Positions 1-43,748 of a DNA stretch of 43,748 bases are shown here, in pieces. The notes beneath the pieces were generated by a model. The model was given only the letters and a program-made list of their open reading frames with translations. It had not been told where the DNA came from and did not search any database. A program made the position numbers and the translations under genes. The DNA lies in contig JAUNOP010000016.1 of assembly GCA_030537135.1 (NCBI GenBank), positions 1-43,748 on the forward strand. Reading direction: 5' to 3'. This DNA comes from Eubacteriales bacterium. Lineage in GTDB: Bacteria > Bacillota > Clostridia > Lachnospirales > Lachnospiraceae. The stretch's first letter is position 1; each line of letters begins with the position of its first letter.

Positions 1-55
1 TCGAATTGATACCAGCTAATGTTTTATACGCTATACCCAAAGTTCAGAAAGAACC

Positions 56-1612
56 TTGCTTTTGATACTTGCTTTTTTATGCCTTGGCGTATTGATAAAT
101 GTTCCCGTTTCTGCTGCAAAGGAAAAAAGTACGGTGGTAAAGCTTGTTGACGGCACTGGGCGGTATCTGGAAAAAGCAGGAGGCGCCTGGTACCTGAGAA
201 ATTCGGCTGGAAAGAAAATTTCGGGTCTTCAGTATATAAAGCTTGCCTCTTCCATGTCTTCGGAAAAAATTTCCACAGGGTATTATTATTTTGACGGCAA
301 GGGCTGTCTGACGCGTAAATCCAGAGTGATTTACGTGAAAAACAGAAGGATTCACAACAGAACCTTTAATGGATATTACTACATATCCGGCACAGGAAGA
401 CTTCTCTATGGAGATATTGGAATCCGAAAGCTGAATGTAACAGTGAATAATAAAGAGTTTAATGGAATTTATTATATCGGAGAGTTTGGAAAAATTTCCA
501 CAGGAAATTCTGTTCACTATATCTATAAAGCCTCTGCAGGCGGCAAGACCTTTCAAAATGGATATTTCTATTTTCAAAAAGGAGTTCTGCTTACCACTCC
601 TAAAATTATTTACAATATGAACCTGAAATCCTATGACGGAGGTAAAACGTTCAAGGGAAATTATTATTTTGGAGATAAAAACGGAAGACTCGTTGCAAAG
701 ACAGGATGGTACACAGTAAAAAATGAGAAATATCATTTTAATAAATCAGGAAAAATGTCTGTGAACTGCTGGAAGGATGGGTATTATCTGCTTGGCGATG
801 GAAAAATCGCAAGAAGCATGGCGGTACCGGGCAGCTATGTGGACTGCGACGGAAGAAGGTGCCAGAGAGATGAGTATGTCCTGAGCGCTTATAAAAAACA
901 GCTTCAGGCAAAAATACAGAGCTATGGAGGACAATGGGGAATCTATATTAAGAACCTCAGTACAGGAGATATTATAGGGATTAATGAAAACGTACCCATG
1001 TATCCTGCCAGCACCATCAAGGCGTTTATGATGGCTGCCACCTATGAAAAGATCAAGCAGGGAGCTATTTCAGACGCTTCCTATGCAGAGCAGCAGATTG
1101 TACCGATGATTTATTACAGCGATAACACCAGTTATAATACACTGGTGGAAATGTACGGCTCGTCAGGAACCTTTGCAGATGGAAGCGCTGCCTTTAATGG
1201 GTACCTCAAGAAGAACGGATATACATCCACAGCCTCTCATCATACGCTGCATCCGGCCAATACTATTTCCCAGTCAGACGGTAGTGGTCAGTATAATACA
1301 GCCAGCGCAAAAGACGGAGCCCTTCTCATGGAACGCATATACAGAGGAACCTGCGTCTCGCAGAAATATTCGGAAATTATGCTGGATAAATTGCTGAATC
1401 AATCTCACAAGGAATTTATTCCGTATCTGCTTCCATCAGGTGTGAGAGTAGCTGATAAACCTGGCTGGACAGATACAATATTTAATGATATTGCCATTGT
1501 ATACGGCCCTAAAACGCATTATATTATCAGTATTTATACGGAAGATGTGCCTGGAGGCATTCTGGCTGTGAGGGATATTTCCTCTTCTGTTTATCATTAT
1601 TTTAACGGCTGA
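56..1612 (+). CDS. Secreted repeat protein with class A beta-lactamase-like serine hydrolase domain
   Basis: The N-terminus is a hydrophobic signal peptide ending near VSAA. Residues about 30-260 carry degenerate aromatic/glycine repeats (GYYYFDGKG, GYYYISGTG, GYFYFQKG) like choline- or glucan-binding cell-wall repeats. Residues about 285-518 form a beta-lactamase2-type serine hydrolase domain: STIK at 319-322 fits the SxxK nucleophile motif, YSDN fits the SDN motif, and DKPGW stands where KTG is usual. It probably acts outside the cell, bound to the wall; substrate unknown. The TTG start has no clear ribosome site and gives a signal peptide without basic residues. ATG at 19 in another frame reads MFYTLYPKFRKNLAF, a good basic n-region, so a frameshift near position 56 or a mis-set start is possible. 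Confidence 0.8.
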   Translation: MLLILAFLCLGVLINVPVSAAKEKSTVVKLVDGTGRYLEKAGGAWYLRNSAGKKISGLQYIKLASSMSSEKISTGYYYFDGKGCLTRKSRVIYVKNRRIHNRTFNGYYYISGTGRLLYGDIGIRKLNVTVNNKEFNGIYYIGEFGKISTGNSVHYIYKASAGGKTFQNGYFYFQKGVLLTTPKIIYNMNLKSYDGGKTFKGNYYFGDKNGRLVAKTGWYTVKNEKYHFNKSGKMSVNCWKDGYYLLGDGKIARSMAVPGSYVDCDGRRCQRDEYVLSAYKKQLQAKIQSYGGQWGIYIKNLSTGDIIGINENVPMYPASTIKAFMMAATYEKIKQGAISDASYAEQQIVPMIYYSDNTSYNTLVEMYGSSGTFADGSAAFNGYLKKNGYTSTASHHTLHPANTISQSDGSGQYNTASAKDGALLMERIYRGTCVSQKYSEIMLDKLLNQSHKEFIPYLLPSGVRVADKPGWTDTIFNDIAIVYGPKTHYIISIYTEDVPGGILAVRDISSSVYHYFNG

Positions 1613-1700
1613 TTAGAGGCTTAACAATAAAATTCTGCGCAGGATGGCAGTATTTTTGCTTTGGCTTGTCCGGCGGCAATCAGGGATCTTTGAAACAGAG

Positions 1701-1746
1701 AAATCCCCGCTGCAGGTACACCATGTACCTGCAGCGGGGATTTTAG
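1701..1746. terminator. Bidirectional terminator between convergent genes
   Basis: A perfect 20-bp stem (1701-1720 with 1724-1743) closes on a 3-nt loop, with a T run on the + side and AAA on the left side. It lies between the converging serine hydrolase and hydrogenase genes and could end both transcripts. Confidence 0.85.
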
Positions 1747-1805
1747 TTTACTGAATGCATAACAAGCACTGAAAATCTCTTAAATGAAAATCCAGGAAGG
1801 TCTGC

Positions 1806-3311
1806 TTAATCGAGCTGGATTTCCTCCAAATCCTTGGACGGAATCTTCTGGGAGGAGCCTGCAATCAGAGCCTTCAGGGCCTTGGAACTCTTAGCAAGAG
1901 GAACATTGGTTCCTGCGCCGCCCATACATCCGCCAGGGCAGGCCATGCCTTCAATCATACAGCCCTTAATCTTGCCCGCCTTTGCCAGGGCAAGAATCTT
2001 CTTACAGTCAGCCAGAGTTTCTGCGTGCTCGATATGTACCGGAACATCTGGATAATATTCCTTCAGACACGCTTCGATTGCGCCGGCAACACCACCGGAT
2101 ACTGCATATCCGCGGCCAGCTCCGGTTGCGTCGTGCAGGGAGGAGTCGCCCTCAATAGAAGCAGGGTCAATTTCCTTGGCGTCAAAGAGTCCCCACAATT
2201 CTTCAAAGGTGAGAACAAAGTCCACGTCGCTGCGCACCGTTGTCCGCATAGCTTCCAGCTTCTTGGACGCACACGGTCCAATAAAGACAATCTTAGCTCC
2301 TGGGAATTCCTTCTTTACCTTTCGGGCGGTAGCTACCATAGGAGTCAGCTCCTGGGAAATATTTCCAATCATGGTAGGGAAGTATTTTCTTGCCATCATG
2401 GACCAGGACGGGCAGCAGGAGGTCAGGAGGAAGGGAAGATTTCCTGTGGCAACCTCATGCGCATAATGATGAGCCTCTGAGATAGCGCCGATGTCGGCTC
2501 CAAGAGCAACCTCGTAAACATTGGAAAAGCCTGTGGCCAAAAGGGCGGCCTTGAACTTTCTCGGAGTTACCTTGTCTCCGAACTGGCCAATATAAGCAGG
2601 AGCCACAATCGCAATAACCTGATCTCCTTCTCTCATGGCATGAGCCAGCTGGAAAATCTGGGATTTGTCGGAAATAGCGCCGAATGGGCAGCTTACCATA
2701 CACTGTCCGCAGGAAACACATTTGTCATCCATGATTTTGGCGCGTCCCAGCTCGTCGCTGGTAATGGCTTTCACACCGCAGGCGCGCTCGCAGGGGCGTT
2801 CCTTGTGGGCAATAGCATCATAAGGGCAGGCAGCCTTGCACTTGCCGCACTTAATACACTTACTCTGGTCAATGTGGGAATACCCGTCCACCATGGAGAT
2901 GGCACCCTTTGGACAGGCCTGCATACAGGGATGAGCCACACAGCCGCGGCACATATTGCTCACCTCATATTTGTTGGGAGCGCAGGCAGCGCAGGCAGAA
3001 GGAATGACCTGCATAAGAGGCGGTTCATAGTATTTTTCATCAATGTTGCTGGCCTCAATGCCTTCTGTCAGATGTACAGCCTTGTTTTCCGGACGCAGGG
3101 ACATACCCATGGCCAGTCTGACACGCTCACTGGCTACGGCGCGCTCTCTGTAAATATTGTCTCTGTATCTTGGCTTTTCCTGTACAATGCTGTAGGGAAT
3201 AGCCTCAACGTCATGAATCAGAGAGTCATCCGTGGAGAAGAAACCAATTTTTGCAATCTCTGTGAAAATTTTTCTTCGTATTTCATTCACTGGGGTATAC
3301 TGGTTGTTCAT
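1806..3311 (-). CDS. [FeFe] hydrogenase, probable group B, monomeric
   Basis: Catalyses reversible H2 formation with ferredoxin-type electron carriers, in the cytoplasm. The 501-residue protein has a Cys-rich region at about 106-130, ferredoxin-type 4Fe-4S motifs (CIKCGKCKAACP, CVSCGQCMVSCP) at about 150-210, and the H-cluster domain with L1 TSCCPSW (297-303), L2 GPCASKK (345-351) and L3 EGMACPGGCMGG (454-465). The L2 GPC form and the N-terminal Cys pattern resemble the group B1/B3 family rather than bifurcating HydA; the subgroup is inferred. It starts at ATG 3311 behind AGGAG and has its own promoter. It is divergent from the molybdenum genes, so it need not work with the formate dehydrogenase 8 kb away. 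Confidence 0.93.
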   Translation of the reverse strand: MNNQYTPVNEIRRKIFTEIAKIGFFSTDDSLIHDVEAIPYSIVQEKPRYRDNIYRERAVASERVRLAMGMSLRPENKAVHLTEGIEASNIDEKYYEPPLMQVIPSACAACAPNKYEVSNMCRGCVAHPCMQACPKGAISMVDGYSHIDQSKCIKCGKCKAACPYDAIAHKERPCERACGVKAITSDELGRAKIMDDKCVSCGQCMVSCPFGAISDKSQIFQLAHAMREGDQVIAIVAPAYIGQFGDKVTPRKFKAALLATGFSNVYEVALGADIGAISEAHHYAHEVATGNLPFLLTSCCPSWSMMARKYFPTMIGNISQELTPMVATARKVKKEFPGAKIVFIGPCASKKLEAMRTTVRSDVDFVLTFEELWGLFDAKEIDPASIEGDSSLHDATGAGRGYAVSGGVAGAIEACLKEYYPDVPVHIEHAETLADCKKILALAKAGKIKGCMIEGMACPGGCMGGAGTNVPLAKSSKALKALIAGSSQKIPSKDLEEIQLD

Positions 3312-3349
3312 GAGAATTCTCCTTTATAGTATTTTTCGCACTCACTCAT

Positions 3350-3378
3350 ATCATATAAGAAATATTGAAAAAAATCAA
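3350..3378 (-). promoter_or_regulatory. Promoter of the hydrogenase gene
   Basis: On the minus strand TTGATT (3378-3373), a 17-bp spacer and TATGAT (3355-3350) match a SigA-type promoter about 40 bp upstream of the hydrogenase start. Confidence 0.6.
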
Positions 3379-3415
3379 TGGAAAACGGTAAGTTTCAAAT
3401 TTTGTACATGACGTT

Positions 3416-3480
3416 ACTGTTCACACGGCTACTATCCCGCGAGGTGTTTTCGTGCCTCTGGTACGAAAATCCCGAACAGT
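3416..3480. repeat. Imperfect inverted-repeat element between divergent promoters
   Basis: Outer arms ACTGTTC (3416-3422) and GAACAGT (3474-3480) enclose a second pair, TTTTCGT and ACGAAAA, with an alternative GAGG/CCTC pairing. It lies outside both flanking promoters, so it is probably not a leader of either gene. It could be a small dispersed repeat or a regulator-binding structure. Confidence 0.45.
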
Positions 3481-3508
3481 TCAGCCATGCGCCAGGAAAC
3501 AAAGTCTC

Positions 3509-3537
3509 TTTACTTTATTTTTTTTCAGAGCTATAAT
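3509..3537 (+). promoter_or_regulatory. Promoter of the moeA operon
   Basis: TTTACT, a 17-bp spacer and a perfect TATAAT (3532-3537) lie 40 bp before the ATG of the molybdopterin-binding gene. Confidence 0.6.
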
Positions 3538-3577
3538 AAAAGCATAAATAAGCAGCAAGGGAACAAAGGAGAGAATT

Positions 3578-4603
3578 ATGAAGTGTATCAATACAACAGA
3601 TGCGGCGGGTCATGTCCTCTGCCATGACATCACAAGAATTATCAAGGATGTTGTGAAGGATACTGCCTTCCGCAAGGGACATATTGTGACTGAGGAGGAT
3701 ATCCCTGTCCTTCTCTCTCTGGGCAAGGACAGATTGTATGTATGGGAAAAGGATGAGAACATGCTTCACGAGAACGAAGCTGCCGAGATTCTCTGCAAAA
3801 TCTGTATCAATGAGAACATGCATCCAACAGAAGTAAAGGAAGGAAAAATCGAGCTGGTTGCAGACTGCGACGGTGTGTTTCAGATAGACGTGCCAAGACT
3901 GGATGCTGTCAATGAAATCGATGAGATTATGATTGCCTCCCGTCATACAAACTTTCCGGTAAAAAAAGGAGACAAGCTTCTGGGAACCCGTGTCATTCCC
4001 CTTGTCATTGCAAAGGAAAAGATGGAGCTTGTAAGGAAAGCGGCAGGAACCGAGCCTCTTGCAAGGCTTACTCCCTATAAAAAGCAGAAGGCAGCGATTG
4101 TGACAACCGGAAATGAAGTTTTCTATGGGAGAATCAAGGATACCTTTACTCCTGTTATAGAAGACAAGCTGAAAGCCTATGGCATTGAAGTGTGTGCTCA
4201 CAGGGTATGCAATGATGACAGAGAAAAAATCGCTGGAACCATCCTTGAGCTTAAGGAAAATGGAGCCCAGATGATTCTCTGCACCGGAGGCATGAGTGTG
4301 GACCCGGATGATATGACTCCAGGAGCCATCAAGAGTACTGGAGCCAGAATTGTTTCCTATGGAGCCCCAGTGCTTCCTGGAGCTATGTTTTTGCTTGGCT
4401 ATTTTGCTGACAAGACGCCTGTTATGGGACTTCCGGGTTGTGTCATGTATGCAAGGGCAACGGTTTTTGATCTGGTACTTCCCAGAATTGCAGCGGGGAT
4501 AGAGGTTACAAAAAAGGATCTGGCGCACATGGGAAACGGCGGACTTTGTCTTGGTTGCAGGGAATGCCACTTTCCATCCTGCAGCTTTGGAAAAGGAATA
4601 TAG
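3578..4603 (+). CDS. Molybdopterin-binding protein (MoeA/MogA-like) with Cys-rich tail
   Basis: The C-terminal half carries a MoCF-type molybdopterin-binding fold: AAIVTTGNEVFYG, then LCTGGMSVDPDDMTPGA and a late GLPGCVMYARATVFD. The N-terminal half (about 1-165) is a less typical region starting MKCINTTDAAGHVLCHDI. The last 25 residues hold CLGCRECHFPSC, a possible metal site. Such proteins occur beside formate dehydrogenases; a role in molybdenum insertion or cofactor handling is inferred, not shown. It is first in a + strand operon with moeA, mobB and the MobA-ModE fusion. The start follows AAAGGAGAG. It is shorter than MoeA and lacks the usual MoeA N-terminal motif DNPPFDRS, so it is not a second true MoeA. 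Confidence 0.85.
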   Translation: MKCINTTDAAGHVLCHDITRIIKDVVKDTAFRKGHIVTEEDIPVLLSLGKDRLYVWEKDENMLHENEAAEILCKICINENMHPTEVKEGKIELVADCDGVFQIDVPRLDAVNEIDEIMIASRHTNFPVKKGDKLLGTRVIPLVIAKEKMELVRKAAGTEPLARLTPYKKQKAAIVTTGNEVFYGRIKDTFTPVIEDKLKAYGIEVCAHRVCNDDREKIAGTILELKENGAQMILCTGGMSVDPDDMTPGAIKSTGARIVSYGAPVLPGAMFLLGYFADKTPVMGLPGCVMYARATVFDLVLPRIAAGIEVTKKDLAHMGNGGLCLGCRECHFPSCSFGKGI

Positions 4604-4655
4604 GCAGGACCTTGTATCTGCGTTTAAACGGAAAAAAGGAAATGGGAGGAAGGCT

Positions 4656-5861
4656 ATGGAAGGAGTAACAGTTGAAAAAGCAGCGGAGGTGATGCGCCAG
4701 TACGCGGCGCCGATTGTCAGGACAGAGGAGGTCATGCTCTTTGACACGCCGGGAAGGGTTCTTGCACAGGATATGATCTCGCAGATAGACAATCCTCCCT
4801 TTGACCGTTCTCCGATTGACGGCTATGCATGCCGCTCAAAGGACATCCGGGAAGCCTCAAAGCAGACGCCAGTGCTTTTATCTGTGATTGGAGAGGTAGA
4901 TGCAGGGGGATATATGGAGACTGGGGTCTGTTCTGGACAGGCGGTTCGGATTATGACAGGAGCGCCTGTGCCAGAGGGGTGCGACTGCTGTGTCAGACAG
5001 GAAAGCACAGACTATGGGGAGAATACGGTCTGCATCTATGAGGCAGTGAGACCCTGGGGAAATTACTGCTATCGCGGAGAGGATTTTAAGAAAGGAAGCC
5101 TTATGGTGAGAAAAGGCACAAGGCTTTCCTATGCAGAAGCAGGAATTTTGGCGAGTATGGGAAAAGAGCGTGTGCTGGTATATCAAAAGCCTAAAATTGC
5201 CCTTCTGACAACAGGAGACGAGGTGGTAAATCCCGGAGAGGAGCTTGCTCCCGGAAAAATCTATAACAGCAACCAGACAATGCTTGCCGTGCGCATGAGA
5301 GAATTGGGAATTCCTCCCTTTATGGTGCAGGCAGTGCCAGATGAGCCGGCTCTTATGGCTGCTGCGCTTAAGAGTGCAGCAGAGAAGGCAGATGTGATTG
5401 TCACCACAGGCGGCGTGTCTGTGGGAAAAAAGGATATCATGCATGAAGCGCTGCCCCTTCTGGGAGCAGAGCGGATTTTCTGGCGCGTGCTTTTAAAGCC
5501 TGGAACCCCTACTATTTTCTCTGTGTATAAGGGAATTCCGATTATCAGTCTTTCTGGCAATCCCTTTGGCGCTGCCGCGAATTTTGAGCTTTTGATTCGC
5601 CCCATGCTTGCAAAAATGACGCATGATGAGACGCTTCTTCCTGTGAAAAGAACAGCAAGGATGGCAGATACGTTTGCAAAGGCAAGTCCTGGACGACGCT
5701 TTATTCGAGCCATATGTAAGGACGGCAGAGTATATATGCCAGAGGGGCTGCATTCGTCCGGCGTACTCTCCTCCTTAAGCGGCTGCAACTGCATGGTGGA
5801 TATTCCGTCTGGAAATAAAGGGCTTTGGCCGGGAGACGAGGTTCAGGTTGTTGTATTATAG
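4656..5861 (+). CDS. moeA: Molybdopterin molybdenumtransferase MoeA
   Basis: MoeA ligates molybdate to adenylylated molybdopterin, the last core step of Moco synthesis. The 401-residue length is typical. Visible family motifs are NPPFDRSPIDGYA, GEVDAGG, RIMTGAPVPEGCD, LLTTGDEVVNPGE, TTGGVSVGKKD and the late LSGNPFGAAANFE. The open frame runs upstream to 4551, but ATG 4656 follows GGGAGGAAGG and gives the usual N-terminus, so it is chosen. The gene starts about 50 bp after the preceding molybdopterin-binding gene and is followed at 28 bp by mobB. Of the other core Moco genes, moaA and moaC are not in the window. Confidence 0.93.
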   Translation: MEGVTVEKAAEVMRQYAAPIVRTEEVMLFDTPGRVLAQDMISQIDNPPFDRSPIDGYACRSKDIREASKQTPVLLSVIGEVDAGGYMETGVCSGQAVRIMTGAPVPEGCDCCVRQESTDYGENTVCIYEAVRPWGNYCYRGEDFKKGSLMVRKGTRLSYAEAGILASMGKERVLVYQKPKIALLTTGDEVVNPGEELAPGKIYNSNQTMLAVRMRELGIPPFMVQAVPDEPALMAAALKSAAEKADVIVTTGGVSVGKKDIMHEALPLLGAERIFWRVLLKPGTPTIFSVYKGIPIISLSGNPFGAAANFELLIRPMLAKMTHDETLLPVKRTARMADTFAKASPGRRFIRAICKDGRVYMPEGLHSSGVLSSLSGCNCMVDIPSGNKGLWPGDEVQVVVL

Positions 5862-5888
5862 GGAATGCTTGACAGGAGGGAGCGATAT

Positions 5889-6395
5889 ATGAGCAAAAAA
5901 CCATATATGTTTGCAGTGAGCGGCGTGAAAAATTCAGGAAAAACAACACTGATAACAAGGCTTCTTCCCGTCCTTGGCGCACGCGGAATTAAGACAGCAG
6001 TGATTAAGCACGATGGTCATGAGTTTGAAGCAGATGTTCCGGGAACAGATACCTTTGCGCATCAGCAGGCAGGGGCCTATGGAACGGCTGTTTTTTCAGA
6101 CACAAGGTTCATGCTGGTAAAGCAGCAGCAGATAACAGAGCAGGAGCTTTGGCGCTTTTTTCCTGAGGCTGATTTGATACTTCTGGAGGGCTTTAAGCAC
6201 AGCTCTTATCCAAAGATAGAGGTGGTAAGGCAGGGAAACTCACAGCGCTGTGTGTGCGAGAGGGAACATCTGGCAGCAGTGGCGGCAGATTTTGTCCCAG
6301 AGGGGTGCATTGGGATTCCTGTATTCTCTCCTGATAATATTCAGGCGCTGGCAGACGTCATTCTTACCCATATGAGAGAGGAGAAAGCAAGATGA
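5889..6395 (+). CDS. mobB: Molybdopterin-guanine dinucleotide biosynthesis protein MobB
   Basis: A 168-residue P-loop GTP-binding protein that assists guanylylation of Moco. The Walker A GVKNSGKTTL is near residue 10, IKHDGHEFEADVPGTDTF follows, and LILLEGFKHS is the typical Walker B region. ATG 5889 lies 8 bp after AGGAGGG, better than the upstream ATG 5865. Its TGA overlaps the ATG of the next gene (ATGA), so the two are probably translationally coupled. Confidence 0.92.
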   Translation: MSKKPYMFAVSGVKNSGKTTLITRLLPVLGARGIKTAVIKHDGHEFEADVPGTDTFAHQQAGAYGTAVFSDTRFMLVKQQQITEQELWRFFPEADLILLEGFKHSSYPKIEVVRQGNSQRCVCEREHLAAVAADFVPEGCIGIPVFSPDNIQALADVILTHMREEKAR

Positions 6396-7294
6396 GGACA
6401 GGAGCATTGATTGTCGCCTCACTGCCGCATGAGAGAGAGTATGGTTCCAATGAAGAGAGTCCGACCTTTCTTCCGATGCTTCCTCTGGACGGAACAACTG
6501 TGATAAAACGAGAGATTGCCGTTTTGCGCAGAGCAGGAATCAGTCCCATTATTGTTCTGTGCGGCTATCAGAAGGAAGTGCTGAAAAACCATCTGATTCA
6601 TAATGGGGTTATCTTTTGCGAGGATGAGAAATTCAAGGAGCATACGCAGAGACAAAGCACAGACCTTGGTCTTTCCTTTGCGAAGGATTTATGCGAGCGA
6701 GTGCTAGTGCTTCCAGTAGAATATCCTGTCTTCTCAGCAGCGACTGTGCGGACGCTGCTGGAGAGCAGAGAGGATTGCGCGCCCCAGTATCAGGGAAAAA
6801 AGGGCTTTCCAAGGCTGTATTATCTGGGAAAGGCCAAAGGAGAAGAGGAACTGACAGGTCTTTGTGTGGAGGATCCGGGGATATTATACAGCATTGAGAA
6901 CGCAGAGGACGAGGAGCGTGTGCGCCAGTATGCCAGGGACGTGCGCGATGCCAATGAGCTTCGAATCAAACAAAAGGTGATACTTGCCAAGGAAGAGGAT
7001 TTCTTCGGACCAGGCGTATATGAGCTTTTGATAAAAATTGGAGAAACCGGGTCTATTCAGTCGGCGGCAAGAGAGATGGGAATGTCATATTCTAAGGGCT
7101 GGAAAATGGTGAACCGGGTGGAGGAGGAGATGGGCTTTCCGTTTCTCAACCGTCTGGCAGGAGGAAAAAGCGGCGGCAGCTCCACTCTGACGCAGGAGGG
7201 CAGGATTTTCCTGGAGAGGTATCATGCTCTTGTGACAGACCTGGGAAAAATGACCAGAAATTTTTTTGATGTGTATTTCAGAGACTTTCAATAG
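6392..7294 (+). CDS. MobA-like nucleotidyltransferase domain fused to ModE-type HTH domain
   Basis: Residues about 1-200 resemble a MobA/MocA nucleotidyltransferase fold, but the usual LAGGxSxRMGxDK signature is replaced by ALIVASLPHEREYG, so catalysis is doubtful. Residues about 205-300 match the DNA-binding half of ModE: YELLIKIGETGSIQSAAREM, then SYSKGWKMVNRVEEEMG and STLTQEGRIFLERY. ModE represses molybdate uptake genes when molybdate is bound, yet no MOP/TOBE molybdate-binding domain is seen here. The N-terminal domain may therefore sense a cofactor or nucleotide instead. It overlaps mobB by 4 bp and sits next to modABC, whose promoter has a ModE-like inverted repeat. Confidence 0.85.
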   Translation: MRTGALIVASLPHEREYGSNEESPTFLPMLPLDGTTVIKREIAVLRRAGISPIIVLCGYQKEVLKNHLIHNGVIFCEDEKFKEHTQRQSTDLGLSFAKDLCERVLVLPVEYPVFSAATVRTLLESREDCAPQYQGKKGFPRLYYLGKAKGEEELTGLCVEDPGILYSIENAEDEERVRQYARDVRDANELRIKQKVILAKEEDFFGPGVYELLIKIGETGSIQSAAREMGMSYSKGWKMVNRVEEEMGFPFLNRLAGGKSGGSSTLTQEGRIFLERYHALVTDLGKMTRNFFDVYFRDFQ

Positions 7295-7312
7295 AAAATA
7301 GGATACATGCGA

Positions 7313-7342
7313 AAAGCCAGGAGTTAAGCTGCTCCTGGCTTT
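7313..7342 (+). terminator. Hairpin after the moeA operon
   Basis: An 11-bp stem (AAAGCCAGGAG with CTCCTGGCTTT) and 8-nt loop lie 19 bp after the fusion gene. There is no long T run, so termination may be partial and allow readthrough into mod. Confidence 0.55.
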
Positions 7343-7434
7343 CCCTATCCGATCGCAGGCGGCAGCTTTTGCGTTGCTTGGCGAAGCTCTCAAGATAAGC
7401 GGCGCGAAAAAAGGGAAGGCTTTGAAAACAGGTA

Positions 7435-7463
7435 TTGACAGGGATGTCCTGAAAAAGTATAAT
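7435..7463 (+). promoter_or_regulatory. Consensus promoter of modABC
   Basis: Perfect TTGACA (7435-7440), a 17-bp spacer and perfect TATAAT (7458-7463). A promoter this strong would be expected to need repression, in keeping with the inverted repeat directly downstream. Confidence 0.85.
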
Positions 7464-7471
7464 AAAATCAT

Positions 7472-7495
7472 CGTTATTCTTTATAAAAAATAACG
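7472..7495. promoter_or_regulatory. ModE-like operator
   Basis: CGTTATT-N10-AATAACG is a perfect 7-bp inverted repeat at about +2 to +25 of the modA transcript. The arms resemble ModE half-sites (CGnTAT...ATAnCG). The ModE-type HTH protein encoded just upstream is the obvious candidate to bind it. Assignment is inference from position and pattern. Confidence 0.6.
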
Positions 7496-7540
7496 GGTGG
7501 GAGAAAGAAAAAAGAGTGCAGAGACATATTGGAAGGGAAG

Positions 7541-8374
7541 ATGAAAATGAAAAAGAACCAAATGAAAAGGTACCTGACAATCGGCGCCATATCTTCGGCA
7601 GCAGCCTTGGCCGCTATCCAGAGCTGCGCAGCAGGAGAAGAGACAGAGCTTGTCGTATTTGCAGCAGCATCCATGACAGAGACGCTCACAGAAATTGCCG
7701 ATTTGTATAAGGAAGCAGCGCCTGATGTTACGCTTATCTATACCTTTGACTCCTCTGGTACGCTCAAGACCCAGATTCAGGAGGGAGCAGACTGCGACCT
7801 CTTCATCTCAGCAGCACAGAAGCAGATGAATCAGCTTGATATCACGGCAGACGCAGAGGTTAATACAGAGGGACTTGACTTTGTATTAGAGGACAGTCGA
7901 TTCGATTTGGTGGAAAATAAAGTAGTTCTGGCTGTTCCAGAGGGCAATCCAGCTGAAATCGAGTCCTTTGAAGACCTTGGAACAGACAAGCTTTCCCTTA
8001 TCTGTCTGGGAAATGAGGATGTTCCTGTGGGCGCATACTCAGAAGAAATTTTAACAAATCTGGGAATCCTGGATGAGCTTGCCGAAAGCTCCAAAATTAC
8101 CTATGGTTCCAATGTCAAGGAAGTGACCACACAGATTTCCGAAGCCTCTGTTGACTGCGGAATCATCTATGCCACAGATGCTTTTTCCGCAGGATTGACA
8201 GTGGTAGATGAGGCAGGCGCTGATCTGTGCGGACAGGTGGTTTATCCTGCTGCTGTGATGAAATCCTCTGAGCATCCAGATGAGGCAAAGGCTTTTCTTG
8301 AGTTTCTGACAACAGATGAGGCGGCCGCTGTTTTTGAAAATGTGGGCTTTACCATGGTAAAAGCAGGAGAATAG
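7541..8374 (+). CDS. modA: Molybdate ABC transporter substrate-binding protein ModA
   Basis: ModA captures molybdate outside the membrane and delivers it to ModBC. After a basic N-terminus and hydrophobic segment comes a possible lipobox (AIQSC), then the typical start of the mature domain, ELVVFAAASMTETL. TFDSSGTLKTQIQEGADCDLFISA and the central ENKVVLAVPEGNP are also family-like. ATG 7541 and ATG 7547 are both possible; GGAAGGG at 7531 suits 7547 slightly better for spacing. The gene directly precedes modB. Confidence 0.92.
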   Translation: MKMKKNQMKRYLTIGAISSAAALAAIQSCAAGEETELVVFAAASMTETLTEIADLYKEAAPDVTLIYTFDSSGTLKTQIQEGADCDLFISAAQKQMNQLDITADAEVNTEGLDFVLEDSRFDLVENKVVLAVPEGNPAEIESFEDLGTDKLSLICLGNEDVPVGAYSEEILTNLGILDELAESSKITYGSNVKEVTTQISEASVDCGIIYATDAFSAGLTVVDEAGADLCGQVVYPAAVMKSSEHPDEAKAFLEFLTTDEAAAVFENVGFTMVKAGE

Positions 8375-8375
8375 C

Positions 8376-9044
8376 ATGGACTGGTATCCATTGTATAATT
8401 CCCTGAGAATCGCGTTGATTTCCAGTGTGATTGTGTTTTTTGCGGGAATTTTTGCAGCGTATTATATTGCAAGGCTGCATCCTGTGTTAAAAGGAATTCT
8501 GGATGTATTTCTTACCCTTCCCATGGTACTCCCTCCCACAGTCGTCGGCTATTTTCTCCTGCTTGTGCTTGGAAGCAGGCGGCCCTTTGGAAGCTGGTTT
8601 TATGAGGTGTTCCACACGAAGCTTGTCATGACATGGTATTCTGGAATTTTTGCAGCTGTTGCAGTGGCTTTTCCGCTCATGTACCGCACAGCAAGGGGAA
8701 GCTTTGAGAGCTTTGATGAGACGCTTGCTTTTTCCGGGCAGACTCTGGGGCTTAGCAATGCCTATATCTTCTGGCACATCCGTATGCCAGCGTGCAGACA
8801 GGGAATTCTGGCAGGAGTGGTTCTCTCTTTTGCCAGAGCCCTGGGAGAGTACGGGGCGACCAGTATGCTCGCCGGCTATACACCAGGAAAGACAGCCACT
8901 ATTTCCACAACCGTGTATCAGCTCTGGCGAACCAATAATGATACACTGGCCTTCCGGTGGGTGATGGTCAATATGGCGATTTCAGCAGTTGTGCTTTTGA
9001 TTGTCAACCTGCTGGAGCGAAGGGAGGGGCAGCGCAGAACATGA
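8376..9044 (+). CDS. modB: Molybdate ABC transporter permease ModB
   Basis: A 222-residue integral membrane protein with about five hydrophobic segments, the length usual for ModB. LPMVLPPTVVGYFLL is near residue 50, and the ABC-binding EAA-type loop near residue 150 reads RALGEYGATSMLAGY. It starts 1 bp after the modA stop, so expression is coupled. It forms the channel of the ModABC importer. Confidence 0.92.
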   Translation: MDWYPLYNSLRIALISSVIVFFAGIFAAYYIARLHPVLKGILDVFLTLPMVLPPTVVGYFLLLVLGSRRPFGSWFYEVFHTKLVMTWYSGIFAAVAVAFPLMYRTARGSFESFDETLAFSGQTLGLSNAYIFWHIRMPACRQGILAGVVLSFARALGEYGATSMLAGYTPGKTATISTTVYQLWRTNNDTLAFRWVMVNMAISAVVLLIVNLLERREGQRRT

Positions 9045-9054
9045 GGAAAAACAG

Positions 9055-10185
9055 ATGTCTTTATATGTGGATATAGAAAAAAGACTGGGAAGCTTTTTGC
9101 TTTCTGTGAAATTTGAGACAGAAGGCGGCGTTCTGGGAATTCTGGGAGCCTCTGGATGCGGAAAGAGTATGACCCTCCGCTGCATCGCAGGAATTGAAAG
9201 GCCGGACAGAGGGCAGATTGTGTTGGATGGAAGGGTATTGTTTGACCAGGAGAAGGGGATTTGTGTTCCTCCCCAGAAGCGCCGGGTGGGACTGCTGTTT
9301 CAGAATTATGCGCTTTTTCCGAACATGACCGTGCGCCAGAACCTGATGACCGCGCTTCTTGCAAAGGAAAAAAATAAAAAAGCGGCAAAAGACAAGGCAG
9401 AGCGCATGATACAGAAATTTTACCTGACAGGACTTGAGGAGCATAAGCCCTGGCAGCTCTCTGGCGGACAGCAGCAGCGAACAGCTCTTGCGCGGATTCT
9501 TCTGACAGAGCCCAGGCTCCTTCTTCTTGACGAGCCATTTTCTGCTCTGGACGGATACCTGAGGTGGAGCCTGGAGATGGAGCTTTCTGACACGCTTGCG
9601 CAGTTTGAGGGAAGCACCCTTTTTGTATCGCACAGCCGCGATGAAATCTACCGCATATGCGACCGGGTATGCGTGATGGATAAGGGACAGTCCAGCCCGG
9701 TGATTCCAGTAAAGGAGATGTTTGAGCAGCCAAGGAGCCTTGCATCAGCCCTGCTTTCAGGCTGCAAGAACTATTCACGGGCTTCTCTTGGGGCTGATGG
9801 GAGAGTGTTTGCCAGAGACTGGGGAACAACGCTTGGCTATGCCCTGCCGGATAGGGAGGCGCTCCCTGCGCGGGAAGGTGTTTCCTATGTGGGAGTGCGC
9901 AGCCATTTTCTGTATCCGGTGTCAGAGAAGGAGAGAGAGGGCAGGGAAAACCTGATGCACTGTCGGATTCTGCGTATTGTGGAGGACGTTTTCTCCATAG
10001 TGATTATGGTAAAGCCAGAGAAGGCGCCAGAGAGCAGAAGAGATGAGAGCGGACAGGATTTTTCCCAGCTGCGTGTGGAGCTGTCCAAGGAGGCGTGGGC
10101 GCAGTATTGTGAAGAAAATCCCCATGCAGTGGGAGAATGGATATGGCTCGCAGCAGACAGCAGAGATGTGATGCTTTTACAGTAG
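9055..10185 (+). CDS. modC: Molybdate ABC transporter ATP-binding protein ModC
   Basis: Powers ModABC. Walker A is GASGCGKS (here followed by M), the Q-loop region is LLFQNYALFPNMTV, the signature LSGGQQQRTALARIL and Walker B LLLLDEPFSALD. Residues about 285-376 resemble a TOBE-type regulatory domain, as in other ModC. The frame is open back to TTG 9001, but ATG 9055 behind GAGG gives a normal N-terminus. It lies 10 bp after modB. Confidence 0.92.
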   Translation: MSLYVDIEKRLGSFLLSVKFETEGGVLGILGASGCGKSMTLRCIAGIERPDRGQIVLDGRVLFDQEKGICVPPQKRRVGLLFQNYALFPNMTVRQNLMTALLAKEKNKKAAKDKAERMIQKFYLTGLEEHKPWQLSGGQQQRTALARILLTEPRLLLLDEPFSALDGYLRWSLEMELSDTLAQFEGSTLFVSHSRDEIYRICDRVCVMDKGQSSPVIPVKEMFEQPRSLASALLSGCKNYSRASLGADGRVFARDWGTTLGYALPDREALPAREGVSYVGVRSHFLYPVSEKEREGRENLMHCRILRIVEDVFSIVIMVKPEKAPESRRDESGQDFSQLRVELSKEAWAQYCEENPHAVGEWIWLAADSRDVMLLQ

Positions 10186-10186
10186 C

Positions 10187-10210
10187 ACAGCTCTGCTGTC
10201 TTTATTTTTT
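10187..10210 (+). terminator. Terminator of modABC
   Basis: A short stem ACAGC-TCT-GCTGT is followed by CTTTATTTTTT, right after the modC stop and before the convergent fdhD stop. Confidence 0.6.
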
Positions 10211-10228
10211 GGAAATGAAAGAGGCAGT

Positions 10229-10963
10229 CTATTCTGGCATGGCTCCGGCAAAGAGCTTCATGCGGTCGCGTCTGGCCGCGCATACAAGGGTAAGAGAAAA
10301 CTGCTGTGCAAGCTCGACAGCAGCCTGCGTGGGAGAGGCCTTACTTGCAAGAATGGGAATTCCAGCACAGATGGCCTTGTGTGCCATATCTGTTGGAATC
10401 CGTCCGCTGGAATAGACTATGCATTGCGCAAGGTCAATGCGATTGCGCAGTGCATAGCCAATTACCTTATCAAGAGCATTATGCCGCCCAATGTCCTCGC
10501 ACTGGAAGAGAAGCGTACTTTCTTGTGCCAGGAAGCAGCTGTGCGTGGCAAAGGTCTGCCCATGCAGAGGCATGCCGTCTGCAAAGCAGTCGGCCAAACA
10601 AAAAATCCAGTCTGCCTTCCACGGAATGGGAGTGACAGGGCGAAGGCTCTGGCAGCCTGAAAGGGACAGCTCTCTGGCAAGGACAGCGTTTGCCCTTCTG
10701 CCGGATTCGCAGATACACAGACTTTTGACGTCTTCTGCATTTTGAATTTTTCCTTCTGTGAAAAGCCGACCCAAAACAAGTTCATACAGATACTCAGGAA
10801 TGCAGGTGAGATTCAGGGTCAAATTCTCGTTGATATACACATCCAGGGAATGCTCTGTAAGTACAGGATCTTCTTTTTGGCAAATTGTGCCGTCGCGCCC
10901 AATATAAGTATAGGACAGGCACTCTGTCAGCGCAGTATGGCGGTTTTGTTCATTTGTATGCAT
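10229..10963 (-). CDS. fdhD: Formate dehydrogenase sulfurtransferase FdhD
   Basis: FdhD passes sulfur from a cysteine desulfurase to the molybdenum cofactor of formate dehydrogenase, which is needed for activity. Family motifs are CEDIGRHNALDKVIGYAL, YSSGRIPTDM and GIPILASKASPT. The usual CGxCG pair is reduced to a single Cys104 in SGCQS, so the sulfur relay may differ. It starts at ATG 10963 behind AGGAGGAAG, and is divergent from the formate dehydrogenase operon it serves. Confidence 0.92.
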   Translation of the reverse strand: MHTNEQNRHTALTECLSYTYIGRDGTICQKEDPVLTEHSLDVYINENLTLNLTCIPEYLYELVLGRLFTEGKIQNAEDVKSLCICESGRRANAVLARELSLSGCQSLRPVTPIPWKADWIFCLADCFADGMPLHGQTFATHSCFLAQESTLLFQCEDIGRHNALDKVIGYALRNRIDLAQCIVYSSGRIPTDMAHKAICAGIPILASKASPTQAAVELAQQFSLTLVCAARRDRMKLFAGAMPE

Positions 10964-11150
10964 AAAGCTTCCTCCTAACCCGGATAACCCGGAATCTGCT
11001 TCTTTATTCCCACGAGCAATGGGTCAAGTGCCGCACTTGCACAAGCATTTGGAAGATGCTGCGAGAGGTTCAGCGGATATTTGCAATGGAAGCGGGGGAC
11101 TTGCCTGATACGTTAAATGCCTCTTTGCTTGCCGTGGGATATTTGACTTT
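10964..11150 (-). promoter_or_regulatory. Long structured leader of fdhD, candidate cis-regulatory RNA
   Basis: About 187 nt separate the predicted start site from the fdhD ATG. In the minus-strand RNA, UCCCACG-GCAA near the 5' end can pair with UUGC-U-CGUGGGA about 120 nt later (11 bp with one bulge). This closes a multi-branch domain with an AGAGG/CCUCU stem and further hairpins. The region also holds a diverged copy (11073-11087) of the repeat seen at 19325 and 35511. I could not match it to a known riboswitch. Confidence 0.45.
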
Positions 11151-11186
11151 GCCTATAGTATAGGCTTTTAACAGGGGAAAAGTCAA
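11151..11186 (-). promoter_or_regulatory. fdhD promoter overlapped by a 15-bp palindrome
   Basis: On the minus strand TTGACT (11186-11181), an 18-bp spacer and TATACT (11162-11157). The palindrome GCCTATA-G-TATAGGC (11151-11165) covers the -10 box and is a good candidate operator. Confidence 0.65.
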
Positions 11187-11276
11187 TTTGTACATATCAA
11201 AATTTGCATAAAATCCCCATTTTTTGTCCTGAAATTGTAGAAAAAGTATGTTAAATAATAAACTTTCGGAAATATA

Positions 11277-11305
11277 TTGTAGAAAAATAAAAAAAAATAT
11301 ATAAT
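11277..11305 (+). promoter_or_regulatory. Promoter of the formate dehydrogenase operon
   Basis: TTGTAG (11277-11282), a 17-bp A-rich spacer and TATAAT (11300-11305), about 65 bp before the NuoE-like start. A second TTGTAGAAAAA lies at 11235. Confidence 0.6.
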
Positions 11306-11370
11306 AAGAACAGCAAATATGTGCAAAGCGTATATATTGGCCGGAGAATAGAAAAAGGAGGTAGTGCGGA

Positions 11371-11856
11371 ATGCTGGAGCAAAGTTATTACCTGAAAGCA
11401 GATGAGATTATCGAGCGCTACGGAAAGCAGGCAAAATCACTGATTCCTATTATGCAGGATATTCAGGAAGAGTATCGCTATCTGCCAGGAGAGCTGTTGA
11501 CCTATGTTGCGGAGAAAATAGGAATTACTAAGGCAAAAGCATACAGTGTGGCAACATTTTATGAAAATTTTTCCTTTGAACCAAAAGGAAAATATGTGAT
11601 TAAGGTATGTGACGGAACAGCCTGTCATGTAAGAAAGTCGGTTCCTGTAAAGGAAGCTCTGTTTCGGGAGCTGGGACTTAGCGCTGCAAAGCACACGACA
11701 GACGACATGCTGTTTACTGTTGAGACTGTTTCCTGTCTGGGTGCATGTGGGCTTGCTCCGACCATGATGGTCAACGAGGAGGTGCATCCGGCGATGACAC
11801 CGGAGAAAGCGATTTCCCTGATTCAGGAATTGAGAAAAAAGGAGGGCACACAATGA
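11371..11856 (+). CDS. NuoE-like [2Fe-2S] subunit of NAD-linked formate dehydrogenase
   Basis: A 161-residue thioredoxin-like ferredoxin of the 24-kDa complex I family. It passes electrons between the flavin subunit and the other clusters. Motifs are IMQDIQEEYRYLP, the Cys ligands in CDGTACHVR and the pair in VSCLGACGLAP. It starts behind AAAGGAGGT. Its TGA overlaps the ATG of the NuoF-like gene, so the pair is probably coupled. The context points to formate dehydrogenase rather than hydrogenase. Confidence 0.92.
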   Translation: MLEQSYYLKADEIIERYGKQAKSLIPIMQDIQEEYRYLPGELLTYVAEKIGITKAKAYSVATFYENFSFEPKGKYVIKVCDGTACHVRKSVPVKEALFRELGLSAAKHTTDDMLFTVETVSCLGACGLAPTMMVNEEVHPAMTPEKAISLIQELRKKEGTQ

Positions 11857-13730
11857 TAGAGAATAAAGAGAAACTTATGAGTGTGCGCAAGGAGGCCGAA
11901 AATAGGCTTTCCTCTTATGACTGCCGTATTCTTGTCTGTTCTGGAACAGGATGTATTGCAACTGGTTCACAGAAGATATATGAAAGATTTGCAGAAATTG
12001 CGCAGGAAACGCCGGGTGTGACAGTGGAATTTGGTCCGCATGACGCAGATGCGCATGTGGGAGTAAAGAAAACAGGCTGTCAGGGCGTCTGCGAGCTGGG
12101 ACCCCTTGTGAGAATTCAGAAGGGCGACAATGTAATTCAGTATACAAAGGTAAAACAAGAGGATTGCCAGGAGATTTTTGAGAAGAGCGTGTGCAGCGAT
12201 GAGGTGATCGAGCGCCTTCTCTATAAGAAGGGCGAGAAAACCTACAAGCGCCCAGAGGACATTCCATTTATTGCAAAGCAGACCAGAGTGGTACTCAAAA
12301 ACTGCGGCAAATTTGACGCAGAATCCCTGGATGAGTATATTGCCAGCGGCGGCTTCCAGGCTCTCTCCAAGGCAATGTTTGAGATGTCCCCAGAGGCTGT
12401 TGTGAATGAGGTTGACAAATCTGGTATCAGGGGCAGAGGAGGCGGCGGCTTCCCAACAGGAAAGAAATGGAAGCAGGTGGCAGCGCAGGCAGAGAAGACT
12501 CGCTATGTTGTCTGCAATGGAGATGAGGGCGATCCGGGCGCTTTTATGGATGGCTCTGTAATGGAGGGCGATCCCTATCGTCTGATAGAGGGAATGATGC
12601 TGGCCGCTTATGCGGTTTGTGCAAGAGACGGCTATATTTATGTGCGCGCAGAGTATCCGATGTCTGTGGCCCGCCTGAAACATGCGATTACAGTGCTTGA
12701 GGAGGCAGGGCTTCTGGGCGATCATATCCTGGGAACGGATTTTTGTTTCCACCTGCACATTAACCGCGGCGCAGGCGCTTTTGTCTGCGGAGAGGGCAGC
12801 GCTTTGACAGCCTCTATTGAAGGAAAACGCGGAATGCCCCGTGTAAAACCTCCCCGCACGGTTGACAAGGGTCTGTGGGAGAAACCGACGGTTTTGAACA
12901 ATGTGGAAACCTATGCAAATATTCCGGAGATTATTCTTCGCGGCGCCGACTGGTATCGGAGCATTGGAACAGAAGGCTCGCCCGGAACAAAGACCTTTTC
13001 TCTGACAGGAAGCATTGAGAATACAGGCCTTATAGAGGTGCCGATGGGAACCACGCTCAGAGAGATTATTTTTGATATTGGAGGAGGCCTCAAAAAGGGC
13101 GCAGCCTTTAAAGCAGCTCAGATTGGAGGCCCCTCCGGCGGCTGTCTGACAGAGAAGCATCTGGATATACCGCTTGATTTTGATTCCGTTAAGAAATATG
13201 GCGCGATTGTAGGCTCCGGCGGTCTGGTGGTTATGGACGAAAACACCTGTATGGTAGAGGTGGCGCGCTTCTTTATGAGCTTTACTCAGAGAGAATCCTG
13301 CGGAAAGTGTGGTCCCTGCCGTATCGGAACAAAGCGTATGCTGGAGATTCTTGATAAGATAACAGAAGGAAAGGGCGAGCTTGAGGATTTGGAGACCCTT
13401 GAGAAAACTGCAAAATTCGTAAAGGAACGTTCTCTGTGCGGTCTTGGCAAGAGCGCTCCGCTTCCGGTTCTCAGTACCCTCAAAAATTTCCGTGAGGAAT
13501 ACATTGAACACATTTCTGAGCATAAATGCCGCGCACATGTATGCAAGGCAATGCAGGCTTATGTAATTGACCCTGAAAAATGTAAGGGCTGTACCAAGTG
13601 TGCAAGAAATTGTCCGGTAAACGCCATCAGTGGAAACAAGAAGGAAGCGCATACCATAGATGCTTCCAAGTGCATTAAGTGCGGAACCTGCAAAGACAAC
13701 TGCCCGTTTGGCGCAATCGACATACAGTAG
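11853..13730 (+). CDS. NuoF-like FMN/NAD-binding subunit of formate dehydrogenase
   Basis: A 625-residue protein with the HndC/HydB-type layout. In order: an N-terminal thioredoxin-like [2Fe-2S] domain (about 1-120), the 51-kDa flavin/NAD domain with GRGGGGFPTGKKW near 190, SLBB, a 4Fe-4S site CGKCGPCRIGTKRM near 483, and two C-terminal ferredoxin motifs (CKGCTKCARNCP, CIKCGTCKDNCP). It exchanges electrons with NAD(H), possibly also ferredoxin by bifurcation; the latter is inferred. The frame is open to 11745, but ATG 11853 follows GGAGGG and overlaps the NuoE stop. Confidence 0.93.
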   Translation: MIENKEKLMSVRKEAENRLSSYDCRILVCSGTGCIATGSQKIYERFAEIAQETPGVTVEFGPHDADAHVGVKKTGCQGVCELGPLVRIQKGDNVIQYTKVKQEDCQEIFEKSVCSDEVIERLLYKKGEKTYKRPEDIPFIAKQTRVVLKNCGKFDAESLDEYIASGGFQALSKAMFEMSPEAVVNEVDKSGIRGRGGGGFPTGKKWKQVAAQAEKTRYVVCNGDEGDPGAFMDGSVMEGDPYRLIEGMMLAAYAVCARDGYIYVRAEYPMSVARLKHAITVLEEAGLLGDHILGTDFCFHLHINRGAGAFVCGEGSALTASIEGKRGMPRVKPPRTVDKGLWEKPTVLNNVETYANIPEIILRGADWYRSIGTEGSPGTKTFSLTGSIENTGLIEVPMGTTLREIIFDIGGGLKKGAAFKAAQIGGPSGGCLTEKHLDIPLDFDSVKKYGAIVGSGGLVVMDENTCMVEVARFFMSFTQRESCGKCGPCRIGTKRMLEILDKITEGKGELEDLETLEKTAKFVKERSLCGLGKSAPLPVLSTLKNFREEYIEHISEHKCRAHVCKAMQAYVIDPEKCKGCTKCARNCPVNAISGNKKEAHTIDASKCIKCGTCKDNCPFGAIDIQ

Positions 13731-13742
13731 AGGAGGGAAAAT

Positions 13743-16439
13743 ATGATTCATTTGACCATAGATGGAATCCCTGTTGAGGTGGAGAAGGGGACGACCATAT
13801 TGCAGGCAGCAGAGCAAATCGGTGTGAAGATTCCAACTCTCTGCTATTTAAAGGGACTTCTTCCAGATGGCTCCTGCCGTATCTGTGTGGTAGAGATTAC
13901 AAGCCGCGGAAGAACAAAGATAGACACTGCCTGTACAGCGCAGTGCGGCGAGGGAGACGAGGTTCGCACAATGACAGACTCTGTCATTGAGTCCAGACGC
14001 AATACACTGGATCTGCTTTTGTCAGAACACCGCGTTCATTGCTTTTCCTGCGAGGCAAACGGAGATTGTAAGCTCCAGGAGCTCTGCTTTGAATATGGCG
14101 TTGAGAAGACGAGCTATCACAGCGAGCTGGCTCCAAAGCCGATTGATGATACAAATAAATTTTTTACCTATGACCCAAGCCTTTGCATTCTGTGTCACCG
14201 CTGCGTCAATACCTGCAATGAGATTGTCTGCAGAGGCGCGATAGATACCATGAACCGCGGCTTTACCTCTGTGATCGGAACGCCCTTTAATGAGACCTGG
14301 GCAGAGAGCAACTGTGAATCCTGCGGCAACTGCGTGCAGGCCTGTCCGACAGGCGCTCTGTCCATGAAGCGAAGAAAGAAATACCGCTCCTACCAGATTG
14401 AGAAAAAGGTTCTCACCACCTGTCCTCACTGTGCAACAGGCTGCCAGTATTATCTGCTTGTCAAGGACGGAAAAATTGTGGACACACAGGCAGCTGTGGG
14501 ACCGTCCAATAAAGGGCTTCTCTGTGTAAAGGGAAGAAGCGGAAGCTTTGATTTTGTACATTCTGGAGACCGTCTGCGCTATCCTCTCATCAAGAACCGC
14601 GAGACCGGCGAGTTTGAGCGCGCGACCTGGGACGAGGCTCTGGATTTGGTTGCATCCAAATTTATGGAAATCAAGAAGAAATACGGACCGGATTCTCTTG
14701 CTGGTTTTGCCTGCTCCCGTTCTCCAAACGAGGATATTTATATGGTTCAGAAGATGGTTCGTACCTGCTTTGGAACCAACAACACAGATAACTGTGCGAG
14801 AGTATGTCACTCTGCGTCAGTGGCAGGTCTTGCTATGACTCTTGGAAGCGGCGCTATGACCAACCCGATTGCAGATATCACCCAGAAGCCAGATCTGATT
14901 ATGCTGGTTGGCTCCAACCCAGAGGAAGCGCACCCGGTTGTGGGCATGCAGATTCGTCAGGCAATCAAGCGTGGATGCAAGCTGATTGTTGTGGATCCGC
15001 GTGAAATCGGCCTTGCAAAGAAGGCGGACGTTCATCTGAAGCTCAAGCCAGGAACCAATGTTGCGTTTGCAAACGGCATTATGCATGTGATCATAGAGGA
15101 AGGCCTTCAGGATCAGAAATTTATTGAGGAGCGCACAGAAGGCTATGAGGAGCTTCGGGAAATTGTAAAGGAATATACGCCTGAGCGCGTAGGAGAAATC
15201 TGCAACATTAATCCAGAAGACCTCAGAAAGGCTGCCATCATGTATGCAAAGGCAGACAAGGCTCCGATTATCTATTGCCTTGGCGTTACAGAGCATTCCA
15301 CTGGAACAGAGGGTGTTATGTCCATGTCAAACATGGCTATGCTGGTCGGCAAGCTTGGCAGAGAGGGCTGTGGAGTGAACCCGCTGCGCGGACAGAACAA
15401 TGTGCAGGGAGCCTGTGACATGGGAGCCTCCCCGAATGACTTCCCCGGCTATCAGAAGGTAAAGGATCCTGCTGTTGTTGAGAAATTTGAAAAGGCCTGG
15501 GGCGTGAAGCTCAACCCTAATCCAGGTCTCCATGCCACAGAGGTGTTCCCGGCAGCAATTGAGAAGAAGGTACGCGGTCTGTATATTTACGGAGAAGATC
15601 CAATTGTCACAGACCCTGACACAAGCCATATTATCAAGGCGCTGACAAGCCTGGATTTCCTGGTAATGAGCGAGCTGTTTATGACAGAGACCGCCAGGTA
15701 TGCAGATGTTATTCTCCCAGGAGTCAGCTATGCAGAAAAGGAAGGCACCTTTACCAATACAGAGAGACGTGTACAGAGAGTTCGCAAGGCAGTTACGATT
15801 CCAGGCGAGGCAAGGCTTGACACAGACGTGATTATTGACCTGATGAACCGCATGGGCTACCCACAGCCATATCTCACTTCTGCTCAGATTATGGATGAAA
15901 TTGCTTCTGTGACTCCGAGCTATGGAGGAATCAGCCATGCTCGTCTGGATGCAGGAGAGAGCCTTCAGTGGCCGTGTCCAAATAAGGAGCATCCTGGAAC
16001 TCCGATTATGCATGTCGGCAAATTTGTCCGTGGAAAGGGCTGGCTCTATCCAGCAAGATATGTTCCTTCCGCAGAGCTTCCGGATGAGGAGTATCCGCTG
16101 ATTATGATGACAGGACGTATTCTGTACCATTACACTACCCGCGCCATGACAGGACGTACGCCTGAGCTTATGGAAATTGAAGGAAAATCTTTCATAGAGA
16201 TGAACATAGAGGATGCGAAGGCGCTTGGCATTGCAAATGGAGATCGTGTAAAGGTATCCTCACGTAGAGGAAGGATTGAGTCAACGGCAAGAGTCGGGAC
16301 AAAGGTAAACAAGGGAGAGACCTGGATGCCGTTCCATTTCCCGGATGGAAACTGCAACTGGCTCACAAATGCAGCTCTTGACAAATATGCAAGAATACCG
16401 GAATATAAGGTTTGTGCAATAAAGGTTGAGAAGGCATAA
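13743..16439 (+). CDS. fdhA: Formate dehydrogenase catalytic subunit, Cys type
   Basis: Oxidises formate or reduces CO2 at a molybdenum or tungsten bis-MGD site. The 898-residue protein has an N-terminal [2Fe-2S] domain (Cys34, Cys45, Cys48, Cys63), a His/Cys region (HCFSCEANGDC), two ferredoxin-type clusters (about 148-201), the catalytic-domain 4Fe-4S site CPHCATGC near 227, and the active site CARVCHSASVAGL. Cys355 takes the place of selenocysteine and is followed by His356. There is no in-frame TGA, so Sec machinery is not needed. It starts 12 bp after the NuoF-like gene behind GAGGAGGG. Confidence 0.95.
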   Translation: MIHLTIDGIPVEVEKGTTILQAAEQIGVKIPTLCYLKGLLPDGSCRICVVEITSRGRTKIDTACTAQCGEGDEVRTMTDSVIESRRNTLDLLLSEHRVHCFSCEANGDCKLQELCFEYGVEKTSYHSELAPKPIDDTNKFFTYDPSLCILCHRCVNTCNEIVCRGAIDTMNRGFTSVIGTPFNETWAESNCESCGNCVQACPTGALSMKRRKKYRSYQIEKKVLTTCPHCATGCQYYLLVKDGKIVDTQAAVGPSNKGLLCVKGRSGSFDFVHSGDRLRYPLIKNRETGEFERATWDEALDLVASKFMEIKKKYGPDSLAGFACSRSPNEDIYMVQKMVRTCFGTNNTDNCARVCHSASVAGLAMTLGSGAMTNPIADITQKPDLIMLVGSNPEEAHPVVGMQIRQAIKRGCKLIVVDPREIGLAKKADVHLKLKPGTNVAFANGIMHVIIEEGLQDQKFIEERTEGYEELREIVKEYTPERVGEICNINPEDLRKAAIMYAKADKAPIIYCLGVTEHSTGTEGVMSMSNMAMLVGKLGREGCGVNPLRGQNNVQGACDMGASPNDFPGYQKVKDPAVVEKFEKAWGVKLNPNPGLHATEVFPAAIEKKVRGLYIYGEDPIVTDPDTSHIIKALTSLDFLVMSELFMTETARYADVILPGVSYAEKEGTFTNTERRVQRVRKAVTIPGEARLDTDVIIDLMNRMGYPQPYLTSAQIMDEIASVTPSYGGISHARLDAGESLQWPCPNKEHPGTPIMHVGKFVRGKGWLYPARYVPSAELPDEEYPLIMMTGRILYHYTTRAMTGRTPELMEIEGKSFIEMNIEDAKALGIANGDRVKVSSRRGRIESTARVGTKVNKGETWMPFHFPDGNCNWLTNAALDKYARIPEYKVCAIKVEKA

Positions 16440-16451
16440 GAAGGATGGAAA

Positions 16452-16477
16452 GGCGGCGCCGAAAAAAAGGCGCCGCC
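16452..16477 (+). other. GC-rich intercistronic hairpin
   Basis: GGCGGCGCC pairs with GGCGCCGCC around an 8-nt A-rich loop between fdhA and mobA. There is no T run, so it more likely stabilises or separates the mRNA than terminates it. Confidence 0.6.
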
Positions 16478-16504
16478 CTTCTGCTCAAAGGAAGGATGAC
16501 AAAG

Positions 16505-17074
16505 ATGAAAGCAGTACCAGAAGAGCTATCCATGCTGATTCTTGCAGGGGGACTCAGCAGCCGGATGGGGAGCGACAAATGTGATCTTATGTATCATGGA
16601 AAAACCTTTCTTGAGAATCAGATTGAAAAGGGAAGAAGGCTTGGTATCCGGGATATTCTGGTCTCTGGATACAGAGGAGAATCCTGCAGCAGCAGGATTA
16701 TTCCTGACCGGCATAGGCAGTGCGGCCCGCTGGGCGGCCTGGAGGCTTCGCTTCGGGAAGCGCAAAATAAGAAATGCCTGGTGCTGGGCGTTGATATTCC
16801 GCTGGTTTCTGTGCAGGAGCTTCATAGACTGCTAAAGGCCTCAGAGGATGATACGCATGCTGCGATCCTTCTCCAGCACGGAGAGAGGCTGGAACCCCTT
16901 ATCGGCGTGTACCGGACAGAGCTTGCAGACGCCATGGAGCAGGCGCTGCTTACGGGAAACGGATCCATTATGTCCTTTTTGAGAAAAACAGGGTACGGCG
17001 TCTATAAAAGCTCTGCAGACGAGCAGTATTTTGAGAACGTAAACGACAGAAGGGCATATGCCCGTTTGCTCTGA
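16505..17074 (+). CDS. mobA: Molybdenum cofactor guanylyltransferase MobA
   Basis: Transfers GMP to Mo-molybdopterin to form the MGD cofactor used by formate dehydrogenase. The N-terminus has the intact signature MLILAGGLSSRMGSDK, then RQCGPLGGLEASL and LVLGVDIPLVS. ATG 16505 is about 9 bp after AGGAAGG; ATG 16496 is too close to it. The gene is last in the formate dehydrogenase operon. Unlike the degenerate MobA-like domain of the protein at 6392, this one should be active. Confidence 0.92.
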   Translation: MKAVPEELSMLILAGGLSSRMGSDKCDLMYHGKTFLENQIEKGRRLGIRDILVSGYRGESCSSRIIPDRHRQCGPLGGLEASLREAQNKKCLVLGVDIPLVSVQELHRLLKASEDDTHAAILLQHGERLEPLIGVYRTELADAMEQALLTGNGSIMSFLRKTGYGVYKSSADEQYFENVNDRRAYARLL

Positions 17075-17093
17075 AGGCCTGAACACAATGTTC

Positions 17094-17127
17094 ACAAAAA
17101 ACTCCTGGTCAGTGCAGAGCCAGGAGT
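17094..17127 (-). terminator. Terminator for the minus-strand membrane genes
   Basis: ACTCCTGG (17101-17108) pairs with CCAGGAGT (17120-17127). Read on the minus strand it is followed by TTTTTTG, so it ends the membrane gene pair. It may weakly serve mobA. Confidence 0.6.
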
Positions 17128-17161
17128 AAAGCGGACATTCGCATTCTGCCCTGCTGTATGC

Positions 17162-17986
17162 TTATCTGCATTCAAGACCCCACACACAATAGCTTGAGGT
17201 GCTGCCCTTATAAATCATACCCGCTTCCCGGAAATAATCGTTGAGAGGAGAGGAGGCTGATGCGGTGATGTACTGAATGCCCAGCTTTTGCGCCGCGCGG
17301 ACAAAATTCTCCTTGGACACAGACAAATCCTCATAATAATATACCAGAAGGAGGCGCCGGCGTGCCTTGGAGACATTTTCCTTTTTTTTGAAAGCATCTG
17401 TTGAGGTCTGGTTCAGGTACATGAACGAATTTCTGCCAAGATAGGATTTTATGGCAGGGTCATACATTCTGTAATTCAGGGTAAGCCAGAAATCATGGAG
17501 TACCAGAGGACATGCTTCTCCCTCCTGGTGATAAATGCGGCTTAATTCCAGAACCTCGTCCTGGGTAAAGGCGGTGTTTTCAGCCTTCACATAGGGGGGA
17601 ACCTCCTTTCCCCAAAAGACTGGTATTCCAAAGAGGCAGATAAGGGCTGCGATTGCCAGAGACAGGCCAAAGCGCAGAGCCTTTTTTCGCACGCTGAAAA
17701 TGATTACCACTGCTGTGTAGGCGATGGTAATAAAAAAAGGCACTATCCAGAGAAGACGCAGATATCGATTCTCAAACCCCATTACCGAAACAAGAAATCC
17801 CAAGAGAAGAGGATTGAAAACTGTGAGAAGCTGCACAGCAAGAGGAAAGATAAAGAGCTGGCGGGCGTCCCTTTTGCGGATAATCAAAAGAATAATAATG
17901 CAGACAACATACAGAATCCAAAGAGGATTTTTCTCTGTGTAAGCAGAGACGGCATTCAAAAGTACGGAAAGATTTTCCATCAGCAT
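17162..17986 (-). CDS. Membrane protein of unknown function
   Basis: 274 residues. There are about four hydrophobic segments within residues 20-130, then a soluble region of about 145 residues with many Tyr, Arg and Lys (ARRRLLLVYYYEDLSV). The start at 17986 lies 7 bp after AGGAGG. The upstream gene's stop overlaps that ribosome site, so the two form one operon. I do not recognise the family. The C-terminal region may face outwards, as in the extracytoplasmic tails of some glycosyltransferase-like membrane proteins, but this is a guess. The two genes may be halves of one ancestral protein. Confidence 0.7.
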   Translation of the reverse strand: MLMENLSVLLNAVSAYTEKNPLWILYVVCIIILLIIRKRDARQLFIFPLAVQLLTVFNPLLLGFLVSVMGFENRYLRLLWIVPFFITIAYTAVVIIFSVRKKALRFGLSLAIAALICLFGIPVFWGKEVPPYVKAENTAFTQDEVLELSRIYHQEGEACPLVLHDFWLTLNYRMYDPAIKSYLGRNSFMYLNQTSTDAFKKKENVSKARRRLLLVYYYEDLSVSKENFVRAAQKLGIQYITASASSPLNDYFREAGMIYKGSTSSYCVWGLECR

Positions 17987-17997
17987 AGCTCTTCCTC

Positions 17998-19095
17998 CTA
18001 CAAAATAAAATGGATCACAATCCAGAAAATACAGGGAGCAAGCACAATAAGGCTCTTTCCCAGAATGCGCAGAGAGCGGGTCTTCAGCACATATGGAAGC
18101 AAAAGACTTCCTGTAAGGGCTGGAATCGTAAAAAGCGCCGTGTTACAGAACACAATGCCGCTGCAGGAGGCAAAAAATAATCCGGCCCAGCCCCATTCAT
18201 CTTTTCCTCTGCATGGCAGGTCCTGCGCCTGCCATAAAGGTAGATATGAAAGCTTGTTTTCATACTTATTTTTCCAGATAGAACAGAAAAATACTAAAAT
18301 AGCTGTCATATAAAAGTAAGCGCAGATGGATTTTCCTTCATAGGTGCGGTAGGCAAAATAATGGGATACTCCAGCAGTACTGTAGGAAAACAGGAGAGAG
18401 AGCGTGGCAAAAAAGGTAAACAGCCATGCTTTCTTGCAGCTGTTCCTGAAAAGGAGAATTCCCATTTTGTACAGCAAAAGCTCGAATAAAAATGCCATGA
18501 CAGCGGTCAGAGTAAATTTCATCTCCACAAGAGGATGCAGGTTGATGGCCTGAAAAATCACAGCGCTGTGAATGGTATTGGTATTCAGAATATAAAATTT
18601 TGACGGCTCGGAGAGCATGCTTCCAGAATAAGGATCCATGCATTCAATGGTATTGGAATACACAGAGGATACCGGAAGACCGATATAATACCCCGCGTCA
18701 TATTCGGAAATATGATTGATATTAAACGCCAGAAGCAGAGCCAGACTACAGGAAAAAAGGAGAAAGAAGCATCCCCAGAGGAACTTTTGTTTTCCGGAAA
18801 ACATTCCCTTAAGACTCTGCCAGAGGCTCCTTCTTCTGAAGGCAAGCACATAAAAAAACAAGACAAGAAGAAGACATCCCCAAAGTCCTGTAAGACAGGC
18901 AAGAGGGAGCCCAAGCACCTTCATAGGCAGAGCAGCAAGCTCAAATGCAGTATAATAAACAAAAAAACCAAGCAGGCACAGGTTTGAAAAGGAATTCTTA
19001 TGAAATTTTTCAGGCAAAGCCGCCCCGGCAAACCAGAAAAAGCCCAGGTAAGCAAAGATAGCGAAAATTCCCTTCCAAAGAGAAAAAAAATCCAT
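17998..19095 (-). CDS. Polytopic membrane protein of unknown function
   Basis: 365 residues with about nine hydrophobic segments spread over the whole length. It resembles uncharacterised Lachnospiraceae membrane proteins (perhaps the DUF6077 type); this is from memory and untested. The frame is open to 19194, but ATG 19095 lies behind GGAGGTG and begins MDFFSLWKG, straight before the first membrane segment. The motif HISEYDAGYYIG follows a membrane segment, a layout seen in membrane-bound glycosyltransferases, but no catalytic assignment is safe. Confidence 0.7.
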   Translation of the reverse strand: MDFFSLWKGIFAIFAYLGFFWFAGAALPEKFHKNSFSNLCLLGFFVYYTAFELAALPMKVLGLPLACLTGLWGCLLLVLFFYVLAFRRRSLWQSLKGMFSGKQKFLWGCFFLLFSCSLALLLAFNINHISEYDAGYYIGLPVSSVYSNTIECMDPYSGSMLSEPSKFYILNTNTIHSAVIFQAINLHPLVEMKFTLTAVMAFLFELLLYKMGILLFRNSCKKAWLFTFFATLSLLFSYSTAGVSHYFAYRTYEGKSICAYFYMTAILVFFCSIWKNKYENKLSYLPLWQAQDLPCRGKDEWGWAGLFFASCSGIVFCNTALFTIPALTGSLLLPYVLKTRSLRILGKSLIVLAPCIFWIVIHFIL

Positions 19096-19130
19096 GCGTG
19101 ACACCTCCAAAAGAAACACTCTGTTTATCC

Positions 19131-19159
19131 ATCTTACCTTATTTTTGCTTCTATTACAA
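19131..19159 (-). promoter_or_regulatory. Promoter of the membrane gene pair
   Basis: On the minus strand TTGTAA (19159-19154), a 17-bp spacer and TAAGAT (19136-19131), about 36 bp before the chosen ATG at 19095. This also argues against the longer frame opening at 19194. Confidence 0.55.
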
Positions 19160-19324
19160 GAAGAAAATGCGCTGCTGACTGGTGCGTTTTGCAAAGCATA
19201 GAAATACTTCTCTGTTTTTTATGTATACCCACAGAAGACGCCGCATATATTTTAACAATAGGATGCTCAGGCTCAGGCTTACAAACCCGCCCATAGGCAG
19301 GCGGCGTCAGATTTTAACGTATCA

Positions 19325-19367
19325 AGCAAGTAGCGAAGCGGATTGCGAATATCCGCCTGACCCTGGC
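19325..19367 (+). repeat. Dispersed repeat, copy 1
   Basis: Starts AGCAAGTAGCGAAGCG and continues through ATTGCGAAT, CCGC and TGAC. It is nearly identical to 35511-35552, with a few mismatches. It can fold with GCGGAT pairing to ATCCGC. It sits upstream of spoIVA. The remaining 19196-19402 interval shows no gene. Confidence 0.75.
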
Positions 19368-19402
19368 GTCATAATAAACAGAAACAGGAGGGCTTTTTTC
19401 TT

Positions 19403-20872
19403 ATGGAAAGTTTTCAGATTTACCAGGACATAAAGGCACGCACAGGCGGCGATATTTACATAGGCGTGGTAGGTCCGGTCCGCACGGGAAAATCCACCTT
19501 TATCCGAAGGTTTATGGAGCTTCTGGCACTGCCTGATATGGATGAAAAAAGCGCAAAGGAAATCCGGGATCAGCTTCCGCTGAGTGGTTCAGGCAGGATG
19601 ATTACAACAGTAGAGCCTAAATTCATCCCAAAGGAGGCAATCACGGTCTCCCTGGGAGACGACAGAAAGGTCCGGGTGCGTCTTATCGACTGCGTGGGCT
19701 TCCTTGTAAAGGACGCTGCCGGACATATTGAGGAGGGGCGGGAGCGCATGGTAAAGACTCCCTGGTACAGCCAGGAAATCCCCTTTCATCAGGCCGCACA
19801 GATAGGAACCAGAAAGGTGATTGAAGAACACTCCACCATAGGTCTGGTCATTACCTCGGACGGCTCCTTTGGAGAGATTCCCAGGGAAAACTTTCTGGAA
19901 GCAGAGGAAAAAACGGTGACAGAGCTGAAAAAGCAGGGAAAGCCCTTCCTCATGCTGGTGAATTCTAAAAAGCCCTATCAGGAGGAAACCCAGAGGCTTG
20001 TAAAAGAGGCAGAGGAAAAATATCAGATAACAGCTCTGGCTGTGAACTGCGAGCAGCTCCGAAGAGAGGATATTACCCGGATTCTGGAAAAGGTTCTGTA
20101 TGAATTCCCTGTCACGCAGGTACAATTCTTTATTCCCAAATGGATAGAAATGCTTCCTGTAAGCCACCCCTTAAAGAACCAGATTCTGGAGCAGGTGCGT
20201 GAAAAAATGATGCACATGGATCGCATCCGCACAATTAACCGCGACATGCTTGGCATGGAAGGCCCTTATGTGAATGAGGTGCTTCTGGAGAGCGTGAGTC
20301 TTGCCGACGGGACTGTCCGTGTTCGCGTGTCTGTGAAGGATACGTATTATTATCAGATGCTCAGTGAAATGACAGGAATTCCCATGGAGAGCGAATATGC
20401 TCTGATTCACACTATCAAGGAATTCGCAAAGCTCAAGGAGGAATATGTGAAGGTGCAGGCAGCTGTGGAATCTGTCCGCTCTACAGGCTACGGCGTGGTT
20501 ATCCCGGAGCTTTCAGAGATTCAGCTTGAGGAACCAGCTGTTATTCGCCAGGGCAGCAAGTATGGAGTGAAAATAAAGTCCAAGAGCCCTTCCATCCATA
20601 TGATTAAGGCAAACATTGAGACAGAGATAGCACCTATCGTGGGAACTGAGCAGCAGGCAAGGGATCTTATCCAGTATATTCAGGAGAACAGCGAGAAAGA
20701 GGACGGCATCTGGGAGACGAATATTTTTGGGAAATCCATAGAGCAGCTGGTACAGGACGGCATCCGCTCTAAAATCGCTGTTATCAGCGAAGCAAGTCAG
20801 GCAAAGCTGCAGGACACCATGCAGAAAATCGTAAACGACAGCAAGGGAGGCATGGTGTGTATTATCATTTGA
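19403..20872 (+). CDS. spoIVA: Stage IV sporulation protein A
   Basis: SpoIVA is the ATPase that polymerises on the forespore surface as the base of the spore coat. The 489-residue length is typical. Walker A GPVRTGKST is at residues 24-32, followed by SGSGRMITTVEPKFIP and the Walker B-like RVRLIDCVGF. The C-terminus KGGMVCIII is typical of the family. It starts about 10 bp after AGGAGGG. It marks the organism as spore-forming or descended from spore-formers. It stands alone, with the small RNA promoter starting 18 bp after its stop. Confidence 0.97.
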   Translation: MESFQIYQDIKARTGGDIYIGVVGPVRTGKSTFIRRFMELLALPDMDEKSAKEIRDQLPLSGSGRMITTVEPKFIPKEAITVSLGDDRKVRVRLIDCVGFLVKDAAGHIEEGRERMVKTPWYSQEIPFHQAAQIGTRKVIEEHSTIGLVITSDGSFGEIPRENFLEAEEKTVTELKKQGKPFLMLVNSKKPYQEETQRLVKEAEEKYQITALAVNCEQLRREDITRILEKVLYEFPVTQVQFFIPKWIEMLPVSHPLKNQILEQVREKMMHMDRIRTINRDMLGMEGPYVNEVLLESVSLADGTVRVRVSVKDTYYYQMLSEMTGIPMESEYALIHTIKEFAKLKEEYVKVQAAVESVRSTGYGVVIPELSEIQLEEPAVIRQGSKYGVKIKSKSPSIHMIKANIETEIAPIVGTEQQARDLIQYIQENSEKEDGIWETNIFGKSIEQLVQDGIRSKIAVISEASQAKLQDTMQKIVNDSKGGMVCIII

Positions 20873-20889
20873 AATTTTTAACATTTTTA

Positions 20890-20918
20890 TTGACAATTTG
20901 TGATTTTTCTGCTACTGT
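20890..20918 (+). promoter_or_regulatory. Promoter of a small RNA
   Basis: Perfect TTGACA (20890-20895), a 17-bp spacer and TACTGT (20913-20918), with no protein gene following. Confidence 0.75.
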
Positions 20919-20924
20919 TAGAGC

Positions 20925-21057
20925 CAGTATGAAGAGACATTATCGTTTTCATGCAAATGTATGACCACTTCTCAGGAAGTTAAGCCCAGACGGACAGGCG
21001 GGTCAGCTGCCGGCGTGGGAAACCACATTATTGATTGGGTTAGAAGCCCAATTTTTA
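20925..21057 (+). ncRNA. Small structured RNA of about 130 nt, class unknown
   Basis: It lies between a strong promoter and a strong terminator and has no good open frame. Visible elements are the hairpin ACTTC-TCAG-GAAGT (20967-20980), a GTGG-GAAA-CCAC hairpin with a GNRA loop near 21015-21026, an alternative GCCCA...TGGG pairing, and a terminator stem at 21034-21052. GGAAGTTAAGCCC recalls a stretch of 5S rRNA, but the rest does not fit. It could be one of the abundant Firmicutes small RNAs (such as the raiA type), which I cannot confirm. Confidence 0.65.
21034..21057 (+). terminator. Terminator of the small RNA
   Basis: ATTGGGTT pairs with AAGCCCAAT (8 bp, one G-U) around a 3-nt loop and is followed by TTTTTATAA. 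Confidence 0.85.
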
Positions 21058-21079
21058 TAAGTTGATTACTTTATAATCA

Positions 21080-21378
21080 GTGCGTAAGCACATCATCTTG
21101 TGAAAAGATCAATAAAGCAGGGACAATATATTTGTAATGGAGACTGAAATGTCATAGAGGAGGCAGTCGGGGTATTCCGATTCTCTGGACTTTGCGATTT
21201 CGCAGAGCCTGATGCGTCGGCTTTATAGGCAAGAGAACCCGGTATCAGAATGGTTTTCCTCTTTCTGGAAGCTGCAAAGGATAATTGCTTTTCTGTTTTT
21301 ATATGATTTTTTGGCAGGTGATGTACATCACCTGCTTTTTTTGTGCGATAAGCCCGGAGGGAATTGACCTCCCTTATC
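21080..21378 (+). promoter_or_regulatory. Structured leader before speA with possible attenuator
   Basis: This gene-free stretch holds several hairpins: TCGG/CCGA near 21157, TGCGA/CGCA near 21200, and CAGAA/TTCTG near 21250. GCAGGTGAT-GTAC-ATCACCTGC plus T7 (21314-21342) is a strong terminator only about 70 nt before the speA start. A last hairpin (GATAAG...CTTATC, 21347-21378) lies close to the start. A terminator so placed suggests conditional readthrough, though it may simply end an upstream RNA. The TATAAT at 21072 has no good -35 partner. Confidence 0.45.
21314..21342 (+). terminator. Terminator upstream of speA
   Basis: A perfect 9-bp stem with a GTAC loop, followed by seven T residues. 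Confidence 0.85.
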
Positions 21379-21413
21379 CAATTTGAGTAAAAATGCAATG
21401 GGGTGAACAGCAG

Positions 21414-22865
21414 ATGGATAGAAATAAACAAAAGCGAGCGCCGATTTATGAAGCGCTGGAGAAATTTCAAAAAAGGCGGGTCGTTCCCTTTGACGTACCC
21501 GGCCATAAGAGGGGAAGAGGAAATCCTGAGCTTGCCAGACTTCTCGGAGAGAAATGCGTGGGCCTGGATGTAAATTCCATGAAACCCCTGGATAATCTCT
21601 GCCATCCGGTTTCGGTTATCAGAGAGGCAGAAGAGTTGGCAGCAGAGGCCTTTGGAGCCGCCCATGCCTATCTTATGGTGGGAGGCACTACCTCTGCAGT
21701 GCAGAGCATGATTTTGTCTGTGTGTAAGGCAGGAGATAAAATCATACTTCCCAGAAATGTGCATAAGAGCGTTATCAACGCTTTGGTTATCTGCGGAGCT
21801 GTCCCTGTATATGTCAATCCTGAGGTAAACGAGATGCTCGGTATTTCTCTGGGAATGGAAACCTCCCGTGTGGAGAAGGCAATTCTGGAGAATCCGGACG
21901 CAGTGGCTGTTTTGGTCAATAATCCTACTTACTATGGCATCTGCTCAGACATCTGCTCGATTGTCCGCCTTGCTCATGCGCATGGAATGAAGGTGCTTGC
22001 AGACGAGGCGCACGGAACGCATCTGTATTTTGGAAAAAACCTCCCGATAAATGCCATGAGGGCGGGCGCAGATATGGCGGCTGTTTCCATGCATAAATCA
22101 GGGGGAAGCCTCACGCAGAGTTCCCTCCTCCTCCTGAATACTGGTATGAATCCAGATTATGTGCGTCAGATCATCAACCTGACTCAGACCACGAGCGCTT
22201 CCTACCTGCTGCTCTCAAGCCTTGATATTTCCAGGAGAAACCTGGCCTTAAGAGGGGAGGAATCCTTTGCAAAGGTTGTGGATATGGCAGAGTATGCGCG
22301 CGGAGAGATCAATTCCATAGGAGGCTATTATGCCTATGGAAGAGAGCTTGTGAACAGGGACAGCATTTTTGACTATGACGTCACAAAACTTTCTGTCTAT
22401 ACGCTGGGAATCGGTCTTGCAGGAATAGAGGTTTATGATCTTCTGAGGGATGAGTATGATATCCAGATTGAATTCGGAGATATCTGCAATATTCTTGCTT
22501 ATATTTCCATAGGAGACAGGATTCAGGATATTGAACGTCTGGTAGGAGCTCTTGCTGACATTGAGAGACTCTATAAAAAGGACAAAGCAGGCATGCTCTC
22601 AGGAGAATATATTGCGCCAAGGGTTCTGGTATCTCCGCAGAGGGCGTTCTACTCACAGAAAATCTCCCTTCCTGTGAGAGAGGCGGCAGGGCGAATCAGC
22701 GGCGAGTTTGTGATGTGCTATCCGCCTGGAATTCCGATTCTGGCTCCAGGAGAGGAGATTACAGAGGAAATCGTGGAATATATTATCTATGCAAGAGAAA
22801 AGGGCTGCTCCATGCAGGGAACCGAAGACTCGAAGGTGGAGCGTCTGATGGTACTTGAGGAATGA
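21414..22865 (+). CDS. speA: Orn/Lys/Arg-family decarboxylase, probable arginine decarboxylase
   Basis: A PLP enzyme of the aminotransferase-fold decarboxylase group; the aguA/aguB genes downstream indicate arginine to agmatine. Motifs are VPFDVPGHKRGRGNPEL near the N-terminus, GGTTSAVQSMI, NPTYYG, the aspartate in LADEAHGTHL, and the PLP-binding lysine in SMHKSGGSLTQSS. ATG 21414 follows GGGGTGA at good spacing; ATG 21393 has no ribosome site. The 483-residue length is normal for the short SpeA form. First gene of the polyamine operon. The cluster, not the sequence, decides arginine over lysine or ornithine. Confidence 0.9.
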   Translation: MDRNKQKRAPIYEALEKFQKRRVVPFDVPGHKRGRGNPELARLLGEKCVGLDVNSMKPLDNLCHPVSVIREAEELAAEAFGAAHAYLMVGGTTSAVQSMILSVCKAGDKIILPRNVHKSVINALVICGAVPVYVNPEVNEMLGISLGMETSRVEKAILENPDAVAVLVNNPTYYGICSDICSIVRLAHAHGMKVLADEAHGTHLYFGKNLPINAMRAGADMAAVSMHKSGGSLTQSSLLLLNTGMNPDYVRQIINLTQTTSASYLLLSSLDISRRNLALRGEESFAKVVDMAEYARGEINSIGGYYAYGRELVNRDSIFDYDVTKLSVYTLGIGLAGIEVYDLLRDEYDIQIEFGDICNILAYISIGDRIQDIERLVGALADIERLYKKDKAGMLSGEYIAPRVLVSPQRAFYSQKISLPVREAAGRISGEFVMCYPPGIPILAPGEEITEEIVEYIIYAREKGCSMQGTEDSKVERLMVLEE

Positions 22866-22875
22866 GGAGGCAGAG

Positions 22876-23727
22876 ATGGAATTATGGTTTTCAGAGCTTC
22901 ACACCAATGACGTGAAGCTGTCCCTCCGGTTTGACAGACAGCTTTTTTCCGGAGAAAGCGAATATCAGAGAATCGATGTATTTGAATCCCAGGAAATGGG
23001 AAAAATCGTCGCCCTTGACGGGGAGATTGTATTTTCTGAGAAGGATGAATTTATTTATGACGAGATGGTTGCGCATGTACCCATGTCGGTCCATCCCTGC
23101 GTAAAGGATGTTCTGATTATAGGAGGGGGAGACGGAGGCGTTGCCAGAGAGCTTCTGCAATATGATTCTATCCTTCACATGGATGTGGTGGAGACAGACA
23201 GAATGTTTGTGGAGGTGTGCAGGGAGTTTTTTCCTGAGGTATCCTCTGCCCTGGAGGATGAGAGAGTGAAGGTTCACTATGACGATGGTCTTCGTTTTCT
23301 CAGAAACAAAAAGGAAGCCTATGATTTGATTATCAATGACTCCACAGATCCCTTTGGACATACAGAAGGACTCTTTACAAAGGAATTTTACGGAAGCTGC
23401 TATAAAGCGCTCCGAAGCGACGGGATTATGGTCTATCAGCATGGGAGCCCTTTCTATGATGAGGATGAGATGGCCTGCCGCAGTATGCACAGAAAGGTTT
23501 ACCGTTCCTTCCCTATCAGCAGGGTGTATCAGGCGCATATCCCTACCTGCCCGTCCGGGTACTGGCTGTTTGGATTTGCCTCAAAAAAATATCACCCTCT
23601 GAAGGACTTTAAGCCTGACAGGTGGGAGGAACGTCAGATAGAAACCTGGTATTATACCGCAAATCTGCACAGGGGAGCATTTATGCTTCCTAAGTATGTA
23701 GAGGATTTACTAGAAGAGGAGGAATAA
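22876..23727 (+). CDS. speE: Polyamine aminopropyltransferase (spermidine synthase)
   Basis: Transfers aminopropyl from decarboxylated SAM to putrescine. Motifs are GGGDGGVARELLQYD (SAM site), VVETDRMFVEVCREFFP, and the catalytic-region NDSTDPFGHTEGLF. The start is ATG 22876, 5 bp after AGGAGG; the open frame extends to a TTG at 22855. No SAM decarboxylase (speD) is in the window, although the next two genes supply an alternative spermidine route. A different amine acceptor such as agmatine cannot be excluded. Confidence 0.92.
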   Translation: MELWFSELHTNDVKLSLRFDRQLFSGESEYQRIDVFESQEMGKIVALDGEIVFSEKDEFIYDEMVAHVPMSVHPCVKDVLIIGGGDGGVARELLQYDSILHMDVVETDRMFVEVCREFFPEVSSALEDERVKVHYDDGLRFLRNKKEAYDLIINDSTDPFGHTEGLFTKEFYGSCYKALRSDGIMVYQHGSPFYDEDEMACRSMHRKVYRSFPISRVYQAHIPTCPSGYWLFGFASKKYHPLKDFKPDRWEERQIETWYYTANLHRGAFMLPKYVEDLLEEEE

Positions 23728-23730
23728 CAA

Positions 23731-25002
23731 ATGAGCAGATTATTGGTGATTGGATGCGGAGGCGTTGCCTCTGTGGCTATTCAGAAATGCTGTCAGAACA
23801 GCAGCGTGTTTACAGAGCTTATGATTGCGAGCAGGACAAAGGAAAAGTGCGACGCCCTGAAGGCAAAGCTTGAGGGAAAGACCTCAGTGAAAATCGAGAC
23901 AGCGAGAGTGGATGCTGACAATGTGGAGGAGCTTACCGCGCTTATCCGGGCCTATGCGCCAAAGGCTGTCCTGAATGTGGCTCTTCCTTATCAGGATCTG
24001 ACCATTATGGACGCCTGTCTGGCAGCAGGAGCAGACTATATTGACACTGCCAATTATGAGGCAGAGGACACCGAGGATCCGGCGTGGAGAGCTGTGTATG
24101 AGAAGCGGTGCAGGGAGCAGGGCTTTACCGCATATTTTGACTATTCCTGGCAGTGGGCTTATCAGGAAAAATTTCAGAAGGCAGGGCTTACCGCTCTTCT
24201 TGGAAGCGGCTTTGACCCTGGAGTTACCAGTGTGTTCTCTGCATATGCCCTGAAGCACTATTTTGATGAAATTCATGAGATTGATATTCTGGACTGCAAT
24301 GGCGGAGACCATGGCTATCCCTTTGCCACGAATTTTAATCCTGAAATTAACCTGCGCGAGGTTTCGGCAAACGGCTCCTACTGGGAGAGAGGCGCATGGG
24401 TAGAGACAAAGCCAATGGAATACAAGTCTACCTACTATTTTCCGCAGGTAGGGGAGAAGGACATGTATCTCCTTCATCATGAGGAGATTGAGTCCCTGGC
24501 AAAGAACATTCCGGGAATCCGCAGAATCCGTTTTTTCATGACCTTTGGGCAGAGCTACCTGACTCATATGAAATGCCTGGAAAATGTAGGAATGCTGTCC
24601 ACGGCTCCGATTTCCTTCCAGGGACAGGAGATTGTTCCGATTCAGTTTTTAAAGGCTCTGCTGCCTGACCCGGCTTCTCTTGGGCCTCGCACAGTGGGAA
24701 AGACAAATATCGGCTGTATTTTCACAGGGGTAAAGGACGGAGAGGAAAAGAGCATCTATATTTATAATGTATGCGACCATCAGGAATGCTACCGAGAGCT
24801 TGGCTCTCAGGCTATCTCCTACACAACAGGAGTTCCGGCCATGATTGGAGCGATGATGGTTGTGACTGGACAGTGGAAAAAGCCGGGTGTGTTCAATGTA
24901 GAGGAATTTGACCCGGATCCCTTTATGGAGGCTCTCAATACGTTCGGACTTCCCTGGGTTGTGGAGGAGAATCCCCAAAAGGTCAGAGTATGGAAGGCAT
25001 AA
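23731..25002 (+). CDS. Carboxy(nor)spermidine dehydrogenase, saccharopine dehydrogenase family
   Basis: Condenses putrescine with aspartate semialdehyde and reduces the product to carboxyspermidine with NADPH. The N-terminus MSRLLVIGCGGVASVAIQKC is a Rossmann motif. DTANYEAEDTEDPAW and GSGFDPGVTSVFSAYALK are typical of the family. Length 423. It starts 3 bp after speE, behind AGAGGAGG. The pairing with the decarboxylase gene directly downstream makes the polyamine role much more likely than lysine metabolism. Confidence 0.92.
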   Translation: MSRLLVIGCGGVASVAIQKCCQNSSVFTELMIASRTKEKCDALKAKLEGKTSVKIETARVDADNVEELTALIRAYAPKAVLNVALPYQDLTIMDACLAAGADYIDTANYEAEDTEDPAWRAVYEKRCREQGFTAYFDYSWQWAYQEKFQKAGLTALLGSGFDPGVTSVFSAYALKHYFDEIHEIDILDCNGGDHGYPFATNFNPEINLREVSANGSYWERGAWVETKPMEYKSTYYFPQVGEKDMYLLHHEEIESLAKNIPGIRRIRFFMTFGQSYLTHMKCLENVGMLSTAPISFQGQEIVPIQFLKALLPDPASLGPRTVGKTNIGCIFTGVKDGEEKSIYIYNVCDHQECYRELGSQAISYTTGVPAMIGAMMVVTGQWKKPGVFNVEEFDPDPFMEALNTFGLPWVVEENPQKVRVWKA

Positions 25003-25005
25003 GAG

Positions 25006-26127
25006 ATGAAAATACAAGAGCTTCGCACGCCCTGCTATGTGATAGATGAGGGAAGGCTGAAAAAAAACCTTGAAATTCTCAGAAGGGTGCAGGAGAGGAC
25101 AGGCTGCAGGATTTTGCTGGCGCAAAAGGCCTTTTCCTGCTTTTATGAATATCCCTTGATTGGGCAGTATCTCAGCGGAACCACTGCCAGCGGTCTCTAT
25201 GAGGCGAGGCTGGGAAAAGAGGAGATGGGGCTTGAAAACCATGTGTTTTCCCCTGCCTATAAGGAGGAGGATATACGGGAGCTGATAAAAATCTGCGACC
25301 ATATTGTGTTTAACTCTCTGTCTCAGCTGGACAAATATGCAGACCTCTGCAAGGGAGTGAGTCTTGGCCTTCGGATAAATCCTCAATGCTCTACGCAGGG
25401 AGACAAAGCCATTTATGATCCCTGTGCTTTTGGCTCAAGACTTGGCGTGACTGCCCGAAATTTTGAGGAGAAATACCTCAAGTATCTGGATGGACTGCAT
25501 TTTCATACTCTGTGTGAGCAGAATGCAGATGATCTGGCAAGGACGCTTCAGGCAGTGGAGGAAAAATTTGGAAAATATTTATATAAGATGAAATGGCTCA
25601 ACATGGGAGGCGGCCATCACATCACAAGGGAAGACTATGACATAGAGATGCTGGAAAGGTGTATCCTGCATATGAAGGAGACCTATGACCTTCAGATCTA
25701 CCTGGAGCCAGGAGAGGCGGTTGCCCTGAACGCGGGCTATCTGGTATGCGAGGTTCTGGACAAGGTGGAAAATGATATTACCACCCTGATTCTGGACGCT
25801 TCCGCAGCCTGTCATATGCCGGACGTCCTGGAAATGCCCTACCGCCCGCCTCTTTGGAGCAGCGCCCAGCCTGGGGAGAAGCCCTATACATATCGTTTAT
25901 CCTCCTATACCTGCCTTGCTGGGGATATTATCGGGGATTATTCCTTTGACAGAAAGATAGAGGCGGGAGAGAGGCTTTATTTTGAGGATATGGCGATTTA
26001 TTCCATGGTAAAGAACAATACCTTTAACGGGATTCCTCTTCCGGATATTGCTGTGATGGGGGAGGACGGCGACTGCCGGGTTATTCGCTCCTTCACCTAC
26101 CAGGATTTCAAAAACCGCCTGTCTTAA
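25006..26127 (+). CDS. nspC: Carboxy(nor)spermidine decarboxylase
   Basis: A PLP enzyme of the alanine racemase-fold (group IV decarboxylase) that removes the carboxyl group from carboxyspermidine to give spermidine. The N-terminal PCYVIDEGRLKKNL and ILLAQKAFSCF contain the PLP lysine; HFHTLCEQN, NMGGGHHIT and YLEPGEAVALNAGYL follow. Length 373, as usual. The ATG is 4 bp after the dehydrogenase stop. Together the two enzymes make spermidine without decarboxylated SAM. Confidence 0.93.
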   Translation: MKIQELRTPCYVIDEGRLKKNLEILRRVQERTGCRILLAQKAFSCFYEYPLIGQYLSGTTASGLYEARLGKEEMGLENHVFSPAYKEEDIRELIKICDHIVFNSLSQLDKYADLCKGVSLGLRINPQCSTQGDKAIYDPCAFGSRLGVTARNFEEKYLKYLDGLHFHTLCEQNADDLARTLQAVEEKFGKYLYKMKWLNMGGGHHITREDYDIEMLERCILHMKETYDLQIYLEPGEAVALNAGYLVCEVLDKVENDITTLILDASAACHMPDVLEMPYRPPLWSSAQPGEKPYTYRLSSYTCLAGDIIGDYSFDRKIEAGERLYFEDMAIYSMVKNNTFNGIPLPDIAVMGEDGDCRVIRSFTYQDFKNRLS

Positions 26128-26129
26128 AG

Positions 26130-26168
26130 CAAAGTCCCCCTCATCGTGTCACCGCGGCGAGGGCTTTG
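26130..26168 (+). other. Intercistronic hairpin between nspC and aguA
   Basis: CAAAG and CCCTC (26130-26142, with a 3-nt bulge) pair with GAGGG-CTTTG (26159-26168). There is no T run directly after it, so it may process or partly end the message rather than fully terminate it. Confidence 0.45.
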
Positions 26169-26208
26169 CCAGAGAAAAATTTTATTCTTATACTAAGGAG
26201 ACGCCATT

Positions 26209-27318
26209 ATGTTTACTCACCCTTTGCCAGATTCCGTATTTCATATGCCAGCGGAATTTGAACCTCATGAGGGCTGCATTATGATCTGGCCAGAGCGCCC
26301 CGGCTCATGGCCCCATAAAGCCCTGGAGGCAAGAAGGGCCTTTGCTCTTGCAGCCGAGGCCATCGCAGACAGCGAGACCGTGTATATGATAGCCTCTAAA
26401 GGTTCCGTCTCTTCAGCCAGAGCCATGCTCTCTGACAGAATCCGCATCCTGGAGGCTGATACAGACGACGCCTGGGCCAGAGACACAGCTCCTACCTTTG
26501 TACATGCCCCCAACGGTTCGGTTTGGGGCGTTGACTGGCAGTTTAATGCCTGGGGAGGCACAGTGGACGGCCTGTATGCCTCCTGGGAAAGGGACGACCG
26601 TCTTGCCGCCCGGATATGCAGTCTTCTTGGCTATCCGCGCATAGACGAGCATCCCTTTGTTCTGGAAGGAGGCTCCATACACAGCGACGGCGAGGGAACC
26701 CTCCTTGTGACAGAACCCTGCCTTTTAAGCGCCGGCAGAAATCCCCACATGTCCAGAGGGGAGATTGAACAGACCCTCAACCGCTGTCTGGGCGCTGAAA
26801 AAGTCATCTGGCTTCCTCATGGCATTTATCAGGACGAAACCAATGAGCATGTGGACAATGTATGCGCCTTTGTGCGTCCGGGGGAGGTGCTTCTTGCCTG
26901 GACAGACAATCCCTCTGACCCGCAGTATGTCAAGTCAATGGAAAATCTCAGGCTCCTGGAGAGAGAAACAGACGCCAGAGGCAGGCGCTTCAAAATCCAT
27001 AAGCTTCTGATACCAGAAAATCCTGTGTGCATTACAGAGGAAGAGCTTTCTGGCTTTGTATTTGAGCCAGGAGAGGACAGACGCGAGGCAGGAGAACGTC
27101 TGGCGGCCAGCTATGTGAACTTTTATATTTCAAACAAGGGCATACTTGTTCCGCAGTTTGGGGACAAAAATGATGAGGCAGCTCTTAAGGTTCTTGGACG
27201 CTGCTTCCCTGACAGAAGGCTTTATCCCATACAAGCCCGTGCGATTATCGTGGGAGGGGGAAACCTTCACTGCATTACACAGCAGATTCCTGCTGCAAAG
27301 TCAGGTATGTGCCGATAA
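26209..27318 (+). CDS. aguA: Agmatine deiminase
   Basis: Hydrolyses agmatine to N-carbamoylputrescine and ammonia. Family motifs in order: [55 protein letters not shown], the catalytic [12 protein letters not shown] region, and the Cys nucleophile in [13 protein letters not shown] near the C-terminus. Length 369, typical. It starts 8 bp after AAGGAG. It feeds the N-carbamoylputrescine amidase gene next in line. Confidence 0.95.
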
Positions 27319-27417
27319 AAAACAAAAAAGGGGTACTGTCTGTCTGCAATCAAAGCAGCAAGAAAACACCTCGCAAAGCAGCCGCATGTAAACGGCAATC
27401 AGAAAGGAGCCTTTTCT

Positions 27418-28296
27418 ATGAGACAAGTGACAATCGCCGCAGTCCAGATGCAGTGCAGCTGGGATGTGCAGGAAAATATCGCTCATGCAGAGCAGCTGGT
27501 GAGACGAGCCGCCTCTCGGGGCGCGCAGATTATCCTCCTTCCAGAGCTGTTTGAACGCAGATATTTCTGTCAGGAGCGGCGCTATGAATATTATGACTTT
27601 GCCCTGCCGGCAGAGGAGAATGCGGCAGTACGGCATTTTCAGCGCATAGCCAGGGAGCTTTCCGTGGTACTTCCTGTCAGCTTTTATGAGCGTGAGAACA
27701 ACCGAACCTTTAATTCGGCGGCAGTTTTGGACGCGGATGGACGCAATCTTGGCATTTATAGAAAAACACATATCCCAGATGATCATTATTATCAGGAGAA
27801 ATTCTACTTCACCCCAGGAGACACGGGCTTTCGCGTGTTTGATACCAGATATGCCAGGATTGGGGTCGGCATCTGCTGGGATCAGTGGTTCCCAGAGGCA
27901 GCCAGGTGTATGGCTGTGCAGGGAGCAGAAATTCTTCTCTATCCCACTGCCATAGGAAGCGAGCCGATTCTGGACTGCGACAGCATGGAGCATTGGAGAC
28001 GGTGTATGCAGGGACATGCAGCTGCCAATCTTGTTCCAGTGGCAGCTGCCAACCGCATTGGAACAGAGCTGGTAAAACCTGACAGGGAAAACGGAGGGCA
28101 AAGCTCATCGCTGAAGTTCTATGGCTCCTCTTTTATTACAGACGCCCAGGGCGCCCTGCTTGAGAGCCTTGGCAGAGATGAGGAGGGAGTGATTACGGCC
28201 TCCTTTGACCTTGAAAAATGCCAAAAAGAGCGGCTGGAATGGGGGCTTTTCCGCGACAGACGCCCAGAGATGTACACCCTTCTTGCTCAAAAATAA
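27418..28296 (+). CDS. aguB: N-carbamoylputrescine amidase
   Basis: A nitrilase-family hydrolase converting N-carbamoylputrescine to putrescine, CO2 and ammonia. The Glu-Lys-Cys triad is visible in LLPELFERRYFCQ (Glu), YRKTHIPDDHYYQEK (Lys) and GVGICWDQWFPEAAR (Cys). Length 292, typical. It starts 8 bp after AAAGGAG. It is the last gene of the polyamine cluster. SpeA, AguA and AguB together supply the putrescine used by the spermidine enzymes upstream. Confidence 0.95.
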   Translation: MRQVTIAAVQMQCSWDVQENIAHAEQLVRRAASRGAQIILLPELFERRYFCQERRYEYYDFALPAEENAAVRHFQRIARELSVVLPVSFYERENNRTFNSAAVLDADGRNLGIYRKTHIPDDHYYQEKFYFTPGDTGFRVFDTRYARIGVGICWDQWFPEAARCMAVQGAEILLYPTAIGSEPILDCDSMEHWRRCMQGHAAANLVPVAAANRIGTELVKPDRENGGQSSSLKFYGSSFITDAQGALLESLGRDEEGVITASFDLEKCQKERLEWGLFRDRRPEMYTLLAQK

Positions 28297-28367
28297 GTAC
28301 CCTGGAATCATAAAAAAACAGAATATTCTTTTGGAAAACCGCGCACACTAAAAAACAAGATGAGCCA

Positions 28368-28832
28368 TTGCTCTTGCAAGTGCGTGGCCTCTGGAAACCT
28401 TGCGTCAGCCCACCAGAGCCAAGTGGTCGGCTGAAGACCAAAAAGGAGGAAGACTTTCATGGAGTTCCCGGAGGACATGAGTTTACGTCCTTTGTACTGG
28501 GACTATACAATGCGGCAGGACCAGGGCAGCCCCTGGAGGAGGAAATAAAGAAGCGCATACACAGGCTTTCGGGACCTTTTGATCTTCGCATTCTGGTTTC
28601 TCTTTCCTGCACCCTGTGTCCGGAGCTTGTGATCGCAGCTCAGAAAATCGCAGCAGAAAATCCTGGAATTTGCGCAGAGGTATACGACCTTGGCCATTTT
28701 CCAGAGCTAAAGGAAAAATACCAGGTAATGAGCGTCCCCTGCCTGCTTATTAACGATAAAAAGCCTCTGTTCGGGAAGAAGAGCATGGAGCAGCTGGTGG
28801 AAATGCTGGAGAATATAGAAAAAGGACAGTAA
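28368..28832 (+). pseudogene. Truncated AhpF/thioredoxin-like protein, N-terminal part lost
   Basis: From about 28450 the frame reads DFHGVPGGHEFTSFVLGLYNAAG, then SLSCTLCPELV (CxxC) and YQVMSVPCLLINDKKPLFG. This resembles the second thioredoxin-fold half of AhpF-like or thioredoxin reductase-associated domains. In such proteins FHGVPGGHE is internal, with a first half before it. Here the preceding 28 codons (28368-28450) look non-homologous and open with a TTG lacking a ribosome site. The good AAAAGGAGGAAG site at 28440-28451 serves ATG 28459, which is in another frame and stops after 29 codons. It is most likely a remnant; expression from TTG is not excluded. Confidence 0.6.
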
Positions 28833-28844
28833 AGAAAGTAGAAT

Positions 28845-28888
28845 AAGGGAAGAGCTTTCAGAGGATGAAGGTTCTTCCCTTGCTTTTT
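28845..28888 (+). terminator. Terminator before the recombinase gene
   Basis: AAGGGAAGA (28845-28853) pairs with TCTTCCCTT (28873-28881) and is followed by GCTTTTTAT. A TATAAT at 28894-28899 may be the recombinase -10 box, with a poor -35. Confidence 0.75.
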
Positions 28889-28989
28889 ATAGGTATAATA
28901 ATTATAAATATAGGAAAACTGAAAGTAATCGATTGGGCAGCGTCCCACATAGAATGCAAGGGGACTTAAAAAGGAAAGGAACAAAAAAA

Positions 28990-29832
28990 ATGGATCATTA
29001 TGTAAACATGGAAATGCTGGAGGATTTTGAACAGATACTTAAGAATGAGGAAAAAAGCCATGCAACAATAGAAAAATATCTGCGTGACCTGCGGAGATTC
29101 TTTGTATTTCTTGGAAAAGACACTCTGCTGACAAAGGAGAAGGTAATTGCTTACAAAAACAAGCTAAAGGAAACTCATGCCGCCTCCAGTGTGAATTCTA
29201 TGCTGGCGGGATTGAACCATTTCTTCAAGGAAAAGGGATGGTACGAGTGTGTAGTAAAAAATCTGAAGGTGCAGAGGCCGCTCTTTCGCTCTAGTGAACG
29301 AGAATTGACAAAGAAGGAATACTGCCGTCTGGTGGAAGCTGCAAAAAAAGAAGGAAAGGACAGGCTTTCGCTGGTTTTGCAGACTTTGGCCTCTACAGGA
29401 ATCCGAGTCAGCGAGCTCCCGTTTATCACAGCAGAAGCTCTGGACGTGGGAAGGGCAAAGGTGTCTCTGAAGGGAAAGCTAAGAACCGTACTCTTGCCAA
29501 AGGAGCTGTGCCGAAAACTGAAATTCTATATAAAGCAGAAAAAGATTCAAAATGGCAGCATTTTTGTCACACGCAGTGGGAAGCCTCTGGACAGAAGCAA
29601 TATTTTTCATGAGATGAAGGCACTCTGTGAGGCGGCAGGGGTCAACCGAAAAAAGGTGTTTCCACATAATCTCCGTCGTCTGTTTGCAGTTACGTATTAT
29701 CATATGGAAAAGGATCTGGCTCGTCTGGCAGACCTTTTGGGGCATTCCAATATTAATACAACTCGAATCTATATTATGGTAAACGGAGAAGAACAGGTCA
29801 AACAAATTGAACTGCTGGGACTCGTGATGTGA
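28990..29832 (+). CDS. Tyrosine recombinase (XerC/D-like), probable DNA invertase
   Basis: 280 residues: an N-terminal SAM-like core-binding domain (about 5-95) and a C-terminal catalytic domain. The active-site set is complete: R139 in TGIRVSEL, a lysine near 163 in KGKLRTV, H226 and R229 in HNLRR, H252 in LLGHSN and Y261 in TTRIYI. ATG 28990 follows AAAGGAAAGG; the frame is open back to 28933. Two inverted recombination-like sites begin 10 bp after its stop, so its likely job is to flip the small segment they bound and switch the downstream operon. No other phage or conjugative genes are near. Confidence 0.93.
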   Translation: MDHYVNMEMLEDFEQILKNEEKSHATIEKYLRDLRRFFVFLGKDTLLTKEKVIAYKNKLKETHAASSVNSMLAGLNHFFKEKGWYECVVKNLKVQRPLFRSSERELTKKEYCRLVEAAKKEGKDRLSLVLQTLASTGIRVSELPFITAEALDVGRAKVSLKGKLRTVLLPKELCRKLKFYIKQKKIQNGSIFVTRSGKPLDRSNIFHEMKALCEAAGVNRKKVFPHNLRRLFAVTYYHMEKDLARLADLLGHSNINTTRIYIMVNGEEQVKQIELLGLVM

Positions 29833-29842
29833 CAGACATAGA

Positions 29843-29868
29843 TACCACGTAATACGGATTATGTGGTA
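29843..29868 (+). repeat. Left recombination site of an invertible segment
   Basis: 26 bp made of TACCACGTAAT, core ACGG and ATTATGTGGTA: two inverted 11-bp arms around an asymmetric core, as in tyrosine recombinase sites. Its reverse complement matches the right site at 25 of 26 positions. Confidence 0.85.
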
Positions 29869-29909
29869 AAACTGGGAAAATAAATACATAATTCTCCTAA
29901 GCCGGGTTA

Positions 29910-29938
29910 ATTATATCAGAAAATATTTAAATTAACAA
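29910..29938 (-). promoter_or_regulatory. Promoter inside the invertible segment, now facing the recombinase
   Basis: On the minus strand TTGTTA (29938-29933), a 17-bp spacer and perfect TATAAT (29915-29910). In this orientation it transcribes antisense into the 3' end of the recombinase gene. Confidence 0.78.
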
Positions 29939-29995
29939 GAGGAAAAATGAATTTTTTTTGGATCAAATGATATTTTTTACAGCAAGCATTTGTAG

Positions 29996-30064
29996 AAAAA
30001 AGGCATGAGGATAAAGCCAATCCCTTTTTATGGACTCATTGGCTTTGTTTTCATGCCTTTTTTT
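29996..30064. terminator. Bidirectional two-tier terminator inside the segment
   Basis: The outer 13-bp stem (A6-GGCATGA with TCATGCC-T6) encloses an inner 9-bp stem (AAAGCCAAT with ATTGGCTTT, 30013-30046). A and T runs on the two sides allow action in both directions. Confidence 0.88.
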
Positions 30065-30116
30065 AATTTGTTTTGTCCCTATTTTAGTCTTTTAGCAATA
30101 CTTGATTGTCAAGCCA

Positions 30117-30142
30117 TACCACATAATCCGTATTATGTGGTA
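30117..30142 (-). repeat. Right recombination site of the invertible segment
   Basis: TACCACATAAT, core CCGT, ATTATGTGGTA. The arms are perfectly complementary and extend 3 bp further on each side. The core CCGT is the reverse complement of ACGG in the left site, which sets the inverted orientation. Confidence 0.85.
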
Positions 30143-30225
30143 TGGCCGGAGAATAAAGAGTGAAGGAAAATTAGAACAGAAGGTTTTTCTGGTTAAACTT
30201 TCCGTTTTGGAAAGGAGGATGTGCT

Positions 30226-31212
30226 ATGAAAGAGAGCTTAGAAGGCAAGCGTTTTGGAAAACTGGTAGCTGTTGAGCCGACAAAAATGCGAAAAAACGGA
30301 TATGTTATGTGGAAGTGCCGCTGTGATTGTGGAAACGAGATATTGGTTGAATCCCGGCATTTAAAACGAGGCACTATTCACAGCTGTGGATGTATGCCAA
30401 AAATCAGGCGGCGCCAGGATTTGACAGGAAGGCGGTTTGGAAAGCTGACGGTTCTGGAGGATACAGGCCGTATGAACGACAGAAGTGTTGCAATCTGGAG
30501 ATGTCAATGTGACTGTGGAAACATAATAGAGCTGCCCGGAAATCAGCTTCTTTCCAATAATAATAAGAGCTGTGGATGCCTTGCAAAGCCTCCTCTCAAG
30601 GATTGGATTGGGAAAAGATTCGGAGATTTGACAGTGACATCTTACGCAGGAAAAATAAATGGTTCTCATTACTGGCATTGCAGGTGCATTTGTGGAAGAG
30701 AATTGGATGTACGGCAGTCCAATCTAATGTCTGGAAGAACCAAAGGTTGTGGTCAGGTCAGGCGCATGGAAGAGAAAAATTTGGAAGGCCAGAGATTTGG
30801 CGAGCTGGTAGTTCTTTCCTATGCAGGAAAAAAAGATGGAGCAAAGCTTTGGAAATGCCGCTGCGACTGTGGAAAGGAAGTAGAAATCCGCCAAAGCAAT
30901 TTATTAAGCGGACATACGCAGACCTGCGGCCACAAATCACCGCTTGATAGCTGCCACTTTGTGGACGGCACCTGTATTGAGGTGATCGCTTCAAAAACTA
31001 TTTTTTCTAACAATACCAGTGGAATCCGCGGCGTATATAGGAACAGAAAAAATGGAAAATGGGTGGCTCAGATAACCTTTAAGGGACAGACCTTATATTT
31101 AGGCAGCTATGAAAAAAAGGAGGACGCTGCAAAGGCCAGAGGATGTGCAGAGGAAGAGCTTTTTGATGGCTTTGTACAGCAGTATTGGGAAAGCCAGGGA
31201 TGCAATCAATAA
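30226..31212 (+). CDS. AP2-domain protein with four zinc-finger-like repeats
   Basis: Four repeats of about 55-60 residues each start G-x-RFG-x-L (KRFGKLVAV, RRFGKLTVL, KRFGDLTVT, QRFGELVVL). Each continues with W-x-C-x-C-x-CG and ends in a second Cys cluster (SCGC, SCGC, GCGQ, TCGH). This is a plausible zinc-binding unit, with the last ligand lost or changed in repeats 3 and 4. Residues about 268-310 form an AP2-like DNA-binding domain (SGIRGVYRNRKNGKWVAQI, then LYLGSYEKKEDAAKA). There is no nuclease motif, so it is probably a regulator rather than a homing enzyme. It is the first gene after the invertible segment and starts behind AAAGGAGGA. Confidence 0.85.
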   Translation: MKESLEGKRFGKLVAVEPTKMRKNGYVMWKCRCDCGNEILVESRHLKRGTIHSCGCMPKIRRRQDLTGRRFGKLTVLEDTGRMNDRSVAIWRCQCDCGNIIELPGNQLLSNNNKSCGCLAKPPLKDWIGKRFGDLTVTSYAGKINGSHYWHCRCICGRELDVRQSNLMSGRTKGCGQVRRMEEKNLEGQRFGELVVLSYAGKKDGAKLWKCRCDCGKEVEIRQSNLLSGHTQTCGHKSPLDSCHFVDGTCIEVIASKTIFSNNTSGIRGVYRNRKNGKWVAQITFKGQTLYLGSYEKKEDAAKARGCAEEELFDGFVQQYWESQGCNQ

Positions 31213-31250
31213 AGATATGATATTCCGTGGTAAAAAAACTGGAGGAAGTT

Positions 31251-32057
31251 ATGGAAAACAAAGAAACACAGAGGCAGATTAAAAATAATAATCTGCAGGA
31301 GGATGTAATAGATCTAAAGGAGCTTTTCGTTGGCTTGCTTGTAAATTGGAAGGCTATTTTTCTGGCTATGCTGGTCGGAGCTACTTTGCTTGGAGCTTAT
31401 CATACTTTATTTGTTCATCCCTCTTATCAGGCAGACGCACAAATCTATATTGCAAATACAGACGCCGCTATTTCTGTAGCAGACCTTCAGGTGAGTTCTG
31501 CGCTGACAGAGGATTATGTGAAGATTATTAAGAGCCGTACAGTCTTGAAACAGGTCATTCAGGAAATGAAACTGAACGTAACTTTGAAACAGCTTGAAGA
31601 GCTTATCACAGTAGAAAATCCGGAATACACACATTTTATACATATTTCTATGACAAGTAATGACCTGGAATTAAGTCGGGATATTGTAAATTGTCTGCTT
31701 GATATCAGTGTGAATTATATCCGTCAGACAATTTCAAGCAGTGATCTGACAATCATTGATTATGCAGAAGCAGATACTGTAGAGGAATTGATGCCAAGTC
31801 TGTTCAAATATTTGGCTATGGGTGCTTTGGGGGGAGCTATGCTGGTCAGTAGTGTGGTGATTCTTCGGATCCTAATGAACACAGCATTAAAGACCGAGGA
31901 AGACATTGAGAAATATCTTCATCTGCCGGTATTGTCGGAGGTCCCTTTTTACGAAACTAATGATCCAGCAGCAACGATTTATAAAAAAAGGAGACAAGGT
32001 ACATGGAAGCGGAACGAAGGCTACGCGCAGAGTATGAGAAACAACGGAGCAATATGA
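31251..32057 (+). CDS. CpsC/Wzz-like polysaccharide co-polymerase
   Basis: A two-helix membrane protein: the first segment at about 30-52 (AIFLAMLVGATLLGAY), an extracytoplasmic region of about 125 residues, then a second segment near 185-205 (AMGALGGAMLVSSVVIL). This is the layout of Wzz/CpsC chain-length regulators and activators of the partner tyrosine kinase. ATG 31251 follows CTGGAGGAAG; GTG 31227 is a worse choice. Its end overlaps the kinase gene by 55 bp. It starts 38 bp after the AP2 gene. Confidence 0.9.
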   Translation: MENKETQRQIKNNNLQEDVIDLKELFVGLLVNWKAIFLAMLVGATLLGAYHTLFVHPSYQADAQIYIANTDAAISVADLQVSSALTEDYVKIIKSRTVLKQVIQEMKLNVTLKQLEELITVENPEYTHFIHISMTSNDLELSRDIVNCLLDISVNYIRQTISSSDLTIIDYAEADTVEELMPSLFKYLAMGALGGAMLVSSVVILRILMNTALKTEEDIEKYLHLPVLSEVPFYETNDPAATIYKKRRQGTWKRNEGYAQSMRNNGAI

Positions 32058-32752
32058 TTCATCTTAAAATAGGAGAGATTCCTTTTTCAGTTAGAGAAGC
32101 AGTTAATACTTTGAGAGGAAATATTCAGTTAAGCGGCTATAATCTGAAAAGCGTGGCTGTCACTAGCTCCATTGCCCATGAGGGGAAATCCTCCATTGCT
32201 TTTCAATTGGCAAAAAGCTTGGCAGGATTGAGTAAAAAATGCATTTATGTAGACTGCGATATTAGAAGGTCTGTGTTTAAGCTTCGCTATCAGGTTCAGG
32301 GAAAGCCGCTTGGACTAAGCGAATATCTCTGTGGAAAGGCTTCTCTTAAAGAAGTTGTTTTTCATACAGAGGATAACTGCTTGGATATTCTTTTTACAGG
32401 AGCTGCTGCTCCCAATCCCAGTGAGCTTCTTTCGGGAACGCTGTTTTCTGCACTTCTGGAGAATTTGAAGCAGAATTATGATTATGTAGTTGTAGATACG
32501 CCGCCAATTAATCTGGTAATCGATGGGGCGATAGTAGCGAAACAGTGTGATGGAGCGGTTCTGGTTATAGAGAGCGGAACAACCGAGCGAGCGCAGGCTC
32601 TTCGCGCAAAACGCCAGCTGGAATATGCGGGAGTAAAGCTTTTGGGGGTTGTTTTGAATAAAGTTGAAAGTAAAAAGAGTGGTTATGAATACAAATATGA
32701 ACAGAATGAAGAAAAAATTCAAAGAAGCAAGAAACGTAGAGCTTTTTTGTGA
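32003..32752 (+). CDS. CpsD-like bacterial tyrosine kinase
   Basis: The cytoplasmic BY-kinase partner of the CpsC-like protein. Walker A-type TSSIAHEGKSSIAFQLA, Walker A' CIYVDCDIRRSVF and Walker B YDYVVVDTPP are all present, with the usual LxxxGxxPPNPSELL region as ILFTGAAAPNPSELLSG. The tail SGYEYKYEQ has two spaced tyrosines, a short version of the autophosphorylated Tyr cluster. It starts behind AAAGGAG inside the preceding gene. Such pairs control export or length of cell-surface polymers. Confidence 0.92.
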   Translation: MEAERRLRAEYEKQRSNMIHLKIGEIPFSVREAVNTLRGNIQLSGYNLKSVAVTSSIAHEGKSSIAFQLAKSLAGLSKKCIYVDCDIRRSVFKLRYQVQGKPLGLSEYLCGKASLKEVVFHTEDNCLDILFTGAAAPNPSELLSGTLFSALLENLKQNYDYVVVDTPPINLVIDGAIVAKQCDGAVLVIESGTTERAQALRAKRQLEYAGVKLLGVVLNKVESKKSGYEYKYEQNEEKIQRSKKRRAFL

Positions 32753-32859
32753 GACATACAAGAAAATATAAGAAAGACGTAGATACATAGAGCTGGAAAT
32801 GGTTTCCTGAGATTCTTCTTTGCATCTGCGCAAAAGGTATATGGAAAGAAAGGACATTT

Positions 32860-33528
32860 ATGATGTCAAGCAGAACAAAAAAAAGACTGAAAAAGCTGGT
32901 GAAAAATTTTCTGTATATCCTTATTGTTCTTCTTCTTCTGATTGCTTTGATCTGTTTGATGAACCGTTCTGATTTAAGAAAACAGGAGCGAGCAGAAAAA
33001 ATCAGAGAGGTGATTGAGAAGGAAAGCAAAAGGACTTTGGAAGAGGCTGGCAAGGAAACAGAGGGAGAGTTTATTGAAGAAAAACAAGAGAACAAGGCGT
33101 CTTCCTCTTCGAACAGAGAAGAAACAGAGAACGAGGATCTGCCTATAAATATGGCAACGCCAATGTCTTCTGCCGAAGCAGAGGAGGAAGTATCCGCTGA
33201 TGCAGAAGAAGAGCTTTTTACGAATCAGCCGATTCTTATCCTGAATGGAACCGGAGAAGGAGGAGTAGCGGCTTACTGGAAGGAGCAGCTGGAGCAGGCA
33301 GGATATACGAATGTGATACCTGCTACTTACCATCACTTAGTAGAAATGAAAACAGTTATTTATTGTAAAAATCCAGAAAAGGCACAGGTACTTTTACAAC
33401 AATTTCCGCAGGCCATTATCAGTGAGGGAGAGATTCAGGAGGGAATTGAGACAGCGGAAGGATTTTCTGTTCCTGAGAATTGCGAAGCATACATTGTAGT
33501 GGGAATGGACGATGCAAGGAGCGGATAA
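32860..33528 (+). CDS. Membrane-anchored LytR_C-domain protein
   Basis: 222 residues. A basic N-terminus is followed by one membrane segment (about 17-35), a charged Glu/Lys/Ser-rich linker (about 40-120), then a LytR_C-like domain (about 125-215) opening QPILILNGTGEGGVAAYWKEQL. LytR_C domains often accompany LCP wall-polymer ligases, but the ligase domain is absent here. A role in anchoring or assembling a surface polymer is inferred. The next gene's chosen start is 62 bp after the stop. Confidence 0.82.
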   Translation: MMSSRTKKRLKKLVKNFLYILIVLLLLIALICLMNRSDLRKQERAEKIREVIEKESKRTLEEAGKETEGEFIEEKQENKASSSSNREETENEDLPINMATPMSSAEAEEEVSADAEEELFTNQPILILNGTGEGGVAAYWKEQLEQAGYTNVIPATYHHLVEMKTVIYCKNPEKAQVLLQQFPQAIISEGEIQEGIETAEGFSVPENCEAYIVVGMDDARSG

Positions 33529-33590
33529 AAATAATTACTTTTTTTGCTTTCATAAAATACTTTATGCCGCAGAAAAGAGAAAGGATAAAA

Positions 33591-34292
33591 ATGTTCAAAA
33601 TCAAAATTGCAGATATTGTAGTTGGAATCAATCATAAATATCAATATGTTCGCCGACTGTGCAGGGATTATGAAACAGAGGAAGAAAACTGCGCGTTTTG
33701 CGTCTCTGCGACAGATGAGGAAATTCAAACGGAGCAGAAGGGAGAGAAAAATTTTCCAGCAGGCTATTGTGAGAGTCTGTGTGTGTACAGAAAGCTCTGT
33801 CTGAAGATGATAGAATATGATGCTTTTCTGATGCATTCTGCAGTGATTGCAGCAGATGGTCTTGCCTATGTATTTGCTGCTCGCAGCGGAGTGGGGAAAA
33901 CTACCCATATCAGGCTGTGGCAAAAGGAGCTGGGAAGCCGGACGCAGGTGGTCAATGGAGACAAGCCGATTTTTCGCTTTCGAGATGGAATACTTTATGC
34001 CTGCGGAACACCGTGGCAGGGTAAGGAAGGAATGGGATGCAACATTATGCTGCCAGTGCAGGGACTCTGCTTTCTGGAGCGGAATTCGGAAAATCATATT
34101 CGCCGTCTGAGTATGAGCGAGGTAGCAGATAGAATTTTCCATCAGCTTTTAATTCCAGAGGAAGAAGAGAAACTGGATCATTTTATGGCATTGGTGGAAA
34201 AAATGATTACAGAAACAAACTGCTGGCTCCTGCAGTGCAACCAAAATCAGGAGGCCGCACAGCTGGCATATCAAACAATGAGGAGGAAGTAA
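33591..34292 (+). CDS. HPr-kinase-like protein of a peptide-modification cluster
   Basis: Walker A ARSGVGKTTHIRLW is at residues 97-110, preceded by DAFLMHSAVIAADG and followed by VVNGDKPIFRF and GTPWQGKEG, the pattern of HprK-like kinases. Related kinases in lasso peptide clusters (paeninodin type) phosphorylate the C-terminal serine of the precursor. Here the partner peptide at 35088 ends PSASM. ATG 33591 follows AGAGAAAGGA; the frame opens at 33480. It is followed at 1 bp by the PqqD-like gene, as expected for a RiPP system. Confidence 0.85.
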   Translation: MFKIKIADIVVGINHKYQYVRRLCRDYETEEENCAFCVSATDEEIQTEQKGEKNFPAGYCESLCVYRKLCLKMIEYDAFLMHSAVIAADGLAYVFAARSGVGKTTHIRLWQKELGSRTQVVNGDKPIFRFRDGILYACGTPWQGKEGMGCNIMLPVQGLCFLERNSENHIRRLSMSEVADRIFHQLLIPEEEEKLDHFMALVEKMITETNCWLLQCNQNQEAAQLAYQTMRRK

Positions 34293-34293
34293 G

Positions 34294-34575
34294 ATGCTGA
34301 AAACAAAAAAAGGATTTTTACTGAGAAAGTTAGGAAATGAGTACATGGTAGTGGCAATTGGCGAAGCGAGCAAAACGTTTAATGGTATGATTCGTATGAA
34401 TGAGACAGGAGCCTTCTATTGGAGGGAGCTTGAGAAGGGAATCACAGAGGAGGAGCTGGCTGCCAAAACAGCAGAGCGCTTTGAAAACCTGGATGAGAGT
34501 GTTGCACGCCGTGATTTGAGAGAATTTCTGGAAACGATTGCAATTGCCCTGGAAAATGATGAACAGCACGATTGA
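34294..34575 (+). CDS. PqqD-like RiPP recognition element protein
   Basis: 93 residues with the PqqD pattern: GFLLRKLGNEYMVVAIGE, FNGMIRMNETGAFYWREL, and late helices in the 50-90 range. PqqD proteins hold the precursor leader and present it to modifying enzymes, here probably the radical SAM protein or the kinase. It starts 1 bp after the kinase stop and overlaps the signal peptidase-like gene at its 3' end. Confidence 0.88.
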   Translation: MLKTKKGFLLRKLGNEYMVVAIGEASKTFNGMIRMNETGAFYWRELEKGITEEELAAKTAERFENLDESVARRDLREFLETIAIALENDEQHD

Positions 34576-35020
34576 GCAGGAGCTTGCCCTTCAAGAACAC
34601 AGCTTTTTTCAGACAGTAGGAGACAGTATGGAACCGCTTCTGCATAACAGAAAGAGTACTGTTGTTCTTAAAAAAGCAGAGGAGCCTCTGAAAAAATATG
34701 ACGTAGCTCTGTACCGTCGGCCAACTGGAGAATATGTGCTGCACCGCGTTGTAAAGGTTAGAAAAGAAACCTATCTGATTCAGGGGGACAATCGGCTCGG
34801 AAGAGAAACAGTACCAAAGGAATGGATTATTGGAGTAATGGCTGGATATTATGAGGGGGAAGAAAATATATATGTTTCTTGTAACAGCAAGAAATATCGG
34901 AATTATCTTAAAACCCTGAAGCTAAGGCGGTGGCTTCAGTCAGGAAAAAAGCTGCCAATACAGGTAATGCGCAGAGTGCAGAAGCTGTGCCGGAATGTAT
35001 TGGGGTTATTTAACCGGTAA
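34556..35020 (+). CDS. S24/S26 signal peptidase-like protein, SipW (Ser-His) type
   Basis: 154 residues. The catalytic serine lies in VGDSMEPLL (Ser24), and VLHRVVKV (His63) stands where bacterial signal peptidases have Lys, the Ser-His pattern of archaeal/ER-type SipW. LIQGDNRLGRE is the conserved third box. There is no obvious N-terminal membrane anchor. The C-terminus is basic (LKLRRWLQSGKK). It may cut the leader of the peptide at 35088; this is inferred from position only. ATG 34556 or 34559 inside the PqqD gene; the ribosome site is weak, so translation is probably coupled. Confidence 0.8.
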   Translation: MMNSTIEQELALQEHSFFQTVGDSMEPLLHNRKSTVVLKKAEEPLKKYDVALYRRPTGEYVLHRVVKVRKETYLIQGDNRLGRETVPKEWIIGVMAGYYEGEENIYVSCNSKKYRNYLKTLKLRRWLQSGKKLPIQVMRRVQKLCRNVLGLFNR

Positions 35021-35087
35021 TAGGTCGGATACCATAAAGGCATTGGACTTGTTATAAATATTTTCTTTGAAAAGGAGGTGAACAATC

Positions 35088-35264
35088 ATGAAATACGTAA
35101 AGGCAACAGCAGAGCTGGTTCGTTTTGATAACAGCGATGTTATTACAACGAGTGGCGCTACAACACTCGAGTGCATAGGTTTTATCTACAGAAATACTAC
35201 AGGAGATTGTCCTATGGTTTCTATTTGGGATGAAGGAGAAGACGGACCGAGTGCGAGTATGTAA
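35088..35264 (+). CDS. Short precursor-like peptide (58 residues), probable RiPP substrate
   Basis: The ORF follows a perfect AAAGGAGGTGA site. It reads MKYVKATAELVRFDNSD, then VITTSG, then a C-terminal half with Cys29, Cys41, one Trp and Tyr34, ending DGPSASM. The opening KYVK...E-V-x-F-D-x-S-DVITTSG pattern matches many short leader-like peptides found beside modification enzymes in Clostridia. It sits between the PqqD/signal peptidase genes and the radical SAM gene, where a precursor would lie. The likely leader is residues 1-23 and the core 24-58. The modification type is unknown; two Cys make a large thioether network unlikely. Confidence 0.8.
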   Translation: MKYVKATAELVRFDNSDVITTSGATTLECIGFIYRNTTGDCPMVSIWDEGEDGPSASM

Positions 35265-35597
35265 CAGCATTGTTGTGCGTGTGTAAAATCATGCGCAGGT
35301 AATCTCTAGGATGAGGTCCACTGTATGGATATATAGTGGACCCTTCTTCACAGATATTCCATTAGAAATGTCCAATGGGATAGAGGTGAAGAAGACCCAG
35401 GTGAGATGTAACACCATAAGTAATCTTCAAAATACACTCCGCTGTATATCCTATACAGTGGAGTGCTTTCCAAAAATTTTTCTATCAGCCATTATAGCTA
35501 TACGGTTATGAGCAAGTAGCGAAGCGGATTGCGAATTTCCGCTTGACTTGGCAGATGTTATTAATAAATGAATACCATTAAGGAAAGGAAATAAAAG
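35265..35597 (+). other. Gene-free interval with three hairpins
   Basis: In order: GGTCCACT...AGTGGACC (35315-35342); CTTCTTCAC...GTGAAGAAG with an inner ATTCCATT/AATGGGAT pair (35343-35394); and a 14-bp stem CACTCCGCTGTATA with TATACAGTGGAGTG (35435-35465). The first and third are related in sequence in opposite orientation. They may attenuate transcription so that the peptide is made in excess over the enzymes. No convincing small gene was found. Confidence 0.55.
35511..35552 (+). repeat. Dispersed repeat, copy 2
   Basis: AGCAAGTAGCGAAGCG and the following ATTGCGAAT, CCGC and TGAC match 19325-19367 with few changes. It lies 46 bp before the radical SAM gene. Confidence 0.75.
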
Positions 35598-37007
35598 ATG
35601 TTTTTTAAGCTGAAACCTCCATATGCTCTGCGAGGCTGGGAAAAAATGGCCTGGGTTCTGGTAAAAAGACCATATAATCGGATTCGCTGCCTGTCGCAGA
35701 CAGAATTTGAAGCGCTTGTACTCTGCGATGGAGAGACAGAACTGACAGCGGACCTTCTGGATGAGCAAATGCAGGAAGTGCTGAAGGATTTTGAGACGCG
35801 GGGAATTATTGAATCCAGCTCCCATGCGCAGCCCCTGCAGGATGACCAGTATTATAGGTATTATCCCAATCGGTATGTTCGCTCTGTATTCTGGTCTATA
35901 ACCGGGCGCTGTAATTATCGCTGCCGTCATTGCTATATGGATGCGCCGGGAGCTGCGATGGGAGAGCTTTCAACAGAGGCTGCCCTAAATCTGATCGACC
36001 AGATGGCAGACTGCGGGGTGCTGCGAGTAGATCTGACAGGAGGAGAACCCTTTGTTCGTAAGGATTTCTGGCAGCTGGTGGATCGTATCCTTTTTCATAA
36101 GATGACAATAGGACAGGTCTATACCAATGGCTGGCTTTTGAATGATTCTATGCTGGATGAGTTTGAGCGCCGAAATCTGAAGCCAGAGTTTTCTATCAGC
36201 TTTGACGGAGTCGGCTGGCATGACTGGATGCGGAGAGTTACAGGGGCAGAAGAAGCAGCGCTAAGAGCCCTTCGTCTGTGCAGAAAACGAGGCTTTCCTG
36301 CAAATGCAGAAATGTGTATTCACCGGGGAAATCAGGATTCTCTTCCTCAGACAGTGAGGGCGCTCTTTGAAGCAGGAATTACCTCTTTGAAGACGGGCAA
36401 TGTGTCTTTGACGGAGCTGTGGCGTGCAAACAGCGAGGGCAATGAGCTGACGCAGAAGGAATATGTAGAAGCGATGCTCCGTTATATCCCTCAATATTTT
36501 GCAGATGGGATTCCAATGAATATTTTACTTTCTGGCGTTATTTATCTGCATCCGGACAAAACCTATTCCATAGTTGCAGAGCGTTATAACGAAACAGAAG
36601 ATTGTCTGGAATGCCAGCTCTGTGGTTCGGCTCGCTGGTCCTGCTATATTACGCCAGAAGGACGGCTCCTTCCCTGCATGCCCATGACTGCGTGTTCAGA
36701 GCAGGTGCAATTTCCATTAGTACAGGAGATTGGCCTGAAGAAGGGATTGAGTGACAGCTTTTATATGCAGTTTGTGGATCGGCGCGTCAAGGAACTTTTT
36801 AATGTCAATGAAGAATGTGCTGCCTGCCCTTATCGGCTTAGATGTGGAGGCGGCTGTCGGGCAAACGCCTTGCTGGAGGGAGAGCATGACCTGATGGGGG
36901 CGGACAGAAGTATGTGCTTTCTCTGGAAAAGAGGCTATGTGGAGAAAATCCGAGAAGTAACAGACAGAGCAATTGCAGAATATAACGGAAGCAAAGAGAG
37001 CTTGTAA
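35598..37007 (+). CDS. Radical SAM/SPASM peptide-modifying enzyme
   Basis: 469 residues. The N-terminal 90 residues resemble a PqqD-like or leader-binding region. The radical SAM motif CNYRCRHC (Cys105, 109, 112) follows, then VDLTGGEPFVRKDFW. A C-terminal SPASM domain begins CGSARWSCYITPEGRLLPC and ends CAACPYRLRCGGGCRANA plus a late Cys, enough for two auxiliary 4Fe-4S clusters. Such enzymes install thioether, C-C or epimer changes in RiPPs. The start follows AAGGAAAGGAAAT. It is the first enzyme gene after the precursor. Confidence 0.93.
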   Translation: MFFKLKPPYALRGWEKMAWVLVKRPYNRIRCLSQTEFEALVLCDGETELTADLLDEQMQEVLKDFETRGIIESSSHAQPLQDDQYYRYYPNRYVRSVFWSITGRCNYRCRHCYMDAPGAAMGELSTEAALNLIDQMADCGVLRVDLTGGEPFVRKDFWQLVDRILFHKMTIGQVYTNGWLLNDSMLDEFERRNLKPEFSISFDGVGWHDWMRRVTGAEEAALRALRLCRKRGFPANAEMCIHRGNQDSLPQTVRALFEAGITSLKTGNVSLTELWRANSEGNELTQKEYVEAMLRYIPQYFADGIPMNILLSGVIYLHPDKTYSIVAERYNETEDCLECQLCGSARWSCYITPEGRLLPCMPMTACSEQVQFPLVQEIGLKKGLSDSFYMQFVDRRVKELFNVNEECAACPYRLRCGGGCRANALLEGEHDLMGADRSMCFLWKRGYVEKIREVTDRAIAEYNGSKESL

Positions 37008-37069
37008 AGAGATGCAGTATGGCTGTGCTGCATCACAACTATAGAAAGCTCTGCGGAGACAGGAGAAAA

Positions 37070-38284
37070 ATGACTGAGCAATGTAAGGAAACAGTAGTTT
37101 TGCTCAAGCTGATGAGGGCAGCTATGAGCCAGATAGAAAGGCTTCCCTGGGTAGAGGGATGCAGTGAGGAAAAGCTATTGGACATGATTACGCGCCAAAG
37201 CCTCCTGCCCCTTGTTTATCCAGTTGTGGAAGCGCAGGAGCAGGCTGTATGGAAGCGAATCAGGAGTCGCCTGGAAGAGAGCTACCATCAGGAGATACAT
37301 AAGGCTTTTATTCAGGAATATGAAATACAGCATCTTTTGGACGCCATGGAGCAGGATGGAATAGACTGTCTTCCTATGAAGGGATGGATCATGCGGAATT
37401 ACTATCCAGATCCGATCACGCGCAGCATGTGTGATTTTGACGTGCTTTTGAAGGAATTTGACAGCAGAAAAATGCAGGTATGGATGGAAAAGCAGGGATA
37501 TGTTCTTGACCATTTTGAGGACGATGGGCTTCATGACGTTTATGTGAAGCGTCCCTATATGGTTGTAGAGCTGCATCGTTCTTTGGTGGATAAGCGAGTT
37601 TTACAGGAACAGACAAAAGCATATGCCCAGGAGTGGATAGAAACACTTTGGTCAAGGAGTGTGCAGACAAAGGGAAAAAAGCATATCTATTATCTGAAGA
37701 GGGAGGATTTCTACATTCATCATCTGCACCATATGCATAAGCATTTTATTGCAAAAGGGACAGGAATCCGTTCTCTGGCAGACATTTATGTTTTTCTGAG
37801 AAAAGAGAAAGCGTATTTGGATCAAAATTATGTAATGCAAGAGTTAGAAGCACTTCATTTATGGGAGTTTGCACAGAGCATGGAAAGGATCAGCAAAGCT
37901 TGCTTTGAGACAGGCAGGATGGATAAGGACAGTATACTTGTGGCGGAATTTCTCACAGAAGGAGGAATGTATGGAAGCAGGGAGAACTCAGAGACTATAA
38001 AGATTATGGGTAAGGAAGAGAACTCTTTTATGAAAAATAAGCTTTTGACAGGCGTAAAGAATGTATTCCCTTCTGCAGATGTATTGCAAGGCCGCTATTA
38101 TCGTCTAAAAGACCATCCCTGGCTGTTGCCGTTTTATTGGATAATAAGAGCTGGACGGATATTTATATGGGAAAGAAATAAAATTGCTTTGATGAGAAAA
38201 GCCCGAAAAAAAGAACAATATGAAAAAATGAAAGATATTTTCCGCGCAGCGGGGATAAAGCAAAGGGCAAAGGACGTAGGATAA
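37070..38284 (+). CDS. Nucleotidyltransferase-fold protein (NTP_transf_5-like)
   Basis: 404 residues. LPMKGWIMRNYYPDPITRSMCDFDVLL near 100-130 has the acidic pair DFD expected for a Pol-beta-type nucleotidyltransferase, followed by HDVYVKRPYMVVELHRSL. Proteins of this type occur in paeninodin-like lasso clusters with HPr-like kinases, where they may extend phosphate groups on the peptide. ATG 37070 follows GACAGGAG; the frame opens at 37019. No lasso cyclase (Asn synthetase-like) is in the window, so the system differs from known ones. Confidence 0.83.
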   Translation: MTEQCKETVVLLKLMRAAMSQIERLPWVEGCSEEKLLDMITRQSLLPLVYPVVEAQEQAVWKRIRSRLEESYHQEIHKAFIQEYEIQHLLDAMEQDGIDCLPMKGWIMRNYYPDPITRSMCDFDVLLKEFDSRKMQVWMEKQGYVLDHFEDDGLHDVYVKRPYMVVELHRSLVDKRVLQEQTKAYAQEWIETLWSRSVQTKGKKHIYYLKREDFYIHHLHHMHKHFIAKGTGIRSLADIYVFLRKEKAYLDQNYVMQELEALHLWEFAQSMERISKACFETGRMDKDSILVAEFLTEGGMYGSRENSETIKIMGKEENSFMKNKLLTGVKNVFPSADVLQGRYYRLKDHPWLLPFYWIIRAGRIFIWERNKIALMRKARKKEQYEKMKDIFRAAGIKQRAKDVG

Positions 38285-38333
38285 GAATCTAAATAAGGGG
38301 ATAAAGAAAAGACAGAGGAAATTAATATAGAAG

Positions 38334-40145
38334 ATGAGGACAATGAACCGTTGGCATAAGAATCCAATAAAAAACGAGGAAAATCATGACAAAACACTTG
38401 CGTGGCTTGGAAAGGTAATTGGGAAAAAAAAATACTATATTGCTTATTTACTGATCCTGCAGGTTTTGATGGCAGTTCTAAGCGTATGTTCTACTATGGC
38501 TTTCAGAGGATTGATCGATCATGCGGCAGTAGGAGAGAAAAGCTTGTTTTTCAGAGCCGTTCTGCTTATAACAGTTTTGCTGGGAGGACAAATGGCATTA
38601 GGTGTATTGGGGCGTTTCTTATATGAATGGAGTCGTTCTTCATTGGAGAATCGATTTAAGGAAAGGCTCTTTGCCTGTCTTCTTCATAAGGACTATGCTT
38701 CCGTTGTTTCTATTCACTCGGGAGAATGGATGAACAGACTGACATCAGACACTGTGGTGGTGGCAAACGGTATTGTTGATATTTTGCCTGGAATTGCCGG
38801 TACGCTCACAAAGCTGTTTGGAGCGCTGTTTGCCATATTTTTATTAGAGCCAATCTTTATAGCTATTTTGATTCCTGGAGGTATTTTGCTTCTTATTATA
38901 ACCTATGGATTCCGAAGGGTTTTAAAGCGGCTTCATAAGCGGATTCAGGAAACAGACGGGGAGGTAAGGGTATTTTTACAGGAAAGACTGGAAAGTCTTA
39001 TGATTATCCGTACTTTTGCAATGGAAGCGCAAACAGAAGAGGAAGCAGTACATAGGATGGAACGCCACAAAAATGCGCGTATCAGGAGAAATCATTTTTC
39101 AAATCTCTGCAATATTGGTTTTGGAGTGGCGGCAAACGGCGTGTATCTGCTGATTGCTGCTTATTGTGGTTATGGAATATTAAAGGGAAGCATGTCCTAT
39201 GGAACATTCATGGCAATTCTCCAGCTGATTGGGCAGGTTCAGTCTCCTTTTGCCAATATTACCGGATATTTACCCAGATATTACGCAATGCTTGCCAGCG
39301 CAGAACGGTTGATGGAAGCAGAAGCATATGCAGAGGACTGTGAAGAAGAAGTAAGAGGACAACAGGAAATTTCAAGATTTTACCGGGAAAATTTTAAAAG
39401 TATGGGTTTAAAAGACGCAATTTTTTCTTATTCTTCTTCTGAAAAAAACAGCTCTGACAATAAAAATCTGGTGGTTTTGAATCAGATGAACCTGGAAATC
39501 CATAAGGGAGAATATATAGCCCTTACCGGCCACTCTGGCTGTGGAAAAAGTACGCTTTTAAAACTGCTCATGTGTCTATATCCACTTGACAAAGGAGAAA
39601 AATATTTGACAGCGATAAAGGAAGAAAGTGGGGATACCGCGGTATATCCTCTTACTGCCGCATGGCGTGGTATGTTTGCTTATGTGCCGCAGGGAAATCA
39701 CCTGATGAGCGGAACTATCCGAGAGGTAATTGCTTTAGGAGATAGAGAGAAAATGCAGCAGGAGGAAGAACTGAACAGAGTTCTTCAAATCGCCTGTGCA
39801 GATGAATTTGTAAACACACTGGACAAGGGACTGGATACAGTGCTTGGCGAGAAGGGAAGCGGACTTTCTGAGGGGCAAATGCAGAGAATCGCCATTGCCC
39901 GTGCAATTTTCTCGAATCATCCCATTCTTGTGCTGGACGAGTCTACGAGTGCGTTGGATGAAGCAACAGAACAGAAGCTTCTGAAAAATCTAAGAAAAAT
40001 GACAGATAAGACCGTGCTGATTGTTACGCATCGTCTGGCAGTGCTTCAAATTTGCGATAGGCAGATTCGGATGACAGAGAAGGGAATTGAGACTAGGAGA
40101 AATCCAAGCTCAGTTTATCGGATAGAAAAAACAAGAGAGAACTGA
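38334..40145 (+). CDS. ABC exporter with fused membrane and ATPase domains
   Basis: 603 residues: six predicted membrane segments (about 35-330), then the nucleotide-binding domain (about 360-590). Walker A is GHSGCGKSTLLKLL, the signature LSEGQMQRIAIARA, Walker B ILVLDEST and the switch histidine lies in IVTHRLAVL. It lacks an N-terminal C39 peptidase, so leader removal would need another protein such as the SipW-like one. It probably exports the modified peptide or a lipid-linked intermediate. ATG 38334 is used; ATG 38343 is also possible. Confidence 0.92.
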   Translation: MRTMNRWHKNPIKNEENHDKTLAWLGKVIGKKKYYIAYLLILQVLMAVLSVCSTMAFRGLIDHAAVGEKSLFFRAVLLITVLLGGQMALGVLGRFLYEWSRSSLENRFKERLFACLLHKDYASVVSIHSGEWMNRLTSDTVVVANGIVDILPGIAGTLTKLFGALFAIFLLEPIFIAILIPGGILLLIITYGFRRVLKRLHKRIQETDGEVRVFLQERLESLMIIRTFAMEAQTEEEAVHRMERHKNARIRRNHFSNLCNIGFGVAANGVYLLIAAYCGYGILKGSMSYGTFMAILQLIGQVQSPFANITGYLPRYYAMLASAERLMEAEAYAEDCEEEVRGQQEISRFYRENFKSMGLKDAIFSYSSSEKNSSDNKNLVVLNQMNLEIHKGEYIALTGHSGCGKSTLLKLLMCLYPLDKGEKYLTAIKEESGDTAVYPLTAAWRGMFAYVPQGNHLMSGTIREVIALGDREKMQQEEELNRVLQIACADEFVNTLDKGLDTVLGEKGSGLSEGQMQRIAIARAIFSNHPILVLDESTSALDEATEQKLLKNLRKMTDKTVLIVTHRLAVLQICDRQIRMTEKGIETRRNPSSVYRIEKTREN

Positions 40146-40169
40146 GAAAAGTGCTGGTTGGAGAGCAAA

Positions 40170-41303
40170 ATGGAATTGGAGAAGAAGCTGAGGATAGGAA
40201 TGTTCGGCCATAAACGGGTGCCTTCCAGAGAGGGAGGAATAGAGATCGTTGTGGAGGAACTGGCGAAGCGGATGGTGAGAGAAGGCAACCAAGTCACCTG
40301 TTACAACAGGTCAGGCCATCACGTCAGCGGGGCAGAATATGACGCTGAGATAAAAAGTGAATATGAGGGCATCCGCCTGAAAACAGTTCCAACCATTGAG
40401 AGGAAAGGATTGGCGGCAGTTTTTTCTTCCTTTTTTGCGGCACTGTGCTGTGCGTTTGGAAAATACGATGTGATACATGTCCATGCGGAAGGCCCGGCAT
40501 TGTTTTGCTGGCTTCCGAAGTTGTTTGGGAAGAAAATAATAGTTACAGTCCATGGTTTGGACCACGCCAGATCCAAATGGGGAAGGTTTGCGAGTAGATG
40601 CATTCTGCTTGGCGAAAAGAGTGCTGTCAAACATGCCGATGAAATCATTGTTCTGAGTAAAAGTATGCAGGATTATTTCAAACAAACCTACGGACGTAAA
40701 ACACGATTTATTTCCAATGGTGTGAACCAACCGGAAATCCGAGAAGCCGATTTGATTACGAAAAAGTTTGGACTAACGAAGGATTCTTACATATTATTCC
40801 TTGGTCGGCTTGTACCGGAAAAAGGAGTTCGGTATCTGATTAAAGCATATAAGTATGTGAATACTGACAAGAAGCTTGTGGTTGCCGGCGGCAGCTCTGA
40901 TACGAATGCTTTTATGCAGGAGTTGAAAGAACTGGCAAAAGGTGATGACCGCATTATTTTTACAGGATTTATACAGGGGCAGATGCTGGACGAATTATAC
41001 AGCAACGCATATGTATATTGTTTGCCGTCTGATCTGGAAGGGATGCCTTTGAGTTTGTTGGAGGCAATGAGTTATGGGAATTGTTGTTTGGTTTCTGACA
41101 TTGCTGAATGTGCAGAAGTTGTGGAGGATAAGGCTCTGGTTTTCAAAAAATCAGATGTAAAGGATTTGAAAGAAAAGCTGCAGTTTGTCTGTAATCATCC
41201 TGAAAAAGTAAAGAAGCTGAAAACTGTAGCGGCTGATTTTATCTGCCGGAAGTATAGCTGGGATGATGTGGTCAAGCAGACGCTGAAATTGTATCAGAAG
41301 TAA
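40170..41303 (+). CDS. Glycosyltransferase, GT4 family
   Basis: GT-B fold with the Cps2T/rhamnosyltransferase-type N-terminus RIGMFGHKRVPSREGGIEIVVEEL. The C-terminal donor domain has YILFLGRLVPEKGVRYLIKAY, then SDLEGMPLSLLEAMSYG (E-x7-E). It acts on the cytoplasmic face of the membrane, probably adding a sugar to a lipid-linked acceptor. ATG 40170 follows TTGGAGAG; the frame opens at a TTG at 40158. It sits 24 bp after the ABC exporter, linking glycan synthesis to the peptide cluster. Confidence 0.9.
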   Translation: MELEKKLRIGMFGHKRVPSREGGIEIVVEELAKRMVREGNQVTCYNRSGHHVSGAEYDAEIKSEYEGIRLKTVPTIERKGLAAVFSSFFAALCCAFGKYDVIHVHAEGPALFCWLPKLFGKKIIVTVHGLDHARSKWGRFASRCILLGEKSAVKHADEIIVLSKSMQDYFKQTYGRKTRFISNGVNQPEIREADLITKKFGLTKDSYILFLGRLVPEKGVRYLIKAYKYVNTDKKLVVAGGSSDTNAFMQELKELAKGDDRIIFTGFIQGQMLDELYSNAYVYCLPSDLEGMPLSLLEAMSYGNCCLVSDIAECAEVVEDKALVFKKSDVKDLKEKLQFVCNHPEKVKKLKTVAADFICRKYSWDDVVKQTLKLYQK

Positions 41304-41406
41304 GTGAGGAAATTGAAAAAATCGGGATGAACAAGATGCTTGGAAATGGATGGCTGCATTTATGAAAAGAGGAACTGGAAAACAGTAAAACAAGAGGAAG
41401 AATGAT

Positions 41407-42603
41407 ATGCGGATATTAATGATCAACAAATTTCTCTATCCTAACGGTGGATCAGAGACTTACATATTTAAATTGGGAGATTATTTGAAAGCACAAGGGC
41501 ATGAAGTCCAGTATTTTGGGATGGAACACGAGGGTCGCTGTGTGGGCAATGCTGTGGAAGCATACACATCTGATATGGACTTTCATGGTGGCTCCAAGAT
41601 TGCTAAACTAACATATCCTCTAAAGACCATCTACTCATCCGAGGCACAGAAGAAACTGCGCCTTGTTCTTGATGATTTTAAACCCCATGTATGCCACATC
41701 AACAACTTCAATTACCAGTTAACGCCAAGTATTATCCTGGAAATCCAGAAATGGCGCAAAGAGGGTAATAAATGCCGGATTGTATTTACAGCACACGATT
41801 ATCAGTTGGTGTGCCCTAACCATATGTGTAATAACCCGAACACAGGCGAGAACTGTGAGAAGTGTTTGGGTGGGCATTTTGTTAATTGTATAAAGGGAAA
41901 ATGTATCCACGGTAGCACTGCGAAAAGTGTAGTCGGCACGGGGGAAGCTGTTTTCTGGAAACTGAACGGCGCTTACAAGTACATCGATAGTATGATCTGC
42001 TGCTCCGAGTTCCTGAAAACAAAGATGGATACCAATCCGCTATTTGCAAAGAAGACGGTGGCTATGCGCAACTTCGTAGATCGGGTGGAATGGAAAGAGG
42101 TTGAGAAGAAAGGTTATGTTCTCTACTTTGGCCGTTTCTCAAAAGAAAAGGGAATTGACACGCTGCTGAAGGTTTGCAGGGAACTTCCTGATGTCCAGTT
42201 TGCTTTTGCAGGAACAGGGCCTTTGGCGAATGAGATTAACGGTATTCCGAACATTAAAAATGTAGGCTTTCAAAGCGGAGAGGCATTGGAAACGCTGATT
42301 CGGGAAGCCAGATTTAGTATCTATCCGTCTGAGTGGTATGAGAATTGTCCGTTTTCCGTGATGGAAAGCCAAATGTACGGTACACCGGTTTTAGGAGCTG
42401 ATATAGGTGGCATACCGGAGTTGATTCAGGTTGGGAAGACAGGGGAATTGTTTGAGAGCGGTAATGCGGGAGACATGAAGGCAAAGATTCAGAAGCTCTG
42501 GGATGACAAGAAACTGTGTGAGAAATATAGCAGAAATTGTAAGGACATTAGTTTCGATACCATTGACGAGTATTACGAGAAAATCATGAAAATTTATCAG
42601 TAA
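41407..42603 (+). CDS. Glycosyltransferase, GT4-like, with Cys-rich insert
   Basis: GT-B fold: RILMINKFLYPNGGSETYIF at the start, and VLYFGRFSKEKGIDTLL and YPSEWYENCPFSVMESQMYG in the donor domain. Residues about 135-165 hold a Cys-rich insert (CPNHMCNN, CEKCLGG, CIKGKC), common in a subgroup of capsule glycosyltransferases and possibly metal-binding. It starts behind GAGGAAG. There is a 100-bp gap from the previous gene with no separate promoter seen. Sugar and acceptor are unknown. Confidence 0.9.
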   Translation: MRILMINKFLYPNGGSETYIFKLGDYLKAQGHEVQYFGMEHEGRCVGNAVEAYTSDMDFHGGSKIAKLTYPLKTIYSSEAQKKLRLVLDDFKPHVCHINNFNYQLTPSIILEIQKWRKEGNKCRIVFTAHDYQLVCPNHMCNNPNTGENCEKCLGGHFVNCIKGKCIHGSTAKSVVGTGEAVFWKLNGAYKYIDSMICCSEFLKTKMDTNPLFAKKTVAMRNFVDRVEWKEVEKKGYVLYFGRFSKEKGIDTLLKVCRELPDVQFAFAGTGPLANEINGIPNIKNVGFQSGEALETLIREARFSIYPSEWYENCPFSVMESQMYGTPVLGADIGGIPELIQVGKTGELFESGNAGDMKAKIQKLWDDKKLCEKYSRNCKDISFDTIDEYYEKIMKIYQ

Positions 42604-42690
42604 AGATGCGGTAAAGACACTTTTGATTAAGAATGGAATGGGTGAAAAATGCTTATACAAGTTAAAAGAATGATAAACAAAATAAGCTCT

Positions 42691-42699
42691 GGGGGGGGG
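42691..42699 (+). repeat. G9 homopolymer tract, candidate contingency site
   Basis: Nine G residues lie in a short frame starting at ATG 42649 (behind GGGTGA). With nine G the frame stops at 42718-42720. With ten (or seven) it would run into the pyruvyltransferase frame. Confidence 0.8.
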
Positions 42700-42722
42700 T
42701 ACACGCTTTTATCGTAAAAGCA

Positions 42723-43520
42723 ATGATCAAAATCCATGTGAATAATGATGTGATTCTTTTTACAACAATGCGTGCAAAAAAGAATCGGGTTAATTTAGAC
42801 TATTGTTTTAATTTTAAAAATTTGGGAGATAACATTTCTCCTGTCATCGTAGAATATGTGGCAAAACAAAAGAATGTTCAGCTGAATAAAGATATAAATG
42901 AAACAAAGCATTTGTTTGCGGTTGGATCGATTATTACAGCGGGTCCACAAGATTGTACGGTTTGGGGAAGTGGTTTGCTAAATACAATAATTTTAAATAG
43001 ACTGGCATCACGGAAGCTGGATATTCGAGCTGTAAGAGGACCGCTTACAAGAATTATATTGATGGATCAAGGATATGAAGTCCCGGAAATCTATGGCGAT
43101 CCTGCTATTCTAATGCCGTTAATTTACGATATTTCTGTTGAAAAAAAGTATAAGGTTGGGTTGATTACACACTTTAATGAACCGGTTGAGGATGACTCTA
43201 AAGATGAATTTCACCGAATCAATATAGTCACGGATGATTATAAGAATTTTGTGAAGGAAATTAAGAGCTGTGAAATGATAATTTCATCAAGTCTGCATGG
43301 AATTATTTTTGCAGAGTCTTATGGAGTTCCGGCAGTTTTATTAAAGCCAAGATGTGATTTACTGAAATATTTCGACTATTACTATAGTACTGGACGATAT
43401 AATTTTCCAATGCTGGACAACTTGTCGAAGTTGGATGAGATTTGCGTACCGGAAATTCCTAATTTCAAGGGAATGCAAGATGGATTGATAACTGCATTTC
43501 CAAGAGATTTATGGGAATAA
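42723..43520 (+). CDS. Polysaccharide pyruvyltransferase family protein
   Basis: 265 residues with family motifs NLGDNISPVI, AVRGPLTRIIL, EIYGDPAILMPLI and SSLHGIIFAESYGVPAVLL. It would add pyruvate ketals to a surface glycan. The ATG at 42723 has no ribosome site. The likely translation start is ATG 42649, which is out of frame because of the G9 tract, so the gene may be switched off here or depend on slippage. AT-rich compared with the polyamine and molybdenum genes, as often in surface polysaccharide loci. Confidence 0.88.
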   Translation: MIKIHVNNDVILFTTMRAKKNRVNLDYCFNFKNLGDNISPVIVEYVAKQKNVQLNKDINETKHLFAVGSIITAGPQDCTVWGSGLLNTIILNRLASRKLDIRAVRGPLTRIILMDQGYEVPEIYGDPAILMPLIYDISVEKKYKVGLITHFNEPVEDDSKDEFHRINIVTDDYKNFVKEIKSCEMIISSSLHGIIFAESYGVPAVLLKPRCDLLKYFDYYYSTGRYNFPMLDNLSKLDEICVPEIPNFKGMQDGLITAFPRDLWE

Positions 43521-43525
43521 GTAGG

Positions 43526-43562
43526 AGCGAATCTAAACAGCAATGAATAGAGTTTCATTCGC
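43526..43562 (+). terminator. Weak hairpin after the pyruvyltransferase gene
   Basis: GCGAAT pairs with ATTCGC, and an inner AAAC/GTTT pair is present. The T run is very short (CTTT), so termination is uncertain. Confidence 0.35.
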
Positions 43563-43633
43563 CTTTAAGATGGCATCAGTGTGGGAGAAAATACGGCTTT
43601 AGAAACTGTGAACTCAATTATAGGAGACGGGGG

Positions 43634-43748
43634 GCAATCCAAGTTATTGACCCAACACTTTTATTGAATATGGATGAATATCCATATGAGGACGTTGAAG
43701 AAAATAATTACTGCTATTGCTATTTCTTGAATTTGAGGAATAAGAAGA
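43634..43748 (+). pseudogene. Fragment resembling a second pyruvyltransferase, 5' end missing
   Basis: The frame reads AIQVIDPTLLLNMDEYPYED and on to the window edge. (V/I)xDPTLLL is a typical internal motif of polysaccharide pyruvyltransferases, normally about 200 residues into the protein. Upstream the same frame loses likeness and no start is seen, so this is either a truncated remnant or a gene broken by a frameshift near the G6 run at 43629-43634. It continues past the window. Confidence 0.45.

What the first reader, a model, noticed from the sequence alone, without database searches (positions are those of the whole stretch)
28990..30226. Invertible promoter switch controlling a surface/peptide operon, shown in the OFF state
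Seen: a complete tyrosine recombinase; two 26-bp sites (29843-29868, 30117-30142) matching as inverted copies at 25 of 26 positions, with cores ACGG and CCGT; between them a TTGTTA-N17-TATAAT promoter facing left and a two-tier bidirectional terminator. Known: tyrosine recombinases flip promoters in several gut bacteria. Inferred: inversion turns on the operon from 30226. The small size and the single recombinase beside its own switch suggest a self-contained phase-variation cassette.
Basis: partly seen in the sequence, partly recalled or inferred. Interest (0 to 1): 0.9.

Follow-up and report, generated by a model that had tools for sequence, protein, structure and literature searches.

The report
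Flippable promoter switch for surface operon
A gut-type bacterium carries a small DNA segment with a promoter that a neighbouring enzyme can most likely flip, turning an operon for a surface sugar coat and a modified peptide on or off; it belongs to a widespread family of such switches and is a good example rather than a new kind.

Summary
In detail: an intact tyrosine recombinase (28990-29832), a 27-nt inverted repeat matching at 26 of 27 positions (29842-29868 / 30117-30143), an extended -10 promoter facing the recombinase, and a strong two-way terminator. The operon from 30226 is exopolysaccharide genes with an embedded peptide-modification (RiPP-like) set.

Relatives turn the guess into a well-supported claim. 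Homologous recombinases have paired sites 3' of the gene in 80 of 101 loci taken; 12 of the 21 misses have under 400 nt of DNA there. The 4-nt cores match in inverted sense in 59 of 61 two-site loci, with 41 different cores. Four groups of homologous loci carry the segment in opposite orientations; promoter-called orientation agrees with homology in 28 of 28 callable pairs.

No reads were available: flipping in this strain and promoter activity remain inferred. The family probably overlaps inverton group 139 / invertase group 35 of a 2025 paper (PMC11892184, passages), where two group-139 examples changed orientation in culture. New member of a known kind; the family's OFF bias and the site-plus-A-run terminator are the fresh parts.

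The parts
28990..29832 (+). tyrosine recombinase (predicted invertase of the switch)
   Evidence: Pfam PF00589/PF02899; R139, K163, H226, R229, H252, Y261 invariant across 12 homologues; only match of its family in its genome at E<=1e-45
29842..29868 (.). left recombination site, core ACGG; one mismatch to the right site, in its outer arm
   Evidence: inverted repeat 26/27; arms conserved in relatives
29910..29938 (-). extended -10 promoter TTGTTA-N17-TATAAT, facing the recombinase (predicted OFF state)
   Evidence: same place in relatives
29996..30063 (.). bidirectional intrinsic terminator inside the invertible segment
   Evidence: folds at -37.6 and -28.6 kcal/mol with U-runs on both strands
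30117..30143 (.). right recombination site, core CCGT; with flanks a 15-bp stem palindrome
30226..31212 (+). first gene of the switched operon: Cys-rich repeats plus a C-terminal AP2-like domain, possible DNA-binding regulator
   Evidence: AP2 PF00847 E 6.7e-7, 30.0 bits, below its cut-off of 33.3; AP2 stretch matches a plant AP2 structure, E 4.9e-6
31227..32057 (+). Wzz/CpsC-type chain length determinant
   Evidence: PF02706 E 3.7e-17
32003..32752 (+). CpsD-type polysaccharide tyrosine autokinase
   Evidence: TIGR01007, 197.6 bits, above its cut-off
32860..33528 (+). protein with LytR_C domain
   Evidence: PF13399 E 8.4e-8
33480..34292 (+). ScmC-like protein (weak)
   Evidence: TIGR04249 E 7.3e-4, far below cut-off
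34294..34575 (+). PqqD-family peptide chaperone
   Evidence: PF05402 E 4.9e-13
34538..35020 (+). signal-peptidase-like protein (weak)
   Evidence: TIGR02228 E 1.7e-7, below cut-off
35088..35264 (+). 58-aa ORF after a strong ribosome site, candidate precursor peptide
   Evidence: read by eye from the sequence
35598..37007 (+). radical SAM enzyme, probably peptide-modifying
   Evidence: PF04055 E 4.3e-20; best NCBIfam ScmE TIGR04250 E 2.5e-29, below cut-off
37019..38284 (+). NTP_transf_5 nucleotidyltransferase
   Evidence: PF14907 E 4.1e-45
38334..40145 (+). ABC exporter
   Evidence: PF00664 and PF00005
40158..41303 (+). family 4-type glycosyltransferase
   Evidence: PF00534/PF13439
41407..42603 (+). 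glycosyltransferase
   Evidence: PF00534
42723..43520 (+). polysaccharide pyruvyl transferase-like
   Evidence: PF04230 E 1.7e-14

Best explanation
The segment 29869-30116 is an invertible promoter. The recombinase at 28990-29832 binds the near-palindromic sites on either side, cuts and exchanges strands within the 4-nt cores (ACGG/CCGT, identical in inverted sense), and flips the segment. In the orientation shown the promoter points back at the recombinase and the internal two-way terminator shields the operon from read-through: predicted OFF. After inversion the promoter points right, its estimated start point 144 nt before the ATG at 30226, with the terminator behind it: predicted ON. The result would be cell-to-cell ON/OFF variation of an exopolysaccharide operon that also carries a RiPP-like peptide set. 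Shown here: the anatomy; its conservation in relatives; core matching; opposite orientations among homologous loci. Inferred: flipping in this strain, promoter activity, the recombinase being the one responsible, the exact crossover, and the phenotype.
For: Anatomy. Paired sites 3' of the recombinase in 79 of 101 homologous loci by one rule and one more (L106) with a wider limit; 0 of 22 other tyrosine recombinases score above 11 (at least four of the 22, L014, L018, L023 and L025, are partial alignments whose 3' end is uncertain). Arm-only site search in all 101 loci: 61 have exactly two sites, cores match inverted in 59 (1000 re-pairings: mean 1.6, at most 7), 41 distinct cores; 0 of 101 regions of up to 600 nt upstream hold a site. 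Natural inversion: L131/L135, same genome, 168 identities inverted vs 38 direct; L080 vs L112 and L113; Blautia parvula L036 vs L171, 155 inverted vs 108 direct; L168 and L169 vs L181. Promoter-called orientation agrees with homology in 28 of 28 callable pairs of 30. Contig ends within 600 nt on the switch side in 16 of 100 loci; on the other side 3, one of which (L158) is my fetch limit. In PMC11892184 (passages) group 139 has 33 invertons, 32 from Clostridia, nearly all beside a tyrosine recombinase, and two examples changed orientation in cultures.
Against: No reads, no expression, no second strain of this species. Nine of 101 loci with about 4 kb of 3' DNA show no inverted pair; L147 has two sites in direct orientation, and L055, at a contig end, also shows a direct pair. 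Promoter calls are noisy: the caller labelled 169 of 440 shuffled segments ON or OFF, and the promoter match in the window is not rare by itself. A TTGTCA-19-TATTAT overlapping the right site could give weak rightward transcription in the present state. Family membership in group 139 is not proven.
Confidence: 0.92

Rival explanations
1. The switch is real in origin but frozen in this strain: the one mismatch in the left site's outer arm, or loss of recombinase expression, has locked it OFF.
For: One mismatch in the left site; a lone site with a near copy of the switch promoter elsewhere in the genome (C64) looks like a decayed switch; nine relatives have the recombinase without an inverted pair.
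Against: The recombinase reads through with all conserved residues and the cores match perfectly; imperfect pairs occur in relatives too, for example L036's relative L171 is perfect but L168, L173 and L045 are not.
Confidence: 0.06
2. The repeats are attachment sites of an integrated element or of a dimer-resolution (Xer-type) system, and the promoter is incidental.
For: Best NCBIfam models are XerA/XerD/XerC-type, all below their cut-offs; relatives occur on contigs called viral.
Against: Sites are inverted and 93-375 nt apart in 79 loci, too close to hold an element; a promoter keeps its place in the segment and homologous segments occur in both orientations; less related tyrosine recombinases of the same genomes show no such repeats, 0 of 22.
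Confidence: 0.02
3. The left-facing promoter is the functional one and makes an antisense RNA against the recombinase; inversion serves mainly to regulate the recombinase.
For: In 61 of 78 loci it is called as facing the recombinase 3' end.
Against: In 42 of 78 loci an A-run outside the left site could, with the site hairpin, end that transcript at once (the hairpin of the repeat alone reaches -5 kcal/mol together with the A-run in only 16 of 78); the first rightward ORF starts within 132 nt of the right site in 64 of the 69 loci that were kept.
Confidence: 0.05

Closest known systems
Inverton group 139 with invertase group 35 (PMC11892184, Microbiome 2025; passages seen, supplement not readable)
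   Same: 33 invertons, 32 from class Clostridia; nearly all with a nearby tyrosine-type recombinase; the two examples whose coordinates are given have repeats of 26 and 14 nt, 205 and 227 nt apart; reads show orientation changes in both
   Different: Their repeat motif and recombinase sequences could not be compared here, so identity of the families is a guess; the passages seen hold no core-matching or terminator analysis of this group
fim switch of E. coli (FimB/FimE, fimS; start of abstracts in the listing, and a passage of PMC5903667)
   Same: Tyrosine recombinase and a ~300-bp invertible promoter segment for a surface structure
   Different: Recombinase only distantly like the 'tyrosine-type DNA invertase' models PRK09870/PRK09871 (30.7 and 25.8 bits, cut-offs 221 and 222; that these are the Fim-type models is recalled); one recombinase; target is exopolysaccharide
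C. difficile Cdi switches with RecV (PMC5903667, passages)
   Same: Short, mostly intergenic invertible segments of 154-230 bp in a clostridial genome; surface and signalling targets
   Different: There RecV inverts several sites; here one pair of sites sits beside one recombinase
Bacteroides capsule promoters (Mpi, UpxY; passages)
   Same: Invertible promoters ahead of polysaccharide operons, with a regulator-type gene (UpxY) near the switch
   Different: Mpi is a serine recombinase acting on at least thirteen regions; here a tyrosine recombinase beside its single site pair, and a different first gene

Membership tests
Recombinase-adjacent invertible promoter (phase-variation switch) | Inverted repeats flanking a promoter | tested here: met
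   (promoter by consensus and conserved position only)
Recombinase-adjacent invertible promoter (phase-variation switch) | Intact site-specific recombinase nearby | tested here: met
Recombinase-adjacent invertible promoter (phase-variation switch) | Both orientations exist | tested here: inconclusive
   seen among homologous loci; not testable in this strain without reads
Recombinase-adjacent invertible promoter (phase-variation switch) | Downstream expression depends on orientation | not testable with these tools
   no expression data
Inverton group 139 / invertase group 35 | Shared inverted-repeat motif and recombinase clade | not testable with these tools
   supplement look-ups are capped at 0 and the named strains' loci were not fetched; only geometry and gene type agree
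fim-type switch | Fim-type recombinase | tested here: not met
   PRK09870 30.7 bits against a cut-off of 221; that this model is the Fim type is recalled
XerC/XerD | Above curated XerC/XerD cut-offs | tested here: not met
   XerD 113.6 of 329.6 and XerC 105.7 of 335.15 bits
Master-recombinase switch (RecV, Mpi) | One recombinase acting on many site pairs in the genome | tested here: not met
   In its genome the site motif matches at the two switch sites, at one lone site with another core (C64), and at two further places with one mismatch, about the control level; one recombinase of the family. Sites with other arms would be missed

The most novel reading that the evidence does not exclude
In this family the left recombination site doubles as part of the switch's logic: its palindrome plus an adjacent A-run forms an intrinsic terminator that ends the OFF-state transcript at the edge of the recombinase gene in many loci, and where that run is missing, as here, the OFF promoter makes antisense RNA to its own recombinase and so holds the switch OFF. 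Orientation would then set the flipping rate, giving the OFF bias seen (61 OFF, 8 ON, 9 unclear of 78; A-run outside the left site in 42 of 78 against 39 of 237 other genes). Against it: only 16 of 78 combine the A-run with a repeat hairpin of -5 kcal/mol or better; among ten switches on viral-labelled contigs 5 are called ON, 4 OFF, 1 unclear; selection in culture could also give an OFF bias.
Probability: 0.2. Interest if true: 0.6.

Novelty: new member of a known kind. Interest (0 to 1): 0.45.

Why it matters
It gives a clean, testable phase switch for a coat-and-peptide operon in a probable gut commensal. More usefully, it defines by sequence a self-contained cassette (recombinase, two sites, outward promoter, often a terminator): the recombinase family is in 102 of 397 genomes searched from the same taxonomic family, and the paired sites were seen in 80 of the 101 loci examined, ahead of pilin-type, solute-binding, polysaccharide and regulator genes among others. 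Phase-variable loci of this type could therefore be listed from assemblies without reads.

Tried and rejected
Direct evidence of a flipped copy of this very locus: none; the 26-nt right-site pattern has no match in viral contigs, and recombinases of the other 60 genomes are at most 58% identical. The one genome-contig scan gave a single relative, Blautia parvula. The core test (58 of 58) was partly circular, since those loci had been chosen for long inverted repeats; I repeated it on all 101 loci by arms only (59 of 61). L123 was dropped from orientation counts because of runs of N (it had been counted ON). L145 was cut by my own fetch and dropped from the contig-end count. One match that fell within the range I fetched (G089:C75, with about 143 nt of 3' DNA) was left out by oversight. 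Ten of the 79 loci gave no downstream protein: five have too little DNA (L037, L042, L044, L059, L153) and in five a leftward ORF comes first (L076, L080, L110, L112, L121). Of the 80 viral-labelled loci I examined 16: ten have the repeat, L176-L178 have 3 nt and L182 188 nt of 3' DNA, L179 and L244 have 3 kb and no repeat. The general antisense idea was weakened by the A-run next to the left site. My hairpin scan is crude: it calls the window's own terminator one-sided, although the fold shows U-runs on both strands. Literature: seven searches, lists capped; no listed title or abstract start describes this cassette. PMC11892184 was seen in passages only and does not mention Blautia or Lachnospiraceae in its main text; PMC10939037 was seen in listings only; the original PhaseFinder paper is not held.

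Full report
WHAT IS THERE. The window is part of contig C37 of a 3.07-Mb, 103-contig genome, 91% complete. No call names its taxon; the size of its family (the 397 genomes searched come from 334 genera) and the Blautia parvula relative suggest Lachnospiraceae, which is an inference. The recombinase at 28990-29832 is complete, with R139, K163, H226, R229, H252 and Y261 invariant across 12 homologues. At the tenth base after its stop begins a 27-nt site repeated in inverted form at 30117-30143, 26 of 27 positions, 248 nt apart. Between them lie a minus-strand extended -10 promoter and a two-way terminator. The right site with its flanks is a 15-bp stem.

THE OPERON. Genes on the same strand follow from 30226: a Cys-rich repeat protein with an AP2-like C-terminus, Wzz, CpsD-type kinase, a LytR_C protein, a weakly ScmC-like protein, then PqqD, a signal-peptidase-like protein, a 58-aa ORF with a strong ribosome site (35088-35264, read by eye), a radical SAM enzyme, NTP_transf_5, an ABC exporter, two glycosyltransferases and a pyruvyltransferase-like protein. 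That it is one transcript is inferred from strand and spacing.

CHANCE. In 700 nt around and after the 3' end of the gene the repeat scores 24; 100 shuffles gave at most 13. Promoter-like matches alone are not significant (5 found, mean 3.5 in shuffles).

FAMILY TEST. Eleven further recombinases at 36-57% identity, one in Blautia parvula (L036) and ten in unnamed relatives (L037-L046), all have an inverted repeat scoring 16-30 that begins within 61 nt of the end of the recombinase match, with 93-338 nt between the arms. Twenty-two other tyrosine recombinases (L014-L035; one of them, L014, a 44%-identical fragment) score at most 11. A profile search of 397 genomes of the same family gave 102 with a match at E<=1e-45; in 398 genomes drawn from the phylum, 9 match at E<=1e-75, the window's own included. 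I took 89 of the matches, best first (29 loci it returned and 60 fetched), which with the first 12 makes 101; this favours close relatives. By one rule 79 of 101 have the repeat; one more (L106) has it farther away. Of the 21 left, 12 have less than 400 nt of 3' DNA (11 at contig ends, L145 cut by my fetch); nine have about 4 kb and no inverted pair: L147 has two sites in direct orientation, L136, L141 and L146 a single site, L132 and L159 a weaker one, L116, L119 and L142 nothing.

CORE TEST. Searching only for the conserved arms (ACATAAY-N4-RTTATGT, up to two mismatches) in up to 900 nt after each of the 101 recombinases, 61 loci have exactly two sites, 24 none, 11 one, 5 three. In 59 of the 61 the four core bases are identical in the inverted sense, against a mean of 1.6 and a maximum of 7 in 1000 re-pairings, with 41 different cores; the two exceptions (L055 at a contig end, L147) are direct repeats. 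No site lies in the up to 600 nt upstream of any of the 101. Cores free to vary between loci but not within a pair are what strand exchange by a tyrosine recombinase demands (established knowledge, recalled).

NATURAL INVERSIONS. Among 30 pairs of loci with recognisably related segments (78 family loci, L123 left out for runs of N, plus 10 from IMG/VR), six pairs, from four groups, are inverted: L131/L135, L080 with L112 and with L113, L036/L171, and L168 and L169 with L181. In five of the six the flanking DNA was checked and is colinear; L169/L181 was not run separately. In L036 against L171 a recognisably shared promoter faces the recombinase in one and the downstream gene in the other. Where both promoters could be called, promoter orientation agreed with homology in 28 of 28 pairs.

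STATE. Promoters are called as facing the recombinase in 61, the downstream gene in 8, unclear in 9 of 78 (binomial p 3e-11, not corrected for relatedness; by clusters, viral set included, 46 OFF, 9 ON, 3 both, 9 unclear). The caller is symmetric on shuffled segments (87 OFF, 82 ON, 271 unclear) but that also shows that single calls can be chance. In the ten viral-labelled switches it is 5 ON, 4 OFF and 1 unclear, so the bias is not universal. Contigs end within 600 nt on the switch side in 16 of 100 loci and on the other side in 3, one of these my own fetch limit; mixed orientations breaking assemblies is the natural reading, not a proof.

TERMINATORS. The internal terminator is strong here; across the family my crude hairpin scan found a hairpin with a U-run on at least one side in 42 of 79 segments, 14 of them on both, so it is common, not universal. 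Outside the left site an A-run is present in 42 of 78 loci against 39 of 237 other genes, and a T-run outside the right site in 5 of 78: the site palindrome plus that run reads as a terminator for the OFF transcript, as in L038, L037, L069 and L115, whose sites fold at -8.4 to -9.3 kcal/mol before seven U. But the A-run goes with a repeat hairpin of -5 kcal/mol or better in only 16 of 78. The window lacks the run.

WHAT THE SWITCHES CONTROL. In 69 of the 79 loci a rightward ORF was kept; in 64 it starts within 132 nt of the right site. They are diverse: signal peptidase S26 (5 of 69), HA domain (3), SpaA pilin-type (2), Rrf2 (2), solute-binding (2), FctA, CpsB/CapC and sugar transferase (1 each); 50 families matched, of which 25 were shown.

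PRIOR WORK. PMC11892184 (passages) reports inverton group 139: 33 invertons, 32 from Clostridia, most strongly linked of its pairs to one tyrosine recombinase group, with orientation shifts in one inverton each of Clostridium sp. D5 and Intestinimonas butyriciproducens. Repeat length and spacing of these examples fit this family; sequences could not be compared. PMC5903667 (passages) describes C. difficile switches of similar size. Other papers were seen in search listings only.

VERDICT. The finding is right. It is a member of a known kind, probably of a family already glimpsed in reads. What this work adds is strong sequence-only evidence for the family (core matching, opposite orientations), its place ahead of an exopolysaccharide-plus-peptide operon, and two testable oddities: the OFF bias and the site that may double as a terminator.

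Noticed in passing
own genome contig C64:57446-57598 (L047:7447-7599; L003:1501-1653): A lone recombination site (ACATAATTGATATTATGT) preceded by a 40-nt, 90% copy of the switch promoter, facing what look like UDP-glucose dehydrogenase and GDP-mannose/GDP-fucose synthesis genes (by resemblance, no family search); no partner site found. Looks like a switch decayed in the ON position.
   Followed up: partly
L003:1136-1303: Group II intron domain (RF02001, 83 bits) without an evident intron-encoded protein in the fetched stretch, just downstream of a terminator-like hairpin and upstream of the C64 promoter.
   Followed up: no
30226-31212: Protein of Cys-rich 'W.CRCDCG' repeats with a C-terminal AP2-like domain. 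Of five neighbourhoods of relatives looked at (L163-L167), two have polysaccharide-type genes nearby (L163, L167), two pilus genes (L164, L166), one neither (L165), so it may be a regulator of surface operons.
   Followed up: partly
34294-38284: RiPP-like set (PqqD, 58-aa candidate precursor at 35088-35264, radical SAM, nucleotidyltransferase) inside the exopolysaccharide operon; a phase-variable peptide would be unusual.
   Followed up: partly
L036, L056, L060, L065, L123, L129, L143, L155, L156 (first gene after the switch): A small protein of about 78-109 aa with a shared 'SDL' motif, seen by eye, is the first gene after the switch in nine loci.
   Followed up: no
   Followed up: partly
29889 leftward; in the inverted state into 30226: A ribosome-site-like stretch and ATG inside the segment would, after inversion, open a 59-codon ORF across the right site that overlaps the start of the gene at 30226 in another frame.
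   Followed up: no
20962-21013: Rfam match SpF59/ldcC RNA (61.4 bits) upstream of the gene at 21393, which looks like an Orn/Lys/Arg decarboxylase (by resemblance, recalled).
   Followed up: no
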